Below are positions 1-64,000 of a stretch of 64,000 bases of DNA, piece by piece (the first letter of the stretch is position 1; every line of letters starts with the position of its first letter). The stretch is from contig NZ_FCNV02000013.1 in NCBI RefSeq assembly GCF_001544615.1, forward strand, positions 62,001 to 126,000, written 5' to 3'. The stretch comes from Caballeronia concitans (GTDB taxonomy: Bacteria > Pseudomonadota > Gammaproteobacteria > Burkholderiales > Burkholderiaceae). Made by a program: the position numbers and the translations under genes. A model generated the notes under the pieces. It made no database searches. It had not been told where the DNA came from and saw only the letters and a program-made list of their open reading frames with translations.

Positions 1-93
1 CGCTCGTTGACGCGTTCCATGCGCCGATAGGCGCTTCTTGCAGTCCGACCGCCGCGCTTCAATCGACATCACTCAAACGATGGTTGATCGACG

Positions 94-474
94 ATGGAAA
101 AAGTCGTCTTGCCTCCGATCCCGGCCAAGCGTTATTTCACGATTGGCGAAGTCAGCGAACTGTGCGGTGTCAAGCCGCACGTATTGCGCTATTGGGAACA
201 GGAGTTCACGCAGCTGAGGCCGGTCAAGCGGCGGGGGAATCGCCGGTATTATCAGCACCACGAAGTCTTGCTGATCCGGCGCATTCGCGAGTTGCTGTAC
301 GAGCAGGGCTTCACGATCAACGGCGCGCGCAATCGGCTCGATTCGCAGGGGCGCGCCATCGACGACGACGCCATGAACGCCGATGCTCGCGCCGTAGCCG
401 AGCAGCAGCAACCGGTCGATGTAGACGCGTTGCGGCGAGAGATCATGCAAGTCATCGACTTGTTGGGCGGGTGA
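94..474 (+). CDS. MerR-family transcriptional regulator
   Basis: This is a 126-residue DNA-binding protein. Residues about 12-80 form a MerR-type winged helix: FTIGEVSELCGVKPHVLRYW is the helix-turn-helix, followed by the RRGNRRYY wing. The C-terminal part is short and lacks an obvious metal or ligand cysteine motif, so the effector is unknown. Its position a few hundred bases from tRNA-Pro matches the MerR-like gene that follows ihfA in betaproteobacteria; ihfA itself would lie off the left edge. The 93 bases before it hold no gene that I can support. An intrinsic terminator follows immediately. Confidence 0.9.
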   Translation: MEKVVLPPIPAKRYFTIGEVSELCGVKPHVLRYWEQEFTQLRPVKRRGNRRYYQHHEVLLIRRIRELLYEQGFTINGARNRLDSQGRAIDDDAMNADARAVAEQQQPVDVDALRREIMQVIDLLGG

Positions 475-480
475 CAAGGA

Positions 481-506
481 AAGCCGCGATATTGCATCGC
501 GGCTTT
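481..506 (+). terminator. Intrinsic terminator of the MerR gene
   Basis: A 10-bp perfect stem (AAGCCGCGAT / ATCGCGGCTT) with a 5-base loop is followed by a T run. It starts 7 bases after the stop codon of the MerR-type gene. Confidence 0.85.
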
Positions 507-526
507 TTTCGTTCTGACGTCAAGCC

Positions 527-850
527 TTAAGCGGGCGCGACGCGTGCGGTTTGCGTGGGTCCGGCCGCCGACCAATAGACGATGCTCGGGCCGACGCCCC
601 ACGGCGGATAGATGCGCCAATCGTCGACACCATGATGGAAGAAATAGAGCGCGAAGAATCCGCCGCGATGACGGTTGGGCGCGCTCAGACAAACGTAGCG
701 GCTGCCGCCCGGATAAATACGACCGAAGCGCGTGACGCGCGCAGCACTCGCCGCGCTGAACCATCTTGCGATTTCGGCGCGTAGCGAGGATGGGGGACGA
801 TCAGGCAGGGCGCGGCGTGGCCGGACGGGGCCGCGGGCTGACGAAGGCAT
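527..850 (-). CDS. Small hypothetical protein
   Basis: I do not recognise this 107-residue protein. The start at 850 has an AAGGAG Shine-Dalgarno sequence 10 bases upstream, which supports it as real. The N-terminal third is Arg/Pro-rich; the middle is rich in aromatic residues (GGFFALYFFHH, then WRIYPPWG), which looks like a small folded domain rather than a shadow frame. It has no signal peptide or clear membrane segment. It lies convergent to the MerR gene. A shadow frame is still possible because the GC content keeps many frames open. Confidence 0.55.
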   Translation of the reverse strand: MPSSARGPVRPRRALPDRPPSSLRAEIARWFSAASAARVTRFGRIYPGGSRYVCLSAPNRHRGGFFALYFFHHGVDDWRIYPPWGVGPSIVYWSAAGPTQTARVAPA

Positions 851-980
851 TGCAGTGCCGCTCCTTAAGTGTCACGCGAAGAATAGAGCTTAAGTTGCTG
901 GCGGGCAAGTATTTGTTGCGGTTTTGGCGACTTGAGAAAGACGCGTGGCGGTTCGGAGAATTATCGGCAGAAAAGCAAAA

Positions 981-1009
981 AGCCCACGCGATGATGAATC
1001 GCGTGGGCT
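981..1009 (-). terminator. Terminator after tRNA-Pro
   Basis: A 10-bp inverted repeat (AGCCCACGCG / CGCGTGGGCT) is flanked by A runs and T runs on both sides. It could stop transcription of the tRNA (minus strand) and also work in the other direction. Confidence 0.8.
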
Positions 1010-1017
1010 TTTTATTC

Positions 1018-1094
<77 letters not shown>

Positions 1095-1199
1095 AAAGAG
1101 CAAAAGTATATCAGAGCGAATCGAATAGTAGAACTGCTGCGGCGATTTTTGCTGCAAATCTCGCAGAATCCACTTCCGTCGCTGGAAGAGGAAACCGGA

Positions 1200-1586
1200 T
1201 CAGGAAGCCGCCACCGACGACGGCTCACCGCGCACCGCCGATCCGCCATCCGCTCTGACAGGCGAGCCCGCGAACCGCTGACGCTTGCGAAACCGGAGCG
1301 CCATCACGAGCGACACAGCGCACGGGATCAGATAGACAAGCACGCGCCCGGACCACGCCGTCCGCGATGCAACGCTCTCATACTGCGTGTGGTCATGAAA
1401 AATAGCGGACGCGAAGACCATTGTCAGCGTGAAATCTAGAACCATCGCCAGAAAGCAGAAGACGAAATAGATCAGCGCGCCGTTCCACAGCAGTTTGCCG
1501 TGGCTCGCATTGATCGTGCGGCAAACGAACAGCACGATAGCAAGCAATAAGAAGTTGAAAAACAACGGAATCCAGGGGAAGTCCAT
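1200..1586 (-). CDS. Small inner-membrane protein, unknown function
   Basis: This 128-residue protein has three likely membrane helices: residues about 5-22 (WIPLFFNFLLLAIVLFV), about 35-60 (ALIYFVFCFLAMVLDF and on) and about 83-97 (VLVYLIPCAVSLVMAL). A basic, disordered tail follows (RFRKRQRF). I do not recognise a family. It lies alone between tRNA-Pro and a LysR gene, on the same strand as the LysR gene. The helices make a shadow frame unlikely. Confidence 0.75.
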   Translation of the reverse strand: MDFPWIPLFFNFLLLAIVLFVCRTINASHGKLLWNGALIYFVFCFLAMVLDFTLTMVFASAIFHDHTQYESVASRTAWSGRVLVYLIPCAVSLVMALRFRKRQRFAGSPVRADGGSAVRGEPSSVAAS

Positions 1587-1686
1587 GTGTGTGATGCCTC
1601 GTGCGAAGAAGGAAAGCCGGTCCGGAACCGGACGCCGGCGCGATCTTCACACGAGGTCGAGAACGCTTGAATAAGAGTATTCCTAA

Positions 1687-2577
1687 TCAGTTTGGCTGAT
1701 CCCCGAGCGTCTCAGAAAGGAAGTCGATGAACGTGCGGACCTTCGTCGTCATGTATTTGCGGCTCGTGTAGACCGCATAGACCGATGGCGCGAAGGCCGC
1801 ATAGTCCGGCAACAGGCGCACGACCGCACCGGACGCCACTTCGTGGTCGATCATCCACAGCGGAAAATACGCGAGCCCCATGCCGGCATGGACGAGCTGC
1901 AGCGCCATGGAACTGTCGTTGGTCTTGAGCACGGCGTGATTCTTCGCGATGAACGCACCGTCCGGACCCGTCAGCGTGACGGATTCGATATTCGTATAAG
2001 TCGGCAGAATCAGTCGATGACGCGCCACGTCATCCGGATGACGCGGCTCGCCGTGGCGGTCGAGATACGCGCGCGAGCCCACCAGCACGAAGGGCGTCTT
2101 GCACAGCGGCCGGACGATCAGCGAAGGCGACGGCTCCGATGTCGCGCGCAACGCCATGTCGTAGCCTTCCTCGACGAGATCGACGAAGCGGTTCTCCAGC
2201 CGCAGATCGACGAGCACGTCCGGATAACGCGCCTGATACGCGACGAGCATGTCCGCGAACCGTCGATTGGCGAACCAGCCGGGCGCCGTCACTTTCAGCA
2301 CGCCTTGCGGCTGCGCGGTCTGCACGCCGACCGCCGCCTCGGCCGCCTTCAGAATGTCGAGCGCCTCGCTGCATTGTTCGTAATAGACGCTGCCCGCTTC
2401 GGTGAGGCTCAGATGGCGCGTCGTCCGGTTAAGCAGCCGCACGCCCAGTTGACGCTCCAGATTGGCGACGTGCTTGCTCGTCATCGCGGTCGAGATGTCG
2501 AGGCGCTCGGCGGCCTTCACGAAGCTGCCCGCTTCGACGACTTCGCGGAACACGCGCAAGCTGGTCAGAGCATCCAT
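1687..2577 (-). CDS. LysR-family transcriptional regulator
   Basis: The 296 residues are typical of LysR regulators. The N-terminal winged helix-turn-helix is at residues about 4-62 (GSFVKAAERLDISTAMTSKH). The substrate-binding domain begins near residue 92 with VLKVTAPGWFANRRFADMLV, a sequence style seen in the CrgA/AaeR-like subgroup. The ligand and targets cannot be read from the sequence. It is 56 bases downstream of a second LysR gene on the same strand, so the two may be cotranscribed. Confidence 0.93.
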   Translation of the reverse strand: MDALTSLRVFREVVEAGSFVKAAERLDISTAMTSKHVANLERQLGVRLLNRTTRHLSLTEAGSVYYEQCSEALDILKAAEAAVGVQTAQPQGVLKVTAPGWFANRRFADMLVAYQARYPDVLVDLRLENRFVDLVEEGYDMALRATSEPSPSLIVRPLCKTPFVLVGSRAYLDRHGEPRHPDDVARHRLILPTYTNIESVTLTGPDGAFIAKNHAVLKTNDSSMALQLVHAGMGLAYFPLWMIDHEVASGAVVRLLPDYAAFAPSVYAVYTSRKYMTTKVRTFIDFLSETLGDQPN

Positions 2578-2633
2578 CGGTTATTTCTTCGCGGGAAACA
2601 AAACGGCGATGTTAGCGCCATTTCCCGACGCGT

Positions 2634-3575
2634 TCACTTCGGCCATTCGTCGAGCGCGTCGTTGAAAAGCGAAGCGACGACGCCGCGCAGCCAGCGAATG
2701 CGCGAATCGTTATGAAACTTGCGATGCCAGTGCTGCCGCAAATCGAAGCGCGGCAGCGGAAGCGGCGGCTCGGCGAGCGTGATCGACGCATGTTCGGCGA
2801 CATACGCGAAGCCGATCGCATGCGGCACCGTCGCGATGAGATCCGTGCGCGACAGGATGAACGGCAGGCTCATGAAGTGCGGCGTTTCGAGCACGGCGCG
2901 GCGTCGCACGCGTTCCTTGTCGAGATAATTTTCGAGCACTTCCTGGCTGCGTCCTTCGGCGCGCACGACGGCGTGTCCGCATTCGACGAAGCGCTCGAGC
3001 GTGAGCGGCTCGTTCGCGTACGGATGATCGCGCCGCATCAGACAAATGAATCGATGCGAAAAGAGCCGCTGTTGGAAAAAATTGTTGCCGCGCAGGTCGG
3101 GAAAGTAGCCGACGGCCAGATCGATTTCACCGGCTTCCAGCCCGCGTTCCACATCGCCATGCGATGCCGACACCGACCGCAGATTCGCGCGCGGCGCGTC
3201 CTTCGCGAAGGCCTGCAACAGACGCGGCAGGAACACGATCTCGCCGACATCCGATAACGCGATCGAGAACGTATCCGTGCTCGACGACGGATCGAAGTGC
3301 TGCGTATCCAGCAGCCCGCGTTCGATTTTGCCGAGCGCGTCGCGCGCCGCGGGCACGAGCGCGAGCGCGCGAGGCGTCGGTTCCATGCCGCGCGATGTGC
3401 GCACGAAGAGCGGATCGTTGAAATACTCGCGCAGCCGCCCGAGCGCCGTCGAGACGCGCGGCTGGCTCACGCCGAGCCGCTCGGCCGCGCGGCTCACGTT
3501 GCGCGTCTCCTCGATCGCGACGAGGTACGGAATCAGGTTGAGGTCGAGATCGTGCATGCGGGTGGCGTCGTCCAC
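2634..3575 (-). CDS. LysR-family transcriptional regulator (NodD-like subgroup)
   Basis: A 313-residue LysR protein. The helix-turn-helix covers residues about 10-68 (RNVSRAAERLGVSQPRVSTA, then FVRTSRGMEPTPRA), the pattern of the NodD/LinR-like group. The effector domain starts near residue 100 (FSIALSDVGEIVFLPRLLQA). It lies just downstream of pcaR on the same strand (15-base gap), so it could be part of the aromatic regulon, but nothing in the sequence shows its ligand. Confidence 0.93.
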   Translation of the reverse strand: MDDATRMHDLDLNLIPYLVAIEETRNVSRAAERLGVSQPRVSTALGRLREYFNDPLFVRTSRGMEPTPRALALVPAARDALGKIERGLLDTQHFDPSSSTDTFSIALSDVGEIVFLPRLLQAFAKDAPRANLRSVSASHGDVERGLEAGEIDLAVGYFPDLRGNNFFQQRLFSHRFICLMRRDHPYANEPLTLERFVECGHAVVRAEGRSQEVLENYLDKERVRRRAVLETPHFMSLPFILSRTDLIATVPHAIGFAYVAEHASITLAEPPLPLPRFDLRQHWHRKFHNDSRIRWLRGVVASLFNDALDEWPK

Positions 3576-3590
3576 GCTATTTGCATTGGT

Positions 3591-4412
3591 CTAACCGCGC
3601 CGCGCGACCATGTCCGACACGCGCTGCGCCGCGTCCTGCAATGGGTCCAGAAACGCCTTCACCATCTGCTTCGCGTTCTTGCGCTGCGCGTTGCCGCTGA
3701 TGTTGAGCGCCGCGATGATGCGGCCTTGCCGGTCGCGGATCGGCGCGGACATCGAAATCAGGCCTTCTTCCAGTTCCTGATCGACGATCGCCCAGCCCTG
3801 GCGGCGCACGACGGCGATCGCTTCCTTCAACGCGCCCCGGTCGACGATCGTATGCGGCGTGCGCGCGGAGATATCGCTTGCGTCGAGCACGGCGTCGAGG
3901 CGGTCGTCGTCGAGCGCGGACAGCAGCACGCGGCCCATCGACGTGCAGAACGCAGGCAGGCGGCTGCCGATCGACAGATTCTGCGTGATGATCTTGTGCG
4001 TCGGCACGCGCAGCACGTAGACGATCTCCGCGCCGTTGAGCACGGCCGCCGAACAGCTCTCGTGCACCTGTTCGACAAGATCTTCCATGACCGGCTCGGC
4101 GAGGTTCCAGAACGGCATCGAGGTGAGATAGGCGAAGCCCAGGTCCAGAATCTTCGGCGTAAGCTGAAACAGCCGGCCATCGGCTTCGACATAGCCGAGC
4201 GCCTGCAGCGTCAGCAGAATGCGCCGCGCGCCCGCACGCGTGAGGCCCGCGGCGGCCGCCACTTCGGTGAGCGTCTGCGCGGGGCGGTTCGCATCGAACG
4301 AGCGGATGACCGCGAGCCCGCGCGCGAACGACTGCACATAGGCATCGCCGGGGCGGGAGGGCGCGTCTTGCGCGTCGGACGGCATCGGTTGAGCGGTAGA
4401 TGATGTGTTCAT
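3591..4412 (-). CDS. pcaR: IclR-family regulator of the pca operon (PcaR-like)
   Basis: The 273-residue protein has an N-terminal IclR winged helix at residues about 26-85 (SFARGLAVIRSFDANRPAQT, then TRAGARRILLTLQALGY) and a C-terminal effector-binding domain, including GRVLLSAL and WAIVDQELEEG. This resembles PcaR/PobR/PcaU regulators, whose effector in known members is beta-ketoadipate or a ring acid. It is divergent from pcaI across 258 bases containing a palindromic site, the usual layout for a pathway-specific regulator. The first 25 residues are a low-complexity extension. The role is inferred from family plus position. Confidence 0.9.
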   Translation of the reverse strand: MNTSSTAQPMPSDAQDAPSRPGDAYVQSFARGLAVIRSFDANRPAQTLTEVAAAAGLTRAGARRILLTLQALGYVEADGRLFQLTPKILDLGFAYLTSMPFWNLAEPVMEDLVEQVHESCSAAVLNGAEIVYVLRVPTHKIITQNLSIGSRLPAFCTSMGRVLLSALDDDRLDAVLDASDISARTPHTIVDRGALKEAIAVVRRQGWAIVDQELEEGLISMSAPIRDRQGRIIAALNISGNAQRKNAKQMVKAFLDPLQDAAQRVSDMVARRG

Positions 4413-4482
4413 GGATCTCGCTTAAAGCAGCGCAAGCAGTTCCAACGGGTCGGTACAAACCCGAGAATCATGCGAGCTTCGT

Positions 4483-4511
4483 TGACACGGCAACGAACGC
4501 GGGACTAACAT
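4483..4511 (+). promoter_or_regulatory. Predicted sigma-70 promoter of pcaI
   Basis: TTGACA (4483-4488) and TAACAT (4506-4511) are separated by 17 bases, a near-consensus arrangement. The start of transcription would fall near 4518, about 150 bases before the pcaI start codon. Confidence 0.6.
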
Positions 4512-4515
4512 GCCG

Positions 4516-4553
4516 ATGTTCGCTAAACGAATCCATGTTCGCATGACGAACAT
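4516..4553. promoter_or_regulatory. Probable PcaR operator (tandem palindromes)
   Basis: ATGTTCG (4535-4541), a 5-base spacer and CGAACAT (4547-4553) form a perfect 7-bp inverted repeat. A second, weaker copy (ATGTTCG, 5 bases, CGAAT) lies 19 bases upstream at 4516-4532. The GTTCG...CGAAC form resembles sites bound by PcaR/PobR-type IclR proteins. It overlaps the predicted start of transcription. Confidence 0.6.
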
Positions 4554-4670
4554 TTCGATGCAAGAGGGCGCGGGAGCGGGTATACCCCGGCTTCGAGCGC
4601 ACATGCGCTGGCGGTTTCACAAGGCGGCGAGCAGGCGACGCCTGAGTCTCGTCGACAGGAGAGCAACGCA

Positions 4671-5363
4671 ATGATCAACAAGATTTTCGATTCGCTCGCG
4701 TCGGCGGTGGCCGACGTCCACGATGGCGCGACCATCATGATCGGCGGTTTTGGCACGGCGGGCATGCCGTCCGAACTGATCGACGCGCTCATCGAGCAGG
4801 GCGCGCGCGATCTGACCATCGTCAACAATAACGCCGGCAACGGCGACACGGGTCTCGCCGCGCTGCTGAAGGCGAAGCGCGTGCGCAAGATCATCTGCTC
4901 GTTCCCGCGCCAGACCGATTCGCATGTCTTCGACGCGCTGTATCGCGCGGGGGAAATCGAACTGGAACTCGTGCCGCAGGGCAATCTGGCAGAGCGCATT
5001 CGCGCGGCGGGCGCGGGCATCGGCGGTTTTTTCACGCCGACCGGCTACGGCACGAAGCTCGCGGAAGGCAAGGAAACGCGCGAGATCGACGGCAAGCATT
5101 ACGTGCTGGAATCGCCGCTGCACGCGGACTTCGCGCTCGTGAAGGCGTTCAAGGGCGACCGCTGGGGCAATCTGGTCTATCGTAAAACGGCGCGCAACTT
5201 CGGGCCGATCATGGCGAGCGCCGCGAAGACCGCCATCGTGCAGGTGTCGAAGGTCGTGCCGCTCGGCGAACTGGACCCTGAAAATATCGTGACGCCGGGC
5301 ATCTTCGTGCAGCGCGTCGTGGAAGTGCCGCAAGCGGTGCATCAAGCCGAACTCGCTGCCTAA
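4671..5363 (+). CDS. pcaI: 3-oxoadipate CoA-transferase, subunit A
   Basis: This 230-residue alpha subunit moves CoA from succinyl-CoA to beta-ketoadipate, together with PcaJ, in the cytoplasm. The CoA-binding glycine motif IMIGGFGTAGMP is at residues about 22-33, followed by the class I CoA-transferase fold; NNNAGNGDTGLAALL is typical of the family. AGGAGAG at 4657 sets the start. It is the first gene of pcaIJFBDC and lies downstream of a strong promoter and PcaR operator candidate. Confidence 0.96.
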   Translation: MINKIFDSLASAVADVHDGATIMIGGFGTAGMPSELIDALIEQGARDLTIVNNNAGNGDTGLAALLKAKRVRKIICSFPRQTDSHVFDALYRAGEIELELVPQGNLAERIRAAGAGIGGFFTPTGYGTKLAEGKETREIDGKHYVLESPLHADFALVKAFKGDRWGNLVYRKTARNFGPIMASAAKTAIVQVSKVVPLGELDPENIVTPGIFVQRVVEVPQAVHQAELAA

Positions 5364-5376
5364 GGACGAAAAAGCC

Positions 5377-6033
5377 ATGAAGAAACTCACTCGTGATGAA
5401 ATGGCCAAGCGCGTGGCCGCGGACATTCCGGAAGGCGCGTATGTGAACCTCGGCATCGGCGTGCCGACGCTCGTCGCCAATCACCTCGCGGCGGATCGCG
5501 AAATCTTTCTCCATAGCGAAAACGGATTGCTCGGCATGGGCCCCGCGCCCGCGAAAGGCGAGGAAGACGACGAACTGATCAACGCCGGCAAGCAGCACGT
5601 GACGCTGCTGACGGGCGGCGCGTTCTTCCATCATGCGGATTCGTTCGCGATGATGCGCGGCGGCCATCTCGATTTCTGCGTGCTCGGCGCGTTCCAGGTG
5701 TCGGCCAAGGGCGATCTCGCCAACTGGCACACCGGCGCACCGGACGCGATTCCCGCCGTCGGCGGCGCGATGGACCTCGCCATCGGCGCGAAGCAGGTCT
5801 ACGTGATGATGGAATTGCTCACGAAGCAGGGCGAAAGCAAGCTGGTCGCCGACTGCTCGTATCCGGTGACGGGCGTGCAGTGCGTGAACCGCGTCTACAC
5901 GGATCTTGCCGTGTTCGATGTGACGCCGGAAGGCTTCGTCGTGCGTGAGATCGTCGATGGTCTGTCGTTCGACGAACTGCAGAAGCTGGCGAACGTGCCG
6001 CTGCAATACGCGCCGATTTCCGAAGCAGCCTGA
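5377..6033 (+). CDS. pcaJ: 3-oxoadipate CoA-transferase, subunit B
   Basis: The 218-residue beta subunit carries the catalytic glutamate in HSENGLLGMGP, residues about 47-57, which forms the glutamyl-CoA intermediate in this family. GVPTLVANHL precedes it. It starts 13 bases after pcaI, as expected for the obligate heteromer. Length and motifs fit scoB/pcaJ; the pca neighbours make beta-ketoadipate the likely substrate rather than acetoacetate. Confidence 0.96.
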   Translation: MKKLTRDEMAKRVAADIPEGAYVNLGIGVPTLVANHLAADREIFLHSENGLLGMGPAPAKGEEDDELINAGKQHVTLLTGGAFFHHADSFAMMRGGHLDFCVLGAFQVSAKGDLANWHTGAPDAIPAVGGAMDLAIGAKQVYVMMELLTKQGESKLVADCSYPVTGVQCVNRVYTDLAVFDVTPEGFVVREIVDGLSFDELQKLANVPLQYAPISEAA

Positions 6034-6073
6034 GAGTCAGCCTGAGAGACACAACAGAAAACTGGAGCAACCG

Positions 6074-7276
<1,203 letters not shown>

Positions 7277-7280
7277 TCGC

Positions 7281-8639
7281 ATGTTTTCATCGACCGGACG
7301 GCTCACCGATCTGATCTGCGGCAACGCCGAAGCCAACGCCGTATGGTCGCCGCGCGCGACCGTCCAGGCGATGCTCGATGTCGAAGCGGCGCTCGCGCGG
7401 GCGTCGGCGAAAGCGGGCGTGATTCCGCCGGACGCGGTCGATGCGATCGTCGCCGCGTGCGACGCCGACAACATCGACGCCGCCGCGCTGATGACCGGCG
7501 CGGCCGCCGGCGGCAATCTCGCGATTCCGCTCGTCAAGCAACTCACGGCCGTCGTGAAGGCGAGCGATGAGCAGGCCGCGAAATACGTGCACTGGGGCGC
7601 GACGAGCCAGGACATCATCGATACGGGCGTCGTGCTGCAGCTTCGCGCCGCGCTCGATTTGCTCGATGCCGATCTGCGCGTGCTCGCCGATTCGCTCGCG
7701 GCGCAGGCGGAGAAGCATCGCGCGACGCCGATGATCGGCCGCACATGGCTTCAGCAGGCGCTGCCGATCACGCTCGGCCTCAAGTTCGCCCAGTGGCTCG
7801 ATGCCGTCACGCGGCATCGCGCGCGTCTCGCGGATCTGCGCGCCCGCGCGCTCGTGCTGCAGTTCGGCGGCGCGGCGGGCACGCTCGCGAGTCTGCGCGA
7901 GAAAGCGCTGCCCGTCGCGCACGCGCTCGCCGACGATCTCGGCCTGCAACTGCCCGCGCTGCCGTGGCATACGCAGCGCGACCGGATCGCTGAAGCTGCG
8001 TCGTTTCTCGGCATGTTGACGGGCACGCTCGGCAAGATCGCGCGCGACATCTCGCTGATGATGCAGACCGAACTCGGCGAAGTCGCCGAACCGGCGGCGG
8101 CGGGCAAGGGCGGTTCGTCGACGATGCCGCACAAGCGCAATCCCGTCGGCTGCGCGGCGGTGTTGACCGCGGCGACGCGCGCGCCGAACCTCGTCGCGAC
8201 GATCTTCGCCGGCATGGTGCAGGAGCACGAACGCGCGCTCGGCGGCTGGCAGGCCGAATGGGAAGCGCTGCCCGATCTCGCGCGGCTCACCGCCGGCGCG
8301 CTCGCGAACGTGAAGGGCATCGTGCCGGGGCTGGAAGTGAACGTCGAGCGGCTCGCGGCGAATCTCAACGCGACCAACGGACTCGTGCTCGGCGAAGCGG
8401 TGATGCTCGCGCTCGGCGACGCCATCGGCCGGCTGGACGCGCACAAGCTCGTGGAAGGCGCATCGAAGGCGGCGGTCGCGAACGGGCAATCGCTCTACGA
8501 CGTGCTCGCCGCCGATGAAACCGTCGCGCGCCATCTGTCGCCGGAACAGTTGAAGTCCTTGCTCGATCCGGCCAATTACGTCGGTCAGGCGCAAGCGTTC
8601 GTCGATGCCGCGCTGGCGCAGCATCGCGCGACGGCGTGA
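7281..8639 (+). CDS. pcaB: 3-carboxy-cis,cis-muconate cycloisomerase
   Basis: This fumarase/aspartase-superfamily enzyme cyclises 3-carboxymuconate to gamma-carboxymuconolactone. The superfamily signature GGSSTMPHKRNPVG lies near residue 275, and TSQD in the substrate loop near residue 110. From the ATG at 7281 it is 452 residues. A GTG at 7269, overlapping the pcaF stop, would add four residues; neither start has a strong ribosome site, which suggests translational coupling to pcaF. Length fits the family. Confidence 0.95.
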   Translation: MFSSTGRLTDLICGNAEANAVWSPRATVQAMLDVEAALARASAKAGVIPPDAVDAIVAACDADNIDAAALMTGAAAGGNLAIPLVKQLTAVVKASDEQAAKYVHWGATSQDIIDTGVVLQLRAALDLLDADLRVLADSLAAQAEKHRATPMIGRTWLQQALPITLGLKFAQWLDAVTRHRARLADLRARALVLQFGGAAGTLASLREKALPVAHALADDLGLQLPALPWHTQRDRIAEAASFLGMLTGTLGKIARDISLMMQTELGEVAEPAAAGKGGSSTMPHKRNPVGCAAVLTAATRAPNLVATIFAGMVQEHERALGGWQAEWEALPDLARLTAGALANVKGIVPGLEVNVERLAANLNATNGLVLGEAVMLALGDAIGRLDAHKLVEGASKAAVANGQSLYDVLAADETVARHLSPEQLKSLLDPANYVGQAQAFVDAALAQHRATA

Positions 8640-8679
8640 CTAAGCTCGCGCCGCACAAACAAACAGGAGCACAACCAAC

Positions 8680-9474
8680 ATGCCTCTCGCCGCTGTAAAC
8701 GGAACCCGGATTCACTACCGCGTCGACTCGACAGCCGGCGACCACGCGCCGTGGCTCGTGCTGTCGAATTCTCTCGGCGCGGACGTCTCGATGTGGACGC
8801 CGCAAATCGAGGCGTTCGCGAAGCATTACCGCGTCGTGCGCTACGACACGCGCGGCCACGGCCACTCGGACGCGCCGCAAGGTCCGTACACCATCGACCA
8901 GTTGATCGGCGATGTCATCGGCCTGATGGACCATCTCGGCATCGAGCGCGCCAACTACTGCGGACTGTCGATGGGCGGGCTGACCGGCATCGGACTGGCC
9001 GCACGTCATCCGGAGCGGTTCTCGCGCGTGGTGCTGTCGAACACGGCGGCGCTCATCGGCTCGGACGCCGTCTGGACGCCGCGCGCCGCGAAAGCGCGTG
9101 AGACGAACGGCATGGCCGCGCTCACGGATGCCGTCATCGCGCGCTGGTTCACCGCGCCGTTCGTCGAGCGGGAGCAGCTTGCGCTCGCCAATATCCGCGA
9201 CGTGTTCCGCCACACGTCGGGCGACGGCTACGCATCGAATTGCGAAGCGATCCGCGACGCCGACCTTCGCGAGGAAGCGAAGACCATCGCGCTGCCGGTG
9301 CTCGTGATCGCGGGCACGCACGATCTTTCGACGACCGCCGAGCAGGGCCGCGAGCTGGCGGGCTATATCGATGGCGCGCGCTACGTCGAACTGGACGCGG
9401 CGCATCTGTCGAACATCGAGAAGCGCGACGAGTACACGCGCGCCGTGCTGGACTTCCTCGGAGAAAAACAATGA
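8680..9474 (+). CDS. pcaD: 3-oxoadipate enol-lactonase
   Basis: This 264-residue alpha/beta hydrolase hydrolyses beta-ketoadipate enol-lactone to beta-ketoadipate. The catalytic triad is visible: Ser in the nucleophile elbow GLSMGG (about residue 95), Asp in AGTHDLST (about 214) and His in DAAHLSNIE (about 243). AGGAG lies upstream of the start. The stop overlaps the ATG of pcaC (ATGA), so the two are translationally coupled. Confidence 0.95.
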   Translation: MPLAAVNGTRIHYRVDSTAGDHAPWLVLSNSLGADVSMWTPQIEAFAKHYRVVRYDTRGHGHSDAPQGPYTIDQLIGDVIGLMDHLGIERANYCGLSMGGLTGIGLAARHPERFSRVVLSNTAALIGSDAVWTPRAAKARETNGMAALTDAVIARWFTAPFVEREQLALANIRDVFRHTSGDGYASNCEAIRDADLREEAKTIALPVLVIAGTHDLSTTAEQGRELAGYIDGARYVELDAAHLSNIEKRDEYTRAVLDFLGEKQ

Positions 9475-9863
9475 CTGACGACGAACGTTACGAAGCCGGC
9501 ATGAAGGTGCGCCGCGCGGTGCTGTCCGACGCGCACGTGGACCGGTCGCTTGCGAATCGCACGGAATTGACGACCGAGTTTCAGAACTTCATCACGCGCT
9601 ATGCGTGGGGCGAGATCTGGACGCGCGACGGCTTGCCGCGCCATACGCGCAGCCTCATCACGATCGCGATGATGGTCGCGCTGAACCGCAGCGAGGAACT
9701 CGCGCTGCACTTGCGCGCCGCGAAGAACAACGGCGTCACGCAGGACGAGATCAAGGAAGTGCTGATGCAAACGGCCGTTTATTGCGGCGTGCCGGCGGCG
9801 AACTCGGCGTTTCACTTGGCGCAGAAGATATTCGACGAGGAAAGCAAGGCGGGCGGGCAGTAA
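9471..9863 (+). CDS. pcaC: 4-carboxymuconolactone decarboxylase
   Basis: At 130 residues this is the normal length for PcaC of the AhpD-like/CMD family. It decarboxylates gamma-carboxymuconolactone to the enol-lactone. Family sequences include RYAWGEIWTRDGLP (about 43-56) and ALHLRAAKNNGVT with the histidine near residue 80. It is the last gene of pcaIJFBDC and is followed by a terminator. The ring-cleaving dioxygenase pcaGH and transporter pcaK are not in the window, so the upper steps are encoded elsewhere. Confidence 0.95.
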   Translation: MTDDERYEAGMKVRRAVLSDAHVDRSLANRTELTTEFQNFITRYAWGEIWTRDGLPRHTRSLITIAMMVALNRSEELALHLRAAKNNGVTQDEIKEVLMQTAVYCGVPAANSAFHLAQKIFDEESKAGGQ

Positions 9864-9887
9864 GCGCGCGTTTTTGTTTTCTTATGG

Positions 9888-9925
9888 AAAGCCGTCGCCC
9901 GGAATTCCGGCGGCGGCTTTTTCCT
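9888..9925 (+). terminator. Intrinsic terminator of the pca operon
   Basis: A long GC-rich hairpin (AAAGCCGTCGCCCGG with CCGGCGGCGGCTTT, loop AATT) is followed by a T run, 24 bases after the pcaC stop. It can also serve the convergent DUF3443 gene. Confidence 0.75.
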
Positions 9926-9927
9926 TT

Positions 9928-11238
9928 CTAGAACGCGTAGTACGGTCCATTGCCCGCGGGCGTGGCGCGTCCTTCCAGCGCGGTGAACACGCGCCTGCCG
10001 TAGAAGAACGGCAATCCCCAGTCGAAGAAACCGTTCGCGGGCCCGGCCAGATTGTTGAACGCGTAATTGCCGCTCGCGAATAGCGCCGTCGATTTCGCGA
10101 CGCTGAACGAAACGTCCGCGGTGACGCCTGTCGTCGAGCTGAGCGTCGCGCTCAACGCCTGCGTCGTCGCGGGGCAAAACCACACGCCGCATGCCGTGAG
10201 CGTCGCCGATGGAAAGAACAGGCCGTTCGATCCGCTGTCGATGAAGCTCGATCCGTACTGGCTGCCGGAGAAGCTCGTCGAGACGTAGCCGGTGACCGAG
10301 TTCGACTTCAGCACGGTTGCGTCGCCGAGCACATTGTTTGCCTGCGATCCGATGCCGAAGGTCATCGTTCCCGTCACCGTCGAAGCGCCTTCCGGCGGCA
10401 CCGCCGGCAATTCGATCAGCACGCCGTTGTTGTCGGATGCGAAGCGCGAGACCGGATTCGTCACCTGCTGCGCGACCGCGAGCGCGCTCGCCGAGCAGGC
10501 GCCCGGGGTGCAGCTGTAATACCAGCGCGGCATCGCCGAATTCGCGCAGCCGGCGCCGCAATCGGCGATGAACGGGCCGACGCCCAGGATGCCGTTGCCG
10601 CGCAGCTTCGTGGTGTCGAGCATCGGCAGGCCCGATTGCGCGCAATCGGCGGCCGCGCCGGGCACGGCGGAATCCGCGATCAACTGAACCGACGTCGCGC
10701 TGGCGACCTGACCGGCGAGGCGGACGTCGGCCTGTCGCACCGCGCCCCACGTGTAGCCCGAGCCGAACACCGCGCACTCCGCCATCGCGGTATTGGTCGC
10801 GTTGCCGGCGACGAGCGGCAGCGCCATCGACGGATTCAGCGCCGAAGCGAGAATGCGCAGCCCTTGCGAGCCGGTATCGACCTGAATGTTGTCGATCGTC
10901 TGGCACGTATCGGTGCCGGGAATGCACAGCGTGACGCTCGTTTGCAGCATGTTGCGCGTGCCGCTCGCGATGCCGGCGATGCGGATCGGCTGCACGTTGG
11001 GCGTCGTCGACTGCACGACGACGTTGCTGGCCGGCGCGGGAAGGCTCGCGGTGGAACTCGCGGCGGCGGGAGCGCTTGCTGCCGACGGCGTGCTCGCCGC
11101 CGCCGGCGCGCTGGTTGCCGCCGGCGCGCTGGCGGGCGCGGGGCTGGCGCTGGTGCTCGAACTGCCGCCGCCGCCGCATCCGTGAAGCAGAGTGCAAAGC
11201 GCGACTGCCGAAAGAGAAAGAAGGGCGCGGATCGTCAT
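9928..11238 (-). CDS. DUF3443 lipoprotein with pepsin-like aspartic protease landmarks
   Basis: A 436-residue exported protein. Residues 1-20 are a signal peptide ending in the lipobox LLHGC (lipid-bearing Cys21), followed by an Ala/Ser/Pro linker to about residue 75. I recognise DUF3443 from the sequence style and the DUF2844 neighbour. The folded part carries VDTGSQGLRIL (Asp121) and FIDSGSNGLFF (Asp334), the two active-site motifs of a bilobal aspartic protease. A flap-like FGSGYTWGAV lies at 158-167, GILGVGP at 216-222 and a pepsin-like C-terminal strand GLPFFYGRRVFTALEG near 408. Besides the lipobox, ten cysteines suggest disulfides. The start at 11238 gives a proper signal peptide; upstream in-frame codons do not. 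Activity is inferred, not known to me. Confidence 0.88.
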   Translation of the reverse strand: MTIRALLSLSAVALCTLLHGCGGGGSSSTSASPAPASAPAATSAPAAASTPSAASAPAAASSTASLPAPASNVVVQSTTPNVQPIRIAGIASGTRNMLQTSVTLCIPGTDTCQTIDNIQVDTGSQGLRILASALNPSMALPLVAGNATNTAMAECAVFGSGYTWGAVRQADVRLAGQVASATSVQLIADSAVPGAAADCAQSGLPMLDTTKLRGNGILGVGPFIADCGAGCANSAMPRWYYSCTPGACSASALAVAQQVTNPVSRFASDNNGVLIELPAVPPEGASTVTGTMTFGIGSQANNVLGDATVLKSNSVTGYVSTSFSGSQYGSSFIDSGSNGLFFPSATLTACGVWFCPATTQALSATLSSTTGVTADVSFSVAKSTALFASGNYAFNNLAGPANGFFDWGLPFFYGRRVFTALEGRATPAGNGPYYAF

Positions 11239-11254
11239 GTCTGGTCTCCCGCGC

Positions 11255-11716
11255 TCACTGAATATCCGCAGCCGTGACGCCCGGCGGCAGCGCCGTTGCG
11301 AGCCACGCGCGGCCGCTGAACTCGCGCAGCCGCGTGCGGTTTTCGACGAAGAGATCGCCATCCGCGACGCGCGCCGTGTGCAGGCCCCCATTGCCCGCCG
11401 ATGCGTTCGCGCCATTCCTGAAGCGCTGGAAGTACGCGCCGAGCAGCGTCTGCACGTCGGGCATCGCGGGGCCGCGCCAGGACACGGCGTAGACGGTGCC
11501 GGTCGAATCCACGTACTGCCTCACGACGATGCCGTTCGCATCGGTCGTCTCGCGGTAAGTCGCAAGCCCGCTTTCCGACCGCCGCACGACCGCGCCATCG
11601 GATGCATCCGCTGCGCGCGCTGTCGCGCCGAGTTGTGCGTGGCAAAGCGGACATGCGCCGAGCAATGCGATCATGACGGCCCGAAACAGATACTGAGGAT
11701 GTCTTATGTTCTTCAC
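11255..11716 (-). CDS. DUF2844 exported protein
   Basis: This 153-residue protein has an N-terminal signal peptide (AVMIALLGACPLCHAQ, likely cut after residue 27) and a mature part of about 125 residues with TYRETTDANGIVVRQYVDS and AVSWRGPAMPDVQTLLG, features of DUF2844. It ends 16 bases before the DUF3443 lipoprotein on the same strand, and the two form one transcription unit. No catalytic motif is visible, so it could be a partner, substrate or inhibitor of the DUF3443 protein. A 14-base palindrome lies just upstream. Confidence 0.87.
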   Translation of the reverse strand: MKNIRHPQYLFRAVMIALLGACPLCHAQLGATARAADASDGAVVRRSESGLATYRETTDANGIVVRQYVDSTGTVYAVSWRGPAMPDVQTLLGAYFQRFRNGANASAGNGGLHTARVADGDLFVENRTRLREFSGRAWLATALPPGVTAADIQ

Positions 11717-11736
11717 TGCGTTCCCTCCGACTTTAT

Positions 11737-11750
11737 TAGGAGTGTTCCTA
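11737..11750. promoter_or_regulatory. Palindrome upstream of the DUF2844-DUF3443 genes
   Basis: TAGGA-GTGT-TCCTA is a perfect inverted repeat 21-34 bases upstream of the DUF2844 start codon, in a position to act as an operator. A related sequence (AAGAGTATTCCTA) occurs near 1672-1685. The binding protein is unknown. Confidence 0.35.
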
Positions 11751-12138
11751 TTTTTGAGATCGGATTTTAGGATGAATGCGAGGCCGGGCGATACGGGTAA
11801 GCCAAAGCGGTGAAGAACGCCGTGAGAAGTGAAGATGTGCCTTTAAAACAAGGTGTTGCGCGAACCGGGACGGCATTTCGTCGATTTACGTGAATGTCAT
11901 AAATTGTCAAAGTGCGCGAAAAGCGGTGCAATTATCGATTGAGCGGCGCATGGCGATCGTTGCCGAATCGATCCCAAGCTGCGGCGAGCCAGTCGCCCGT
12001 CATCGACGATTGATCGCGCGCAGCGTTCGGACGCGCGACCCGCCGATGCCTCTTTTTGCACGGCTGTCCGCCGGACCGGTAAAATGCTGGGTTGATCCAC
12101 GGACGAACGCCGTGGCGTAGCGGAAGGACTTTCCAGAC
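11751..12138. other. Intergenic region before bamC
   Basis: About 390 bases between the divergent DUF2844 gene and bamC. It holds a candidate bamC promoter near its right end. I see no gene: the only ORFs are short, Arg/Ser-rich frames with no ribosome site. In many proteobacteria dapA sits directly before bamC; it is absent here. Confidence 0.6.
12056..12085 (+). promoter_or_regulatory. Predicted bamC promoter
   Basis: TTGCAC (12056-12061) and TAAAAT (12080-12085) are 18 bases apart. Transcription would start about 45 bases before the bamC ATG. Confidence 0.55.
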
Positions 12139-13350
12139 ATGACAGATTTTCGTGTGACCAAGCGGGTGGCTGCGCTCTTCACGGTGGCCGGTATCGTGGC
12201 GGGATGCGGCACGTCTTCTCCCACCGCGATCAATTACAAGAGCGACCAGCGCTCGAAGCAGTCGTCGCTCGCCATTCCGCCAAACCTGCTCGACGAAGCG
12301 GGCGATCAGCGTTCGCTGCCGCCGCAAAGCGGGCAGGCATCCCTCTCCGATCTCCAGCAGGTCCGGAAAGTCGCGCCCGATGCGCCGACCGTCGTGCCGC
12401 CCGTCTCGGGCATGCACATCCAGCGTGACGGCGCGGAACGGTGGCTCGTCATCGACGGCAAGGCGCCGGATCAGGTCTGGCCGCAAATCCGCCGTTTCTG
12501 GCAGGAGCAGGGCTTCCTGCTCGTCGTCGATTCGCGCGACAAGGGCGTGATGGAAACGGACTGGAACGAAACGCATCCGCAGATTTCGGACGGCCTGATC
12601 CGCGACACGCTCGCCAAGGCCACCGGCAATTCGTATGTCACGGCCGAGCGCAACAAGTACCGCACGCGTCTCGAAGCGGCGCCTAGCGGCGGCACCTACG
12701 TGTTCATCAGTCAGAAGGGCATGCGCGAGGCGCTGACCGGCATCAACAACGATACGAGCCAGTGGCAGGCGCGCCCCAACGATCCCGCGCTGGAAAACGA
12801 ATACCTGAAGCGGCTGATGTCGTCGCTTGCCTTGGCGGATACGCGGCAGGCGTCGGGCGTCGCCGGCTCGTCGGACGCGGGCGCGCAAGCGGCGAACGCG
12901 AGCGCACAGCCGGCCAAGAGCGGCGATTCGAAAGCCGCCACTGTGGCTGCGCAAAACGCGGCGAACGCAGGCAACAGCGCGATCCGGAACGAATCGGTGC
13001 CGGAGGCGGCATCGGCGCAGTTGACGCTGCCCGAGGCGTATGACCGCGCGTGGCTGCGCGTGGGCATCGCGCTGGATCGCGCGAGCTTCACCGTGGACGA
13101 TCGCGACCGCGCGCGCGGCGTGTATTACGTGCGCTACGTGGATCCGAACGACAAATCGGCGCGCGAACAAGGCTTCTGGAGCCAGGTCTTCCACGGCCGC
13201 AAGGAAATCATCGCGAAACAGTATCAAGTCAACGTCCGCGCGATCACGGAAGCCCAGACGCGCGTTGCTATCGTCAATGACAAGGGCGAAGTCGATTCTT
13301 CACCGCAGGCGCGTCAGATCATGGCGCTGCTCGCCGACCAGATCAGCTAA
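12139..13350 (+). CDS. bamC: Outer-membrane assembly lipoprotein BamC
   Basis: BamC (NlpB) is a lipoprotein subunit of the BAM complex, which inserts beta-barrel proteins in the outer membrane. The 403-residue protein has a signal peptide and lipobox (VAGIVAGC, Cys23), then an unstructured N-terminal stretch that in known BamC binds BamD (INYKSDQRSKQSSLAIPPNL). Two helix-grip domains follow, around residues 90-210 and 290-400, separated by an Ala/Ser-rich linker (about 235-290). Unusually, dapA is not upstream. A terminator follows. Confidence 0.93.
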   Translation: MTDFRVTKRVAALFTVAGIVAGCGTSSPTAINYKSDQRSKQSSLAIPPNLLDEAGDQRSLPPQSGQASLSDLQQVRKVAPDAPTVVPPVSGMHIQRDGAERWLVIDGKAPDQVWPQIRRFWQEQGFLLVVDSRDKGVMETDWNETHPQISDGLIRDTLAKATGNSYVTAERNKYRTRLEAAPSGGTYVFISQKGMREALTGINNDTSQWQARPNDPALENEYLKRLMSSLALADTRQASGVAGSSDAGAQAANASAQPAKSGDSKAATVAAQNAANAGNSAIRNESVPEAASAQLTLPEAYDRAWLRVGIALDRASFTVDDRDRARGVYYVRYVDPNDKSAREQGFWSQVFHGRKEIIAKQYQVNVRAITEAQTRVAIVNDKGEVDSSPQARQIMALLADQIS

Positions 13351-13387
13351 GCCGCTGTTTCTGCAAGCGCAGTTTTCATCGCGTGCA

Positions 13388-13417
13388 AACCGCCTCTTCA
13401 CGAGGCGGTTTTTTTTC
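13388..13417 (+). terminator. Intrinsic terminator of bamC
   Basis: A 9-bp stem (AACCGCCTC / GAGGCGGTT) with a 5-base loop is followed by eight or more T residues. Confidence 0.9.
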
Positions 13418-13555
13418 GACTTGTTTTCCCGCTGCGCGAACTTCTTTTTCGCTTTCTTTTAAAACGCCAGCGGACGCGCGCGATATAAACCGCACACAGA
13501 TATTGCGCTGACAATAGTTTTTATCGCCGAATGTGCGCAATAGCTTATAAAAATT

Positions 13556-13755
13556 GGCGCGCGAACAGTACATTGCGTGCATGGCGAGATTCCTTCGCCG
13601 CACGTAGTTCCGACGATGGCGCAAGCCCGCTTTCACCGTAGTCGACCCAGACAATCAAACAATGGCTCGCCCCCGCGAGCCCCGATGGCCCCGTCGCCTA
13701 TCCTCGTAGGGCGACGGCTTTTGCCCGCGTTTCCAACGAAACGCGGGCTTTTTCT
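13556..13755 (+). ncRNA. Possible small RNA with stacked hairpins
   Basis: The 430-base gap after the bamC terminator contains no convincing ORF but has four consecutive hairpins on the plus strand. They are CGTGC-AT-GGCGA / TCGCC-GCACG at 13576-13604, GGCTCGC / GCGAGCC near 13665-13681, CGTCGCC / GGGCGACG at 13691-13719 followed by CTTTT, and GCCCGCGTTTC / GAAACGCGGGC at 13723-13748 followed by TTTTTC. The last two look like tandem terminators with no upstream gene that needs them. A TATAAA element at 13546-13551 could be a -10 box, but the -35 is poor. It could instead be a leader of the downstream monooxygenase gene. I cannot match it to a known RNA family. Confidence 0.35.
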
Positions 13756-13845
13756 TTATCCGTACGATATGCGTTTCAGGCACGCTTTGCGGCGCGCGTT
13801 TATGCTTCGCTTTTAACCTTTTACTGAAAACAGGGAGAATTGCTC

Positions 13846-14136
13846 ATGCAGGAAGTCGCCGTCGTCGCCATTTTCGTCGCCAAGCCAGGAAAGGAAGAAG
13901 AACTGAGGCAACTGGCGGAAGCCAACGTCGAGCCCACGCGCCAAGAGCGCGGCGCGCTTCAGTACGATCTGCATCGGGATATCAAGGAGCCGCGCCGCTT
14001 TATCTTCGTCGAGCGCTGGGAAAGCGAAGCCGCGCTCGCGGAGCACGGCAAGACGGCGCATATTCAGGCGTTTCGCGCGAAGTCGCCCGAGTTCGTCGAG
14101 CATGGCGAAGTGCACGTCGCGAGCAAGCTGCTCTGA
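13846..14136 (+). CDS. Antibiotic biosynthesis monooxygenase-domain protein (YgiN-like)
   Basis: The 96-residue protein has the single ferredoxin-like ABM domain: VVAIFVAKPGKEEELRQLAE at the N terminus and RFIFVERWESEAALAEHGKT in the middle, typical of putative quinol monooxygenases. These act as dimers, without metal or cofactor in characterised members. GGGAG 8 bases upstream supports ATG 13846. The substrate is unknown. Confidence 0.88.
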   Translation: MQEVAVVAIFVAKPGKEEELRQLAEANVEPTRQERGALQYDLHRDIKEPRRFIFVERWESEAALAEHGKTAHIQAFRAKSPEFVEHGEVHVASKLL

Positions 14137-14170
14137 GCGTGCGGCGCGGGCTGCGCGCCGTCGGGCGTCA

Positions 14171-14431
14171 TCAGTGCGTTGCTTGCGGGACGTCGAGAAT
14201 GAGGATGATGGTCCAGTCCGCCTCGCCGTCATGGTGATACTGACGTTCCGCGACGATAAACGGCTGCTGCTTGCCATCCGGCCCGAGAAAAAGCACGTCG
14301 CCTTCCATCGGCAGACATTCGATCGGCGGCAGCGCCAGAAACGCGTCCTTGTTCGCGTTGCGCGGCATCAGCTTTTCGATCTTGCGCGATGCCGCTTCGG
14401 TCCATTCGATATCGAGCTGGATATTGCTCAT
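14171..14431 (-). CDS. Small hypothetical protein
   Basis: I do not recognise a named family for this 86-residue protein. Starting at 14431 it reads MSNIQLDIEWTEAASRK, then a run of beta-strand-like segments (EGDVLFLGPDGKQQPFIVAE, then DWTIILILDV). It is soluble and mildly acidic, with no signal peptide. It is convergent to the monooxygenase gene and downstream of nothing on its own strand except the small gap from aceB's far end. The regular alternation of hydrophobic residues argues for a real protein. Confidence 0.7.
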   Translation of the reverse strand: MSNIQLDIEWTEAASRKIEKLMPRNANKDAFLALPPIECLPMEGDVLFLGPDGKQQPFIVAERQYHHDGEADWTIILILDVPQATH

Positions 14432-14595
14432 GCTGTCGTTCGCACGGTGAGTGCGCTCCACGGTTGAATCGTTGAAAAAGACGATGCGCAATGTAGCACA
14501 CGCCGTGCTCGTTCCGTGGCACGCGTCGCATGAAAAACGGCTCGCGGGCGTGAACCCGCGGGCCGTTCTTTTCGCCACGCGAACGAATGGCGCGA

Positions 14596-16206
14596 TCAGA
14601 TTTCCTCGTACAGCGGCAGTGTCAGGAATTCGGTGAATTGCTCCGACGTCGACATCGTTTCGAAGATCTTCGCGGCGCGTTCGTACGGCTTCGTGTCGCT
14701 GCCCGAGCCGCCGACGGTCGCCTTCACTTTCTCCAGCTCATCGATGGTGATTTCGCGCACCATCGCCGCCGTGACCTTGCGGCCGTCGGCGAGTTTGCCC
14801 TTCGGCGAGCGAATCCATTGCCACACTTGCGAGCGCGAAATTTCGGCGGTCGCGGCATCTTCCATCAGGTTGTGGATCGGCACGCAGCCGTTGCCCGCGA
14901 GCCACGAGCCGAGATAGTGGATGCCGACGTTCACGTTGTTGCGCAGGCCCGCTTCGGTGATCGGCGCTTCCGGGCGGAAATCGAGCAGATCGTGCGCGGT
15001 CACCAGCACGTCGTCGCGCTGCTTTTCGATCTGATTCGGCTTGTTGCCGAGCACCTTGACGAACTCTTCCATCGCGATCGGCACGAGCCCCGGATGCGCG
15101 ACCCAGCCGCCGTCGTAGCCGTCGGTGGCGTCGCGGGCCTTGTCGGCGCGCACGCCGCCCATCGCCTTGTCGTTCGCGGCGGGATCGTTCTTGATCGGAA
15201 TCAGCGCGGCCATGCCGCCGATTGCCGGCGCATTGCGCTTGTGACACGTCTTCAGCAATTCGAGCGCGTAGGCGCGCATGAAGGGCACGGTCATCGTGAT
15301 TTGCGAGCGGTCCGCGAGGCAGAAGTCCGGGTCGTTCTTGAACTTCTTGATCGCGGAAAAGATGTAATCCCAGCGGCCCGCGTTGAGGCCGGAACTATGC
15401 TCGCGCAGTTCGTAGAGGATTTCGTCCATCTCGAACGCGGCAAGGATTGTTTCGACGAGCACGGTCGCGCGAATCGTGCCGCGCGCAATGCCGATGCCTT
15501 CCTGCGCCGCGACGAAGATATCGTTCCACAGACGCGCTTCGAGATGGCTTTCCATCTTCGGCAGATAGAAGTACGGGCCGCTTCCGCGCGCAATCAGCTC
15601 CTTCGCGTTGTGAAACAGGAACAGCGCGAAATCGAAGATGCCGCCGGAGACGCGCTGGCCATCGACGGTCACATGCTTTTCGTCCAGATGCCAGCCGCGC
15701 GGGCGCACGATCAGCGTCGCGACCTTGTCGTTCAGCTTGTACGACTTGCCGTTTTGCTCGAGCGAAATGGTGCGGCGCACGGCTTCCTTGAGATTGATCT
15801 GGCCGACGATCTGGTTCTCCCAGACCGGCGCGTTCGAATCCTCGAAGTCGGTCATGTAGGAGTCCGCGCCGGAGTTGAGCGCGTTGATGATCATCTTGCG
15901 CTCGACCGGCCCCGTGATCTCCACGCGACGGCATTGCAGGTCCTTCGGCAGCGGCGCGACTTTCCAGTCGCCTTCACGGATGGCCTTCGTCGCTTCGAGA
16001 AAGCCGGGGCGCTCGCCGGCATCGAGCCGCTTCGTGCGCTCGACGCGCGCGGCGAGCAATTCCTGGCGGCGCGGCTCGAACTGACGATGCAGCTTCGCGA
16101 CGAACGCGAGCGCATTGGGCGTGAGGATCGATTCGAAGCCGGGCTGGATATCGGCCGAGATTGCCATGCCTTCGGGAAGCGTGAGCGGATTCGACGATTG
16201 CGTCAT
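14596..16206 (-). CDS. aceB: Malate synthase A
   Basis: This 536-residue enzyme condenses glyoxylate with acetyl-CoA to give malate, the second step of the glyoxylate shunt. Isoform-A landmarks are [17 protein letters not shown] (about 111-127), [11 protein letters not shown] (about 159-169), [15 protein letters not shown] (about 240-254) and GGMAALIP followed by [14 protein letters not shown]. It lies 66 bases downstream of a haloacid dehalogenase gene on the same strand, so the two may share an mRNA. Isocitrate lyase is 3.4 kb away. Confidence 0.96.
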
Positions 16207-16272
16207 GTGTTTTCTCCTTGGTCGGTCAGACGGTTTTGCTATTGCAGTTGTACTTTCAATGCGATGTGCGCT

Positions 16273-17019
16273 TCACGCGCCTTCGATGAACACGACGAGC
16301 TCGGTCATGTCGCGTCCGGTTTCATGCGGCGCGACCCCCAAATTCTCGAGAGGCAAAGCCGCGCGATTGATCCAGAACGTCGTGTAGCCGAACCACGTCG
16401 CGCCCGCGACGTCCCATCCGTTCGACGACACGAACACGATCTCCCGCGCCGCCGCGCGCGTTGCGCCGAACGCGCGCGTGCCGAGTTCGTACGCGGCGGC
16501 GGCGGGCTTGTAGGCGCGCACGGAATCGACGGAAAGGACGTGATCGAAGAGGCCCGACATGCCGGCGCTTTTCACGGCGATATCGAGCATCGGCGGATTG
16601 CCGTTCGAGAGGATCGCGAGCGGAATGCCGAAGCGGTCGCGAAGCGCCTTGAGCGCGGGCAGCGCGTCGGGGAACGCCGACAGGCACGCGTATTCGTCCA
16701 TCAGGCGCTTCTCGGCGACGCTCGTCAGCGATGACGCAAGCCCGAGCCGCGCGGCGGCGTGGCGCAGCGCGTCGAGCGTGATGTCCCAGAACGGCGCGTA
16801 ATGACTGCCGGACGGATCGGCGAGCGTGCGCAACTGCGTGTATTCGATCTGCTTCTGACGCCAGAGCTGCGAGAGCGCGTTTCCGTTGCCGGGGAAAAGC
16901 TGCTCGGCGGCCGCGATGACCGAATGGACGTCGAAGAGCGTGCCGTAAGCGTCGAAGATGACTGCGCGGGGAGATGCGGACGAACCGGATGAAGTTGCGT
17001 GTGTCGTTATGGCCGACAT
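16273..17019 (-). CDS. Haloacid dehalogenase, type II
   Basis: The 248-residue HAD-family hydrolase has the nucleophile Asp in VIFDAYGTLFDVHSV (about residue 23), SNGNPP (motif II, about 138), the lysine in RAYKPAAAAYEL (motif III) and VSSNGWDVAGATWFGY (motif IV). The SSNxWD motif and the FWINR tail are typical of L-2-haloacid dehalogenases, which release halide and form a 2-hydroxyacid. It is upstream of aceB and divergent from a LysR gene. The natural substrate is unproven. Confidence 0.92.
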   Translation of the reverse strand: MSAITTHATSSGSSASPRAVIFDAYGTLFDVHSVIAAAEQLFPGNGNALSQLWRQKQIEYTQLRTLADPSGSHYAPFWDITLDALRHAAARLGLASSLTSVAEKRLMDEYACLSAFPDALPALKALRDRFGIPLAILSNGNPPMLDIAVKSAGMSGLFDHVLSVDSVRAYKPAAAAYELGTRAFGATRAAAREIVFVSSNGWDVAGATWFGYTTFWINRAALPLENLGVAPHETGRDMTELVVFIEGA

Positions 17020-17158
17020 AGCCGTGCGCTCCTGGAAGAGGTCAAGGTCGATTCTATTCGTGATCGAACTGATGGAAAAAGCACCGGCGAATCACTTGAT
17101 CTTTTACTTTTTCATACCTAATCTGTGCGCAGACATTCCGTATCGACAAAGAAAACGC

Positions 17159-18064
17159 ATGGATCGGTTCAAACAAATAGAGACGTTCGCGTCCGTCGCG
17201 GCGAAGGGCAGTCTTTCGGCGGCGGCGCAGGCTGAAGGCATCGCGCCGGCCGTGATCGGCAGGCGGCTGGATGCGCTGGAGGAGCGGCTCGGCGTCAAAC
17301 TGCTCGTGCGCACGACGCGCAAGATCACGCTGACGTTCGAAGGGTCGGCGTTTCTCGAAGACTGTCAGCGCATCATCAACGACATGCAGAACGCCGAAGC
17401 GAGCGTGTCGGCGGGCGGCGTGAAGGCGAGCGGGCATCTGCGCGTGTCCGCGCCGGCGGGATTCGGGCGGCGTCATGTCGCACCGCTGGTGCCGAGATTC
17501 ACAACGCTGCATCCGGATGTCTCCGTCAGCCTCGATCTCACCGACCGCATGGTCGATCTCGTCAACGAAGGTTTCGACTGCGCGGTGCGGCTGGGCGAGT
17601 TGCCCGACTCGTCGCTCGTGTCGCTCAAGCTCGGCGAGAACCGGCGCGTGTGCGTGGCCTCGCCTGACTATCTCGCGAGGCGCGGCACGCCTGCGGGGCT
17701 GGCATCGCTCGCGCAACACAATTGCCTGGCGCTGGGGGCATCGGCTAATCAGCAGCGCGGCTGGGTGTTTCAGCAAGACGGCAAGGTCGTGACGATCAAG
17801 GTGTCCGGCACGATGGAATGCTCCGATGGCGCGGTGCTCCATGAATGGTGTCTGGAGGGTCGCGGACTCGCGTGGCGATCGTGGTGGGAAGTGGGCGCGG
17901 ACATCCGCGCGGGACGGCTCGTGAGCGTGCTCGACGACTTCGCCGCACCGGCCGTCGGCATCCACGCGGTGTTTCCACAGCGGCGGCATTTGCCTTTGCG
18001 GGTGCGGCTGTTTCTCGATCTGCTCAAGCATTCCTATCACGCTCCGGAGTATTGGGAAAAGTAG
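17159..18064 (+). CDS. LysR-family transcriptional regulator
   Basis: Starting at the ATG at 17159 the protein is 301 residues: MDRFKQIETFASVAAKGSLS and on through FEGSAFLEDC gives the LysR helix-turn-helix, and HLRVSAPAGFGRRHVAPLVP opens the effector domain. An in-frame extension to 16958 would overlap the divergent dehalogenase gene and is rejected. The divergent layout suggests it controls the dehalogenase-aceB pair, as LysR proteins often regulate the neighbouring divergent gene; this is inference. Confidence 0.93.
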   Translation: MDRFKQIETFASVAAKGSLSAAAQAEGIAPAVIGRRLDALEERLGVKLLVRTTRKITLTFEGSAFLEDCQRIINDMQNAEASVSAGGVKASGHLRVSAPAGFGRRHVAPLVPRFTTLHPDVSVSLDLTDRMVDLVNEGFDCAVRLGELPDSSLVSLKLGENRRVCVASPDYLARRGTPAGLASLAQHNCLALGASANQQRGWVFQQDGKVVTIKVSGTMECSDGAVLHEWCLEGRGLAWRSWWEVGADIRAGRLVSVLDDFAAPAVGIHAVFPQRRHLPLRVRLFLDLLKHSYHAPEYWEK

Positions 18065-18077
18065 GCCGTTCGGCTAG

Positions 18078-18105
18078 TTGATCGCGTGCGGAGTTCTGGT
18101 ACACT
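18078..18105 (+). promoter_or_regulatory. Predicted promoter of the DUF3800 gene or its leader
   Basis: TTGATC (18078-18083) and TACACT (18100-18105) are 16 bases apart. The start of transcription would be near 18112, giving a leader of about 125 bases before the DUF3800 gene. Confidence 0.5.
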
Positions 18106-18180
18106 TTCCTCACGAGTCGGGAGTGTTGACCATCAATCGATGCGCTTGAGCGTTTGTCTCACCTGGCTTGCCTATCTCAG

Positions 18181-18208
18181 AACGGGCTACCTTCGGGTAG
18201 CCCGTTTC
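18181..18208 (+). terminator. Hairpin in the DUF3800 leader (terminator or attenuator)
   Basis: A strong stem (AACGGGCTACC / GGGTAGCCCGTT, loop TTC) is followed by TTCTG, a short U tract. It lies between the predicted promoter at 18078 and the DUF3800 start, so it could stop read-through from the LysR gene, attenuate the DUF3800 gene, or end a roughly 100-base small RNA. Confidence 0.55.
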
Positions 18209-18236
18209 TGTATCAGCGACGTTATTATGGATTCCT

Positions 18237-18986
18237 ATGCATCTGCTATATCTCGATGAATCGGGCTCGGCCGCTGATCCTCACCAGCGATATTTCGTGC
18301 TTGCCGGCGTTTGCGCATTCGAGCGCACCACTCACTGGATCGAACAAAAGCTCAATGCCATTGCGGCGCGTTTCGAGCCGGTCAACAGTCATCTGCTCGA
18401 ACTGCACGGCTCGCCGATGCGTTCGGGCCGCGACGGCTGGAAGCGCTTTCCGCTGCAAGACCGTCTACAGGCGATAAAAGATGCGCTCCACGACTGCATC
18501 GCCGCGCAGTCGCAGATCAACGTTCGCCTCTTCGGCGCGGTCATCACGAAAGCGTCGCTCGAAAAGCAGGAAGCGGTCGAACTCGCGTTCGAGCAACTTG
18601 CGAACCGTTTCGATTTATTCCTGCTGCGTCGCTACCGGAAACACGGCGATGCCCAGCGTGGACTCATCCTGTTCGACAAGTCATCGACCGAGCAGCGCGT
18701 GCAGACGCTGGCGCGCGAATTCAAGTACATCGGTCATACGTACGGCAAGACGCGCAACTATGCGGAAGTGCCGGTCTTTCTGGATTCACGCTCGTCCCGC
18801 CTGATCCAGCTCGCCGATTTGGTTGCCTTCGCGCTCTTTCGGTCTCACGAATACGACGACCATCAGTTCTACGACATCATCAAGCACCGCTTCGACAGCG
18901 AGGGCGGCGTCAAGCACGGGCTCTACCTGTATCCGGCGGTCGAAGCGGCCAATGCATCGGAAGCTGTTGCGGAGTTCGCAGCCTGA
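18237..18986 (+). CDS. DUF3800 domain protein
   Basis: This 249-residue protein matches DUF3800, a family with a predicted RNase H-like fold. The acidic residues sit where expected: LYLDESGS at the N terminus (Asp7, Glu8), LELHG (Glu55), LILFDKSS (Asp147), and SRLIQLADLVAFALF (Asp194) in the last core helix. Function is unproven; family members often occur among defence and mobile genes. It is a lone gene in an otherwise metabolic neighbourhood, with its own promoter candidate and a hairpin leader. It could be a nuclease acting on nucleic acid. Confidence 0.88.
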   Translation: MHLLYLDESGSAADPHQRYFVLAGVCAFERTTHWIEQKLNAIAARFEPVNSHLLELHGSPMRSGRDGWKRFPLQDRLQAIKDALHDCIAAQSQINVRLFGAVITKASLEKQEAVELAFEQLANRFDLFLLRRYRKHGDAQRGLILFDKSSTEQRVQTLAREFKYIGHTYGKTRNYAEVPVFLDSRSSRLIQLADLVAFALFRSHEYDDHQFYDIIKHRFDSEGGVKHGLYLYPAVEAANASEAVAEFAA

Positions 18987-19027
18987 CTACAATGAAATGG
19001 TGCCCCGACGTTCCGAAGGAGGACGCC

Positions 19028-19462
19028 ATGTTCAAGCACATCCTCGTACCGACTGACGGCTCCGAGTTGTCGCAGAAGGCCATCGACGGCGCCATCGATC
19101 TCGCGCAGTCCGTCGGCGCGCGCATCACCGCTTATGCGTGCCTGCCTCAGTACCCATACTCGTCGTTCGCGGATGTCGCCGTCGAGCCGCCCGACGACTT
19201 CCACGCCCGTGCCGAACGCGAGGCGCGCGAACATCTGCGCGCCGTCGAACGGGCGGCGGAAGGGGCGGGCGTCCCATGCACGAGCGTGACGAGCATCGAA
19301 GCCGCGCCGTACATCGGCATCATCGACGCTGCGGAACAGAATGGCTGCGACGTCATCCTGATGGCTTCGCACGGCCGGCGCGGGCTCGGCAGCCTCCTGA
19401 TCGGCAGCGAGACGCAGCGCGTGCTCACGCACACCAAGATTCCCGTCATCGTCTACCGTTGA
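19028..19462 (+). CDS. Universal stress protein, UspA family
   Basis: At 144 residues it has one Usp domain: HILVPTDGSELSQKAIDGAI at the N terminus and the ATP-binding signature ASHGRRGLGSLLIGSETQRV near residues 112-131 (G-2x-G-9x-G-S type). That signature predicts an ATP-binding Usp. AAGGAGG at 19016 supports the start at 19028, 41 bases after the DUF3800 gene. It is convergent to aceA. Confidence 0.94.
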   Translation: MFKHILVPTDGSELSQKAIDGAIDLAQSVGARITAYACLPQYPYSSFADVAVEPPDDFHARAEREAREHLRAVERAAEGAGVPCTSVTSIEAAPYIGIIDAAEQNGCDVILMASHGRRGLGSLLIGSETQRVLTHTKIPVIVYR

Positions 19463-19482
19463 CGACCCGCATTTGTACAGCA

Positions 19483-19526
19483 GCGGCCGCGGCGCGCTCC
19501 CAACCCGCCGCACCACGGCCGCCGCT
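19483..19526. terminator. Shared hairpin between uspA and aceA
   Basis: GCGGCCGCGG (19483-19492) pairs with CCACGGCCGC (19513-19522) with one mismatch, in the gap between two convergent genes. The U tract on the plus strand is short, so it may be a weak bidirectional terminator. Confidence 0.4.
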
Positions 19527-19568
19527 TTCTTCACCGCTCTCCCTGATTCAGCCTGCTGTCACGTCGCT

Positions 19569-20876
<1,308 letters not shown>

Positions 20877-21192
20877 GGCGTTTCTCCTTGAAGATTGGCT
20901 GTACGACGAAACCTGGATCGCTACATCTCGCGACTTGAGCAGTGATGCGCCGGGTAGGGCGGTCTACGTTTGCTCAACTCTTATATAAGAGTGTAGGCGC
21001 GCGGGGCGCTACGAAACAGGCTTCTCAAGCGAAACTTTCAAGGAATTTAACAGCGATAAATCAACGACCTACGAGCGCGATTCCGTATTGAGAAACGTCT
21101 TTTCCCATGCTGCAACATGATTGGTTGTGCCTTGCAGCACCGCTTTTGCGACGCAAAAAGCCATTGCACATCGTGAAATATCGCGATGGGCG
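20877..21192. other. Upstream region of aceA
   Basis: About 315 bases with no supportable gene. It should contain the aceA promoter on the minus strand; I could not find a convincing -35/-10 pair. The main visible feature is the palindrome at 20977-20992. Confidence 0.6.
20977..20992. promoter_or_regulatory. Candidate aceA operator (16-base palindrome)
   Basis: ACTCTTAT-ATAAGAGT is a perfect inverted repeat with no spacer, 101-116 bases upstream of the aceA start codon. Its AT-rich core in high-GC surroundings is typical of a protein-binding site. The cognate regulator is not identifiable. Confidence 0.5.
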
Positions 21193-21222
21193 AAAAAAAA
21201 CCGATGCTCGAAGCATCGGTTC
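21193..21222 (-). terminator. Intrinsic terminator of the RhlE-type helicase gene
   Basis: On the minus strand AACCGATGCT / AGCATCGGTT forms a perfect stem with a 3-base loop, followed by eight T residues. It lies about 60 bases after the helicase stop. Confidence 0.9.
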
Positions 21223-21282
21223 TTGTCTGCATCAGCGAGGCGGCGGCTCGCACCGCCTCGAAGCTCGCGCTTCTTCGACTGA

Positions 21283-22938
21283 TCAGTTGCCGCGGCGGGG
21301 TGCGCGCGGGCCGTCGTTGCGACGTGCGCTGTAGCCGTCGCGCTGGCCGCCGTAGCCGCCGTCACGATTGCCGCCGCGATAGCCGCCTTCACGGTCGCCG
21401 CTGCCGCTGCTCGCGCCGCGATAGCCGCCGTCACGATAACCGCCTTCGCGCGATCCGCCGCCGCTCGGCTTGTTGCCGTAGCCACTTGCGTTGCCCGGAC
21501 CGTAGCTACGGCCGCCGCCGTTGCCGCTACCGAAGCGGCGACCGCCGCCGTTACCGCCGCCCGGACGGCCGCGACCGCCGAAACCGGTCTTCGGCGGCGA
21601 CTTGCGCGGCTCGAAACCAGCGACGACGTCGACCGGCAGCGGCGCGCGCACGAAGCGCTCGATACGCTTCAGCGCACCCGTTTCGGCGTGGTGCACGAGG
21701 CTCACGGCGATGCCGCTGCGTCCCGCGCGACCCGTGCGGCCGATGCGGTGCACGTAGTCTTCCGCGAACTTCGGCAGGTCGTAGTTGAAGACGTGCGTGA
21801 TGCCGGGAATGTCGATACCGCGCGCGGCGACATCGGTTGCGACCAGCACGCGCACGCGACGCTCACGCAGCGCGCGAATCGTACGGTTGCGGGCGCCTTG
21901 CGGCAGGTCGCCGTGCAGCGCGGCGGATTCGAAGCCCGCGTCGGCGAGACGATTCGCGATCAGATCGGCGTCGCTCTTCGTCGCCGTGAAAACGATGGCC
22001 TGGTCGAGGTCGGTGTCGCGCAGAAGGTGATCGAGCAGACGATCCTTATGATCGCGGTCATCGACGTAATGCACGGTTTGCGCGATGTTGCTGCGCGCTT
22101 CGAGCTTCTGCACGATCTCGATGCGCTCCGGATCGTTCAGGAGACGGCCCGTGAGCGACGAAATCTTGCCGTCGATGGTTGCCGAGAAGAGCAGCGTCTG
22201 ACGCGTGGCCGGCGTGGCCGCGACGATCGTCTCGATGTCTTCGATGAAGCCCATGTCGAGCATGCGGTCGGCTTCGTCGAGCACGAGCATGTTGAGGTTC
22301 GACAGGTCGATGCGGCCGCGCTCGAGGTGGTCGATCAGACGGCCCGGCGTTGCAACGAGAATTTCGGGGTTCTTCGCGAGCAGCATCAATTGCTGGCCGT
22401 ACGCGACGCCGCCCAGAATGCTCACCGTGCGCAGACGGCGCAGGTGACGGCCGTACGTGGTCGCGGCGGCGGAGACTTGCATCGCGAGTTCGCGCGTCGG
22501 CGTGAGCACGAGCAGTTGAGGGCGTGCGACCGGCTGCGGACGGCGGCCGGGACGCGCGTTCGGATCACGCGGCTGACGCGGCTGCTGCGCCTGGAGCTTT
22601 TCCAGTTGCGCGAACTTTTCGATGGCCGGCAGCATGAACGCCGCGGTCTTGCCGGAGCCGGTCGGGCTCGACACGAGCAGGTCGCGGCCGGCGAGCGCGG
22701 CGGGAATCGCGCGCTGCTGCACGGGCGTGGGCGACTGATAGCCGGCGGCGGTCAGCGCGGACACGATGTCGGCGGACAGGCCGAGGGATTCGAACGTCGG
22801 GCCGGCGGGCGTTTCGACGGCCGGGGCGGCGGCGACTGCCACGGCTGCGTCTGCCGCGGTGTCGTCTTTGACGGGGATGATGCCAAGCGTTTGTGCTGCG
22901 ATATTGTCCAACGGGCTGGGGGTGATACTCGAAGTCAT
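21283..22938 (-). CDS. rhlE: DEAD-box ATP-dependent RNA helicase, RhlE-like
   Basis: From the ATG at 22938 the protein is 551 residues. Helicase motifs appear in order: Q motif with FESLGLSADIV, motif I SPTGSGKTAAF, Ia PTRELAMQV, II VLDEADRMLD, III FSATI, then VATDVAARGIDIPG and HRIGRTGRAGRSG in the second RecA domain. The last 100 or so residues are a Gly/Arg/Tyr-rich disordered tail (repeated GGYRDGGYRG-like units) that in relatives binds RNA. An upstream extension to 23067 is possible but has no good start signal. It probably remodels rRNA or mRNA structure. Confidence 0.92.
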   Translation of the reverse strand: MTSSITPSPLDNIAAQTLGIIPVKDDTAADAAVAVAAAPAVETPAGPTFESLGLSADIVSALTAAGYQSPTPVQQRAIPAALAGRDLLVSSPTGSGKTAAFMLPAIEKFAQLEKLQAQQPRQPRDPNARPGRRPQPVARPQLLVLTPTRELAMQVSAAATTYGRHLRRLRTVSILGGVAYGQQLMLLAKNPEILVATPGRLIDHLERGRIDLSNLNMLVLDEADRMLDMGFIEDIETIVAATPATRQTLLFSATIDGKISSLTGRLLNDPERIEIVQKLEARSNIAQTVHYVDDRDHKDRLLDHLLRDTDLDQAIVFTATKSDADLIANRLADAGFESAALHGDLPQGARNRTIRALRERRVRVLVATDVAARGIDIPGITHVFNYDLPKFAEDYVHRIGRTGRAGRSGIAVSLVHHAETGALKRIERFVRAPLPVDVVAGFEPRKSPPKTGFGGRGRPGGGNGGGRRFGSGNGGGRSYGPGNASGYGNKPSGGGSREGGYRDGGYRGASSGSGDREGGYRGGNRDGGYGGQRDGYSARRNDGPRAPRRGN

Positions 22939-23375
22939 GTCGATCCTTGAAGCGGAAGATAAGGCGTCGGCGCCAATCGGCATACCCAAGTCGTTGGATT
23001 CAGCGAGCGAAGAAACAGCGAGCAAATCGAAAAACGGGGGCAACTCGCGCAAACAGACGGCGAGCATTGTTGTTAGAAGCTGTATCGGATACGACAGGCT
23101 CGGGGAGCGCTGACGTCAGCCTGATGCATGATTGGCCGGGAAACAGACAGCGCATGAATCCGCGCTACGGCCTAGCAGGGAAGGGACAGTTTCTAAACTG
23201 GATTGGAGCGAAACGCTACGAAGCGTCTTGCCATGCACCGCATGCTTTGAAGCACGCGGCTCACAGTCAACGCTTAAGCGCCAGTATATCGGAATTTGCT
23301 GCACCGCGCCACATATTGACGCATTTCCGCGCCACCACAGGGCATCGGCGGCGCGGGGAACGAGCGCGCGCGTGG
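22939..23375. other. Long upstream region of the helicase gene
   Basis: About 440 bases without a supportable gene. A TATACT box on the minus strand (plus-strand 23283-23288) could be a -10 element, which would give a 5' untranslated leader of roughly 340 bases for the helicase. The -35 is weak. Long leaders are known for cold-regulated DEAD-box genes; this is only a possibility. Confidence 0.4.
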
Positions 23376-23645
23376 TCAGCTTGCGTCGCCGCGCTTCAGC
23401 GACTCGACCAGCTCGGCGTAATGCTGTTTCGCCGTGTCGGCGGGCGTGCCTTTCAGCGCCGACCACGCTTCGTATTTGTATTTTCCTGCGATGTCCGTGA
23501 AACCCGGCTTTTCGCCTTCAACGTCGCCGACGCTCGCCTGCTTGAAGAGCGCATAAAGACGCAGCAGCGTGAGATTGCCGGGGCGCTCGGGCAACTGTTT
23601 CACGTCGATTTGGGCCTGGGCGAATTGCTGCTCGATGTCGGTCAT
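23376..23645 (-). CDS. Acyl-CoA-binding protein
   Basis: This 89-residue four-helix protein matches ACBP: FAQAQIDVKQLPERPGNLTL, then LRLYALFKQASVGDVEGEKP and KYKYEAWSALKGTPADTAK, including the KxxAW (YEAW) core that binds the CoA moiety. It carries long-chain acyl-CoA in the cytoplasm. The start at 23645 gives the normal length; the longer frame to 23792 is not needed. It is divergent from tsaB. Confidence 0.93.
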   Translation of the reverse strand: MTDIEQQFAQAQIDVKQLPERPGNLTLLRLYALFKQASVGDVEGEKPGFTDIAGKYKYEAWSALKGTPADTAKQHYAELVESLKRGDAS

Positions 23646-23819
23646 GCGCGTGTCCTTTGCATCGTAAAGAGATCTGGAAGGGCCGACGATCTTAGCAAGC
23701 AGTGCGCGCTTCGCCTGTCGAGGCTTTCCTCGAATCAAGGCGCCGGACGTGCCTTTCGGACCGCATCGACTGCGAACGGGGGGCGAAAGCATCGCAGGTC
23801 CCGCATTACAATACCGGCT

Positions 23820-24650
23820 ATGACACGCACCGCACGCACCGTACTGCTCGCCCTCGATACTTCGACGGAATTCTGCTCCGTCGCGCTTCTGCTCGACGAT
23901 GCCGCCGCGCAGCCACCTTTGCGCTCAGCGCCTCATTTCCAAACCGGCGACACGCGCGTGTGGTTTCGCCACGAAGCGACCGGTGCGGTATCGAGCACGC
24001 GCCTTCTGCCCGCCGTGCGCGAATTGCTCGATGAAGCCGGTCTCGCGCTCGCCGACTGCAACGCGATTGCATTCGGCGCCGGGCCGGGCTCGTTCACGGG
24101 CCTTCGCACGGCGACGGGCGTAGCGCAAGGGCTTGCATTCGGGCTGAACGTGCCGGTCGTGCCGGTGAGCACGCTGCTCGCCTGTGCCGAAGCCGCGCGC
24201 CTTGCCGATCCGTCGCTGCCGCCGCGCGTGCTCGCGGCGCTCGATGCGCGCATGGACGAGGTGTACTGGGCCGACTACGAATATCGATCCGATGCCGATG
24301 CCGATCCCGATTGGCGCGTCGTGCATCCCGCATCGCTGGATGCGCCCGCTGCCCTGCCGCTCCCCGATGTGCCGTTCGCGCTCGTCGGCAACGCGGCGGC
24401 GGCCTTCGGCGATCGATTGCCGGCGCTCGCGGCTGCCGCGCGCGTCGACCGTGAAGCGCTGCCGCATGCGTTGCCCGTCGCTTTGCTGGGTCTGCGTGCG
24501 TTGCGCGCCGGGCGGGCCGTCGCACCGGAACTGGCTGCGCCCGATTACGTGCGCAACAAGGTCGCGCAGACCACCGCCGAGCGCATGGAAGCGCGCGCCG
24601 CCGCGGGCAAGGGCAGCGCCGACGCCGCTCCCGAGGAGGCGCTTCGGTGA
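23820..24650 (+). CDS. tsaB: tRNA threonylcarbamoyladenosine biosynthesis protein TsaB
   Basis: TsaB is the non-catalytic partner of TsaD in making t6A at position 37 of ANN-decoding tRNAs. The 276-residue protein has the ASKHA-fold start LLALDTSTEFCSVALLLDD and the family signature AFGAGPGSFTGLRTATGVAQ near residues 80-99. A tail of about 30 Ala-rich residues follows. The stop overlaps the GTG of rimI, so the two are coupled, as in many bacteria. Confidence 0.93.
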   Translation: MTRTARTVLLALDTSTEFCSVALLLDDAAAQPPLRSAPHFQTGDTRVWFRHEATGAVSSTRLLPAVRELLDEAGLALADCNAIAFGAGPGSFTGLRTATGVAQGLAFGLNVPVVPVSTLLACAEAARLADPSLPPRVLAALDARMDEVYWADYEYRSDADADPDWRVVHPASLDAPAALPLPDVPFALVGNAAAAFGDRLPALAAAARVDREALPHALPVALLGLRALRAGRAVAPELAAPDYVRNKVAQTTAERMEARAAAGKGSADAAPEEALR

Positions 24651-25138
24651 GCGGCGTGCTGCTCACGGATCGGTATCTGACGGCGATGACCGAAGCCGAT
24701 CTCGACGAAGTCGCCGCCGTCGAAAAGCTCGCATACGAGTTTCCCTGGAGTCGCGGCAATTTTCAGGATTCGCTGCGCAACGGCTATTACGGCGTGTGCC
24801 TGCGTCATGTGACGGGGACGCTCGTCGGCTATTGCGTGCTGATGCCGGTCGTCGACGAAATGCATTTGCTGAACCTGTGCGTCGCGCCGGCCGCCCAGCG
24901 CGCGGGCGCGGGACTCGCGCTCTTGCGTGAAGCGGTGCGGATCACGCGCGCCGAGAAGCTCGATGGCATGTTGCTCGAAGTGAGGCCGTCGAATCCGCGC
25001 GCCATTCAGCTTTACGAGCGCTTCGGTTTCACGGCGATCGGGCGTCGCAAGAACTATTACCCCGCGCGGCATCGGGCGCGCGAGGACGCAATTGTCATGC
25101 GTCTGTCGTTCAAGGAGAGTGCGCATGGCGCTCGATGA
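24647..25138 (+). CDS. rimI: Ribosomal protein S18 N-acetyltransferase
   Basis: A 163-residue GNAT acetyltransferase that in known members modifies the N terminus of S18. The acetyl-CoA site is in LCVAPAAQRAGAGLALLREA (about 84-103), and VRPSNPRAIQLYERFGF (about 113-129) with YYPAR follows as in RimI. It starts at GTG, overlapping the tsaB stop by four bases. Confidence 0.9.
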   Translation: MSGVLLTDRYLTAMTEADLDEVAAVEKLAYEFPWSRGNFQDSLRNGYYGVCLRHVTGTLVGYCVLMPVVDEMHLLNLCVAPAAQRAGAGLALLREAVRITRAEKLDGMLLEVRPSNPRAIQLYERFGFTAIGRRKNYYPARHRAREDAIVMRLSFKESAHGAR

Positions 25139-26132
25139 ATTGCTGGTCGAGGAACTCGGTTTCGGGCCGGTTTGGGTGCGGCGTGGGACTGTCGCTGTGG
25201 ATATCGACGCGTCTGACACGTCGAAGTCGGCGTCACGAGACGAGTCGGAGTCTTCGCCGGCGACTGCACGTATTCCGACGCCATCGTCCGACAAAGCCCC
25301 GGCCGCCGTAAGCGCCGCAGCCGACCCAAACGCCGCCGAAGCGCCGCAGCCGTCACCCCGTCCGCGCGCCGACGACGCATCGGTCGATAAGCGCGAACCC
25401 GCCGCATCGCCGCAAGATTTCGACGCGCCGCCCTTCGAAGCCTACGACGACCTTCCGTGGACCGACGACGCGCCGCATTTCCAGCCGCCCGTCGCGCAAG
25501 AACCCGCCGACGATATCCGCACGCTCGACTGGACTTCGCTCGCCGAGCGCGTCGCCGGTTGCGAGCGATGCCGCCTCTGCGAGCGCCGAACGAACACGGT
25601 TTTCGGCGTCGGCGACCGCGAGGCCGACTGGATGCTCATCGGCGAAGCGCCCGGCGAGAACGAGGACAAGCTGGGCGAGCCGTTCGTCGGGCAGGCGGGC
25701 AAGCTGCTCGACAACATGCTGCGTTCGCTTTCGCTGTCGCGCGAATCGAACGTGTTTATCGCCAACGTGATCAAGTGCCGGCCGCCCGGCAACCGCAATC
25801 CCGAGCCCGAGGAAGTCGCGCGCTGCGAGCCGTATCTGCAGCGTCAGGTAGAACTCGTGAAGCCGAAGGTGATCGTCGCGCTCGGGCGCTTCGCCGCGCA
25901 GAGCCTGTTGAAGAGCGAGGGAAGCATCGCGTCGCTGCGCGGGCGCGTGCACGAGTATCGCGGCGTGCCGGTCATCGTCACGTATCACCCGGCGTATCTG
26001 CTGCGCAGCCTGCCCGACAAGGCGAAAGCCTGGGCCGATCTGTGCCTCGCCCGCCAGACGTATCAGGACGCGCTCGCCGCGCTCGGCGTGCTCAGCGCGC
26101 AACCGGGAGCCGGGAAGGGCACACGGGGATGA
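25125..26132 (+). CDS. Uracil-DNA glycosylase, family 4-like (4Fe-4S)
   Basis: This 335-residue protein removes uracil from DNA. The catalytic part covers residues about 130-330: GEAPGENEDKLGEPFVGQAG (about 173-192) with the active-site motif, and TYHPAYLLRSL near the C terminus. Cys146, Cys149, Cys218 and Cys234 (C-x2-C ... C-x15-C) fit the 4Fe-4S ligands. Residues 1-20 (MALDELLVEELGFGPVWVRR) are followed by a roughly 100-residue Ala/Pro/Asp-rich linker, so the protein is much longer than a bare enzyme. AAGGAGAG sets the start. Its coding end overlaps the rimI-linked operon and the DUF1853 start (ATGA). Confidence 0.9.
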   Translation: MALDELLVEELGFGPVWVRRGTVAVDIDASDTSKSASRDESESSPATARIPTPSSDKAPAAVSAAADPNAAEAPQPSPRPRADDASVDKREPAASPQDFDAPPFEAYDDLPWTDDAPHFQPPVAQEPADDIRTLDWTSLAERVAGCERCRLCERRTNTVFGVGDREADWMLIGEAPGENEDKLGEPFVGQAGKLLDNMLRSLSLSRESNVFIANVIKCRPPGNRNPEPEEVARCEPYLQRQVELVKPKVIVALGRFAAQSLLKSEGSIASLRGRVHEYRGVPVIVTYHPAYLLRSLPDKAKAWADLCLARQTYQDALAALGVLSAQPGAGKGTRG

Positions 26133-27085
26133 TCGCGCTGTCGCGTCTCATCGATCGATTCGAGGACGCGACCGTGCGCGATCTGGCGTGGCTGCTTTTC
26201 GCGCCCGATCTGCTGCGCGCCGATGAAGCCGGCGCGGCGCTGGCGCAGCCGTTCGCATCCGATGCAGAACGCGACGCCACGCTCGCCTGGCTGCACACGC
26301 TCGACGGCGCCCCCGATCCGCTTCATGTCCGCTCGCGCAATCCCAAGTCCACGCGCCTCGGCATCTATGCCGAAAGCCTCCTCGAATTCTTCCTCGCGCA
26401 CGGTCCGGCCGCGCGGCTGATCGCGGCGAACGTGCCGCTGAGACGCCAGCGCCGCACCATCGGCGAATGTGATTTTTTGCTGCAAACGGCCGGCGGCGCG
26501 CGGCAGCACTGGGAACTGGCCGTGAAGTTCTATTTGCATATCGGCGATGGCGCATTGCGTGCCGCGCGCCTCTCAGACTATGTCGGGCCGAATCTGCAGG
26601 ATCGCTTCGATCTGAAGCACGCGCGGCTCCTGACGCATCAGCTCGGGCTGACCTCGCGCGTGGAATTCGCGGCGCTCGGGCTCGACGGGCCGTGGGACGC
26701 GCAGTTGTTCATCAAGGGCCGGCTTTTCTATCACGACGATGCCGTCCCGCCCGCGCCCGAAGTCGGCGAGCGGCATTTGCGCGGCTTTTGGCTGACGGCG
26801 TCGGAATGGGGTGAGCGCAACGACGCCATCGACGACGCTCGCGCGTGGGTCGTGCAGCCGCGCATGGCGTGGCTTGCGTCGCGCCGTCTGCACGCGGACG
26901 ACGCCGAATCGCTGATGGCGGAAGCCGCGGGGATCCACGCAGGCTTGCGCGCGATTGCGCAGCCGACGATGGTCGCGTCCTACGTGCGCGACGACGCAGG
27001 CGGCTGGACCGAGGAATCGCGCGGCTTCATCGTGCCGGACGACTGGCCGGAGCGCGCAAGGGCGTTCGCCGCTGCCGCGCTGTGA
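26129..27085 (+). CDS. DUF1853 family protein
   Basis: A 318-residue protein with features of DUF1853: RDLAWLLFAPDLL at the N terminus, RLGIYAESLLEFFLA, CDFLLQTAGGARQHWELAVKF near residue 112 and a WLTASEW motif. The CDFLL...HWELAVKFYL pattern resembles a nuclease-type core (E/D...ExK), but the function is not established. It starts at the ATG that overlaps the glycosylase stop and is the last gene of tsaB-rimI-UDG-DUF1853. It is convergent to thiD. Confidence 0.87.
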   Translation: MIALSRLIDRFEDATVRDLAWLLFAPDLLRADEAGAALAQPFASDAERDATLAWLHTLDGAPDPLHVRSRNPKSTRLGIYAESLLEFFLAHGPAARLIAANVPLRRQRRTIGECDFLLQTAGGARQHWELAVKFYLHIGDGALRAARLSDYVGPNLQDRFDLKHARLLTHQLGLTSRVEFAALGLDGPWDAQLFIKGRLFYHDDAVPPAPEVGERHLRGFWLTASEWGERNDAIDDARAWVVQPRMAWLASRRLHADDAESLMAEAAGIHAGLRAIAQPTMVASYVRDDAGGWTEESRGFIVPDDWPERARAFAAAAL

Positions 27086-27097
27086 CCCGCGTTCGAC

Positions 27098-27910
27098 TCA
27101 CCACCACCGATAAAAGTGATGCACCGGCCCGACGCCGTGCCCAACATCGAGCCGCGCGCTGGCTTCGATCGCGCCGGTGAGGTAGCGCTTGGCCTCGGCG
27201 GTGGCGCTGGCCAGATCGCTGGTTTGCGGGATCAGCGCCGCGATGGCCGACGACAACGTGCAGCCCGTCCCGTGTGTATTTCTGAGCGCGATGCGCGGGC
27301 TCGACAGCCTGAGCGCGCCCGCCGTCTCGATGAGCCAGTCCGGACTGTCCGGCGATGCGAGATGCCCGCCCTTCATCAGCACCGCGCGCGCGCCGGCGGC
27401 GAGGAGCGCTTCGCCCTGACGCACCATCGCGTCTTCGTCGTGGGCGGCGTCGGCGCCGAGCAAGGCCGCCGCTTCCGGCAAATTCGGCGTGACGAGCGTC
27501 GCGAGCGGCAGCAGTTCGTCGCGTAGCGCGGCGACGGCTTCCGGTGCGAGCAGCGCGTGATTGCTCTTCGAGATCATCACGGTGTCCAGCACGACATGCG
27601 CCGGGCGATGCCGCCGCAACGCATCGGCGACCGCGCGCACGATGCCCGCGTTCGCCAGCATGCCGATCTTCACCGCGTCGATGCGGATGTCGTCGAACAC
27701 GGCGTCGAGTTGAGCCGCGACGAACGCCGGCTCGGGCGCGTGGACCGCTGTGACGCCGCGCGTGTTTTGCGCGGTCAGCGCCGTGATGACGCTCGCGCCG
27801 TACGCGCCGAGCGCCGAGAACGCCTTCAGGTCGGCCTGGATGCCCGCGCCGCCGCCGGAGTCGGAACCGGCGATCGTGAGCACGTTGGGGATGGGTTTCG
27901 TCGATGTCAT
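27098..27910 (-). CDS. thiD: Hydroxymethylpyrimidine/phosphomethylpyrimidine kinase
   Basis: ThiD phosphorylates HMP and HMP-P for thiamine synthesis. The 270-residue ribokinase-family protein has [20 protein letters not shown] (about 14-33), [13 protein letters not shown] and [17 protein letters not shown] (catalytic Cys/anion-hole region, about 215-231). The start is the ATG at 27910. It is the last of thiM-thiE-thiD, 8 bases after thiE. Confidence 0.95.
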
Positions 27911-27918
27911 CGGAAAAA

Positions 27919-28566
27919 TCAGGATTGAGCGCGAGTGATCGCCGCGCGCAGCGCCGCCGACGCGTCGCGCGGATTCGCGGCCTTGCAGATCGCGGACACG
28001 ACCGCCAGGCCCGCCGGTTTCGCGCGCATCACGTCGGCGGCGTTGTGCGCCTGAATGCCACCGATCGCGACCGTCGGAAAGCGCGCCGCCTGGCACATCG
28101 CCGCGAGGCCGTCGATGCCGCAGGGCGCGGACGCGTCGGTCTTGGTCGGCGTCGCGTAGACCGGCCCCGCGCCGAGATAATCGACGACGCCTTGCAGCCG
28201 GTTCGCATCCGCGACTTCCGCGAGATTCGACACCGACAGGCCGATCAGCGCGTCCGGTCCCATGAGCCGCCGCGCGACGTCCGCGGGCAGATCGCGCTGG
28301 CCGACGTGCACGCCATCGGCGCCGGCGGCGAGCGCAATGTCCACGTGATCGTCGATGACGAGCGGCACGCCGTGCGCGCGCGTGATCGGCAGGAGATCGG
28401 TTGCGAGCGCGAGCCACGCGCGCTTGTGCCACTCGGGCGCGCGCAGTTGCACGACGGTCGCGCCGCCTTCCAGCGCCGCCCGCGCGACGGCGAGCGCGGC
28501 ATCGTGACCGCCGCACTGCACGGGATCGAGCACGAGGTAGAGCGAAAGATCGAACGAATCGCGCAT
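27919..28566 (-). CDS. thiE: Thiamine-phosphate synthase
   Basis: ThiE joins HMP pyrophosphate and thiazole phosphate to make thiamine phosphate. The 215-residue TIM barrel has [13 protein letters not shown] (about 35-47), [40 protein letters not shown] and [17 protein letters not shown]. The ATG at 28566 is one base from the thiM stop. The enzyme is full length. Confidence 0.94.
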
Positions 28567-28567
28567 G

Positions 28568-29383
28568 TCAGGAAAGCGCGACGTCGCGCTGCACGAGCGT
28601 GGCTTCGAACGCTTGGGCATCCAGCGACGCCAGCCGGTCCAGATACGCGACCGCGAAGCTGCCGGGCAGCGCCGAGTCGCGGGCGGCGAGTTCGCCGGCC
28701 ACGGTCGAATACGCGATGGCGGCCACCGTCGCCGTCCAATGTTCATCGCGAGAACCGGCCACGCCGACGAACGCCGCGACCGTCGCCGACAGCGCGCAGC
28801 CGACGCCCGTCACGCGCGTCATCAGCGGCGAGCCGTTCGACAGCGCGATCACGCGCCGGCCATCGGTGATGTAGTCGGTTTCGCCCGTCACCGCGACGAC
28901 GGCCTGCGTGTTCAGCGCGAGAATCTGCGCGGCGTCGAGGGCGGCGTCGGTGGCGGCGGTGCTGTCCACGCCGCGCGCGCTCGACGTGCCGCCCGACAGG
29001 CTGATGATTTCCGACGCGTTGCCGCGAATCACGGCCGGCTTCGCATCGAGCAATTCGAGCGCGAACTGCGTGCGAAACGCGAGCGGGCCGACGGCGACCG
29101 GATCGAGCACCCAGGGCTTGCCCGCGCCGTTGGCGGCATCGACGGCGGCGCGGATCGCGCGGGACTGCGGCAGGTCCAGCGTGCCGAGGTTGACCGAAAG
29201 CGCATTCGCGACAGGCGCGAACTCGGCGACTTCCTCGCGCGCGACGACCATCGCGGGCGCGGCGCCGACAGCGAGCAGCACATTCGCGGTGAAATTGGTG
29301 ACGACGAGATTCGTCAGGCAGTGCACGAGCGGCGCGGTATCGCGCACGCGCGTGACGAAGGAGTAGAGATCGGCTGATTGCAT
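28568..29383 (-). CDS. thiM: Hydroxyethylthiazole kinase
   Basis: ThiM phosphorylates salvaged hydroxyethylthiazole. The 271-residue protein has PLVHCLTNLVVTNFTANVLLAVGAAPAMV-type N-terminal sequence (about 18-46), KPWVLDPVAVG and VTGVGCALSATVAAFVGVA with the catalytic cysteine (about 198). It starts 38 bases downstream of lplT with no room for a TPP riboswitch, so the thi genes probably ride on the lplT transcript or use a weak local promoter. Confidence 0.94.
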   Translation of the reverse strand: MQSADLYSFVTRVRDTAPLVHCLTNLVVTNFTANVLLAVGAAPAMVVAREEVAEFAPVANALSVNLGTLDLPQSRAIRAAVDAANGAGKPWVLDPVAVGPLAFRTQFALELLDAKPAVIRGNASEIISLSGGTSSARGVDSTAATDAALDAAQILALNTQAVVAVTGETDYITDGRRVIALSNGSPLMTRVTGVGCALSATVAAFVGVAGSRDEHWTATVAAIAYSTVAGELAARDSALPGSFAVAYLDRLASLDAQAFEATLVQRDVALS

Positions 29384-29421
29384 GATGAGGAAAGACTAGC
29401 CGATGCAGGCGCAAAAAGCAG

Positions 29422-30729
29422 TCAGTGCCGCGCCTCGCCGATCAGCGCGACCGAATCGAACGCGCGCTGATTCGCCTGATGACGGCGCATGACGAAGTAC
29501 ATCATGAGACAGACGAACGAGCCGAACATCACGATGACGAACTGGATCGGCATGTCGAGCCACACGAGCACGGCATACAGGCACAGCATCACGAGCACCG
29601 AGAGATTCTCGTTGAAATTCTGCACGGCGATCGAGTGTCCGGCGGACAGCAGCACGTGTCCGCGATGCTGCAGAAGCGCGTTCATCGGCACGACGAAAAA
29701 TCCGGACAAACCGCCGACGACCATCAGGAACAGATACGCGACGAGCAGATAGCCGGGGAAATGCATCCTGCCGAAGTAGATGCCCCAGTGCGCGGGAAAG
29801 AGGTGCCGCGTGTAGAAGGCCATCAGCATGACGGCGAGCCCCATCATGATGCCCACCGGCAACACCGACAGCGAGCGCTTGAGCGGCACGCGCGCCGCCG
29901 CGAGCACCGCGCCCGCCGCGACGCCGACCGCGATGACCGCCTGCAGGATGGCCGCCTGCGAAAGCGTCATGCCGAGCGACACTTCGGCCCACTTCAGCAC
30001 GATGAATTGCAGCGTCGCGCCCGCGCCCCAGAAGAGCGTCGTGACCGCGAGCGAGATCTGTCCGAGCTTGTCGCGCCAGAGCGTGAGGAAGCAATCGGCG
30101 AAATCGGTGATGAGCTTGATGGGCCGCGTTTCCTGCTTCGGATAACGCGCGCCGGTATCGGGAATGCGCAGGTTGAAGATCGCGGCGATCACGTACATCA
30201 GCATGATGACGAGCATCGCGGCTTCGGCGGGCGTCGAAATGCGCGGAATATGCAGGCTCAGCAGGTGACTCGCGATATGCGGACTGATGAGCGCGCCGCC
30301 CATGACCGTGCCGAGGATGATCGAGCCGACCGTGGTGCCTTCGATCCACCCGTTCGCCGCGACGAGCCGATCGGGCGGCAGAAGCTCGGTGAGAATGCCG
30401 TACTTCGCGGGCGAATAAGCCGCTGCGCCGAAGCCGACGATGCCGTACGCAAGCAGCGGATGCGCGCCGAACAGCATCGTGATGCAGCCGACGACCTTGA
30501 TCGAATTGGTCACGAACATCACATGACCCTTGGGCCGCGAATCGGCGAAAGCGCCGACGAAAGCCGCGAGAATCACGTAGGAGAGGACGAAGAAGAGCTT
30601 CAGCAGCGGCGTCATCCAGTTCGGCGCGTGAAGGTCTTTCAGCAATGCGATGGCAGCGATCAGTAGTGCGTTATCGGCCAGCGATGAGAAAAACTGCGCG
30701 GCCATGATGGTGTAAAAACCTTTTTTCAT
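29422..30729 (-). CDS. lplT: Lysophospholipid transporter LplT
   Basis: The 435-residue MFS-type protein, with about 12 hydrophobic segments, flips lysophospholipid across the inner membrane in characterised members. MKKGFYTIMAAQFFSSLADN at the start and GAAAYSPAKYGILTELLPP near residue 100 are LplT-like. I place the start at 30729; an ATG at 30792 would add 21 residues without a better ribosome site. The acyltransferase partner Aas is not adjacent here. Confidence 0.88.
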   Translation of the reverse strand: MKKGFYTIMAAQFFSSLADNALLIAAIALLKDLHAPNWMTPLLKLFFVLSYVILAAFVGAFADSRPKGHVMFVTNSIKVVGCITMLFGAHPLLAYGIVGFGAAAYSPAKYGILTELLPPDRLVAANGWIEGTTVGSIILGTVMGGALISPHIASHLLSLHIPRISTPAEAAMLVIMLMYVIAAIFNLRIPDTGARYPKQETRPIKLITDFADCFLTLWRDKLGQISLAVTTLFWGAGATLQFIVLKWAEVSLGMTLSQAAILQAVIAVGVAAGAVLAAARVPLKRSLSVLPVGIMMGLAVMLMAFYTRHLFPAHWGIYFGRMHFPGYLLVAYLFLMVVGGLSGFFVVPMNALLQHRGHVLLSAGHSIAVQNFNENLSVLVMLCLYAVLVWLDMPIQFVIVMFGSFVCLMMYFVMRRHQANQRAFDSVALIGEARH

Positions 30730-31033
30730 CTGATCCGAAGCTTTCCTCACTGCGGGTGATCCGCCCCGGACGCTGGTCGTGCTTGCTGTCATGCGTTCGG
30801 GCTTATGCCGTTCGAAATGGGTTGTGCGCAGGGCTTTATAACACGAAAATAGGCGCATTCTGACTAGCACTAATCTCGATCGGGCAGCAAACGCCTGCAC
30901 CGCAGCCGCGCCCGCGCACCGGTTTCTTCATAAGGTACTGATTCGCAAGGCGTCTTGATCGGCGCTGCGGCCGCTCGTTGCCCTGGCGTATGCTTGTGTC
31001 TTTCCGCCCGAATCGAAATTCATCGAAACGCTC
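30730..31033. other. Divergent region between lplT and alr
   Basis: About 300 bases with no supportable gene. It may carry promoters for both neighbours, but I see no clear -35/-10 pair or riboswitch-like structure. If lplT starts at the upstream ATG, its first 63 bases lie here. Confidence 0.5.
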
Positions 31034-32104
31034 ATGCCGCGCCCCCTTTCCGCAACCATTCACACGCCCGCACTCGCCAATAACCTCGCCATTGCGCGCA
31101 AATACGCGCCGAAATCGAAGATCTGGGCGGTCGTCAAGGCCAATGCATATGGCCACGGACTCGCGCGAGCGTTCCCCGGACTTCGCGCGACGGACGGCTT
31201 CGGCCTTCTGGACCTCGAAGAAGCCGCGAAGTTGCGCGAGCTGGGCTGGGCCGGTCCCATTCTTCTGCTGGAAGGCTTTTTCCGGCCGACGGATATCGAC
31301 GTGATCGACCGCTACAGCTTGACCACGGCCGTCCATTGCGACGAGCAGTTGCGCATGCTGGAGATGGCGCGGCTGTCGAAGCCGGTCAACATCCAGTTGA
31401 AGATGAACAGCGGCATGAACCGGCTCGGCTACACGCCCGAGCGCTTTCGTGCGGCGTGGGAGCGGGCGCGCGCGTGCCAGGGCGTCGGGCAGATCACGCT
31501 CATGACCCATTTTTCCGATGCCGACAGCGAACGCGGCATCGCGCATCAGCTTGAGGCGTTCGAGCGGGGCGCGGAAGGCATTGCGGGGGCGCGCAGCCTG
31601 TCGAATTCGGCGGCGGTGCTCTGGCATCCGTCCGCGCATTTCGACTGGGTGCGGCCCGGCATCATGCTGTACGGCGCGTCGCCGTCGGGCGTCACCACCG
31701 ATATCGCCGATACCGGCCTGAAGCCAGCGATGACGCTTTCGTCCGAACTGATCGCCGTGCAGACGGTGCAGCCGGGGCACAGCATCGGGTACGGATCGAC
31801 GTATCGCGCGGGGCAGACCATGCGGATCGGCGTGGTCGCGTGCGGCTATGCGGACGGGTATCCGCGCGTCGCGCCGGAAGGCACGCCCGTGATCGTCGAC
31901 GGCGTGATGACGAAGCTCGTCGGCCGCGTGTCGATGGACATGCTTACCGTCGATCTGACGCCGTGCCCCAACGCGGGCATCGGCTCGCGCGTGGAGTTGT
32001 GGGGTACGAACCTGCCGATCGACGACGTGGCGGCTGCGTGCGGCACCATCGGCTACGAGCTGATGTGCGCGATCGCCCAACGCGTGCCGGTGCGGGCGGA
32101 GTGA
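31034..32104 (+). CDS. alr: Alanine racemase
   Basis: This PLP enzyme interconverts L- and D-alanine for peptidoglycan. The PLP lysine is in [17 protein letters not shown] (about residue 35), and [13 protein letters not shown] (about 297-309) is the second signature. At 356 residues it is the normal length. The catalytic tyrosine is in the YGSTYRAG segment near residue 252. A GTG-initiated radA follows 54 bases later. Confidence 0.95.
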
Positions 32105-32158
32105 GCGCGGGCCGTCGGCGCGGGCGCGGGATCGAATCGAATTCTTATAAGGCAATAC

Positions 32159-33547
32159 GTGGCAAAAGCAGCGAAGGCGAAGACGCTCTATATCTGTAGC
32201 GAATGCGGCGGGCAGGCGCCGAAGTGGACGGGGCAGTGCGCGGCGTGCGGGGCGTGGAACACGCTGGTGGAATCGGTGGAGCAGGCGCCGGCGGCGCATC
32301 GCTTTCAGGCGCTGGCCAAGAGTTCGGCGGTGCAGCGGCTGGCCGAAATCGAAGCGTCGGACGTGCCGCGCTTCACGACGGGCGTCGGCGAGTTCGACCG
32401 CGTGCTCGGCGGCGGGCTCGTGCCGGGCGGCGTGGTGCTGATCGGCGGCGATCCGGGCATCGGCAAATCCACCCTACTGTTGCAATCGCTCGCCGAGATC
32501 GCGCGCGACCGGCCCGCGCTCTACGTGAGCGGCGAGGAATCCGGCGCGCAGATCGCGCTGCGGGCGCAGCGGCTCGGGCTGATCGGCGGCAAGGAAAGCG
32601 CCGCCGCCGATCTTTCGCTGCTCGCGGAAATCCAGCTCGAAAAGATTCAGGCCACGATCGACGAGCAACGTCCCGAAGTGGCGGTCATCGATTCCATCCA
32701 GACCATCTATTCCGAAGCGCTGACGTCCGCGCCCGGCTCCGTCGCGCAGGTGCGGGAGTGCGCGGCGCAACTGACGCGCATCGCGAAGCAGACGGGCACG
32801 TCGATCATCATGGTCGGCCACGTGACGAAAGAGGGCAGTCTCGCGGGGCCGCGCGTGCTGGAACATATCGTCGATACCGTGCTGTACTTCGAAGGCGATA
32901 CCCACTCGTCGTTCCGGCTCGTGCGCGCGTTCAAGAACCGCTTCGGCGCGGTCAACGAACTCGGCGTGTTCGCGATGACGGAAAAAGGGCTGCGTGGCGT
33001 CGCGAATCCTTCGGCGCTGTTTTTGTCGCAGCACGAGCAGAGCGTCGCCGGTTCGTGCGTGCTCGTCACCCAGGAAGGTTCGCGGCCGCTGCTGGTCGAA
33101 GTGCAGGCGCTCGTCGACACTGCGCACGTGCCGAATCCGCGGCGGCTCGCGGTGGGACTCGAACAGAACCGGCTCGCGTTGTTGCTGGCGGTGCTGCATC
33201 GGCACGCGGGCATCGCGTGTTTCGATCAGGACGTGTTCCTCAACGCAGTGGGCGGCGTGAAGATCACCGAACCCGCGGCCGACTTGGCCGTCTTGCTCGC
33301 GATCCATTCGTCGCTACGCAACAAGCCGCTGCCGAAGGGACTCATCACGTTCGGCGAAGTGGGTCTCGCCGGTGAAATCCGGCCTTCGCCGCGCGGACAG
33401 GACCGGCTGAAGGAAGCCGCGAAGCTCGGCTTCTCCGTCGCGCTCATTCCGAAGGCGAACGCGCCGAAACAGGCGATCGACGGCCTCAAGGTCATCGCGG
33501 TGGATCGCATCGAGGAAGCGATCGATCGCGTGCGCGACCTCGAATGA
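32159..33547 (+). CDS. radA: DNA repair protein RadA
   Basis: RadA is a RecA-like, hexameric branch-migration ATPase. The 462-residue protein starts with a four-cysteine zinc motif (CSECGGQAPKWTGQCAACGAW, Cys13-x2-Cys and Cys27-x2-Cys), then Walker A GGDPGIGKSTLL (about 97-108), the KNRFGAVNELGVF RadA motif (about 260) and a Lon-like C-terminal domain. It starts at GTG. Nothing is missing. Confidence 0.96.
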   Translation: MAKAAKAKTLYICSECGGQAPKWTGQCAACGAWNTLVESVEQAPAAHRFQALAKSSAVQRLAEIEASDVPRFTTGVGEFDRVLGGGLVPGGVVLIGGDPGIGKSTLLLQSLAEIARDRPALYVSGEESGAQIALRAQRLGLIGGKESAAADLSLLAEIQLEKIQATIDEQRPEVAVIDSIQTIYSEALTSAPGSVAQVRECAAQLTRIAKQTGTSIIMVGHVTKEGSLAGPRVLEHIVDTVLYFEGDTHSSFRLVRAFKNRFGAVNELGVFAMTEKGLRGVANPSALFLSQHEQSVAGSCVLVTQEGSRPLLVEVQALVDTAHVPNPRRLAVGLEQNRLALLLAVLHRHAGIACFDQDVFLNAVGGVKITEPAADLAVLLAIHSSLRNKPLPKGLITFGEVGLAGEIRPSPRGQDRLKEAAKLGFSVALIPKANAPKQAIDGLKVIAVDRIEEAIDRVRDLE

Positions 33548-33707
33548 CGCACTCGGCGCCGATTGTCGGATCGGACCCTGCGTAACGGCCCGTAAGAATG
33601 GCGTCGCCGCCTGTAACCCAAGGTGCGCGCGATTTCCCTATGCTCCCGAGGCAATCGCCGGTCGGCTTCCTTTCTGAGGCGGCCGGCAGCATCGAGAGGA
33701 CCACGCT

Positions 33708-33971
33708 TTGAAACACGCCAAATCAATGCGCGCGAAGCCCGCGTTCCATCTGCGCGGATGTCGCGTGTCGGCGCCCTTGCAGCAGCCGTGGGGCAGCGGG
33801 TGCCGGATCGTCGAGTGGATCGACGGCGAAGGACAGATTTCGCGGCGGGTCGTGGCTGCGAATGTCACCGAGGACGAAGTCGTCGCTACCATCCGCCGGC
33901 ACGTGACGGGCCGCAAGCACGTGCTCGTCGACGACGAGCGCCAGCCGCGCCAGACCTTGCCGCGACGCTAG
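33708..33971 (+). CDS. DUF2866 family small protein
   Basis: This 87-residue basic protein is like the DUF2866 family seen mostly in Burkholderia (VSAPLQQPWGSGCRIVEWID, then ISRRVVAANVTEDEVVATIR). The TTG at 33708 has GAGAGGA 8 bases upstream; an ATG at 33726 is an alternative. Function is unknown. It is convergent to the CoA-transferase gene, whose stop overlaps it by four bases. Confidence 0.7.
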   Translation: MKHAKSMRAKPAFHLRGCRVSAPLQQPWGSGCRIVEWIDGEGQISRRVVAANVTEDEVVATIRRHVTGRKHVLVDDERQPRQTLPRR

Positions 33972-35005
33972 GCTTCACGCTTTAACGCCGCGAAGAGCGG
34001 ATGCGCCGCCGCTTCTGCCGGCGTGAGGACCGGCGCGACGCAACAGTCGAGCGGCTCCAATAGCGCGGTCCATTCGTCGCGCGTGCGCTCCCGAAAACAC
34101 GCGGCGACTTCGGCGGACAATTGCTTCGCGTCCGCACCGCCGATGGCCTGCCCGAGACTCCAGTGCCGCGCGGCCCATTCTTCATGGCCGAGCGCCCGGC
34201 AGAGCGCCTGCCAGAACTTCAGTTCCAGCGCGCCCACCGCGACGAAGCGGTCATCCAGCGTGCGATACACGTCGTAGCACGGCACGCCGCCGTTCAGGAG
34301 GCCGCCGCCTGCGCACGTGCTCGCGTCGTCGCCACGTGCGAGCGCGACGTGCGCCATGACGTTGTGCGCGTGAACCGCGTGGGTCATCGAGACATCGAGG
34401 CGGCGTCCGTCGCCGCCGCGCGCGACGTGCCACAACGCCGCGAGCATCTCCGTCACGGCCGAGAGCGCGCCGCCGAGCAGATCCGCCAGTTGAAAGTTCG
34501 GCGCGATGGGCGTGCCATCGCGCGCGGCGAGCTGATGAAGCACGCCCGCATAGGCGATGTAGTTCAGATCGTGCCCCGCCTTGTCCGCGAACGGGCCGTC
34601 GCTGCCGAAGCCGGTGACCGCGCAGTAGACGAGCTTCGGATTCGCCTCGCGCAACACGTCGTAGCCGATTCCGAGCCGCGCCATCACGGATGGCCTGAAG
34701 CTCTCGACGAGGACGTCGGCATGGCGCGCGAGATCGATCAACGTCGCGCGGCCGTCGTCCGTCTTGAGATCGAGCGTCATCGTGCGCTTGCCGCGATTGA
34801 CGATGCGATAGAACGCGCTCGGCATTCCGCTCTGGCGCTCGGCGTCGGTCTGCAGCATCGTGCGGGCGTAGTCGCCTTCGCCCGGCGGTTCGATCTTGAG
34901 CACGTCCGCGCCCAACTCCGCGAGCCGCAGCGTGGCGACAGGACCGGGCAGCAGCCGCGTCAGATCGAGTACACGGAGGCCGGCGAGGGCGGGGGAAGTC
35001 GTCAA
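33968..35005 (-). CDS. CaiB/BaiF (class III) CoA transferase or acyl-CoA racemase
   Basis: The 345-residue protein resembles alpha-methylacyl-CoA racemase and CaiB-type CoA transferases: GLRVLDLTRLLPGPVATLRL (about 8-27), VLKIEPPGEGDYAR, NRGKRTMTLDLK and the Asp in KAGHDLNYIAYAGVL (about 151) that is catalytic in the class. The substrate cannot be read from sequence. AMACR-type is favoured by the GHDLNYIA context. Confidence 0.88.
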   Translation of the reverse strand: MTTSPALAGLRVLDLTRLLPGPVATLRLAELGADVLKIEPPGEGDYARTMLQTDAERQSGMPSAFYRIVNRGKRTMTLDLKTDDGRATLIDLARHADVLVESFRPSVMARLGIGYDVLREANPKLVYCAVTGFGSDGPFADKAGHDLNYIAYAGVLHQLAARDGTPIAPNFQLADLLGGALSAVTEMLAALWHVARGGDGRRLDVSMTHAVHAHNVMAHVALARGDDASTCAGGGLLNGGVPCYDVYRTLDDRFVAVGALELKFWQALCRALGHEEWAARHWSLGQAIGGADAKQLSAEVAACFRERTRDEWTALLEPLDCCVAPVLTPAEAAAHPLFAALKREA

Positions 35006-35026
35006 GTCGTCGGTCTCCGGGGACGG

Positions 35027-36973
35027 TTATGAACCGATCTGTTCCAGTTCCTCGTGGGCTTCGAGCCACTCCATTTCGAGCGTTTCGAGCCGCGAGTTGA
35101 CTTCGCCCTGGCGACGGATCGTTTCCGTGAGCTTCGCCTTGAGCGCCGCGTCGTAACTGGCGGGATCGGCGACGAACGCATCGAGCGTCGATTTCTCCGC
35201 GTTGAGCGCGTCCATTTCCTTCTCGATCTTCGCGATGCGCGATTGCAACGGCTTCTTCAGATGCGACAGCTTTTGCCGCTCCTGCGCTTCCTGCTTGCGC
35301 TGCTCCTTGCGATTCACCGCGCTGTCCGCCGCGTCACTCGCCGCCGATGCCGCGCCGCTCGCTTCCTTCGCCGCCGCGCGTGTTTCGGCGGCGTGCTGCA
35401 AGAGCCAGTCGCGATAGTCGTCCAGATCGCCGTCGAACGGGCTCAGGCGATGTTTCGCGACGAGCATGAAAGTATCCGTCGTCGCGCGCAGCAGATGCCG
35501 GTCGTGCGACACGAGAATCAGCGTGCCTTCAAACTGCGCGAGCGCCATGGTGAGCGCGTGGCGCGTTTCGAGATCGAGGTGGTTCGTCGGTTCGTCGAGC
35601 AGCAGCAGATTCGGCTTCTGCCAGATGATGAGCGCCAGCGCGAGCCGCGCCTTCTCGCCGCCGGAGAAGGGCGCGATTTTCGCGGTCGCCATGTCGCCCG
35701 AGAAGTTGAAGCTGCCGAGAAAATCGCGCAATTCCTGCTCGCGCGTGTCGGGCGCGAGGCGCGCGAGATGCTGAATTGCGGAATCGTCGGGACGCAGCGT
35801 TTCGAGCTGATGCTGCGCGAAGTAGCCTATCTGCAGTCCCTTGCCCTGACGCACGTGGCCGGACAGCGGTTCGAGCGTGTCGGCGAGCGTCTTGATGAGC
35901 GTCGATTTACCCTGGCCGTTCGCGCCCAGCAAGCCGATGCGCTGCCCGCTTTGAATCGACAGCGTGACGCCCTCGACGATCGGAATCTCCGCGCCGTCCT
36001 CGCCGTGATAGCCGCAGCGCACGTCTTCCATGACCATCATCGGATTCGGCGCGGCATCGGGCGTGCGGAACTCGAACGTGAACGGCGAACTCGCATGCGC
36101 CGGCGCGATCAGTTCCATTTTTTCCAGCGCCTTCACGCGGCTTTGCGCCTGTTTGGCTTTGGTCGCCTTTGCCTTGAAGCGGTCGATGAAGCTTTGCAGA
36201 TGCTGCACGGTCTTCTGCTGCTTCTCGTAAGCGCTCTGCTGCAGCGCGAGTTGTTGCGCGCGCAGGATTTCGAACTGGCTGTAGTTGCCGCCGTATCGCT
36301 TCACCTGGCGATTTTCCAGATGCAGCGTGACGTTGCACACGGAGTCCAGAAACTCTCGGTCGTGCGATATCACGACGAGCGTGCCCGGGTACCGCGCGAG
36401 CCAGTCTTCCAGCCAGACGATGGCGTCGAGGTCCAGGTGGTTGGTCGGTTCGTCGAGCAAAAGAAGGTCGGACGGACACATCAGCGCTTGCGCGAGGTTC
36501 AGGCGCATGCGCCAGCCGCCCGAGAAGCTCGAGACCGGCTCGCGTGTCTGCGCGAGCGTGAAGCCCAGGCCGAGCAGCAGCGTTTCGGCGCGCGCGGGCG
36601 CGGTGTAGCCGTCTGCATCGGCGAAGGCGGCGTGCGCTTCGGCTTCGGCAGCGCCGTCATGCGCGGCGGACGCGGACGCGATACGCGCTTCGATGGCCCG
36701 CAAATGCGTGTCGCCGTCGAGCGTGTAGTCGAGCGCGGTGCGATCCACCGCGGGCGTTTCCTGCGCGACGTGCGCGATGCGCCACGACGGCGGCATCGAA
36801 AAATCGCCGCCGTCTGCGTGCAATTCGCCGCGCAGCACGGAAAAGAGCGTGGACTTGCCTGCGCCGTTCGCGCCGACGAGACCGGCTTTCTCGCCCGGAT
36901 TGAGCGTGAAGCTCGTCTCTTCGAAAAGCGGCTTGGTGCCGCGGGACAGGCTGAACTGGTTGAAGCGGATCAC
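35027..36973 (-). CDS. yheS: ABC-F family ATPase, YheS-like
   Basis: The 648-residue soluble protein has two ABC ATPase domains. Walker A sites are GANGAGKSTLF (about 34) and GANGQGKSTLI (about 349); the signatures are SSFSGGWRMRLNLAQ and FSGGEKARLALAL, each followed by LLLDEPTNHLDLD. An ABC-F linker (SFIDRFKAKATKAKQAQSR) joins them. ABC-F proteins act on the ribosome. The last 100 or so residues form a charged coiled coil, as in E. coli YheS. It is divergent from the glutathione peroxidase gene. Confidence 0.94.
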   Translation of the reverse strand: MIRFNQFSLSRGTKPLFEETSFTLNPGEKAGLVGANGAGKSTLFSVLRGELHADGGDFSMPPSWRIAHVAQETPAVDRTALDYTLDGDTHLRAIEARIASASAAHDGAAEAEAHAAFADADGYTAPARAETLLLGLGFTLAQTREPVSSFSGGWRMRLNLAQALMCPSDLLLLDEPTNHLDLDAIVWLEDWLARYPGTLVVISHDREFLDSVCNVTLHLENRQVKRYGGNYSQFEILRAQQLALQQSAYEKQQKTVQHLQSFIDRFKAKATKAKQAQSRVKALEKMELIAPAHASSPFTFEFRTPDAAPNPMMVMEDVRCGYHGEDGAEIPIVEGVTLSIQSGQRIGLLGANGQGKSTLIKTLADTLEPLSGHVRQGKGLQIGYFAQHQLETLRPDDSAIQHLARLAPDTREQELRDFLGSFNFSGDMATAKIAPFSGGEKARLALALIIWQKPNLLLLDEPTNHLDLETRHALTMALAQFEGTLILVSHDRHLLRATTDTFMLVAKHRLSPFDGDLDDYRDWLLQHAAETRAAAKEASGAASAASDAADSAVNRKEQRKQEAQERQKLSHLKKPLQSRIAKIEKEMDALNAEKSTLDAFVADPASYDAALKAKLTETIRRQGEVNSRLETLEMEWLEAHEELEQIGS

Positions 36974-37117
36974 GTCGGAATGGCGGCGGGCTTTGAAGGA
37001 AAGCGCTATTTTAGACCGGGCGCGTCACGGCGAAGGGATCGTCCGTTCGGCTAATGGCAGGCGAGCGCGCGCGGTAGTAGCATCGCCTGACTTTCAATTC
37101 TTCGCGGGGAACATGTC

Positions 37118-37609
37118 ATGAGCTCAACCACCGACAGCATCTATGGTTTCACGGCCGAAACGCTCGACGGCGCAACCGTCGGTCTCGACAAGTACCGCGA
37201 CAAGGTGCTGCTGATCGTCAACACGGCGAGCGAATGCGGATTCACGCCGCAATACAAGGGGCTGCAAGACCTGTACACGCGGCTGTCGGCGCGCGGCTTC
37301 GAAGTGCTCGGCTTTCCGTGCAACCAGTTCGGCAAGCAGGAACCGGGCGATGCCGCGCAGATCGGCAGCTTCTGCGAGAAGAACTACGGCGTGACGTTCC
37401 CGATGTTCGCGAAGATCGACGTGAACGGCGCGAATGCTCATCCGCTCTACAAGTATTTGACGGAGAAGGAGCCGGGCGTGCTCGGGCTCGAAGCGATCAA
37501 GTGGAATTTCACGAAGTTTCTCGTCGATCGCAAGGGGAACATCGTGAAGCGTTACGCGCCGCTCACGAAGCCGGAGGCGATCGTGGGCGACATCGAAAAG
37601 CTCTTGTGA
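37118..37609 (+). CDS. Glutathione/thioredoxin peroxidase family protein
   Basis: This 163-residue thiol peroxidase reduces peroxides. The catalytic cysteine is in NTASECGFTPQY (about residue 40, cysteine, not selenocysteine), with Gln in FPCNQFGKQEPG (about 75) and Trp/Asn in KWNFTKFLVDR (about 130-140). The cysteine in FPCNQF suggests the resolving cysteine of the thioredoxin-using type. The ATG at 37118 is preferred; the first ATG at 37113 is followed at once by a stop. Confidence 0.93.
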   Translation: MSSTTDSIYGFTAETLDGATVGLDKYRDKVLLIVNTASECGFTPQYKGLQDLYTRLSARGFEVLGFPCNQFGKQEPGDAAQIGSFCEKNYGVTFPMFAKIDVNGANAHPLYKYLTEKEPGVLGLEAIKWNFTKFLVDRKGNIVKRYAPLTKPEAIVGDIEKLL

Positions 37610-37622
37610 ACTCGCGCCGCCC

Positions 37623-39122
37623 TCAAAGAATCGGCGAGAAGAGCCGTGCGACATGCATCGCCATGCGCCGCCAGAACGCGTTGCCGAGATAGTCGTTTAC
37701 GTCGATCTCATATGCATGCGCGAAGTCGATGAGCAGCATGCTTTCGACTTGTCGCGCGAAGGTGTGATCGACGGTCAGCACGGTGATTTCGAAGTTGAGC
37801 CTGAACGAACGGTTGTCGAGGTTCGCGCTGCCGACCGACGCGGCGATGTCGTCCACGAGCACGACTTTCTGATGCAGGAAACCCGGCTTGTAGCGGAAGA
37901 TGCGCACGCCGGCCTGCACGAGGTCGTAAGCGTAGAGGCGCGAGGCCGCGAACACCACGCGATGATCGCGCCGGCTCGGAATCAGGATTCGCACGTCCAC
38001 GCCTCGCATCACGGCCAGGCGCAGCGCCGAGAACACGGCTTCATCGGGAATCAGGTACGGCGACGTGATCCAGATGCGCTCGCGCGCCGCGTTGATCGCC
38101 TCGACAAAGAACAGCGAGCAGGTCTCTTGTTTGTCGGCGGGGCCGCTGGAGAGCACCATGCAGTGCATGTTCTCGTCGGCGTGCGGGGCGGGGCCGAGTT
38201 CGGGCAGGCGCTGAGTCGCCCAGTACCAGTCCTCGGTGAAGACGAACTGAATGCTGGCAATGGCCGGACCGCGCACTTCGACGTGCGTATCGCGCCACGG
38301 CGAAAGCCGCGGATTGCCGCCGAGATACTCGACGCCCACGTTGTGCCCGCCGACGAACGCGCGCTTGCCGTCCACGACGACGATCTTCCGATGATTTCGG
38401 AAGTTGATCTGAAACCGATGCACGAACTTGCGATTGGCCGCGAACGGATGCGCCTCGACGCCGCCCGCGCGCAACGCCTGCACGTAGCGATGCGGCAAGT
38501 CGAAGCTGCCGATGCTGTCGTAGAGAAAGTAGACGCGCACGCCCGCTTTTGCTTTTGCGATGAGCGCATCGCGCAGCATGTCGCCGAGCGCGTCGGCGCG
38601 CACGATGAAAAACTGCACGACGATATAACTTTCCGCGGCTTCGATCGCTTCGAGGATCGCGGCGAACGTCGCGTCGCCATTCACGAGCACGCGCACCGAA
38701 TTGCCGCGCAGAAACGGCATGCCCGAAAGCCGCTGCAGCGTGCGGATGGTCGGATTGCCGAGATATTCCGCCGGTCCCGGCGCGACTTCGCCGCGCGCGC
38801 TGGTTGTGTCCAGGAGAGCGGGATCGGTGCGGGGCGCGTCGCTGCGCTCCTTCGATTCCCATTCGGCGGGCTTCGTGCGATTGCGAAGGATTTCTATTTC
38901 GAGGCGCCGCTCGTCGATATAACCGGCGAATTTGCTGCGGCCGAGGAAGAGGTAAGGGATGAGCGTGAAATACGGCATCGCGACGAGCGACACCGCCCAC
39001 GCAACCGCGCCTTGCGACGTGCGTGTATGGATGACCGCGTGCACGGCGGCGATCACGCCGAGCACATGCGCGGCCATCACGAGCGTGCCGACGTGGAGCC
39101 AGTCTGCTGCTTGCATAGTCAT
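37623..39122 (-). CDS. cls: Cardiolipin synthase (phospholipase D family)
   Basis: The 499-residue membrane enzyme joins two phosphatidylglycerols. Residues about 5-60 hold two membrane helices; the two PLD catalytic motifs are FRNHRKIVVVDGKRAFVGG (about 240) and FLHQKVVLVDDIAASVGSAN (about 415-434), each with H-x-K-x4-D. The start is probably 39122 or 39116, neither with a good ribosome site. Three or more cls types exist; the membrane N terminus favours a ClsA-like role. Confidence 0.93.
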   Translation of the reverse strand: MTMQAADWLHVGTLVMAAHVLGVIAAVHAVIHTRTSQGAVAWAVSLVAMPYFTLIPYLFLGRSKFAGYIDERRLEIEILRNRTKPAEWESKERSDAPRTDPALLDTTSARGEVAPGPAEYLGNPTIRTLQRLSGMPFLRGNSVRVLVNGDATFAAILEAIEAAESYIVVQFFIVRADALGDMLRDALIAKAKAGVRVYFLYDSIGSFDLPHRYVQALRAGGVEAHPFAANRKFVHRFQINFRNHRKIVVVDGKRAFVGGHNVGVEYLGGNPRLSPWRDTHVEVRGPAIASIQFVFTEDWYWATQRLPELGPAPHADENMHCMVLSSGPADKQETCSLFFVEAINAARERIWITSPYLIPDEAVFSALRLAVMRGVDVRILIPSRRDHRVVFAASRLYAYDLVQAGVRIFRYKPGFLHQKVVLVDDIAASVGSANLDNRSFRLNFEITVLTVDHTFARQVESMLLIDFAHAYEIDVNDYLGNAFWRRMAMHVARLFSPIL

Positions 39123-39266
39123 GCGTAAGGTTCGATGCGTCCCACGCCTAAAGCCGCGCGGACCCGGATGACGAACGCCGCGGGAGCGGCGATGCGTCAT
39201 CTTACCGAACCTTGCCCGCTCGAAGCCCGCCGGAGCGGGCGGCGCGAGGCATCAGGTGAATCAAAG

Positions 39267-39304
39267 GATCAGACGATCAGACGATCAGACGATCAGACGA
39301 TCAG
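39267..39304. repeat. Tandem 8-base repeat, GATCAGAC
   Basis: GATCAGAC occurs four full times followed by GATCAG. The last partial copy includes the complement of the prmB stop codon. The array is in the 3' region of prmB, so copy change would not shift its reading frame. Confidence 0.95.
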
Positions 39305-40185
39305 GCGGGCAGGTCGGCAGCCTGGATCAGGAACACGTTGTCGTCGCCCGCGCTCGTCGAGAGCCAGACCAGATCGAGGCCGCCGAGCGCCGCTTCCACG
39401 TTCGCGCGTTCGTTGCCGATCTCTACGACGAGCACGCCGTCTTCGGTCAGCCACTTGCCGGCCTCGCGCACGATGCGCCGCACGACGTCCATGCCGTCGG
39501 CGCCGCCCGCGAGCGCGAGTTCCGGCTCGTGACGATATTCGGCGGGAAGCGACTGCATTGCGTCGGCGTTGACGTACGGCGGATTCGTGATGATGACCTC
39601 GTAACGCGCGGCGGGCAGCGGCGCGTACAGGTCGCCTTCGTACAGCGTCACACGATCTTCGAGTTGGTAATCGGCAACATTGCGGTGCGCGACGGCGAGG
39701 GCATCGGCGGAAATATCGACGGCGTCGATATCGGCGTTTTCGAACGCTTGCGCCGCGAGAATCGCGAGGCAGCCGGAGCCGGTGCATAGTTCGAGTACGC
39801 GCGTGACGTGATCGGGATCGGCCACATACGGCTGCAAGCCGTCCTGCAGCAACTCGCCGATGAACGAACGCGGCACGATCACGCGCTCGTCGACATAAAA
39901 GCGATGACCGTGCATCCACGCTTCCTGCGTGATGTACGCGGCGGGCACGCGGTCTTTCGCGCGGCGCTCGATGACCTGCATCACGGCGTCGATCTCGGTG
40001 TCGAGCAGGCGCGCGTCGAGGAACGGTTCGAGCGTGTCGAGCGGCAGATGCAGCGTATGCAGGATCAGATACGCGGCTTCGTCGTAGGCGTTGGTCGAGC
40101 CGTGGCCGAACGAGAGGCCCGCTTCGGTGAAACGCGAGACGCCGAAACGCAGCAGGTCGCGCACAGTGGAGAAGGGTAGCGCCAT
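39301..40185 (-). CDS. prmB: Ribosomal protein L3 glutamine methyltransferase
   Basis: PrmB methylates the glutamine of L3. The 294-residue protein starts at 40185 (MALPFSTVRDLLRFGVSRFT), which gives the usual N-terminal helical domain; a longer open frame is a read through dapE. The SAM site is VLELCTGSGCLAILAAQ (about 131-147) and the catalytic motif is IITNPPYVNADA (about 199). The stop codon lies inside a tandem repeat. Confidence 0.94.
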   Translation of the reverse strand: MALPFSTVRDLLRFGVSRFTEAGLSFGHGSTNAYDEAAYLILHTLHLPLDTLEPFLDARLLDTEIDAVMQVIERRAKDRVPAAYITQEAWMHGHRFYVDERVIVPRSFIGELLQDGLQPYVADPDHVTRVLELCTGSGCLAILAAQAFENADIDAVDISADALAVAHRNVADYQLEDRVTLYEGDLYAPLPAARYEVIITNPPYVNADAMQSLPAEYRHEPELALAGGADGMDVVRRIVREAGKWLTEDGVLVVEIGNERANVEAALGGLDLVWLSTSAGDDNVFLIQAADLPA

Positions 40186-40214
40186 CGATGGCTCCTTGTT
40201 ATTTTCGGGTGAAT

Positions 40215-41468
<1,254 letters not shown>

Positions 41469-41840
41469 TCACGCGAAGAGCGTTTCGTACTGCTCGGCGG
41501 AAAAGCCGAGCGACTTCACGCGTCCGTTCACGACGACGACCGGCCGCTTGATGATCGACGGCTTGTGGATCATCAGCGCGATCGCGCCGGCGGTCGTGTC
41601 GGCTTCGGCCTTGTGGACCTCGGACAAGCCGCGCCACGTCGTGCCGCGCTTGTTGATGAGCTGGTCGAGCGGCACGTCCTTCAGCCAGTCCTGCACCAGC
41701 TCCTCGTTCACGCCGGCCTTCTTGAAGTCGTGAAATTCGAACGGCACGCCGTGCTCTTCGAGCCACACGCGCGCTTTCTTCACCGAGTCGCAGTTCGGAA
41801 TGCCGTAGACGACAGTCGTCGGGGTGGATCCGCGTGCCAA
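41469..41840 (-). CDS. ArsC/Spx-family reductase-like protein
   Basis: A 123-residue thioredoxin-fold protein like YffB. The N terminus has VVYGIPNCDSVKKARVWLEE, with the single active-site cysteine (about residue 17). FHDFKKAGVNEELVQDWL and RGTTWRGLSEVHKAEAD follow. Its role in the dap cluster is unknown, but the gene between dapD and dapE is a common arrangement in this group. Arsenate reduction itself is not shown. Confidence 0.88.
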   Translation of the reverse strand: MARGSTPTTVVYGIPNCDSVKKARVWLEEHGVPFEFHDFKKAGVNEELVQDWLKDVPLDQLINKRGTTWRGLSEVHKAEADTTAGAIALMIHKPSIIKRPVVVVNGRVKSLGFSAEQYETLFA

Positions 41841-41841
41841 A

Positions 41842-42669
41842 TCAGTCGCCTCGCAGCAGTTCGTTCAGGCCGACCTTCGCGCGCGTCTTGGCGTCCACCT
41901 TCTTCACGATGACCGCGCAGTACAGGCTGTGCGAGCCGTCCTTCGAAGGCAGGTTGCCCGCGACGACGACCGAGCCCGCCGGAATGCGGCCGTAGCTGAC
42001 TTCGCCGGTTTCGCGGTCGTAGATCTTGGTCGACTGGCCGAGATAGACGCCCATCGAAATGACGGAATTTTCCTCGACGATCACGCCTTCCACCACTTCC
42101 GAGCGCGCGCCGATGAAGCAGTTGTCCTCGATGATGACCGGGTTCGCCTGCAACGGCTCCAGCACGCCGCCGATGCCCACGCCGCCCGACAGATGCACGT
42201 TCTTGCCGATCTGCGCGCACGAGCCGACGGTGGCCCACGTGTCGACCATCGTGCCTTCATCGACGTAAGCGCCGATGTTCGTGTACGACGGCATCAAAAC
42301 GACGTTCTTCGCGATGAACGAGCCGCGACGCGCGATGGCCGGCGGCACCACGCGGAAGCCGCCTGCCGCGAAGTCTTCGGCGGTGTAGTTCGCGAACTTC
42401 GAGGGCACCTTGTCGTAGAACTGCGAATAGCCGCCTGCGGCCATTGGCGCGTTGTCCTCGAGGCGGAACGAAAGCAGCACGGCCTTCTTCAGCCATTGAT
42501 TGACCACCCAGTCGCCGTCGCGCTTCTCGGCGACGCGCAACGCGCCCTTGTCGAGCTGTTCGATGGCATGCGCGACGGCGTCGCGGACCTCGGCCGGCGC
42601 GGCTTTCGGCGAAAGCTCGGCGCGGTTTTCCCAGGCGTTGTCGATGATGCTCTGCAGTTGTTGCGACAT
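41842..42669 (-). CDS. dapD: Tetrahydrodipicolinate N-succinyltransferase
   Basis: DapD succinylates tetrahydrodipicolinate in the succinylase lysine branch. The 275-residue protein has a helical N-terminal domain, then a left-handed beta-helix of hexapeptide repeats ([19 protein letters not shown], then [20 protein letters not shown]). The normal length is present. It is 39 bases downstream of dapC and one base before the arsC-like gene. Confidence 0.96.
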
Positions 42670-42708
42670 AGTGATTTCAAGGATGGAGAGTTGGACCGGC
42701 TGCGCTCG

Positions 42709-43935
42709 TCAGGGCTTGAGCGTGCGGCAGAATTCGACGATGCGGCGGGCGCCTTCGACACATTCCTCGGTCCCGGCGACGAGCGCGATGCGAACGAAGC
42801 CCTCGCCGGGATTCGTGCCATGCGCGGGACGAGCGAGATAGGAGCCCGGCAGAACCGTCACATTATAGTCGGCGTAGAGACGCGCCGCGAACTCGGTGTC
42901 GGAGAGTCCGGTGCGCGAAACGTTCGCCCAGAGATAGAACGCGGCATCGGGCAAACGCACGTCCAGCACGTCGGCGAGCATGGGCGTGACCGTTTCGAAC
43001 TTCTTCACGTACTTCGCGCGGTTGTCGCGCACGTGCGCCTCGTCCTGCCATGCGGCGATGCTCGCGCGCTGGAACAGGGTCGAAAGCGCCGCGCCGTGAT
43101 ACGTGCGATACAGCAGGAACTGCTTGAGGATGGCCGCGTCGCCCGCGACGAAGCCCGAGCGCATGCCCGGCACGTTCGATCGTTTCGAAAGGCTCGACAG
43201 CATCACGAGGCGCTCGAAGCCGCGGTTAAGCAAGCGCGCGGCTTCCAGGCCGCCGAGCGGCGGATGCGCCTCGTCGAAGTAGATCTCGGAATAGCATTCG
43301 TCGGAGGCGATCACGAAGCCGTGCTTGTCGGACAGCGCGAAAAGCTCGCGCCAGTTGTCGAGCGTGAGGACCGCGCCGGTCGGGTTGCCCGGCGAGCAGA
43401 CATAGAGCAGTTGCGTGCGCGCCCAGATGTCGTCGGGGACAGCCGAGTAATCGCACGCGAAGTTGCGCGCCGGATCGCTATTGACGAAATACGGCTCCGC
43501 GCCCGCGAGCAGCGCCGCGCCTTCGTAGATTTGATAGAACGGGTTCGGACAGAGTACGATCGGCGGTTTCGCGCCGGCGAGTTCGGGCGTGCTGCGGCTG
43601 TCGATGACCGCCTGCGCGAGCGCGAACAAGGCTTCGCGCGAGCCGGACACGGGCAGCACTTCGGTGGCCGCATCGAGCGACGCGAGACCGTAGCGCGCCT
43701 TCGCCCACGTGGCGATGGCTTCGCGCAGCGGCTCGCTGCCGAGCGTCGGCGGGTAGGAGGCGAGGCCGTCGAGCGCATTGACGACGGCATCGCGGATGAG
43801 CACGGGCGTCGGATGTTTCGGCTCGCCGATGCCGAAGCTGATCGGCGTGAATCCGGCGCGCGGCTCGATGCCTTTGAAGAGCGCGCGGAGCTTTTCGAAC
43901 GGATACGGCTGGAGTTTCTTGAGAAGTGGATTCAC
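42709..43935 (-). CDS. dapC: Succinyldiaminopimelate transaminase
   Basis: This 408-residue class I PLP aminotransferase makes N-succinyl-LL-diaminopimelate. It starts at GTG 43935 (NPLLKKLQPYPFEKLRALFK), the typical DapC N terminus. PLP residues include NPTGAV (about 181), SDECYSEIYF (Asp/Tyr, about 211-220) and the lysine in SSLSKRSNVPGMRSGF (about 249). It heads dapC-dapD-arsC-dapE on the minus strand. Confidence 0.93.
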   Translation of the reverse strand: MNPLLKKLQPYPFEKLRALFKGIEPRAGFTPISFGIGEPKHPTPVLIRDAVVNALDGLASYPPTLGSEPLREAIATWAKARYGLASLDAATEVLPVSGSREALFALAQAVIDSRSTPELAGAKPPIVLCPNPFYQIYEGAALLAGAEPYFVNSDPARNFACDYSAVPDDIWARTQLLYVCSPGNPTGAVLTLDNWRELFALSDKHGFVIASDECYSEIYFDEAHPPLGGLEAARLLNRGFERLVMLSSLSKRSNVPGMRSGFVAGDAAILKQFLLYRTYHGAALSTLFQRASIAAWQDEAHVRDNRAKYVKKFETVTPMLADVLDVRLPDAAFYLWANVSRTGLSDTEFAARLYADYNVTVLPGSYLARPAHGTNPGEGFVRIALVAGTEECVEGARRIVEFCRTLKP

Positions 43936-44168
43936 GGCGTGACCGGTAAGCGATGAGCGACGAACGTTCAGGCGGCTACGAAGCCATTCATGCCGATGCG
44001 AACGCAGCTTTGAAAGACCCGCGGAAAACCCGCGGCGGCGGCACGACAAAGACATCGGCGAAGCGGACGATTATACCCCGCGCCCCTGCAGCAAAGGGCC
44101 GCAGGCCAACGACGACACAGCATGACGAACCTGAATCGCTTCAAGCGAGCGAGCGCGGGAGCGCAACG

Positions 44169-45134
44169 ATGACCCGCCGTTTCCACGACGCCTTGCCCAC
44201 ACTTGCGATCATGCTCGGCGCATCGGTATGGGGACTCGTCTGGTACCCGATGCGCATGCTCGCGTCGATGGGCCTCACCGGCACCCTCGCCAGCGCGACG
44301 ACGAGCGGCGCGGCGTGTCTCTTCGTGCTGCTGCTCAAGCGCCGCTCCGTCCGCACGATCCGCTGGCACTGGCTGCTCGTCGCGCTGGGCGCGGCGGCGG
44401 GCACGACGAGCGTCGGTTTCGTGTGGGGCGCGATCCACGGCCAGGTCATGCGCGTGCTGTTGCTCTTCTATCTGACGCCCGCATGGACCGCGGTGTTCGC
44501 GCATTTCATCCTCGAGGACCGCCTCACGCGGGCCGACGCCGCGCTCTCCCTGCTGTCGCTCGCCGGCGCGGTCACCATGCTCTGGTCGCCCGCGCTCGGC
44601 TTTCCGCTGCCCGCGAATCTCGCGGAATGGGCGGGCCTGATGGGCGGCATGGGCTTCGCGATGAGCAACGTGCTCGTCGTCAAGCTCACGCGGACGATGC
44701 CCGGCATGAAGCCCGAAATGCGCACGGCGGTGATCTTCGGCGGCGCGGCCATCGTCGCGACGCTCGTGAGCTTTTTCGAGCCGATGCCCGCGCCGCCCGC
44801 CGCATCGCAGATGGGCATGGTCGCGTTCATTGTGATCGGACTCGGCGTGGTGCTCGCGGCGAACAACGTGATCATGCAGATCGGACTTGCGCGCGTGCCG
44901 GCCAATCGCGCGTCGATCATCATGCTGTTCGAACTCGTCGTGACCGCGCTGTCGTCGTGGCTCTTCGCGGGCGAAGCGCCGGGGCCGCGCGAATGGGCGG
45001 GCGGGGCATGCATCGTGGCCGCGTGCGTGCTGTCGGCGTGGGTGCATCGGCAGGCGCGCGCGTCCGGCGAGGCATCGTCGGCGGCGAATCAGCAGGCCGC
45101 AAGCGAAAAGAAATCGACACGCGCGATGGTATGA
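44169..45134 (+). CDS. EamA/DMT-family transporter
   Basis: The 321-residue inner-membrane protein has ten hydrophobic segments in two EamA repeats (LPTLAIMLGASVWGLVWYPM at the first; VPANRASIIMLFELVVTALS at the last). The substrate is unknown; such proteins often export amino acids or metabolites. I took the start at 44169, because the longer frame to 43953 is basic and lacks a ribosome site. It is divergent from dapC and upstream of smc. Confidence 0.88.
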   Translation: MTRRFHDALPTLAIMLGASVWGLVWYPMRMLASMGLTGTLASATTSGAACLFVLLLKRRSVRTIRWHWLLVALGAAAGTTSVGFVWGAIHGQVMRVLLLFYLTPAWTAVFAHFILEDRLTRADAALSLLSLAGAVTMLWSPALGFPLPANLAEWAGLMGGMGFAMSNVLVVKLTRTMPGMKPEMRTAVIFGGAAIVATLVSFFEPMPAPPAASQMGMVAFIVIGLGVVLAANNVIMQIGLARVPANRASIIMLFELVVTALSSWLFAGEAPGPREWAGGACIVAACVLSAWVHRQARASGEASSAANQQAASEKKSTRAMV

Positions 45135-45257
45135 TGGTGTCCGCTCGCGACCGGCCCGCGAGGCCTTCGCGCGCATGAAACCATTGCCCGCGACGGGCCG
45201 CGCTGCCGCCTGTCTGCCATTCATCTTCCGTCACTCACTTCAAACAGCGATATCGCC

Positions 45258-48200
45258 GTGCGTCTGACTTCGATCAAACTCGCTGGTTTCAAGTCCTTCG
45301 TCGATCCCACGCATTTCCAGGTACCCGGCCAGCTCGTCGGCGTCGTCGGGCCGAATGGCTGCGGTAAGTCCAATATCATCGACGCCGTGCGCTGGGTGCT
45401 CGGTGAATCGCGCGCATCCGAATTGCGCGGCGAGTCGATGCAGGACGTCATTTTCAATGGATCGACGGCGCGCAAGCCCGGCAGCCGCGCGAGCGTCGAA
45501 CTGATCTTCGACAACGCCGATGGGCGCGCCGCCGGCCAATGGAGCGCGTACGGCGAGATCGCCGTGAAGCGCGTGCTCACGCGCGACGGCACGTCCAGCT
45601 ATTACATCAACAACCTGCCCGCGCGACGCCGCGACATTCAGGACATCTTCCTCGGCACGGGACTCGGGCCGCGCGCCTACGCGATCATCGGGCAGGGCAT
45701 GATCGCGCGCATCATCGAAGCGAAGCCGGAAGAACTGCGCGTGTTTCTGGAAGAAGCCGCGGGCGTGTCGAAGTACAAGGAACGCCGCCGCGAGACGGAG
45801 AATCGTCTGCACGATACGCGCGAGAACCTGACGCGCGTCGAGGACATCGTCCGCGAACTGACGACGAATCTCGAGAAGCTCGAAGGCCAGGCGATCGTCG
45901 CGACCAAATACAAGCAGTTGCAGGCCGAAGGCGAAGAAAAGCAGCGCCTGTTGTGGCTCTTGCGCAAAAACGAAGCGGGTAACGAGGCCGAGCGCCAGCA
46001 GCGCGCCATCCGCGAGGCGCAGGTCGAACTCGAAGCGCAAACGGCGCGTCTGCGCGAAGTCGAAGCGCAACTGGAGACGCTGCGCGTCGCGCACTACAGC
46101 GCCAGCGACGCGATGCAGGGCGCACAAGGCGCGCTCTACGAAGCCAACGCCGAAGTCAGCCGGCTCGAAGCGGAGATCAAGTTCATCGTCGAGTCGCGCA
46201 ATCGCGTGCAGGCGCAGATCGCCGCGCTCGCCGCGCAGCGCGAGCAATGGCTCATGCAGGCGCAAAAGGCGCGCGACGAGATCGAGACTGCATCGGAAGC
46301 GCTCGCCGAGGGCGAGGAAAAAGCCGCCATCGCGCAGGAAAACGCCGCCGCCAAGCAAGACGCGCTGCCCGAACTCGAAGCCCGCTGGCGCGATGCGCAG
46401 GCGCAGCTCAACGAAGAGCGCGCGGGCATCGCGCGGGCGGAACAGGCGCTGAAGCTCGAAGCGGCGCATCAGCGCAACGCGGATCAGCAGCTTCAGCAAT
46501 TGCAGCAGCGTCAGGAACGTCTGAAGAACGAAGCAAGCGGACTCGACGCGCCGGACGAAGCGCAGCTCGAAGAACTGCGCATGCAGCTTGCCGAGAACGA
46601 AGAGATTCTCGCCGAGGCGCAGGCGCGTCTCGCCGATGCGCAGGAAACCGTGCCGCGTCTCGACGCCGAACGTCGCGCGGCGCAGGAGCGCGTGCAGGCG
46701 GAAAGCGCGCAGATTCACCAGTTGGAAGCACGTCTTGCCGCGTTGAAGCAGCTTCAGGAAAGCGTGCAGACGGAAGGCAAGATTCAGCCGTGGCTCGACA
46801 GGCACGAACTCGGCGCGCTGCCGCGTCTGTGGAAGAAGCTGCATGTCGAAGCGGGCTGGGAAGCGGCGCTCGAAGCCGTGCTGCGTGAGCGGCTCGCGGC
46901 GCTGGAAGTATCGAATCTCGACTGGGTGAAGGCGTTCGCCACCGATGCGCCGCCCGCCAAGCTCGCCTTCTATTCGCCGCCGGTTGCGGGCAAGCCGCTC
47001 GACGCGCCACAGGGCTTGCGGCCGTTGTTGTCGCTCGTGCGCATCGATGATCCGGGCTTGCGCGCCGTGCTCAACGAATGGCTCGGCACGACCTTCATCG
47101 CGGACGACATCGCGCAAGCGCTCGCCATGCGCAGCCAGTTGCCGGAAGGCGGCGCGTTCGTCGTGAAGGCGGGGCACACGGTGACGCGCGTCGGCGTGCA
47201 GCTTTATGCATCCGATTCCGAGCAGTCCGGCATGCTCGCGCGGGCGCAGGAAATCGAAAATCTCACGCGGCAGGTGCGCGCCCAGGCGCTGCTCGCCGAC
47301 GAAGCGAAGAGCAACGCCGTTCGCGCCGATGCCGCGCACACGCAGGCATCGCAGACGCTCGCCGATGCGCGCGCTGCCGCCGAACGCGCGACGCAACGCG
47401 TCCACGCGCTGCAGATGGACGCGCTGAAGCTCGCGCAGGCGCATGAGCGCTACACGCAGCGCAGCACGCAGATCGGCGAGGAACTGAACGAGATCGCCGC
47501 GCAGATCGAGGAGCAGCGCGCGCTGCGGGCGGAATCCGAAGCGGCGTTCGAGCAGCACGACGCGGAAATCGCGCAATTGCAGGCGCGCTTCGAGGACAAC
47601 CAGCTCGCGTTCGAATCGCTCGACGAGACGCTCACGAGCGCGCGCCACGAGTTGCGCGAACTCGAACGCGCCGCGAGCGACGCCAGCTTCGCCGTGCGCG
47701 GGCTGGCCGCGAAGATCGCGGAGTACGAGCGCAATATCGGCACGGCGGAAGAACAGAGCGAGCGCGTCGCGGGTGCGCTGGAAGACGCGCGTGCGGAACT
47801 CGAAACCATCAACGAGCAGACGGCGCAAACCGGCCTTCAGGATGCGCTCGAAGTGCGCGCGGCGCGCGAGGAATCGCTGCACGCGGCGCGTATCGAACTG
47901 GACGATCTGACCGCGCGTCTGCGCCAGTCCGACGAGCAGCGCCTCTTCGCCGAGCGCTCGCTGCAGCCGCTGCGCGACCGGATCAACGAGTTGCAGTTGA
48001 AGGAGCAGGCGGCGCGTATCAGCGGCGAGCAGTTCGTCGAGCAATTGCAGGCGGCGGGCGTCGATGAAGCCGAACTTCAGGCGAAGCTCACGCCCGACAT
48101 GAAGCCTTCGTATCTGCAAGGCGAAGTCACGCGCCTGAACAACGCGATCGTCGCGCTCGGGCCGGTCAACATGGCCGCGCTCGAAGAACTCGCGGCGGCT

Positions 48201-48773
48201 ACCGAGCGCAAGCATTTCCTCGACGCGCAATCCGCCGATCTGAACGACGCCATCGGCACGCTCGAAGACGCGATCCAGAAAATCGACCAGGAAACGCGCG
48301 CGCTGCTGCAAGGCACGTTCGACGAGGTGAACCGTCACTTCGGCGAACTGTTCCCGCGGCTTTTCGGCGGCGGTCAGGCAAAGCTCATCATGACCGGCGA
48401 CGAAATCCTCGACGCCGGCGTGCAGGTGATGGCGCAGCCGCCCGGCAAGAAGAATTCGACGATTCACCTGCTTTCGGGCGGCGAGAAGGCGCTCACCGCG
48501 ACGGCGCTCGTCTTCGCGATGTTCCAGCTGAATCCCGCGCCGTTCTGTCTGCTCGACGAGGTTGACGCGCCGCTCGACGACGCCAACACCGAGCGTTTCG
48601 CGAATCTCGTGCGCGCGATGTCGGCCAAGACGCAGTTCCTGTTCATCTCGCACAACAAGATTGCGATGGAGATGGCGCAGCAATTGATCGGCGTGACGAT
48701 GCAGGAGCAGGGCGTGTCGCGCATCGTCGCGGTGGACATGGAATCCGCCGCGGGCTTTGCGCAGAATGGCTGA
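45258..48773 (+). CDS. smc: Chromosome segregation protein SMC
   Basis: The 1171-residue protein is a condensin ATPase. It has an N-terminal Walker A (GPNGCGKSNIIDAVRW, about 32), two long coiled coils, a central hinge near residues 500-660, then signature LLSGGEKALTATALVF and Walker B FCLLDEVDAPLDDAN at the C terminus. GTG 45258 gives MRLTSIKLAGFKSFVDP, the standard N terminus. It is followed by zipA, as in other Burkholderiales. Partners ScpA/ScpB are not in the window. Confidence 0.97.
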   Translation: MRLTSIKLAGFKSFVDPTHFQVPGQLVGVVGPNGCGKSNIIDAVRWVLGESRASELRGESMQDVIFNGSTARKPGSRASVELIFDNADGRAAGQWSAYGEIAVKRVLTRDGTSSYYINNLPARRRDIQDIFLGTGLGPRAYAIIGQGMIARIIEAKPEELRVFLEEAAGVSKYKERRRETENRLHDTRENLTRVEDIVRELTTNLEKLEGQAIVATKYKQLQAEGEEKQRLLWLLRKNEAGNEAERQQRAIREAQVELEAQTARLREVEAQLETLRVAHYSASDAMQGAQGALYEANAEVSRLEAEIKFIVESRNRVQAQIAALAAQREQWLMQAQKARDEIETASEALAEGEEKAAIAQENAAAKQDALPELEARWRDAQAQLNEERAGIARAEQALKLEAAHQRNADQQLQQLQQRQERLKNEASGLDAPDEAQLEELRMQLAENEEILAEAQARLADAQETVPRLDAERRAAQERVQAESAQIHQLEARLAALKQLQESVQTEGKIQPWLDRHELGALPRLWKKLHVEAGWEAALEAVLRERLAALEVSNLDWVKAFATDAPPAKLAFYSPPVAGKPLDAPQGLRPLLSLVRIDDPGLRAVLNEWLGTTFIADDIAQALAMRSQLPEGGAFVVKAGHTVTRVGVQLYASDSEQSGMLARAQEIENLTRQVRAQALLADEAKSNAVRADAAHTQASQTLADARAAAERATQRVHALQMDALKLAQAHERYTQRSTQIGEELNEIAAQIEEQRALRAESEAAFEQHDAEIAQLQARFEDNQLAFESLDETLTSARHELRELERAASDASFAVRGLAAKIAEYERNIGTAEEQSERVAGALEDARAELETINEQTAQTGLQDALEVRAAREESLHAARIELDDLTARLRQSDEQRLFAERSLQPLRDRINELQLKEQAARISGEQFVEQLQAAGVDEAELQAKLTPDMKPSYLQGEVTRLNNAIVALGPVNMAALEELAAATERKHFLDAQSADLNDAIGTLEDAIQKIDQETRALLQGTFDEVNRHFGELFPRLFGGGQAKLIMTGDEILDAGVQVMAQPPGKKNSTIHLLSGGEKALTATALVFAMFQLNPAPFCLLDEVDAPLDDANTERFANLVRAMSAKTQFLFISHNKIAMEMAQQLIGVTMQEQGVSRIVAVDMESAAGFAQNG

Positions 48774-48947
48774 CGCCTTTGCGTCATGCGAACTTGAATG
48801 AATGAACGGACGGCCGGGCGTTGACCCGGCCAGGCGCGCAGGCGCGGAGTGGTGCGCATCGGGCAGGCGGCGGCAGACAATGCCGGAACGCGGCGGATGC
48901 GCGCGACAGATCGCGCGGCGCTTCGTAACCCAAAATGTGGAGCGTGC

Positions 48948-50216
48948 ATGGACGAGTTGACACTCGGTTTGATCGGAGCAGGAGCCGTGGTGGTGGGCGG
49001 TGTGGTGGTGTACAACGCGTGGCAGGGCGCCAAAGTGCGGCGCAAGATGCCGCGCCCGATGCCCGACGAAGCCGCCGATGCGCTCGCGCGCCAGGAAGCC
49101 GACGACGAGCATCCGTTCATCGAGCCGGTGCGCCCGGCGCGGCGTGAGCCGATCGCGGGCGATGCCGCCGACGAAGCCCCGCGCGATGTGCGCGTCGAGC
49201 CGAGTTTCGGCGCGGCGTCGGAATCCGGCGAAGCGCACGCTGCCGTGACGCCGCCGGTCGCGCCGGCGGATACGCCCGTCGATTTGCAGGCCGAGGCGAC
49301 ATCCGCGAACGGCGTCGCGGACGAATCCGCGATCATCGACGAAGACGAGCGCAACGAGCCGGTGATGCCCGCCGCGACGACCATTTCGTCGACGCCGCCC
49401 GCTGTCGTGGATCGGCGCATCGACAGCGTGGTGCCGATTCGCCTTGCCGCACCGGTTCCCGGCGACCGCGTGATTCCGCTCGCGCAGCGGTTGCGTCGCG
49501 CGGGGACGAAGCCGGTGACCATCGAAGGCAAGCCGGAGGGCGAGGACGCTTGGGAGTTGTTGCGCCACGGCGTGCGCTACGAAGAATTGCGCGCGGCGGC
49601 GCAGCTCGCGAACCGCAGCGGCCCGCTCAACGAACTCGAGTTCTCGGAATTCGTGACGGGCGTGCAGCGCCTCGCCGACGCCGTCGACGGCGCGCCCGAA
49701 TTCCCCGACATGATGGAAACCGTCGGCATGGCGCGCGAACTCGACGCGTTCGCCGCGCAATGCGACGCGCAACTGTCCATCAACATTCTGTCGGACGGCG
49801 CGCCGTGGTCCGCGAACTACGTGCAGGCGGTGGCGTCGCAGGACGGCTTGCTGCTGTCGCGCGACGGCACGCGCTTCGTCAAGCTCGACGCGAAGCAGAA
49901 TCCGGTATTCATGCTCCAGTTCGGCGATACGAACTTCCTGCGCGACGACCTCACGTACAAGGGCGGCCAGATGATCACGCTCGTGCTCGACGTGCCCGTC
50001 GCGGACGAAGACATTCTGCCGTTCCGTCTGATGTGCGATTACGCGAAGTCGCTGTCCGAGCGCATCGGCGCGCGCGTGGTGGACGACCAGCGCCGGCCGC
50101 TGCCGGAATCGGCGCTGCTCGCCATCGAAAAGCAACTGATGACGCTCTACGCGAAGCTGGAGCAGGCGGGCATTCCGGCCGGCTCGGCCGCGACGCGCCG
50201 GCTCTTCAGCCAGTAG
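48948..50216 (+). CDS. zipA: Cell division protein ZipA
   Basis: The 422-residue protein starts with one membrane anchor (LTLGLIGAGAVVVGGVVVYN, residues 4-23), then a roughly 170-residue acidic/Ala/Pro-rich unstructured stretch and a C-terminal domain from about residue 260 (LSINILSDGAPWSANYVQAV and on), like the ZipA FtsZ-binding domain. In E. coli ZipA tethers FtsZ to the membrane. GGAG lies upstream of ATG 48948. It is between smc and ligA, the usual place. Confidence 0.92.
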   Translation: MDELTLGLIGAGAVVVGGVVVYNAWQGAKVRRKMPRPMPDEAADALARQEADDEHPFIEPVRPARREPIAGDAADEAPRDVRVEPSFGAASESGEAHAAVTPPVAPADTPVDLQAEATSANGVADESAIIDEDERNEPVMPAATTISSTPPAVVDRRIDSVVPIRLAAPVPGDRVIPLAQRLRRAGTKPVTIEGKPEGEDAWELLRHGVRYEELRAAAQLANRSGPLNELEFSEFVTGVQRLADAVDGAPEFPDMMETVGMARELDAFAAQCDAQLSINILSDGAPWSANYVQAVASQDGLLLSRDGTRFVKLDAKQNPVFMLQFGDTNFLRDDLTYKGGQMITLVLDVPVADEDILPFRLMCDYAKSLSERIGARVVDDQRRPLPESALLAIEKQLMTLYAKLEQAGIPAGSAATRRLFSQ

Positions 50217-50264
50217 GCGTCGTCGTTTGCGCGCTGCATCGGCGCGCGCGTGTCATCCAGGATT

Positions 50265-50287
50265 GCGCCCCTTCGCCGGGGCGCTTT
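50265..50287 (+). terminator. Weak hairpin after zipA
   Basis: GCGCCCC / GGGGCGC with loop TTCGCC is followed by only TTTCC. It may slow or partly end transcription before ligA. Confidence 0.4.
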
Positions 50288-50385
50288 CCGTTGGTGCGCG
50301 CGAGCGCATATCCGTATGGCCTATGCCATCCGGCCGATGCCACATTTTCCGATCTTCTGAGACAATCGACCGGTCGATCGACTGA

Positions 50386-53021
<2,636 letters not shown>

Positions 53022-53055
53022 GCCTCGAATCGGCTTGGCGTCGGATGTAGCGATG

Positions 53056-53082
53056 AACCCGCTCCTTGCGAGCGGGTTTTTC
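53056..53082 (+). terminator. Intrinsic terminator of ligA-def
   Basis: A perfect 9-bp stem (AACCCGCTC / GAGCGGGTT), loop of 5, followed by six T residues. Confidence 0.9.
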
Positions 53083-53083
53083 T

Positions 53084-53320
53084 TTACGCGAACGTTGCCG
53101 GATTGCCGCTGGTATCGGGCCGGCGAAAGAGCGCGACGTGTTCGGGATTGGCGGAGCCTTGCAGACGCCCGTCAGGCAGGCGGGCAATCACCATTTCGCC
53201 GATGCCGGGACTCATGACGACCACTTCGTCCTGCAGGGCGAGAAGCGCCTGGAGCCGTCGTCGGCCGCTGACGATTTCCAGCCCGGTATCCGTTTCACGA
53301 ACGATGATCTCAACTGCCAT
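53084..53320 (-). CDS. Small protein with ParB/Srx-like fragment
   Basis: The 78-residue protein begins MAVEIIVRETDTGLEIVSG. A strong ribosome site, AAGGAGGAT, is 7 bases from the ATG at 53320. The stretch from residue 5 to 40 (VRETDTGLEIVSGRRRLQAL) recalls the G-x-R-R core of ParB/sulfiredoxin-fold proteins, but the rest of that domain is absent. No function is known to me. It is convergent to the ligA-def terminator. Confidence 0.7.
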   Translation of the reverse strand: MAVEIIVRETDTGLEIVSGRRRLQALLALQDEVVVMSPGIGEMVIARLPDGRLQGSANPEHVALFRRPDTSGNPATFA

Positions 53321-53478
53321 GGCGATCCTCCTTGATGCCTTTCAATGCCGTATGCCTTCGCTCCCGCGATGCGTCGTCCGCCGGAGCGCCGCGCTTGTCG
53401 GACTCGATACGTCCTTTCGCGCATACCTGCCTAACGGATCGATGAGCCATTTTCTTTAGCCAAAAAGCGAACAAAATT
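53321..53478. other. Gap before the pseudouridine synthase terminator
   Basis: About 160 bases with no supportable gene or clear regulatory element apart from the promoter that the small ParB-like gene must use. Confidence 0.4.
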
Positions 53479-53510
53479 AACGGCGCGACCGGATGACCGA
53501 TCGCGCCGTT
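53479..53510 (-). terminator. Hairpin terminator of the pseudouridine synthase gene
   Basis: AACGGCGCGA (53479-53488) and TCGCGCCGTT (53501-53510) form a perfect stem around a 12-base loop, with flanking A/T runs. It lies about 60 bases beyond the gene's stop. Confidence 0.65.
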
Positions 53511-53570
53511 TTAATGCGCCGGATGTCGCGTTTTTGCGACGCGTCATGCCACGGAAGCGTGACGGCGGAC

Positions 53571-55691
53571 TTAGAAGCTCTCGTTCGGAGCGAGATAGCG
53601 CCACTGTCCGGGCGGCAGCGCGCCGAGCGTCACGCGCCCCATGCGGATGCGCTTGAGCCCGACCACGTCCAGCCCGACCAGTTCGCACATGCGGCGAATC
53701 TGGCGCTTCTTGCCTTCGCGCAGCACGAAGCGAAGCTGTTCGCCGTTCTGCCAACTGACTTGCGCGGTCTTGAGCGGCACGCCGTCGAGTTCGAGGCCGT
53801 GCCGCAAGAGCGCGAGCTTTTCCTCGGGGAAGCGCCGGTCGATATCGACGGTATGCTCGCCGTACTGCACGCGCACGAGGTACTCCTTGTCGACTTCGGA
53901 ATGGCCGCCGATCAGTTGCTTCGCGATGCGGCCGTCCTGCGTCAGAACCAGCAAGCCGGTCGAATCGATGTCGAGACGGCCGGCCGGCGCGAGCGTGCGC
54001 AGATGCCCCGGCGCGAAGCGGATGCCGGAGCGGTCTTCGTCCCAATGATTCGCCGGATTGACGAGCGTGACGGCCGGCTCGTAGCCGTCCTCGGCCTGAC
54101 CGGATACATAGCCGACGGGCTTGTGCAGCAGGATGGTGACGAGTTGCGACTGCGCGGAATGCGCGGCCGGCAGGACCTCGATGTTCTGGCCGGGACGGAT
54201 GCGCGTGCCGAGTGTGTCCATGACTTCGCCATCGACGAGCACCCAGCCTTTCTCGATCCATTCGTCGGCTTCGCGGCGCGAGCACAGGCCGAGTTCCGAC
54301 ATGACTTTCGACAGGCGCACCAGGCCGTCGTGATGCGGGCGGGGTTTGGCTTCGGGTTCGGCGATTGGCGCGGCGTGATTGAGCTCGTCGCTGCGTGGCT
54401 TGGCGGGGCGGTGGTCGTCGGTGCGTTGTTTGAACGGACGTCGTTCATCATCACGCGGGCCTCGATTGCCTGCGCGGGAATCGTCGCCGCGCGGTTTGAA
54501 CGGACGCCGTTCCTCACCACGCGGGCCGCGATCGCCTGTGCGCGAATCGTCGCCGCGTGATTGAAACGGGCGTCGGTCATCGCTGCGCGGCGGGCGGTCG
54601 CCAAACGACGGGCGCGAATCGTCGCCACGTGGCTTAAATGGGCGTCGATCATCACCGCGCGGACCGCGATCACCGAAAGACGGGCGTGAATCGTCGCCGC
54701 GCGGTTTGAACGAGCGCCGGTCGTCGCTGCGCGGGGCGCGATCGCCGAAAGACGGGCGCGGGTTGTCACCACGCGGCTTGAAGGAACGCCGCTCCTCGTC
54801 ACGCGGACCGCGATCGCCAAAAGACGGACGCGAATCGTCGCCGCGCGGTTTGAACGAGCGCCGGTCGTCGGTGCGTGGGCCTCGGTCGCCAAAAGACGGA
54901 CGCGAATCGTCGCCGCGCGGTTTGAACGGGCGTCGGTCGTCGGTGCGCGGACCGCGATCGCCAAACGACGAACGCGAATCTTCACCACGCGGCTTGAACG
55001 AACGTCGATCATCACCACGCGGACTGCGATCGCCTGTGCGTGAATCGTCGCCGCGCGGTTTGAACGAGCGCCGGTCGTCGCTGCGCGGACCGCGATCGCC
55101 AAAAGACGGACGCGAATCGTCGCCGCGCGGTTTGAACGAGCGCCGTTCGTCGCTACGCGGACCGCGATCGCCAAACGACGGACGCGAATCTTCACCACGC
55201 GGTTTGAACGAGCGCCGCTCCTCACCACGCGGACCACGATCGCCAAACGACGAACGCGAATCTTCACCACGCGGTTTAAACGGGCGTCGATCATCACCAC
55301 GCGGACCGCGATCGCCAAACGACGGGCGGGAATCGTCTCCGCGCGGTTTGAACGAGCGCCGTTCGTCGCTACGCGGACCACGATCCCCAAAAGACGGACG
55401 CGAATCATCCCCACGCGGTTTGAACGGACGCCGCTCCTCACCACGCGGACCGCGATCCGCAGACGAAGCTCGCGAATCATCTCCGCGCGACTTGAAAGAA
55501 CGCCGTTCCCCCGGCGCGTCTGCGCGCTTCGGGGCCGTCGCCCGCGCTTGCTCAGGCTTGCCGCGCTTGACCAGGGCCTCCTCCGGCGCGTTGTCGCGCA
55601 CGGGCTTGCGGCTGATGGAACTGCCGGAACGCACCGGCGAACGCGTCGTCGATGTCGGACGCGGATGTTTGGCTGTCAGTTTGACGCGCAT
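53571..55691 (-). CDS. 23S rRNA-type pseudouridine synthase (RsuA/RluB/RluF family) with repeat array
   Basis: The 706-residue protein has its enzyme in the last 250 residues: an S4 RNA-binding domain (VRLSKVMSELGLCSRREADE, from about residue 457) and the RsuA-type catalytic site AGRLDIDSTGLLVL, with Asp as nucleophile. KKRQIRRMCELVG follows. LLHKPVGYVSG suggests the RluF/RluB branch, so it makes pseudouridine in 23S rRNA. Residues about 63-436 are 15-16 imperfect repeats of 24 residues (some 20-22), rich in Arg, Asp and Ser, for example RRSFKPRGDDSRPSFGDRGP. Such an extension is absent from E. coli homologues and probably binds RNA. Confidence 0.9.
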   Translation of the reverse strand: MRVKLTAKHPRPTSTTRSPVRSGSSISRKPVRDNAPEEALVKRGKPEQARATAPKRADAPGERRSFKSRGDDSRASSADRGPRGEERRPFKPRGDDSRPSFGDRGPRSDERRSFKPRGDDSRPSFGDRGPRGDDRRPFKPRGEDSRSSFGDRGPRGEERRSFKPRGEDSRPSFGDRGPRSDERRSFKPRGDDSRPSFGDRGPRSDDRRSFKPRGDDSRTGDRSPRGDDRRSFKPRGEDSRSSFGDRGPRTDDRRPFKPRGDDSRPSFGDRGPRTDDRRSFKPRGDDSRPSFGDRGPRDEERRSFKPRGDNPRPSFGDRAPRSDDRRSFKPRGDDSRPSFGDRGPRGDDRRPFKPRGDDSRPSFGDRPPRSDDRRPFQSRGDDSRTGDRGPRGEERRPFKPRGDDSRAGNRGPRDDERRPFKQRTDDHRPAKPRSDELNHAAPIAEPEAKPRPHHDGLVRLSKVMSELGLCSRREADEWIEKGWVLVDGEVMDTLGTRIRPGQNIEVLPAAHSAQSQLVTILLHKPVGYVSGQAEDGYEPAVTLVNPANHWDEDRSGIRFAPGHLRTLAPAGRLDIDSTGLLVLTQDGRIAKQLIGGHSEVDKEYLVRVQYGEHTVDIDRRFPEEKLALLRHGLELDGVPLKTAQVSWQNGEQLRFVLREGKKRQIRRMCELVGLDVVGLKRIRMGRVTLGALPPGQWRYLAPNESF
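54384..55505. repeat. DNA repeat array, unit about 72 bp, within the pseudouridine synthase gene
   Basis: The coding repeats correspond to about 16 imperfect units of 72 bp (a few of 60-66 bp), spanning about 1.1 kb. Unit sequence is close but not identical. Because all lengths are multiples of three, copy changes would preserve the frame. Several other frames are also open across the array. Confidence 0.9.
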
Positions 55692-55697
55692 AAAGTC

Positions 55698-58283
55698 TCA
55701 GGCTGCGATCGCGCGCAGCAGTTCGGTTTCGACCTGGATTTGGGTCCGGTTCGACGACAGGCTCTTGCCGTCGAGCAAAAACACGTCTTCGACGCGTTCG
55801 CCGAGCGTATTGATGCGCGCCGCCTGCACGCCGATCCGGTGTTGCGCCAGAACGCGCGCGATCGAATAAAGAAGGCCCTGCCGGTCGTTCGCAGACACGG
55901 ACAGGATGTAGTACTGGCCACGCTCGTCCGGGCGCAAATCCACGCGCGGCGTGACCGGGAAAGTTCGCACGAGCCGCGACACGCGGCCCTTCGACGGCTC
56001 CGGCAAGATGCTTTCGTCCGTCAGCCGCCCACTCAATTGCTGTTCGACGAGATTCGCGATATCGCGATAACTCCCGTCATGATCCGGATGTGCGACGAGA
56101 AAGTTATCGAGCGCATAGCCGTGGCGCGTCGTGGTGATGCGCGCATCGAGCACGGACAGGCCGTTCTTGTCGAAATACGCGCAGATGCCGGCGAAGAGGT
56201 CCGGCCGGTCCTTCACATACACGAGCACCTGCAGCGCCGCGCCGATCGGCGAGGGGCGCGCGCGCACGATCGGCGCGTCGCTCTCCACATGCCGATACAG
56301 CACGCGCGTCTGCCAGGCGATATCGGCGGGATCGTGGCGCAGAAAATAGCCGACGTCGAGCTGTTCCCACAGCCGCCGCTGCGCCCCCTCCGGCACCGTC
56401 TCCAGGCGCAGCAGCGCGAGCGCCGATTCCTGCCGCGACTTGAGTTCCGAATGGGCGTCCGGCTGCGCGCCGCCGAGCACGGCCAGCGTCGCGCGGAAAA
56501 GGTCCTCGAGCAGCTTGCCTTTCCAGTTGTTCCAGACCTTCGGGCTCGTGCCGCGAATGTCCGCGACGGTCAGCAGATACAGCGCCGTCAGCCGCCGCTC
56601 CGTCTTCACGACCGACGCGAACTGCTTGATGACTTCGGGATCGCTCGTGTCCTGCTTTTGCGCGACGTGACTCATCGTCAGATGCTGCTGGACGAGCCAT
56701 ACGACGAGTTCCGTATCGTCCTGTCCGATCTCGTGCTCGCGGCAGAAGCGGCGGGCGTCGACCATGCCGAGCGTCGAATGATCGCCGCCGCGCCCCTTCG
56801 CGATGTCGTGAAACAGCGCGGCGACATAGAGCACCCACGGGCGCTCGAAATTGCCCATCAACTGGCTGCAGAACGGATACTCGTGCGCGTGCTCGGCAAT
56901 GGCGAAGCGGCGCAGGTTGCGCAGCACCATCAGGATGTGCTGATCGACCGTGTAGACGTGGTAAAGGTCGTGCTGCATCTGCCCGACGATGCGCCGGAAG
57001 TTGATCAGGTAGCGCCCGAGCACGCTCGTCTGGTTCATGAGCCTGAGCGCGTGCGTGATGCCTTCCGGCTGCTTCAGGATCTCCATGAAGAGACGCCGGT
57101 TTTCCGGATCGCGCCGCCAGTTGCGGTCCATCAGCTCACGCGCGTTGTAGATCGCGCGCAGCGTGCGCGCCGACAGGCCTTTGACGCCACGCGTCTGCTC
57201 GTACAGCAGGAAGGCTTCGAGGATGGCGTGCGGCTCGCGCTCGAAGACATCGTCGCGGGCGATTTCCAGCATGCCTTGCTTCTCGACGAATCGCCCGGAG
57301 AGGACGCGCGTGATGCCCGACGTCGACGGGAAAAGCTGCGCTTCCACGTTCTGGATGAGGATGGTCGCGAGCTGCGTGACCGCTTTGGCCGCCCAGTAGT
57401 AGCGGCGCATCATCTGCTCGCTCGCGCGCTTGGCGGCGGTCGCCTTGAAGCCGAAGCTCTCGGCAAGCGGCGTTTGCAGATCGAAGACGAGAATGTCCTG
57501 ACGGCGCTTCGCGACGACATGCAGCCGCGCGCGCAACAGCTTGAGAAAGCCCTCGTTGCGGCGCAGTTCACGCGCTTCGCGTTCGGTGATGAGACCGCGC
57601 GCGTCGAGTTCGCGCCAGCTCGATCCGAATCCCGCCGCGCGCGTGATCCAGAGAATCAGTTGCAGGTCGCGCAGTCCGCCCGGGCTTTCCTTGATGTTCG
57701 GCTCGAGGCTATAAGGCGTGTCCTGAAACTTGGCGTGCCGCTGACGCATTTCCAGCACCTTCGCCTGGAAGAACGCGCGCGGGTCGAGCGTCTCCTTGTA
57801 GCGCTCCGAGAAGCGCTGGAAAAGCTGCGCGTCGCCGCAGATGCGCCGCGCTTCGAGCAGCGACGTGAGCACCGTGACGTCGTTGCTCGCCTCGCCGATG
57901 CACTGCTCGACCGAGCGCACGCTGCTGCCGATATCGAGCCCGAGGTCCCACGCCATGCCGATGAATCGCTCGACGCGCGCGTTCAGCGCGGCGTCGTCGG
58001 CTTGGGCGGCGGCATCGGGCAGAAGCACGAGGATATCGACGTCGGAGTAGGGCGCGAGCTCGCCGCGTCCGTAGCCGCCGACCGCCACGAGCGCCGCGTC
58101 CGCCGGCATCTCGCACGCGGACCAGGCGCCTTTGAGGGCGTCGTCGGTGGCGCGGGCGAGCGCGTGCATCAGCGGCTCGACGCTCGTGGCCGTCTTGAAG
58201 CGTTCGATGAGCGCCGCCTTCGCCGTCTTATAGGCGTTTCGCAGCGTTTCACAGGGCGTGGCGACGGCGACGGTGACGCTCAT
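55698..58283 (-). CDS. glnD: Protein-PII uridylyltransferase / uridylyl-removing enzyme
   Basis: GlnD senses glutamine and uridylylates or de-uridylylates PII. The 861-residue protein has a nucleotidyltransferase domain with [19 protein letters not shown] (about 68-86), an HD hydrolase domain ([13 protein letters not shown], about 490), and two C-terminal ACT domains (about 680-760 and 790-861). All parts are present and of normal length. It lies between map and the pseudouridine synthase, all on the minus strand. A map-glnD pair near rpsB is usual in proteobacteria. Confidence 0.96.
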
Positions 58284-58335
58284 GAGTCGATATTCAGGAC
58301 GAGGGGAAAAAGCGGCGGAGCCGGCGAAAGCGCGG

Positions 58336-59145
58336 TCAGGCGGTCGCCGCGATGAGTTGCGACGGCGCCTGCGTTCCCGCCGATACCGTCAGCACTTCAT
58401 AGCCGGTCGGCGTGACGAGCACCGTGTGCTCCCACTGCGCCGAAAGGCTGCGGTCGCGCGTCTTGACGGTCCACTGGTCGGGCATCGTGCGGATATCGCG
58501 GCGGCCGGCGTTGATCATCGGCTCGACGGTGAAGATCATGCCCGCCTGCAATTCGATGCCCGTGCCCGGACGCCCGTAATGCAGCACTTGCGGCTCCTCG
58601 TGGAACACCTGGCCGATACCATGACCGCAATATTCGCGCACGACGCTGTAGCCTTGTGCCTCGGCGTGCTTCTGGATGGCGTGGCCGATGTCGCCGAGAT
58701 GCGCGCCCGGGCGGACCTGATCGATGCCGAGCCACATGCAGTCGAAAGTCGTCTGCACGAGGCGTTTCGCGAGAATCGAGCCTTCGCCGACGATGAACAT
58801 GCGGCTCGTGTCGCCGAAATAGCCGTTCTTGATGACGGTGATGTCGATATTGAGCGCATCGCCGTTTTTCAGCACTTTCTCGCTCGGGATGCCGTGGCAG
58901 ATCACGTCGTTCACCGAGATGCAGGTGGCCTTCGGATACGGCGGATAGCCCGGCGGCTGATAGTTGAGCGGTGCGGGAATCGTGCCCTGTTCCTTCACCA
59001 TGAAATCGTGGCAGAGGCGGTCGAGTTCCTCGGTGGTCACGCCCGGGACGATATGCGGCGTGATGAAATCGAGCACTTCGCTGGCGAGCCGGCAGGCGAC
59101 GCGCATCTGCGCGATATCGTGATCGTTTTTCAGCGTAATGGACAT
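58336..59145 (-). CDS. map: Methionine aminopeptidase, type I
   Basis: This 269-residue metallopeptidase removes the initial methionine. Metal ligands are seen in [19 protein letters not shown] (two Asp, about 98-111), [14 protein letters not shown] (His, about 172) and the Glu in [10 protein letters not shown] (about 205) and WEHTVLV (about 240). ATG 59145 is taken because it gives the usual [15 protein letters not shown]. The gene is divergent from rpsB. Confidence 0.97.
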
Positions 59146-59296
59146 GGATTGGCTCGGAAGTGCGCGGATAGCGAGGAGGCGGGCGAGCGCCGCCAAAGCG
59201 GCATTATCGCACCTCGGACAACGCGCCGCAGCGTGATATGGCCGGCGCCGCCGCTATCGCGGCAGATGGCGCCGCAGCGGGCGGCTACCGAGCGGC

Positions 59297-59326
59297 TTGA
59301 GCGGCGTAATCCTCACATGCTATACT
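59297..59326 (+). promoter_or_regulatory. Predicted strong promoter of rpsB
   Basis: TTGAGC (59297-59302) and TATACT (59321-59326) are 18 bases apart, with TGC just before the -10 box (extended -10). Transcription would start near 59333, leaving a leader of about 210 bases before rpsB. Confidence 0.7.
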
Positions 59327-59332
59327 CACGGG

Positions 59333-59544
59333 CTAAGTCTCGGTTCGCCTTGTTCTCTTGCCTGTAAGCAATGAATGAGCAATGAGAAGGGGCAATGAAT
59401 GACGGAACCGAAGACTTGGAAGCGTAGTCTTATCGACGCTTTTTTTCGAAACTCAAGCCGGCGCACCCAGGGTGTCCCACGCATAGTCAAACTAAGCGCG
59501 GGATGCGGCAGCCGGCTTAAGACCCAACCCTCGCGGAGAATTTC
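59333..59544 (+). promoter_or_regulatory. Structured leader of rpsB
   Basis: The leader has a small hairpin (AAGCGT / ACGCTT, 59420-59441) followed by seven T residues, like an attenuator. Farther on AAGCCGGC (59455-59462) can pair with GCCGGCTT (59511-59518), enclosing smaller stems such as GCACCC / GGGTGT. In other bacteria ribosomal protein S2 represses its own gene through the leader, so this could be the S2 site. The fold is by eye only. Confidence 0.4.
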
Positions 59545-60297
59545 ATGGCAGTCACGATGCGTCAAATGCTGGAAGCCGGTGTCCACTTCGGTCACCAAAC
59601 GCGCTTCTGGAACCCGAAGATGGCCCCGTACATCTTCGGTCATCGCAACAAGATTCACATCATCAACCTCGAAAAGACCCTGCCGCTCTACAACGACGCG
59701 CTGAAGTACGTGCGCCAGTTGGCAGCGAATCGCGGCACGATCCTTTTCGTCGGCACGAAGCGCCAGTCGCGCGACACCATCGCACAGGAAGCAGCGCGCG
59801 CCGGCATGCCTTTCGTCAACGCCCGCTGGCTCGGCGGCATGCTGACCAACTTCAAGACGCTGAAGGTTTCGATCAAGCGCCTGAAGGACATGGAAGCAGC
59901 CCTCGAATCCGGCGAAACCGAGCGCATGAGCAAGAAGGAAGCGCTCCTGTTCGAACGCGAAATCGCCAAGCTGCAAAAGTCGATCGGCGGCGTGAAGGAC
60001 ATGGGCGGCATTCCTGACGCAATCTTCGTGATCGACGTCGGCTACCACAAGATCGCCGTCACCGAAGCGAAGAAGCTCGGCATTCCGGTCATCGCCGTGG
60101 TCGACACGAACCACTCGCCGGAAGGCATCGACTACGTGATCCCGGGTAACGACGACGCCTCGAAGGCCGTCGCGCTGTACGCGGAAGGCGTCGCGGACGC
60201 GATCCTCGAAGGCCGCGCCAACGCGGTGAACGACGTGGTCCAGGCCGTGCGCAACGGCGAAGGCGACGAGTTCGTCGAGGTCAACGCAGAGGCGTAA
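59545..60297 (+). CDS. rpsB: Small-subunit ribosomal protein S2
   Basis: The 250-residue S2 protein starts [20 protein letters not shown] and includes [16 protein letters not shown] (about 24-39), which is highly conserved. It binds the 30S subunit with S1. GGAG precedes the ATG. It heads the rpsB-tsf-pyrH-frr-uppS-cdsA cluster. A terminator separates it from tsf, as in E. coli where part of the transcription stops there. Confidence 0.98.
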
Positions 60298-60317
60298 TCG
60301 AGCCCTGTGGCCGGCAC

Positions 60318-60350
60318 AAAAGGGGGCTTTGCGAAAGGCCCCTTTTTTTT
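60318..60350 (+). terminator. Terminator between rpsB and tsf
   Basis: AAAGGGGGC pairs with GCCCCTTT around a short loop (60318-60343), followed by eight or more T residues. It probably acts partially, as tsf has no clear promoter of its own. Confidence 0.85.
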
Positions 60351-60431
60351 AAGCCGGCGCGATTCCGAAACACTTCAGCCGTGGGCGCTTTCTGCCGGCG
60401 GCACGTATCAAACAGACTCAAGGAGCGAATG

Positions 60432-61313
60432 ATGGCGGCAATTACCGCAAGCATGGTGGCAGAACTGCGCGCGAAGACCGATGCGCCGATGATGGAATGC
60501 AAGAAGGCGCTGACGGAAGCCGACGGCGACATGGCGCGCGCCGAAGAGCTGCTGCGCGTGAAGCTCGGCAACAAGGCGAGCAAGGCGGCATCGCGCGTGA
60601 CGGCGGAAGGCATTGTCGTGGCGCACGTCGAAGGCGGCGTGGGCGCGCTCGTCGAGCTGAACTGCGAAACCGACTTCGTTGCGAAGAACGACGACTTCAT
60701 GGCGTTCGCCAAGGGCGTCGCGGCACTGGTCGCGAAGAGCAACCCGGCCGACGTGGCCGCGCTGTCGGCGCTGCCGCTGGAAAGCACGACGGTCGACGCC
60801 GTGCGTCTCGCGCTCGTCGGCAAGATCGGTGAAAACCTGTCGATCCGCCGTTTCGTTCGCTTCGAAACCGCGAACAAGCTGGCTGCGTACCTGCACGGCA
60901 CGCGCATCGGCGTGCTCGTCGAGTTCACGGGCGCGGACGAGCAAGTCGGCAAGGACGTCGCGATGCACGTCGCCGCGATGAAACCGGTCTCGCTGTCGTC
61001 GGACGAAGTGCCGGCCGATCTGATCGCGAAGGAGCGCAGCATCGCCGAGCAGAAGGCAGCCGAATCGGGCAAGCCGGCCGAAATCGTCGCCAAGATGGTC
61101 GACGGTTCGATCCAGAAGTACCTGAAGGAAGTGTCGCTGCTGAATCAGCCGTTCGTGAAGAACGACAAGCAGACGATCGAGCAGATGCTGAAGGCAGCCA
61201 ACGCGTCGGTGCAGAAGTTCGCGCTGTTCGTGGTGGGCGAGGGCATCGAAAAGCGTCAGGACGACTTCGCGGCCGAAGTGGCGGCGCAAGTCGCAGCAGC
61301 CAAGCAGGGCTAA
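60432..61313 (+). CDS. tsf: Elongation factor Ts
   Basis: EF-Ts is the GDP/GTP exchange factor for EF-Tu. The 293-residue protein has [20 protein letters not shown] at the N terminus, [15 protein letters not shown] (about 76-90) and KDVAMHVAA in the core. AGGAG is 6 bases from the second of two adjacent ATGs (60432), which I chose; the first (60429) would be too close. A normal length. Confidence 0.97.
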
Positions 61314-61566
61314 GTTCGCAGCCCGCGGCGCGCGCGGCCAAAGGGCGGCGCGCGGCCTTGCATCATCTGCAGTCGCGACGGCGGCCTGTCGTCGCAGCAA
61401 AGATTCAGCGATCCGGTTCGCATCGAGCGGCGGGCGCGGCAAGTTCGGGTTTTCCCGTATGCGCCGCGCCCGTCGTCCCGATGCGGGCCGCTTGCGGTAA
61501 GTAATGTTTCACCCCTACAGTTCTACGTTGTTGCAAAACCCTCCTCGGCGCGAACGGAAACCTCAT

Positions 61567-62280
61567 ATGCCCACAGCCTACAAACGCGTACTCCTCAAAC
61601 TCTCCGGCGAAGCCCTCATGGGCGACGATGCTTTCGGCATCAATCGCGCAACGATCGAAAGGATGGTGGCGGACGTCGCTGAAGTGGTGCGGATGGGCAC
61701 ACAACTGGCCGTCGTGATTGGCGGCGGCAATATTTTCCGCGGCGTCGCGGGCGGCGCGGCCGGCATGGACCGTGCAACCGCCGACTACATGGGCATGCTG
61801 GCCACGATGATGAACGCGCTCGCGCTGCAGGACGCCATGCGTCACGCGGGCATCGAGGCGCGCGTGCAATCGGCGCTGCGCATGGATCAGGTGGTCGAGC
61901 CGTACATTCGCCCGCGCGCCATTCGCCAGCTCGAGGAAGGCAAGGTCGTGATCTTCGCGGCCGGCACGGGCAACCCGTTTTTCACGACGGATACCGCCGC
62001 CGCGCTGCGCGGCTCGGAAATCGGCGCCGAAGTGGTGTTGAAGGCGACGAAGGTCGATGGCGTATACTCCGCCGACCCGAAGAAGGATCCGAGCGCCACG
62101 CGCTACAGCACGATCAGCTTCGACGAGGCGATCGGCCGCAATCTGCAGGTCATGGACGCTACCGCGTTCGCGCTGTGCCGCGATCAGAAGCTGCCGATCC
62201 GCGTCTTCTCCATTACGAAGGCGGGTGCGCTGAAGCGCATCGTGCAAGGCGACGACGAAGGTACGCTCGTCCACGTGTAA
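61567..62280 (+). CDS. pyrH: Uridylate kinase
   Basis: UMP kinase of the amino acid kinase fold, giving UDP. The 237-residue hexameric enzyme has [18 protein letters not shown] (about 8-25), [11 protein letters not shown] (about 54-64) and [15 protein letters not shown] (about 161). ATG 61567 gives the family N terminus; an upstream ATG at 61504 is not needed. About 250 bases separate it from tsf and may contain its own promoter. Confidence 0.97.
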
Positions 62281-62384
62281 ACTCTTGCGTATTCGGGCGC
62301 CGCGCGCACCCGGCGTGAATCGCGCCGGAAGAATCGCGGGAGAGGCGCCTGCATCGCCAGTAAACCAAGGTTTTGGAGGTTCAA

Positions 62385-62945
62385 ATGAGTGTGGCTGACA
62401 TTAAAAAGGGCGTCGACCAGAAGATGCAGCGGTCGATCGAAGCATTCAAGGCCGATCTCGCCAAGATCCGCACGGGCCGTGCGCACACCGGTCTGCTCGA
62501 TCACATCCAGGTCGACTACTACGGCTCGAACGTGCCCATCTCGCAAGTCGCGAACATGACGCTCGTCGATGCCCGCACGATCGGCGTGCAGCCGTGGGAA
62601 AAGAAAATGGTGCCGGTCGTCGAGAAGGCGATCCGCGAGTCAGATCTCGGCCTGAACCCGGCGACGCAGGGCGACCTGATCCGCGTGCCGATGCCCGCGC
62701 TGACCGAAGAGCGCCGCCGCGAACTGACGAAAGTCGTGAAGAGCGAAGGCGAATCCGCGAAGATCGCCGTGCGCAACCTGCGCCGCGACGCGAACGAGCA
62801 ACTGAAGAAGCTGGTGAAGGACAAGGAAATCTCGGAAGACGACGAGCGCCGCGCAAGCGATGACGTTCAGAAGTTCACCGACAAGTTCGTCGCCGAAATC
62901 GACAAGCTCGTTCAGACCAAAGAAGCCGAAATCATGACGGTGTGA
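62385..62945 (+). CDS. frr: Ribosome recycling factor
   Basis: RRF splits the post-termination ribosome with EF-G. The 186-residue protein starts [20 protein letters not shown] after a strong GGAGG site. [20 protein letters not shown] (about 73-92) and [14 protein letters not shown] (about 112-125) are typical. Full length. Confidence 0.97.
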
Positions 62946-63028
62946 GGCCGTAAGCGGTCTTGCCAGCTTTGGCTTTCACGACCCAGGGCTGGCGTTTCAC
63001 ATCCTGTCGATAACAAGATTCAGCGGCC

Positions 63029-63811
63029 ATGACCTATACCAGCTCTACCGTTACCGTGCCCGATGTCGCGGCTGTCCCGCGCCACGTCGCGATCATCATG
63101 GACGGCAATGGCCGTTGGGCGACCGAGCGGCGTTTGCCGCGCGTCGCCGGTCATACGCGCGGCGTCGATGCGGTGCGCGCCACCGTCGAAAGCTGCGCGC
63201 GGCGCGGCGTCCAGTTCGTCACGCTGTTCGCGTTCAGTTCGGAAAACTGGCGTCGTCCAACCGACGAAGTGTCGTTCCTGATGCGCCTGTTCGTGACCGC
63301 GCTCGAGCGCGAGATCGGCAAGCTGCACGCGAACGGCATCCGCCTGCGCGTCGTCGGCGACGTGTCCATGTTCGACGACCGCATCCGCGCGCTCATCCAG
63401 CGCGCTGAAACCAAGACCGCGCGCAACACGCGCCTGACGCTGACCATCGCCGCCAATTACGGCGGCCGCTGGGACATCATGCAGGCGACGAAGAAGCTCA
63501 TCGCGCAATCGCTCGAACAGGGCGCGCCGGTGCGCGTCGACGACGAATCGTTCGCCGAGCATCTCGCGATGGCCTACGCGCCCGAGCCGGATCTCTTCAT
63601 TCGTACGGGCGGCGAGCAGCGCATCAGCAATTTTCTGCTGTGGCAGCTCGCGTACACCGAGTTCTATTTCACCGATATCTACTGGCCCGATTTCGACGCC
63701 GACGCGCTCGACCGCGCGATCGCATCGTATGGCGGCCGTGAACGCCGCTTCGGACGCACGAGCGCGCAACTCGCTTCCCAATCGCAGAAGGCCGACACCC
63801 TTTCATGCTAA
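63029..63811 (+). CDS. uppS: Undecaprenyl diphosphate synthase
   Basis: UppS makes the C55 lipid carrier of peptidoglycan. The 260-residue protein has [14 protein letters not shown] (catalytic Asp, about 30), the [11 protein letters not shown] motif (about 70-80) and [20 protein letters not shown] (about 188-207). The stop overlaps the start of cdsA by seven bases. The first 15 residues are a variable extension. Confidence 0.97.
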
Positions 63812-64000
63812 AGACCCGTGTCATCACGGCAATTGTCCTGCTCGCGGTCCTCGTGCCCGTCACGCTGTTCGCGCCCATCGGGGCGTTCGGGGCGCTGATC
63901 GGTTTCGTCGTCGTGTTCGCTGCGTGGGAGTGGGGGCGGCTGCTCAAGCTCAACGGCGCGGGGCCGGTCGCGTATGCCCTGGTCGCGGGGCTCGCGCTCA
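63805..64000 (+). CDS. cdsA: Phosphatidate cytidylyltransferase, 5' part
   Basis: The window ends 65 codons into this gene. The visible part begins [20 protein letters not shown], then [31 protein letters not shown], giving the first two membrane helices and the WEW motif of CdsA. The enzyme makes CDP-diacylglycerol. It is coupled to uppS by overlap, as in other proteobacteria. The rest lies beyond the window. Confidence 0.93.

Follow-up and report, generated by a model that had tools for sequence, protein, structure and literature searches.

The locus examined here raises the question of whether a lipoprotein of the DUF3443 family, a domain without known function, could be a two-lobed aspartic peptidase that acts outside the cytoplasm. 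The window, i.e., the whole stretch of 64,000 nucleotides of Caballeronia concitans DNA that was analyzed, contains a gene encoding a 436-aa protein (P0001) whose residues 78-436 match the Pfam model DUF3443 (PF11925) with an E-value of 1.8e-134 and 448.8 bits, the curated cut-off being 25. A first-pass annotation, based on the letters of the sequence, had proposed that this protein resembles a pepsin-type peptidase. The features to which we refer below, all of them on the minus strand, are the following:

9928..11238, minus strand: DUF3443 gene, encoding the 436-aa lipoprotein (translation; Pfam PF11925)
11176..11238, minus strand: signal peptide and lipobox LHGC with the predicted lipid-bearing Cys21 (sequence; lipoboxes of the family)
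11008..11175, minus strand: Gly/Ala/Ser/Pro-rich linker, residues 22-77, between the lipid anchor and the peptidase-like part (sequence; the DUF3443 match begins at residue 78)
10408..11007, minus strand: first lobe, taken as residues 78-277 (matches, by profile, a two-lobed aspartic peptidase domain from bacteria)
10876..10878, minus strand: codon of Asp121, first putative catalytic aspartate, VDTGS (invariant in 41/41)
10720..10776, minus strand: flap-like stretch, residues 155-173, with Phe158 at the position of the flap Tyr (aligned with the corresponding L106 stretch)
10582..10590, minus strand: Ile-Leu-Gly 217-219, hydrophobic-hydrophobic-Gly of the first psi-loop (aligned to GIIG of L012/L106)
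9931..10407, minus strand: second lobe, taken as residues 278-436 (weak profile matches; Asp334 in register in 10/12)
10237..10239, minus strand: codon of Asp334, second putative catalytic aspartate, IDSGS (invariant in 41/41)
11255..11716, minus strand: DUF2844 gene, encoding a 153-aa exported-looking partner (Pfam PF11005, E 1.2e-34)
11246..11250, minus strand: GGGAG, a ribosome-binding-like site between the DUF2844 and DUF3443 genes (read from the sequence)

No promoter- or terminator-like sites were seen between positions 9850 and 12200. The closest named relatives of the protein, among the best 80 of 483, belong mostly to Caballeronia and some of them to Burkholderia. There is also a second DUF3443 copy in the same genome, whose first motif is DTAS rather than DTGS.

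Conservation was analyzed in two sets of DUF3443 members. The larger one comprises 95 members, that is, 80 loci (the best 80 of 483 relatives) and 15 proteins retrieved by HMM scans (alignment A1). The non-redundant one (A3) comprises 41 members, namely 39 of the 95 and two proteins of L161, the sequences more than 80% identical or shorter than 280 residues, L077 among them, having been dropped. Since the search pattern contained Asp121, the conservation of this residue is built in for 80 of the 95 members; this bias does not affect the 15 HMM-scan proteins, the pair from L161, or any of the counts for Asp334.

The two D-[TS]-G-S motifs reported by the first-pass annotation, VDTGSQGLRIL at Asp121 and FIDSGSNGLFF at Asp334, are present 213 residues apart, and the other stretches that it had likened to pepsin landmarks all occur in the translation in the order given. 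Its reading was said to fail if the two aspartates varied across the family, and we have found that Asp121, Thr122, Ser124, Asp334, and Gly336 are invariant in the 41 non-redundant members. The remaining positions of the motifs tolerate few changes: Gly123 is replaced by Ala in 2/41, giving DTAS at the first motif of these two members, Ser335 by Thr in 3/41 and by Ala in 1/41, and Ser337 by Thr in 5/41. Both aspartates are likewise invariant in the 15 HMM-scan proteins, and in the larger set Asp121 is found in 95/95 and Asp334 in 94/95, the one gap being L077, a frame of 114 aa followed by a stop. A pair of [VILFM]D[TS]G[STA] motifs separated by 130-270 residues is found in 90 of 95 DUF3443 frames and in none of the 926 other frames of at least 250 aa located around DUF3443 homologues, and it arose by chance in 5 of 20,000 shuffles of the window protein. 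Thus, the two catalytic-type Asp residues asked for by the definition of clan AA are present in all 41 members, and they stand in D-[TS]-G motifs except for the Ala at position 123 in two members and at position 335 in one.

The sequence that precedes the peptidase-like part points to an extracytoplasmic protein. The lipobox announced by the first-pass annotation does exist as LHGC, which is atypical at position -2: according to the usual rule for this position 78 of the 95 members pass and the window protein fails, and if any residue is accepted there, 91 of the 95 pass, including the window protein. The four members without a lipobox include L025 and L077, in which the start is broken or wrongly set, and L006, which was trimmed. 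From the lipobox we infer that the protein sits outside the cytoplasm, attached to the outer face of the cytoplasmic membrane or to the outer membrane. The ten cysteines of the earlier count are all located after the lipobox Cys21, and each of them is kept in 37-41 of the 41 non-redundant members.

A link between the family and known peptidases came from a bacterial two-lobed domain. When the DUF3443 model was run over 398 genomes, 10 of them gave matches above the cut-off and one further match was weak (E 3.9e-4). This weak match (L012, the same place as L106) lies in a frame of 4118 residues and corresponds to a domain of two lobes that carries VDTGS, GIIGF, and LLDSGA. Compared with Pfam at E-values up to 1, the 330-residue L106 domain matched Asp_protease_2 (8.5e-9, above the cut-off), gag-asp_proteas (8.6e-6), DUF3443 (7.1e-5), Asp/PF00026 (0.012), PE-PGRS_C (0.018), RVP (0.047), and TAXi_N (0.17), and nothing beyond aspartic peptidase-related families and DUF3443 itself.

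A profile-profile comparison (hhalign) of DUF3443 with the family formed by the L106-L109 and L111 domains gave a probability of 93.4%, a score of 57.9, and an E-value of 2.6e-7, which like all the hhalign E-values given here is pairwise and not library-wide. The 24 control families, which are clusters of reading frames and possibly include some from the wrong strand, scored at most 19.9 in this full-length comparison, and the reversed DUF3443 profile scored 12.8. The first lobe alone yielded an even higher score of 59.1 against the L106 family (95.9%; pairwise E 5.2e-9), the controls reaching at most 20.1, and the alignment extends from DTGS over the flap-like stretch as far as the GILG motif. 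In 8 of the 12 first-lobe comparisons the score was above every control and in 4 it was not; Asp121 fell on the catalytic Asp of the template in 9 of the 12. In an earlier comparison, based on a bigger DUF3443 alignment that still contained redundancy, L012 again came first (61.8%), the other five profiles giving 4.4% or less. On these profile comparisons, the first lobe is homologous to the bacterial two-lobed aspartic peptidase domain, a homology that carries the assignment to clan AA along with the family matches of the L106 domain given above and the PE-PGRS_C scan given below.

The matches to the other groups of aspartic peptidases were graded. DUF3443 scored 34.5 (23% probability; controls up to 18.4) against PE-PGRS_C-like bacterial proteins and 33.0 (19%; controls up to 19.0) against two-lobed Asp_protease_2 proteins. 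As to the profile-profile check against pepsins suggested by the first-pass annotation, group 1 of the bacterial pepsins stood out from the controls (27.4, 4%; controls up to 21.5), group 2 was hardly above them (18.7, 0.4%; controls up to 18.4), and the eukaryotic pepsins remained at background in full-length comparison (19.9, 0.7%; controls up to 21.3, with 1 of 24 higher). For reference, comparisons among the six known aspartic peptidase groups, run in the same way, gave scores from 19.8 to 141, and the L106 family reached a probability of 92.9% against group 1 bacterial pepsins, 1.2% against group 2, and 2.5% against eukaryotic pepsins.

The searches with single Pfam models gave weak matches. 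Over the six frames of the C. concitans genome, PE-PGRS_C (PF20729), the model of an aspartyl peptidase-like domain, picked two places, the better of which was residues 117-237 of the window protein (E 0.0039). Over the 398 genomes and at E-values up to 0.05 it picked 26 places, 24 of them with D[TS]G[AST] inside the match (the exceptions were L203 and L204), and two of the 26 were DUF3443 proteins, with E-values of 7.9e-5 and 0.0039; in 8 of the 10 DUF3443 genomes the DUF3443 protein was not matched by this model (G292 was matched through a different protein). When the 41 members were compared with Pfam, PE-PGRS_C matched 5 (best 1.5e-4) and Asp_protease_2 (PF13650) matched 3 (best 0.012). 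The matches with bit scores shown lie below the curated cut-offs: DUF3443 proteins gave 17.8, 19.0, and 23.5 bits (the best shown) with PE-PGRS_C, whose cut-off is 33 bits, and the best of the 3/41 members matching Asp_protease_2 gave 16.7 bits, the cut-off being 24.3. Unrelated models appeared at similarly weak E-values in the 41 members, i.e., Rit1_C in 8 (best 0.012), UCR_UQCRX_QCR9 in 1 (0.014), DUF7572 in 2 (0.05), and five others in one member each; the Rit1_C matches are taken as chance matches common to close relatives. PF13650 over the genome of C. concitans gave no match at E-values up to 0.001, and an NCBIfam scan gave nothing near a cut-off. The nearest models are PE-PGRS_C, representing the mycobacterial PecA and PE_PGRS16, and the bacterial Asp_protease_2, both below their cut-offs.

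The membership of the pepsin family proper (A1), implied by the wording of the first-pass annotation, was not supported. None of the 41 members matched the A1 model PF00026 at E-values up to 10, in a search where the prefiltering by HMMER loses most weak matches, and no pepsin or other aspartic peptidase of the PDB was found at E-values up to 10 with the protein, with a close relative, or with two family profiles. PF00026 gave no match over the C. concitans genome at E-values up to 0.001, a negative result of little weight because the control genomes also gave nothing. The definition of A1, with a hydrophobic-hydrophobic-Asp-[ST]-Gly-[ST] motif in two places (PMC2761423), fits the second motif, FIDSGS; at the first one, position -2 from the Asp is mostly Gln (Gln in 70/95, Leu in 24/95, and Ile in 1/95). 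Tyr75 of the A1 flap is replaced by Phe158, as the first-pass annotation had noticed, and the motif alignment shows Phe in 40 of 41 members and Tyr in 1. In the passage of Rawlings and Bateman (PMC2761423) on this residue, as of 2009, no homologue with Phe75 had been shown to be active, and a Tyr75Phe mutant retained weakened activity. The DUF3443 protein shares with A1 peptidases such as pepsin and the bacterial shewasins the two D-[TS]-G-[ST] motifs, the flap-like stretch, and the first psi-loop motif, but it differs from them in the absence of a PF00026 match, in its lipobox, and in the Phe at the flap. The bacterial A1 homologues are described as proteins without signal peptides (PMC2761423) and are predicted to be mainly cytoplasmic, which for shewasin D was shown (PMC4814920).

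The second lobe offers a weaker record. Its 12 profile comparisons gave a best probability of 6.8%, and in 7 of them at least one control scored as high. In the best local alignment, Asp334 fell on the catalytic Asp of the template in 10 of the 12, and five scores (24.0, 19.3, 19.2, 18.8, and 18.8) exceeded 17.3, the maximum that the control families reached with this lobe, although one of these five, against the second lobe of the L106 family, was out of register. When the two lobes were compared with each other, Asp121 was aligned with Asp334 at a score of 22.96, the controls giving at most 18.8 and 17.3. In addition, one Asp_protease_2 match (E 0.1) falls in the second lobe of L020, at residues 245-299 as numbered after trimming. 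The lobes of pepsins share no sequence similarity outside their psi-loop motifs, as stated by Rawlings and Bateman (PMC2761423), and therefore a weak signal from the second lobe is to be expected. The hydrophobic-hydrophobic-Gly that completes the psi-loop is ILG in the first lobe and an imperfect Asp/Gly-Trp-Gly in most second lobes. The C-terminal stretch GLPFFYGRRVFTAL, which had been likened to the ILGDVF of pepsin, did not resemble it above background: its score was reached by 5 of 72 control windows when bacterial pepsins were the target, by 18 of 72 with eukaryotic pepsins, and by 19-40 of 72 with three other groups, and the two residues preceding Gly408 are mostly Asp or Gly and then Trp, not two hydrophobic residues. 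The presence of two lobes in one chain is thus supported at the level of motifs and register.

Taking these results together, we consider it likely that the DUF3443 protein is an aspartic peptidase of clan AA with both lobes in one chain, anchored through a lipid and a linker. The pepsin-type, two-lobed reading of the first-pass annotation is supported as regards the invariant aspartates and the homology of the first lobe above controls, and is not supported as regards membership of family A1; DUF3443 is probably nearer to PecA/PE-PGRS_C and to the bacterial two-lobed peptidases than to pepsin. Four other explanations have to be weighed. A merely chance or convergent resemblance of motifs, without any relation to aspartic peptidases, might account for the negative searches of the PDB and with the A1 model and for the weakness of the Pfam matches; we regard it as very improbable, given that the score with the L106 family is about three times the best of the 24 controls, that PE-PGRS_C picks the window gene out of a whole genome, and that the L106 domain matches just aspartic peptidase-related families and DUF3443. 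A single retropepsin-type lobe joined to an unrelated second domain, in which case DUF3443 would dimerise or be inactive, agrees with the facts that high-probability matches were obtained for the first lobe only, that a control equalled 7 of the 12 second-lobe comparisons, and that GLPFFYGRRVFTAL is at background against five aspartic peptidase groups. The invariant second motif, the register of Asp334 in 10/12, and the similarity between the lobes above controls make this arrangement improbable, the more so as pepsin lobes are also dissimilar outside the psi-loop motifs (PMC2761423).

The fold may also have been kept without its catalysis, so that the protein would work by binding, as a sensor, an inhibitor, or a cell-wall or sugar binder, in the manner of xylanase-inhibitor relatives, instead of cutting. 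The Phe in place of the flap Tyr in 40/41, the imperfect second psi-loop motif, and the DTAS of 2/41 members fit with such a pseudo-peptidase, and non-catalytic relatives of the fold exist (PMC2761423, PMC11313796). Both Asp residues, Thr122, Ser124, and Gly336 are nevertheless invariant in 41/41, and the non-catalytic A1 relatives that are named in PMC2761423 lack a conserved active-site Asp, so we judge this explanation unlikely. The fourth one, which is compatible with a peptidase, concerns the gene next door and supposes that DUF2844 is a dedicated substrate processed by DUF3443 in the cell envelope. It would be in line with the finding that neither gene was found alone wherever this could be checked in the loci and genomes examined, as expected of a one-substrate enzyme, and with the joint divergence of the pairs described below; an inhibitor or a chaperone predicts the same pairing, however, and no conserved cut site was seen by eye in DUF2844, and we hold it for a minor possibility.

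The DUF2844 gene, which was missed in the first reading of the sequence, ends 16 bases upstream of the DUF3443 start on the same strand. Among the 80 loci, 76 have DUF2844 upstream on the same strand within 238 bases when judged by rule. Of the remaining four, L018 and L019 do have it, the assumed DUF3443 start having overlapped DUF2844, L034 shows the end of DUF2844 before the contig stops, and L077, with about 105 bases before the match, has none. Thus, DUF2844 lies directly upstream of DUF3443 in all 79 testable loci. In the phylum sample of 398 genomes, DUF2844 and DUF3443 are above cut-off in an identical set of 10, and all 17 genes of each kind that were found are paired. One genome (G322) yielded six DUF2844 and six DUF3443 genes, two of the latter found by reading the stretch directly; these copy numbers are lower bounds because only part of the candidates was scored in some genomes (in G322, 4 of 7 for DUF3443 and 10 of 21 for DUF2844). 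Across the 17 pairs the distances show a correlation of 0.62; for the six pairs of G322 the true pairing gives the best correlation among the 720 possible pairings. The pairing and the correlation of distances show joint inheritance and duplication, from which contact between the two proteins does not follow. DUF2844 is probably an obligate partner of DUF3443.

The DUF2844 sequence itself was less informative. The 26 members compared with Pfam matched their own family and eleven others, one member each (best 0.0056), none of them informative, and the same applies to the profile search of the PDB, which returned mostly designed repeat proteins (best E 9.4e-4), taken as composition effects. The C-terminus of DUF2844 is, by eye, conserved nearly to its last residues.

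If DUF3443 is an aspartic peptidase, the lipid and the flexible linker would hold it outside the cytoplasm, at the cytoplasmic or the outer membrane, facing the periplasm or the surface. Asp121 and Asp334, one from each lobe, would jointly activate a water molecule to cut the peptide bond, with Phe158 replacing Tyr on the flap over the active site. DUF2844, apparently exported separately and encoded just before DUF3443, might act in trans as an inhibitor or folding helper, the role that we consider likeliest because DUF3443 itself, apart from the linker, lacks a prosegment, and to which, for this step alone, we give somewhat less than an even chance. More tentatively still, the two proteins could constitute an envelope protease system of proteobacteria and acidobacteria in which the partner gates the peptidase, as a trans equivalent of the prosegment of pepsinogen.

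Among known systems, the nearest functional parallel to the proposed peptidase would be PecA, an active aspartic protease of the mycobacterial surface whose substrates are other secreted proteins, and the one extracytoplasmic bacterial two-lobed aspartic protease that we found described (PMC6819658). The structure of PE_PGRS16 has the aspartic protease fold (PMC6819658), and PecA (PE_PGRS35) probably falls in PF20729, judging from the name of the model and its 43% identity to PE_PGRS16. These proteins have in common with DUF3443 an extracytoplasmic domain of the bacterial aspartic peptidase type with DTG and DSG. In contrast, DUF3443 has a lipobox and not a PE domain (a Pfam scan of the window protein found none, the lipobox and linker being there instead), conserved cysteines, and the DUF2844 partner, and its PE-PGRS_C matches with bit scores shown stay below the 33-bit cut-off. 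The bacterial two-lobed Asp_protease_2 domains (PF13650; L106-L109) are the strongest profile match, covering DTGS, the flap-like stretch, and GILG, but they are located in very long frames, multidomain as judged from one scanned piece of one of them, whereas DUF3443 is a small lipoprotein. The retropepsins (A2, RVP) belong to the same acid protease superfamily and share the DTG motif; they are one-lobed and dimerise (PMC2761423), in contrast to the two motifs in one chain of DUF3443.

Were this assignment true, two domains without known function, DUF3443 and DUF2844, would gain a biochemical activity that can be tested, and a lipid-anchored family of Burkholderiales and beyond, tied to its partner and present in at least six copies in one genome, would provide a new bacterial branch for studying the origin and regulation of two-lobed pepsins. 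A text search of the literature for the terms DUF3443 and DUF2844, with most subscription journals outside its coverage, retrieved no paper, and the titles retrieved on bacterial aspartic peptidases, shewasin, PecA, and PE_PGRS16 included none on the DUF3443 family. With regard to mobile elements, a tblastn search of phages gave no DUF3443, and 5 of 72,556 plasmid records gave a match, one of them without a feature and four annotated as DUF3443 family or domain proteins.

In one genome (G322) six DUF2844-DUF3443 pairs were found, and one of its loci (L161, 2006-6099) carries a tandem array of two such pairs. In the second DUF3443 protein of this array, a long linker of GS/TP repeats separates the lipobox from the conserved part. 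The second DUF3443 copy of the genome to which the window belongs (L002) has LDTASFGLR in place of VDTGS at the first motif, and DTAS is present in a further copy (L007) too; this replacement may either be tolerated or be a sign of a changed role. Another copy (L077, 94-435), located close to a contig end, has its frame broken after 114 residues.

A 389-aa frame of genome G292 (L186) encodes a lipoprotein that is distinct from DUF3443 and comes from the same bacterial family. It contains the motifs MDTGSTG and LVDTGVGEM, and it matches PE-PGRS_C, the aspartyl peptidase-like model of mycobacterial PecA/PE_PGRS16, with an E-value of 3.7e-6, a match that falls short of the curated cut-off. This protein is perhaps a member of a further lipid-anchored aspartic peptidase family.

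A two-lobed aspartic peptidase domain was located inside very long frames of 3,894-4,118 residues (L106-L109 and L111-L117; L012 is the same place as L106) in four genomes (G137, G073, G030, and G153), and each such frame contains a diverged second copy of the domain farther along. In L012, of which one 1,052-residue piece was scanned, the peptidase domain is flanked by cadherin-like, Big_9, and PD40 repeats.

Two other genes of the window were recorded:

12139-13350, plus strand, NlpB/DapX lipoprotein (Lipoprotein_18)
53571-55691, minus strand, pseudouridine synthase (S4 and PseudoU_synth_2)

Seen from the DUF2844-DUF3443 pair, the former lies past DUF2844 and is encoded on the opposite strand. 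The latter has a long N-terminal extension built from a 72-base repeat that occurs about 14 times.
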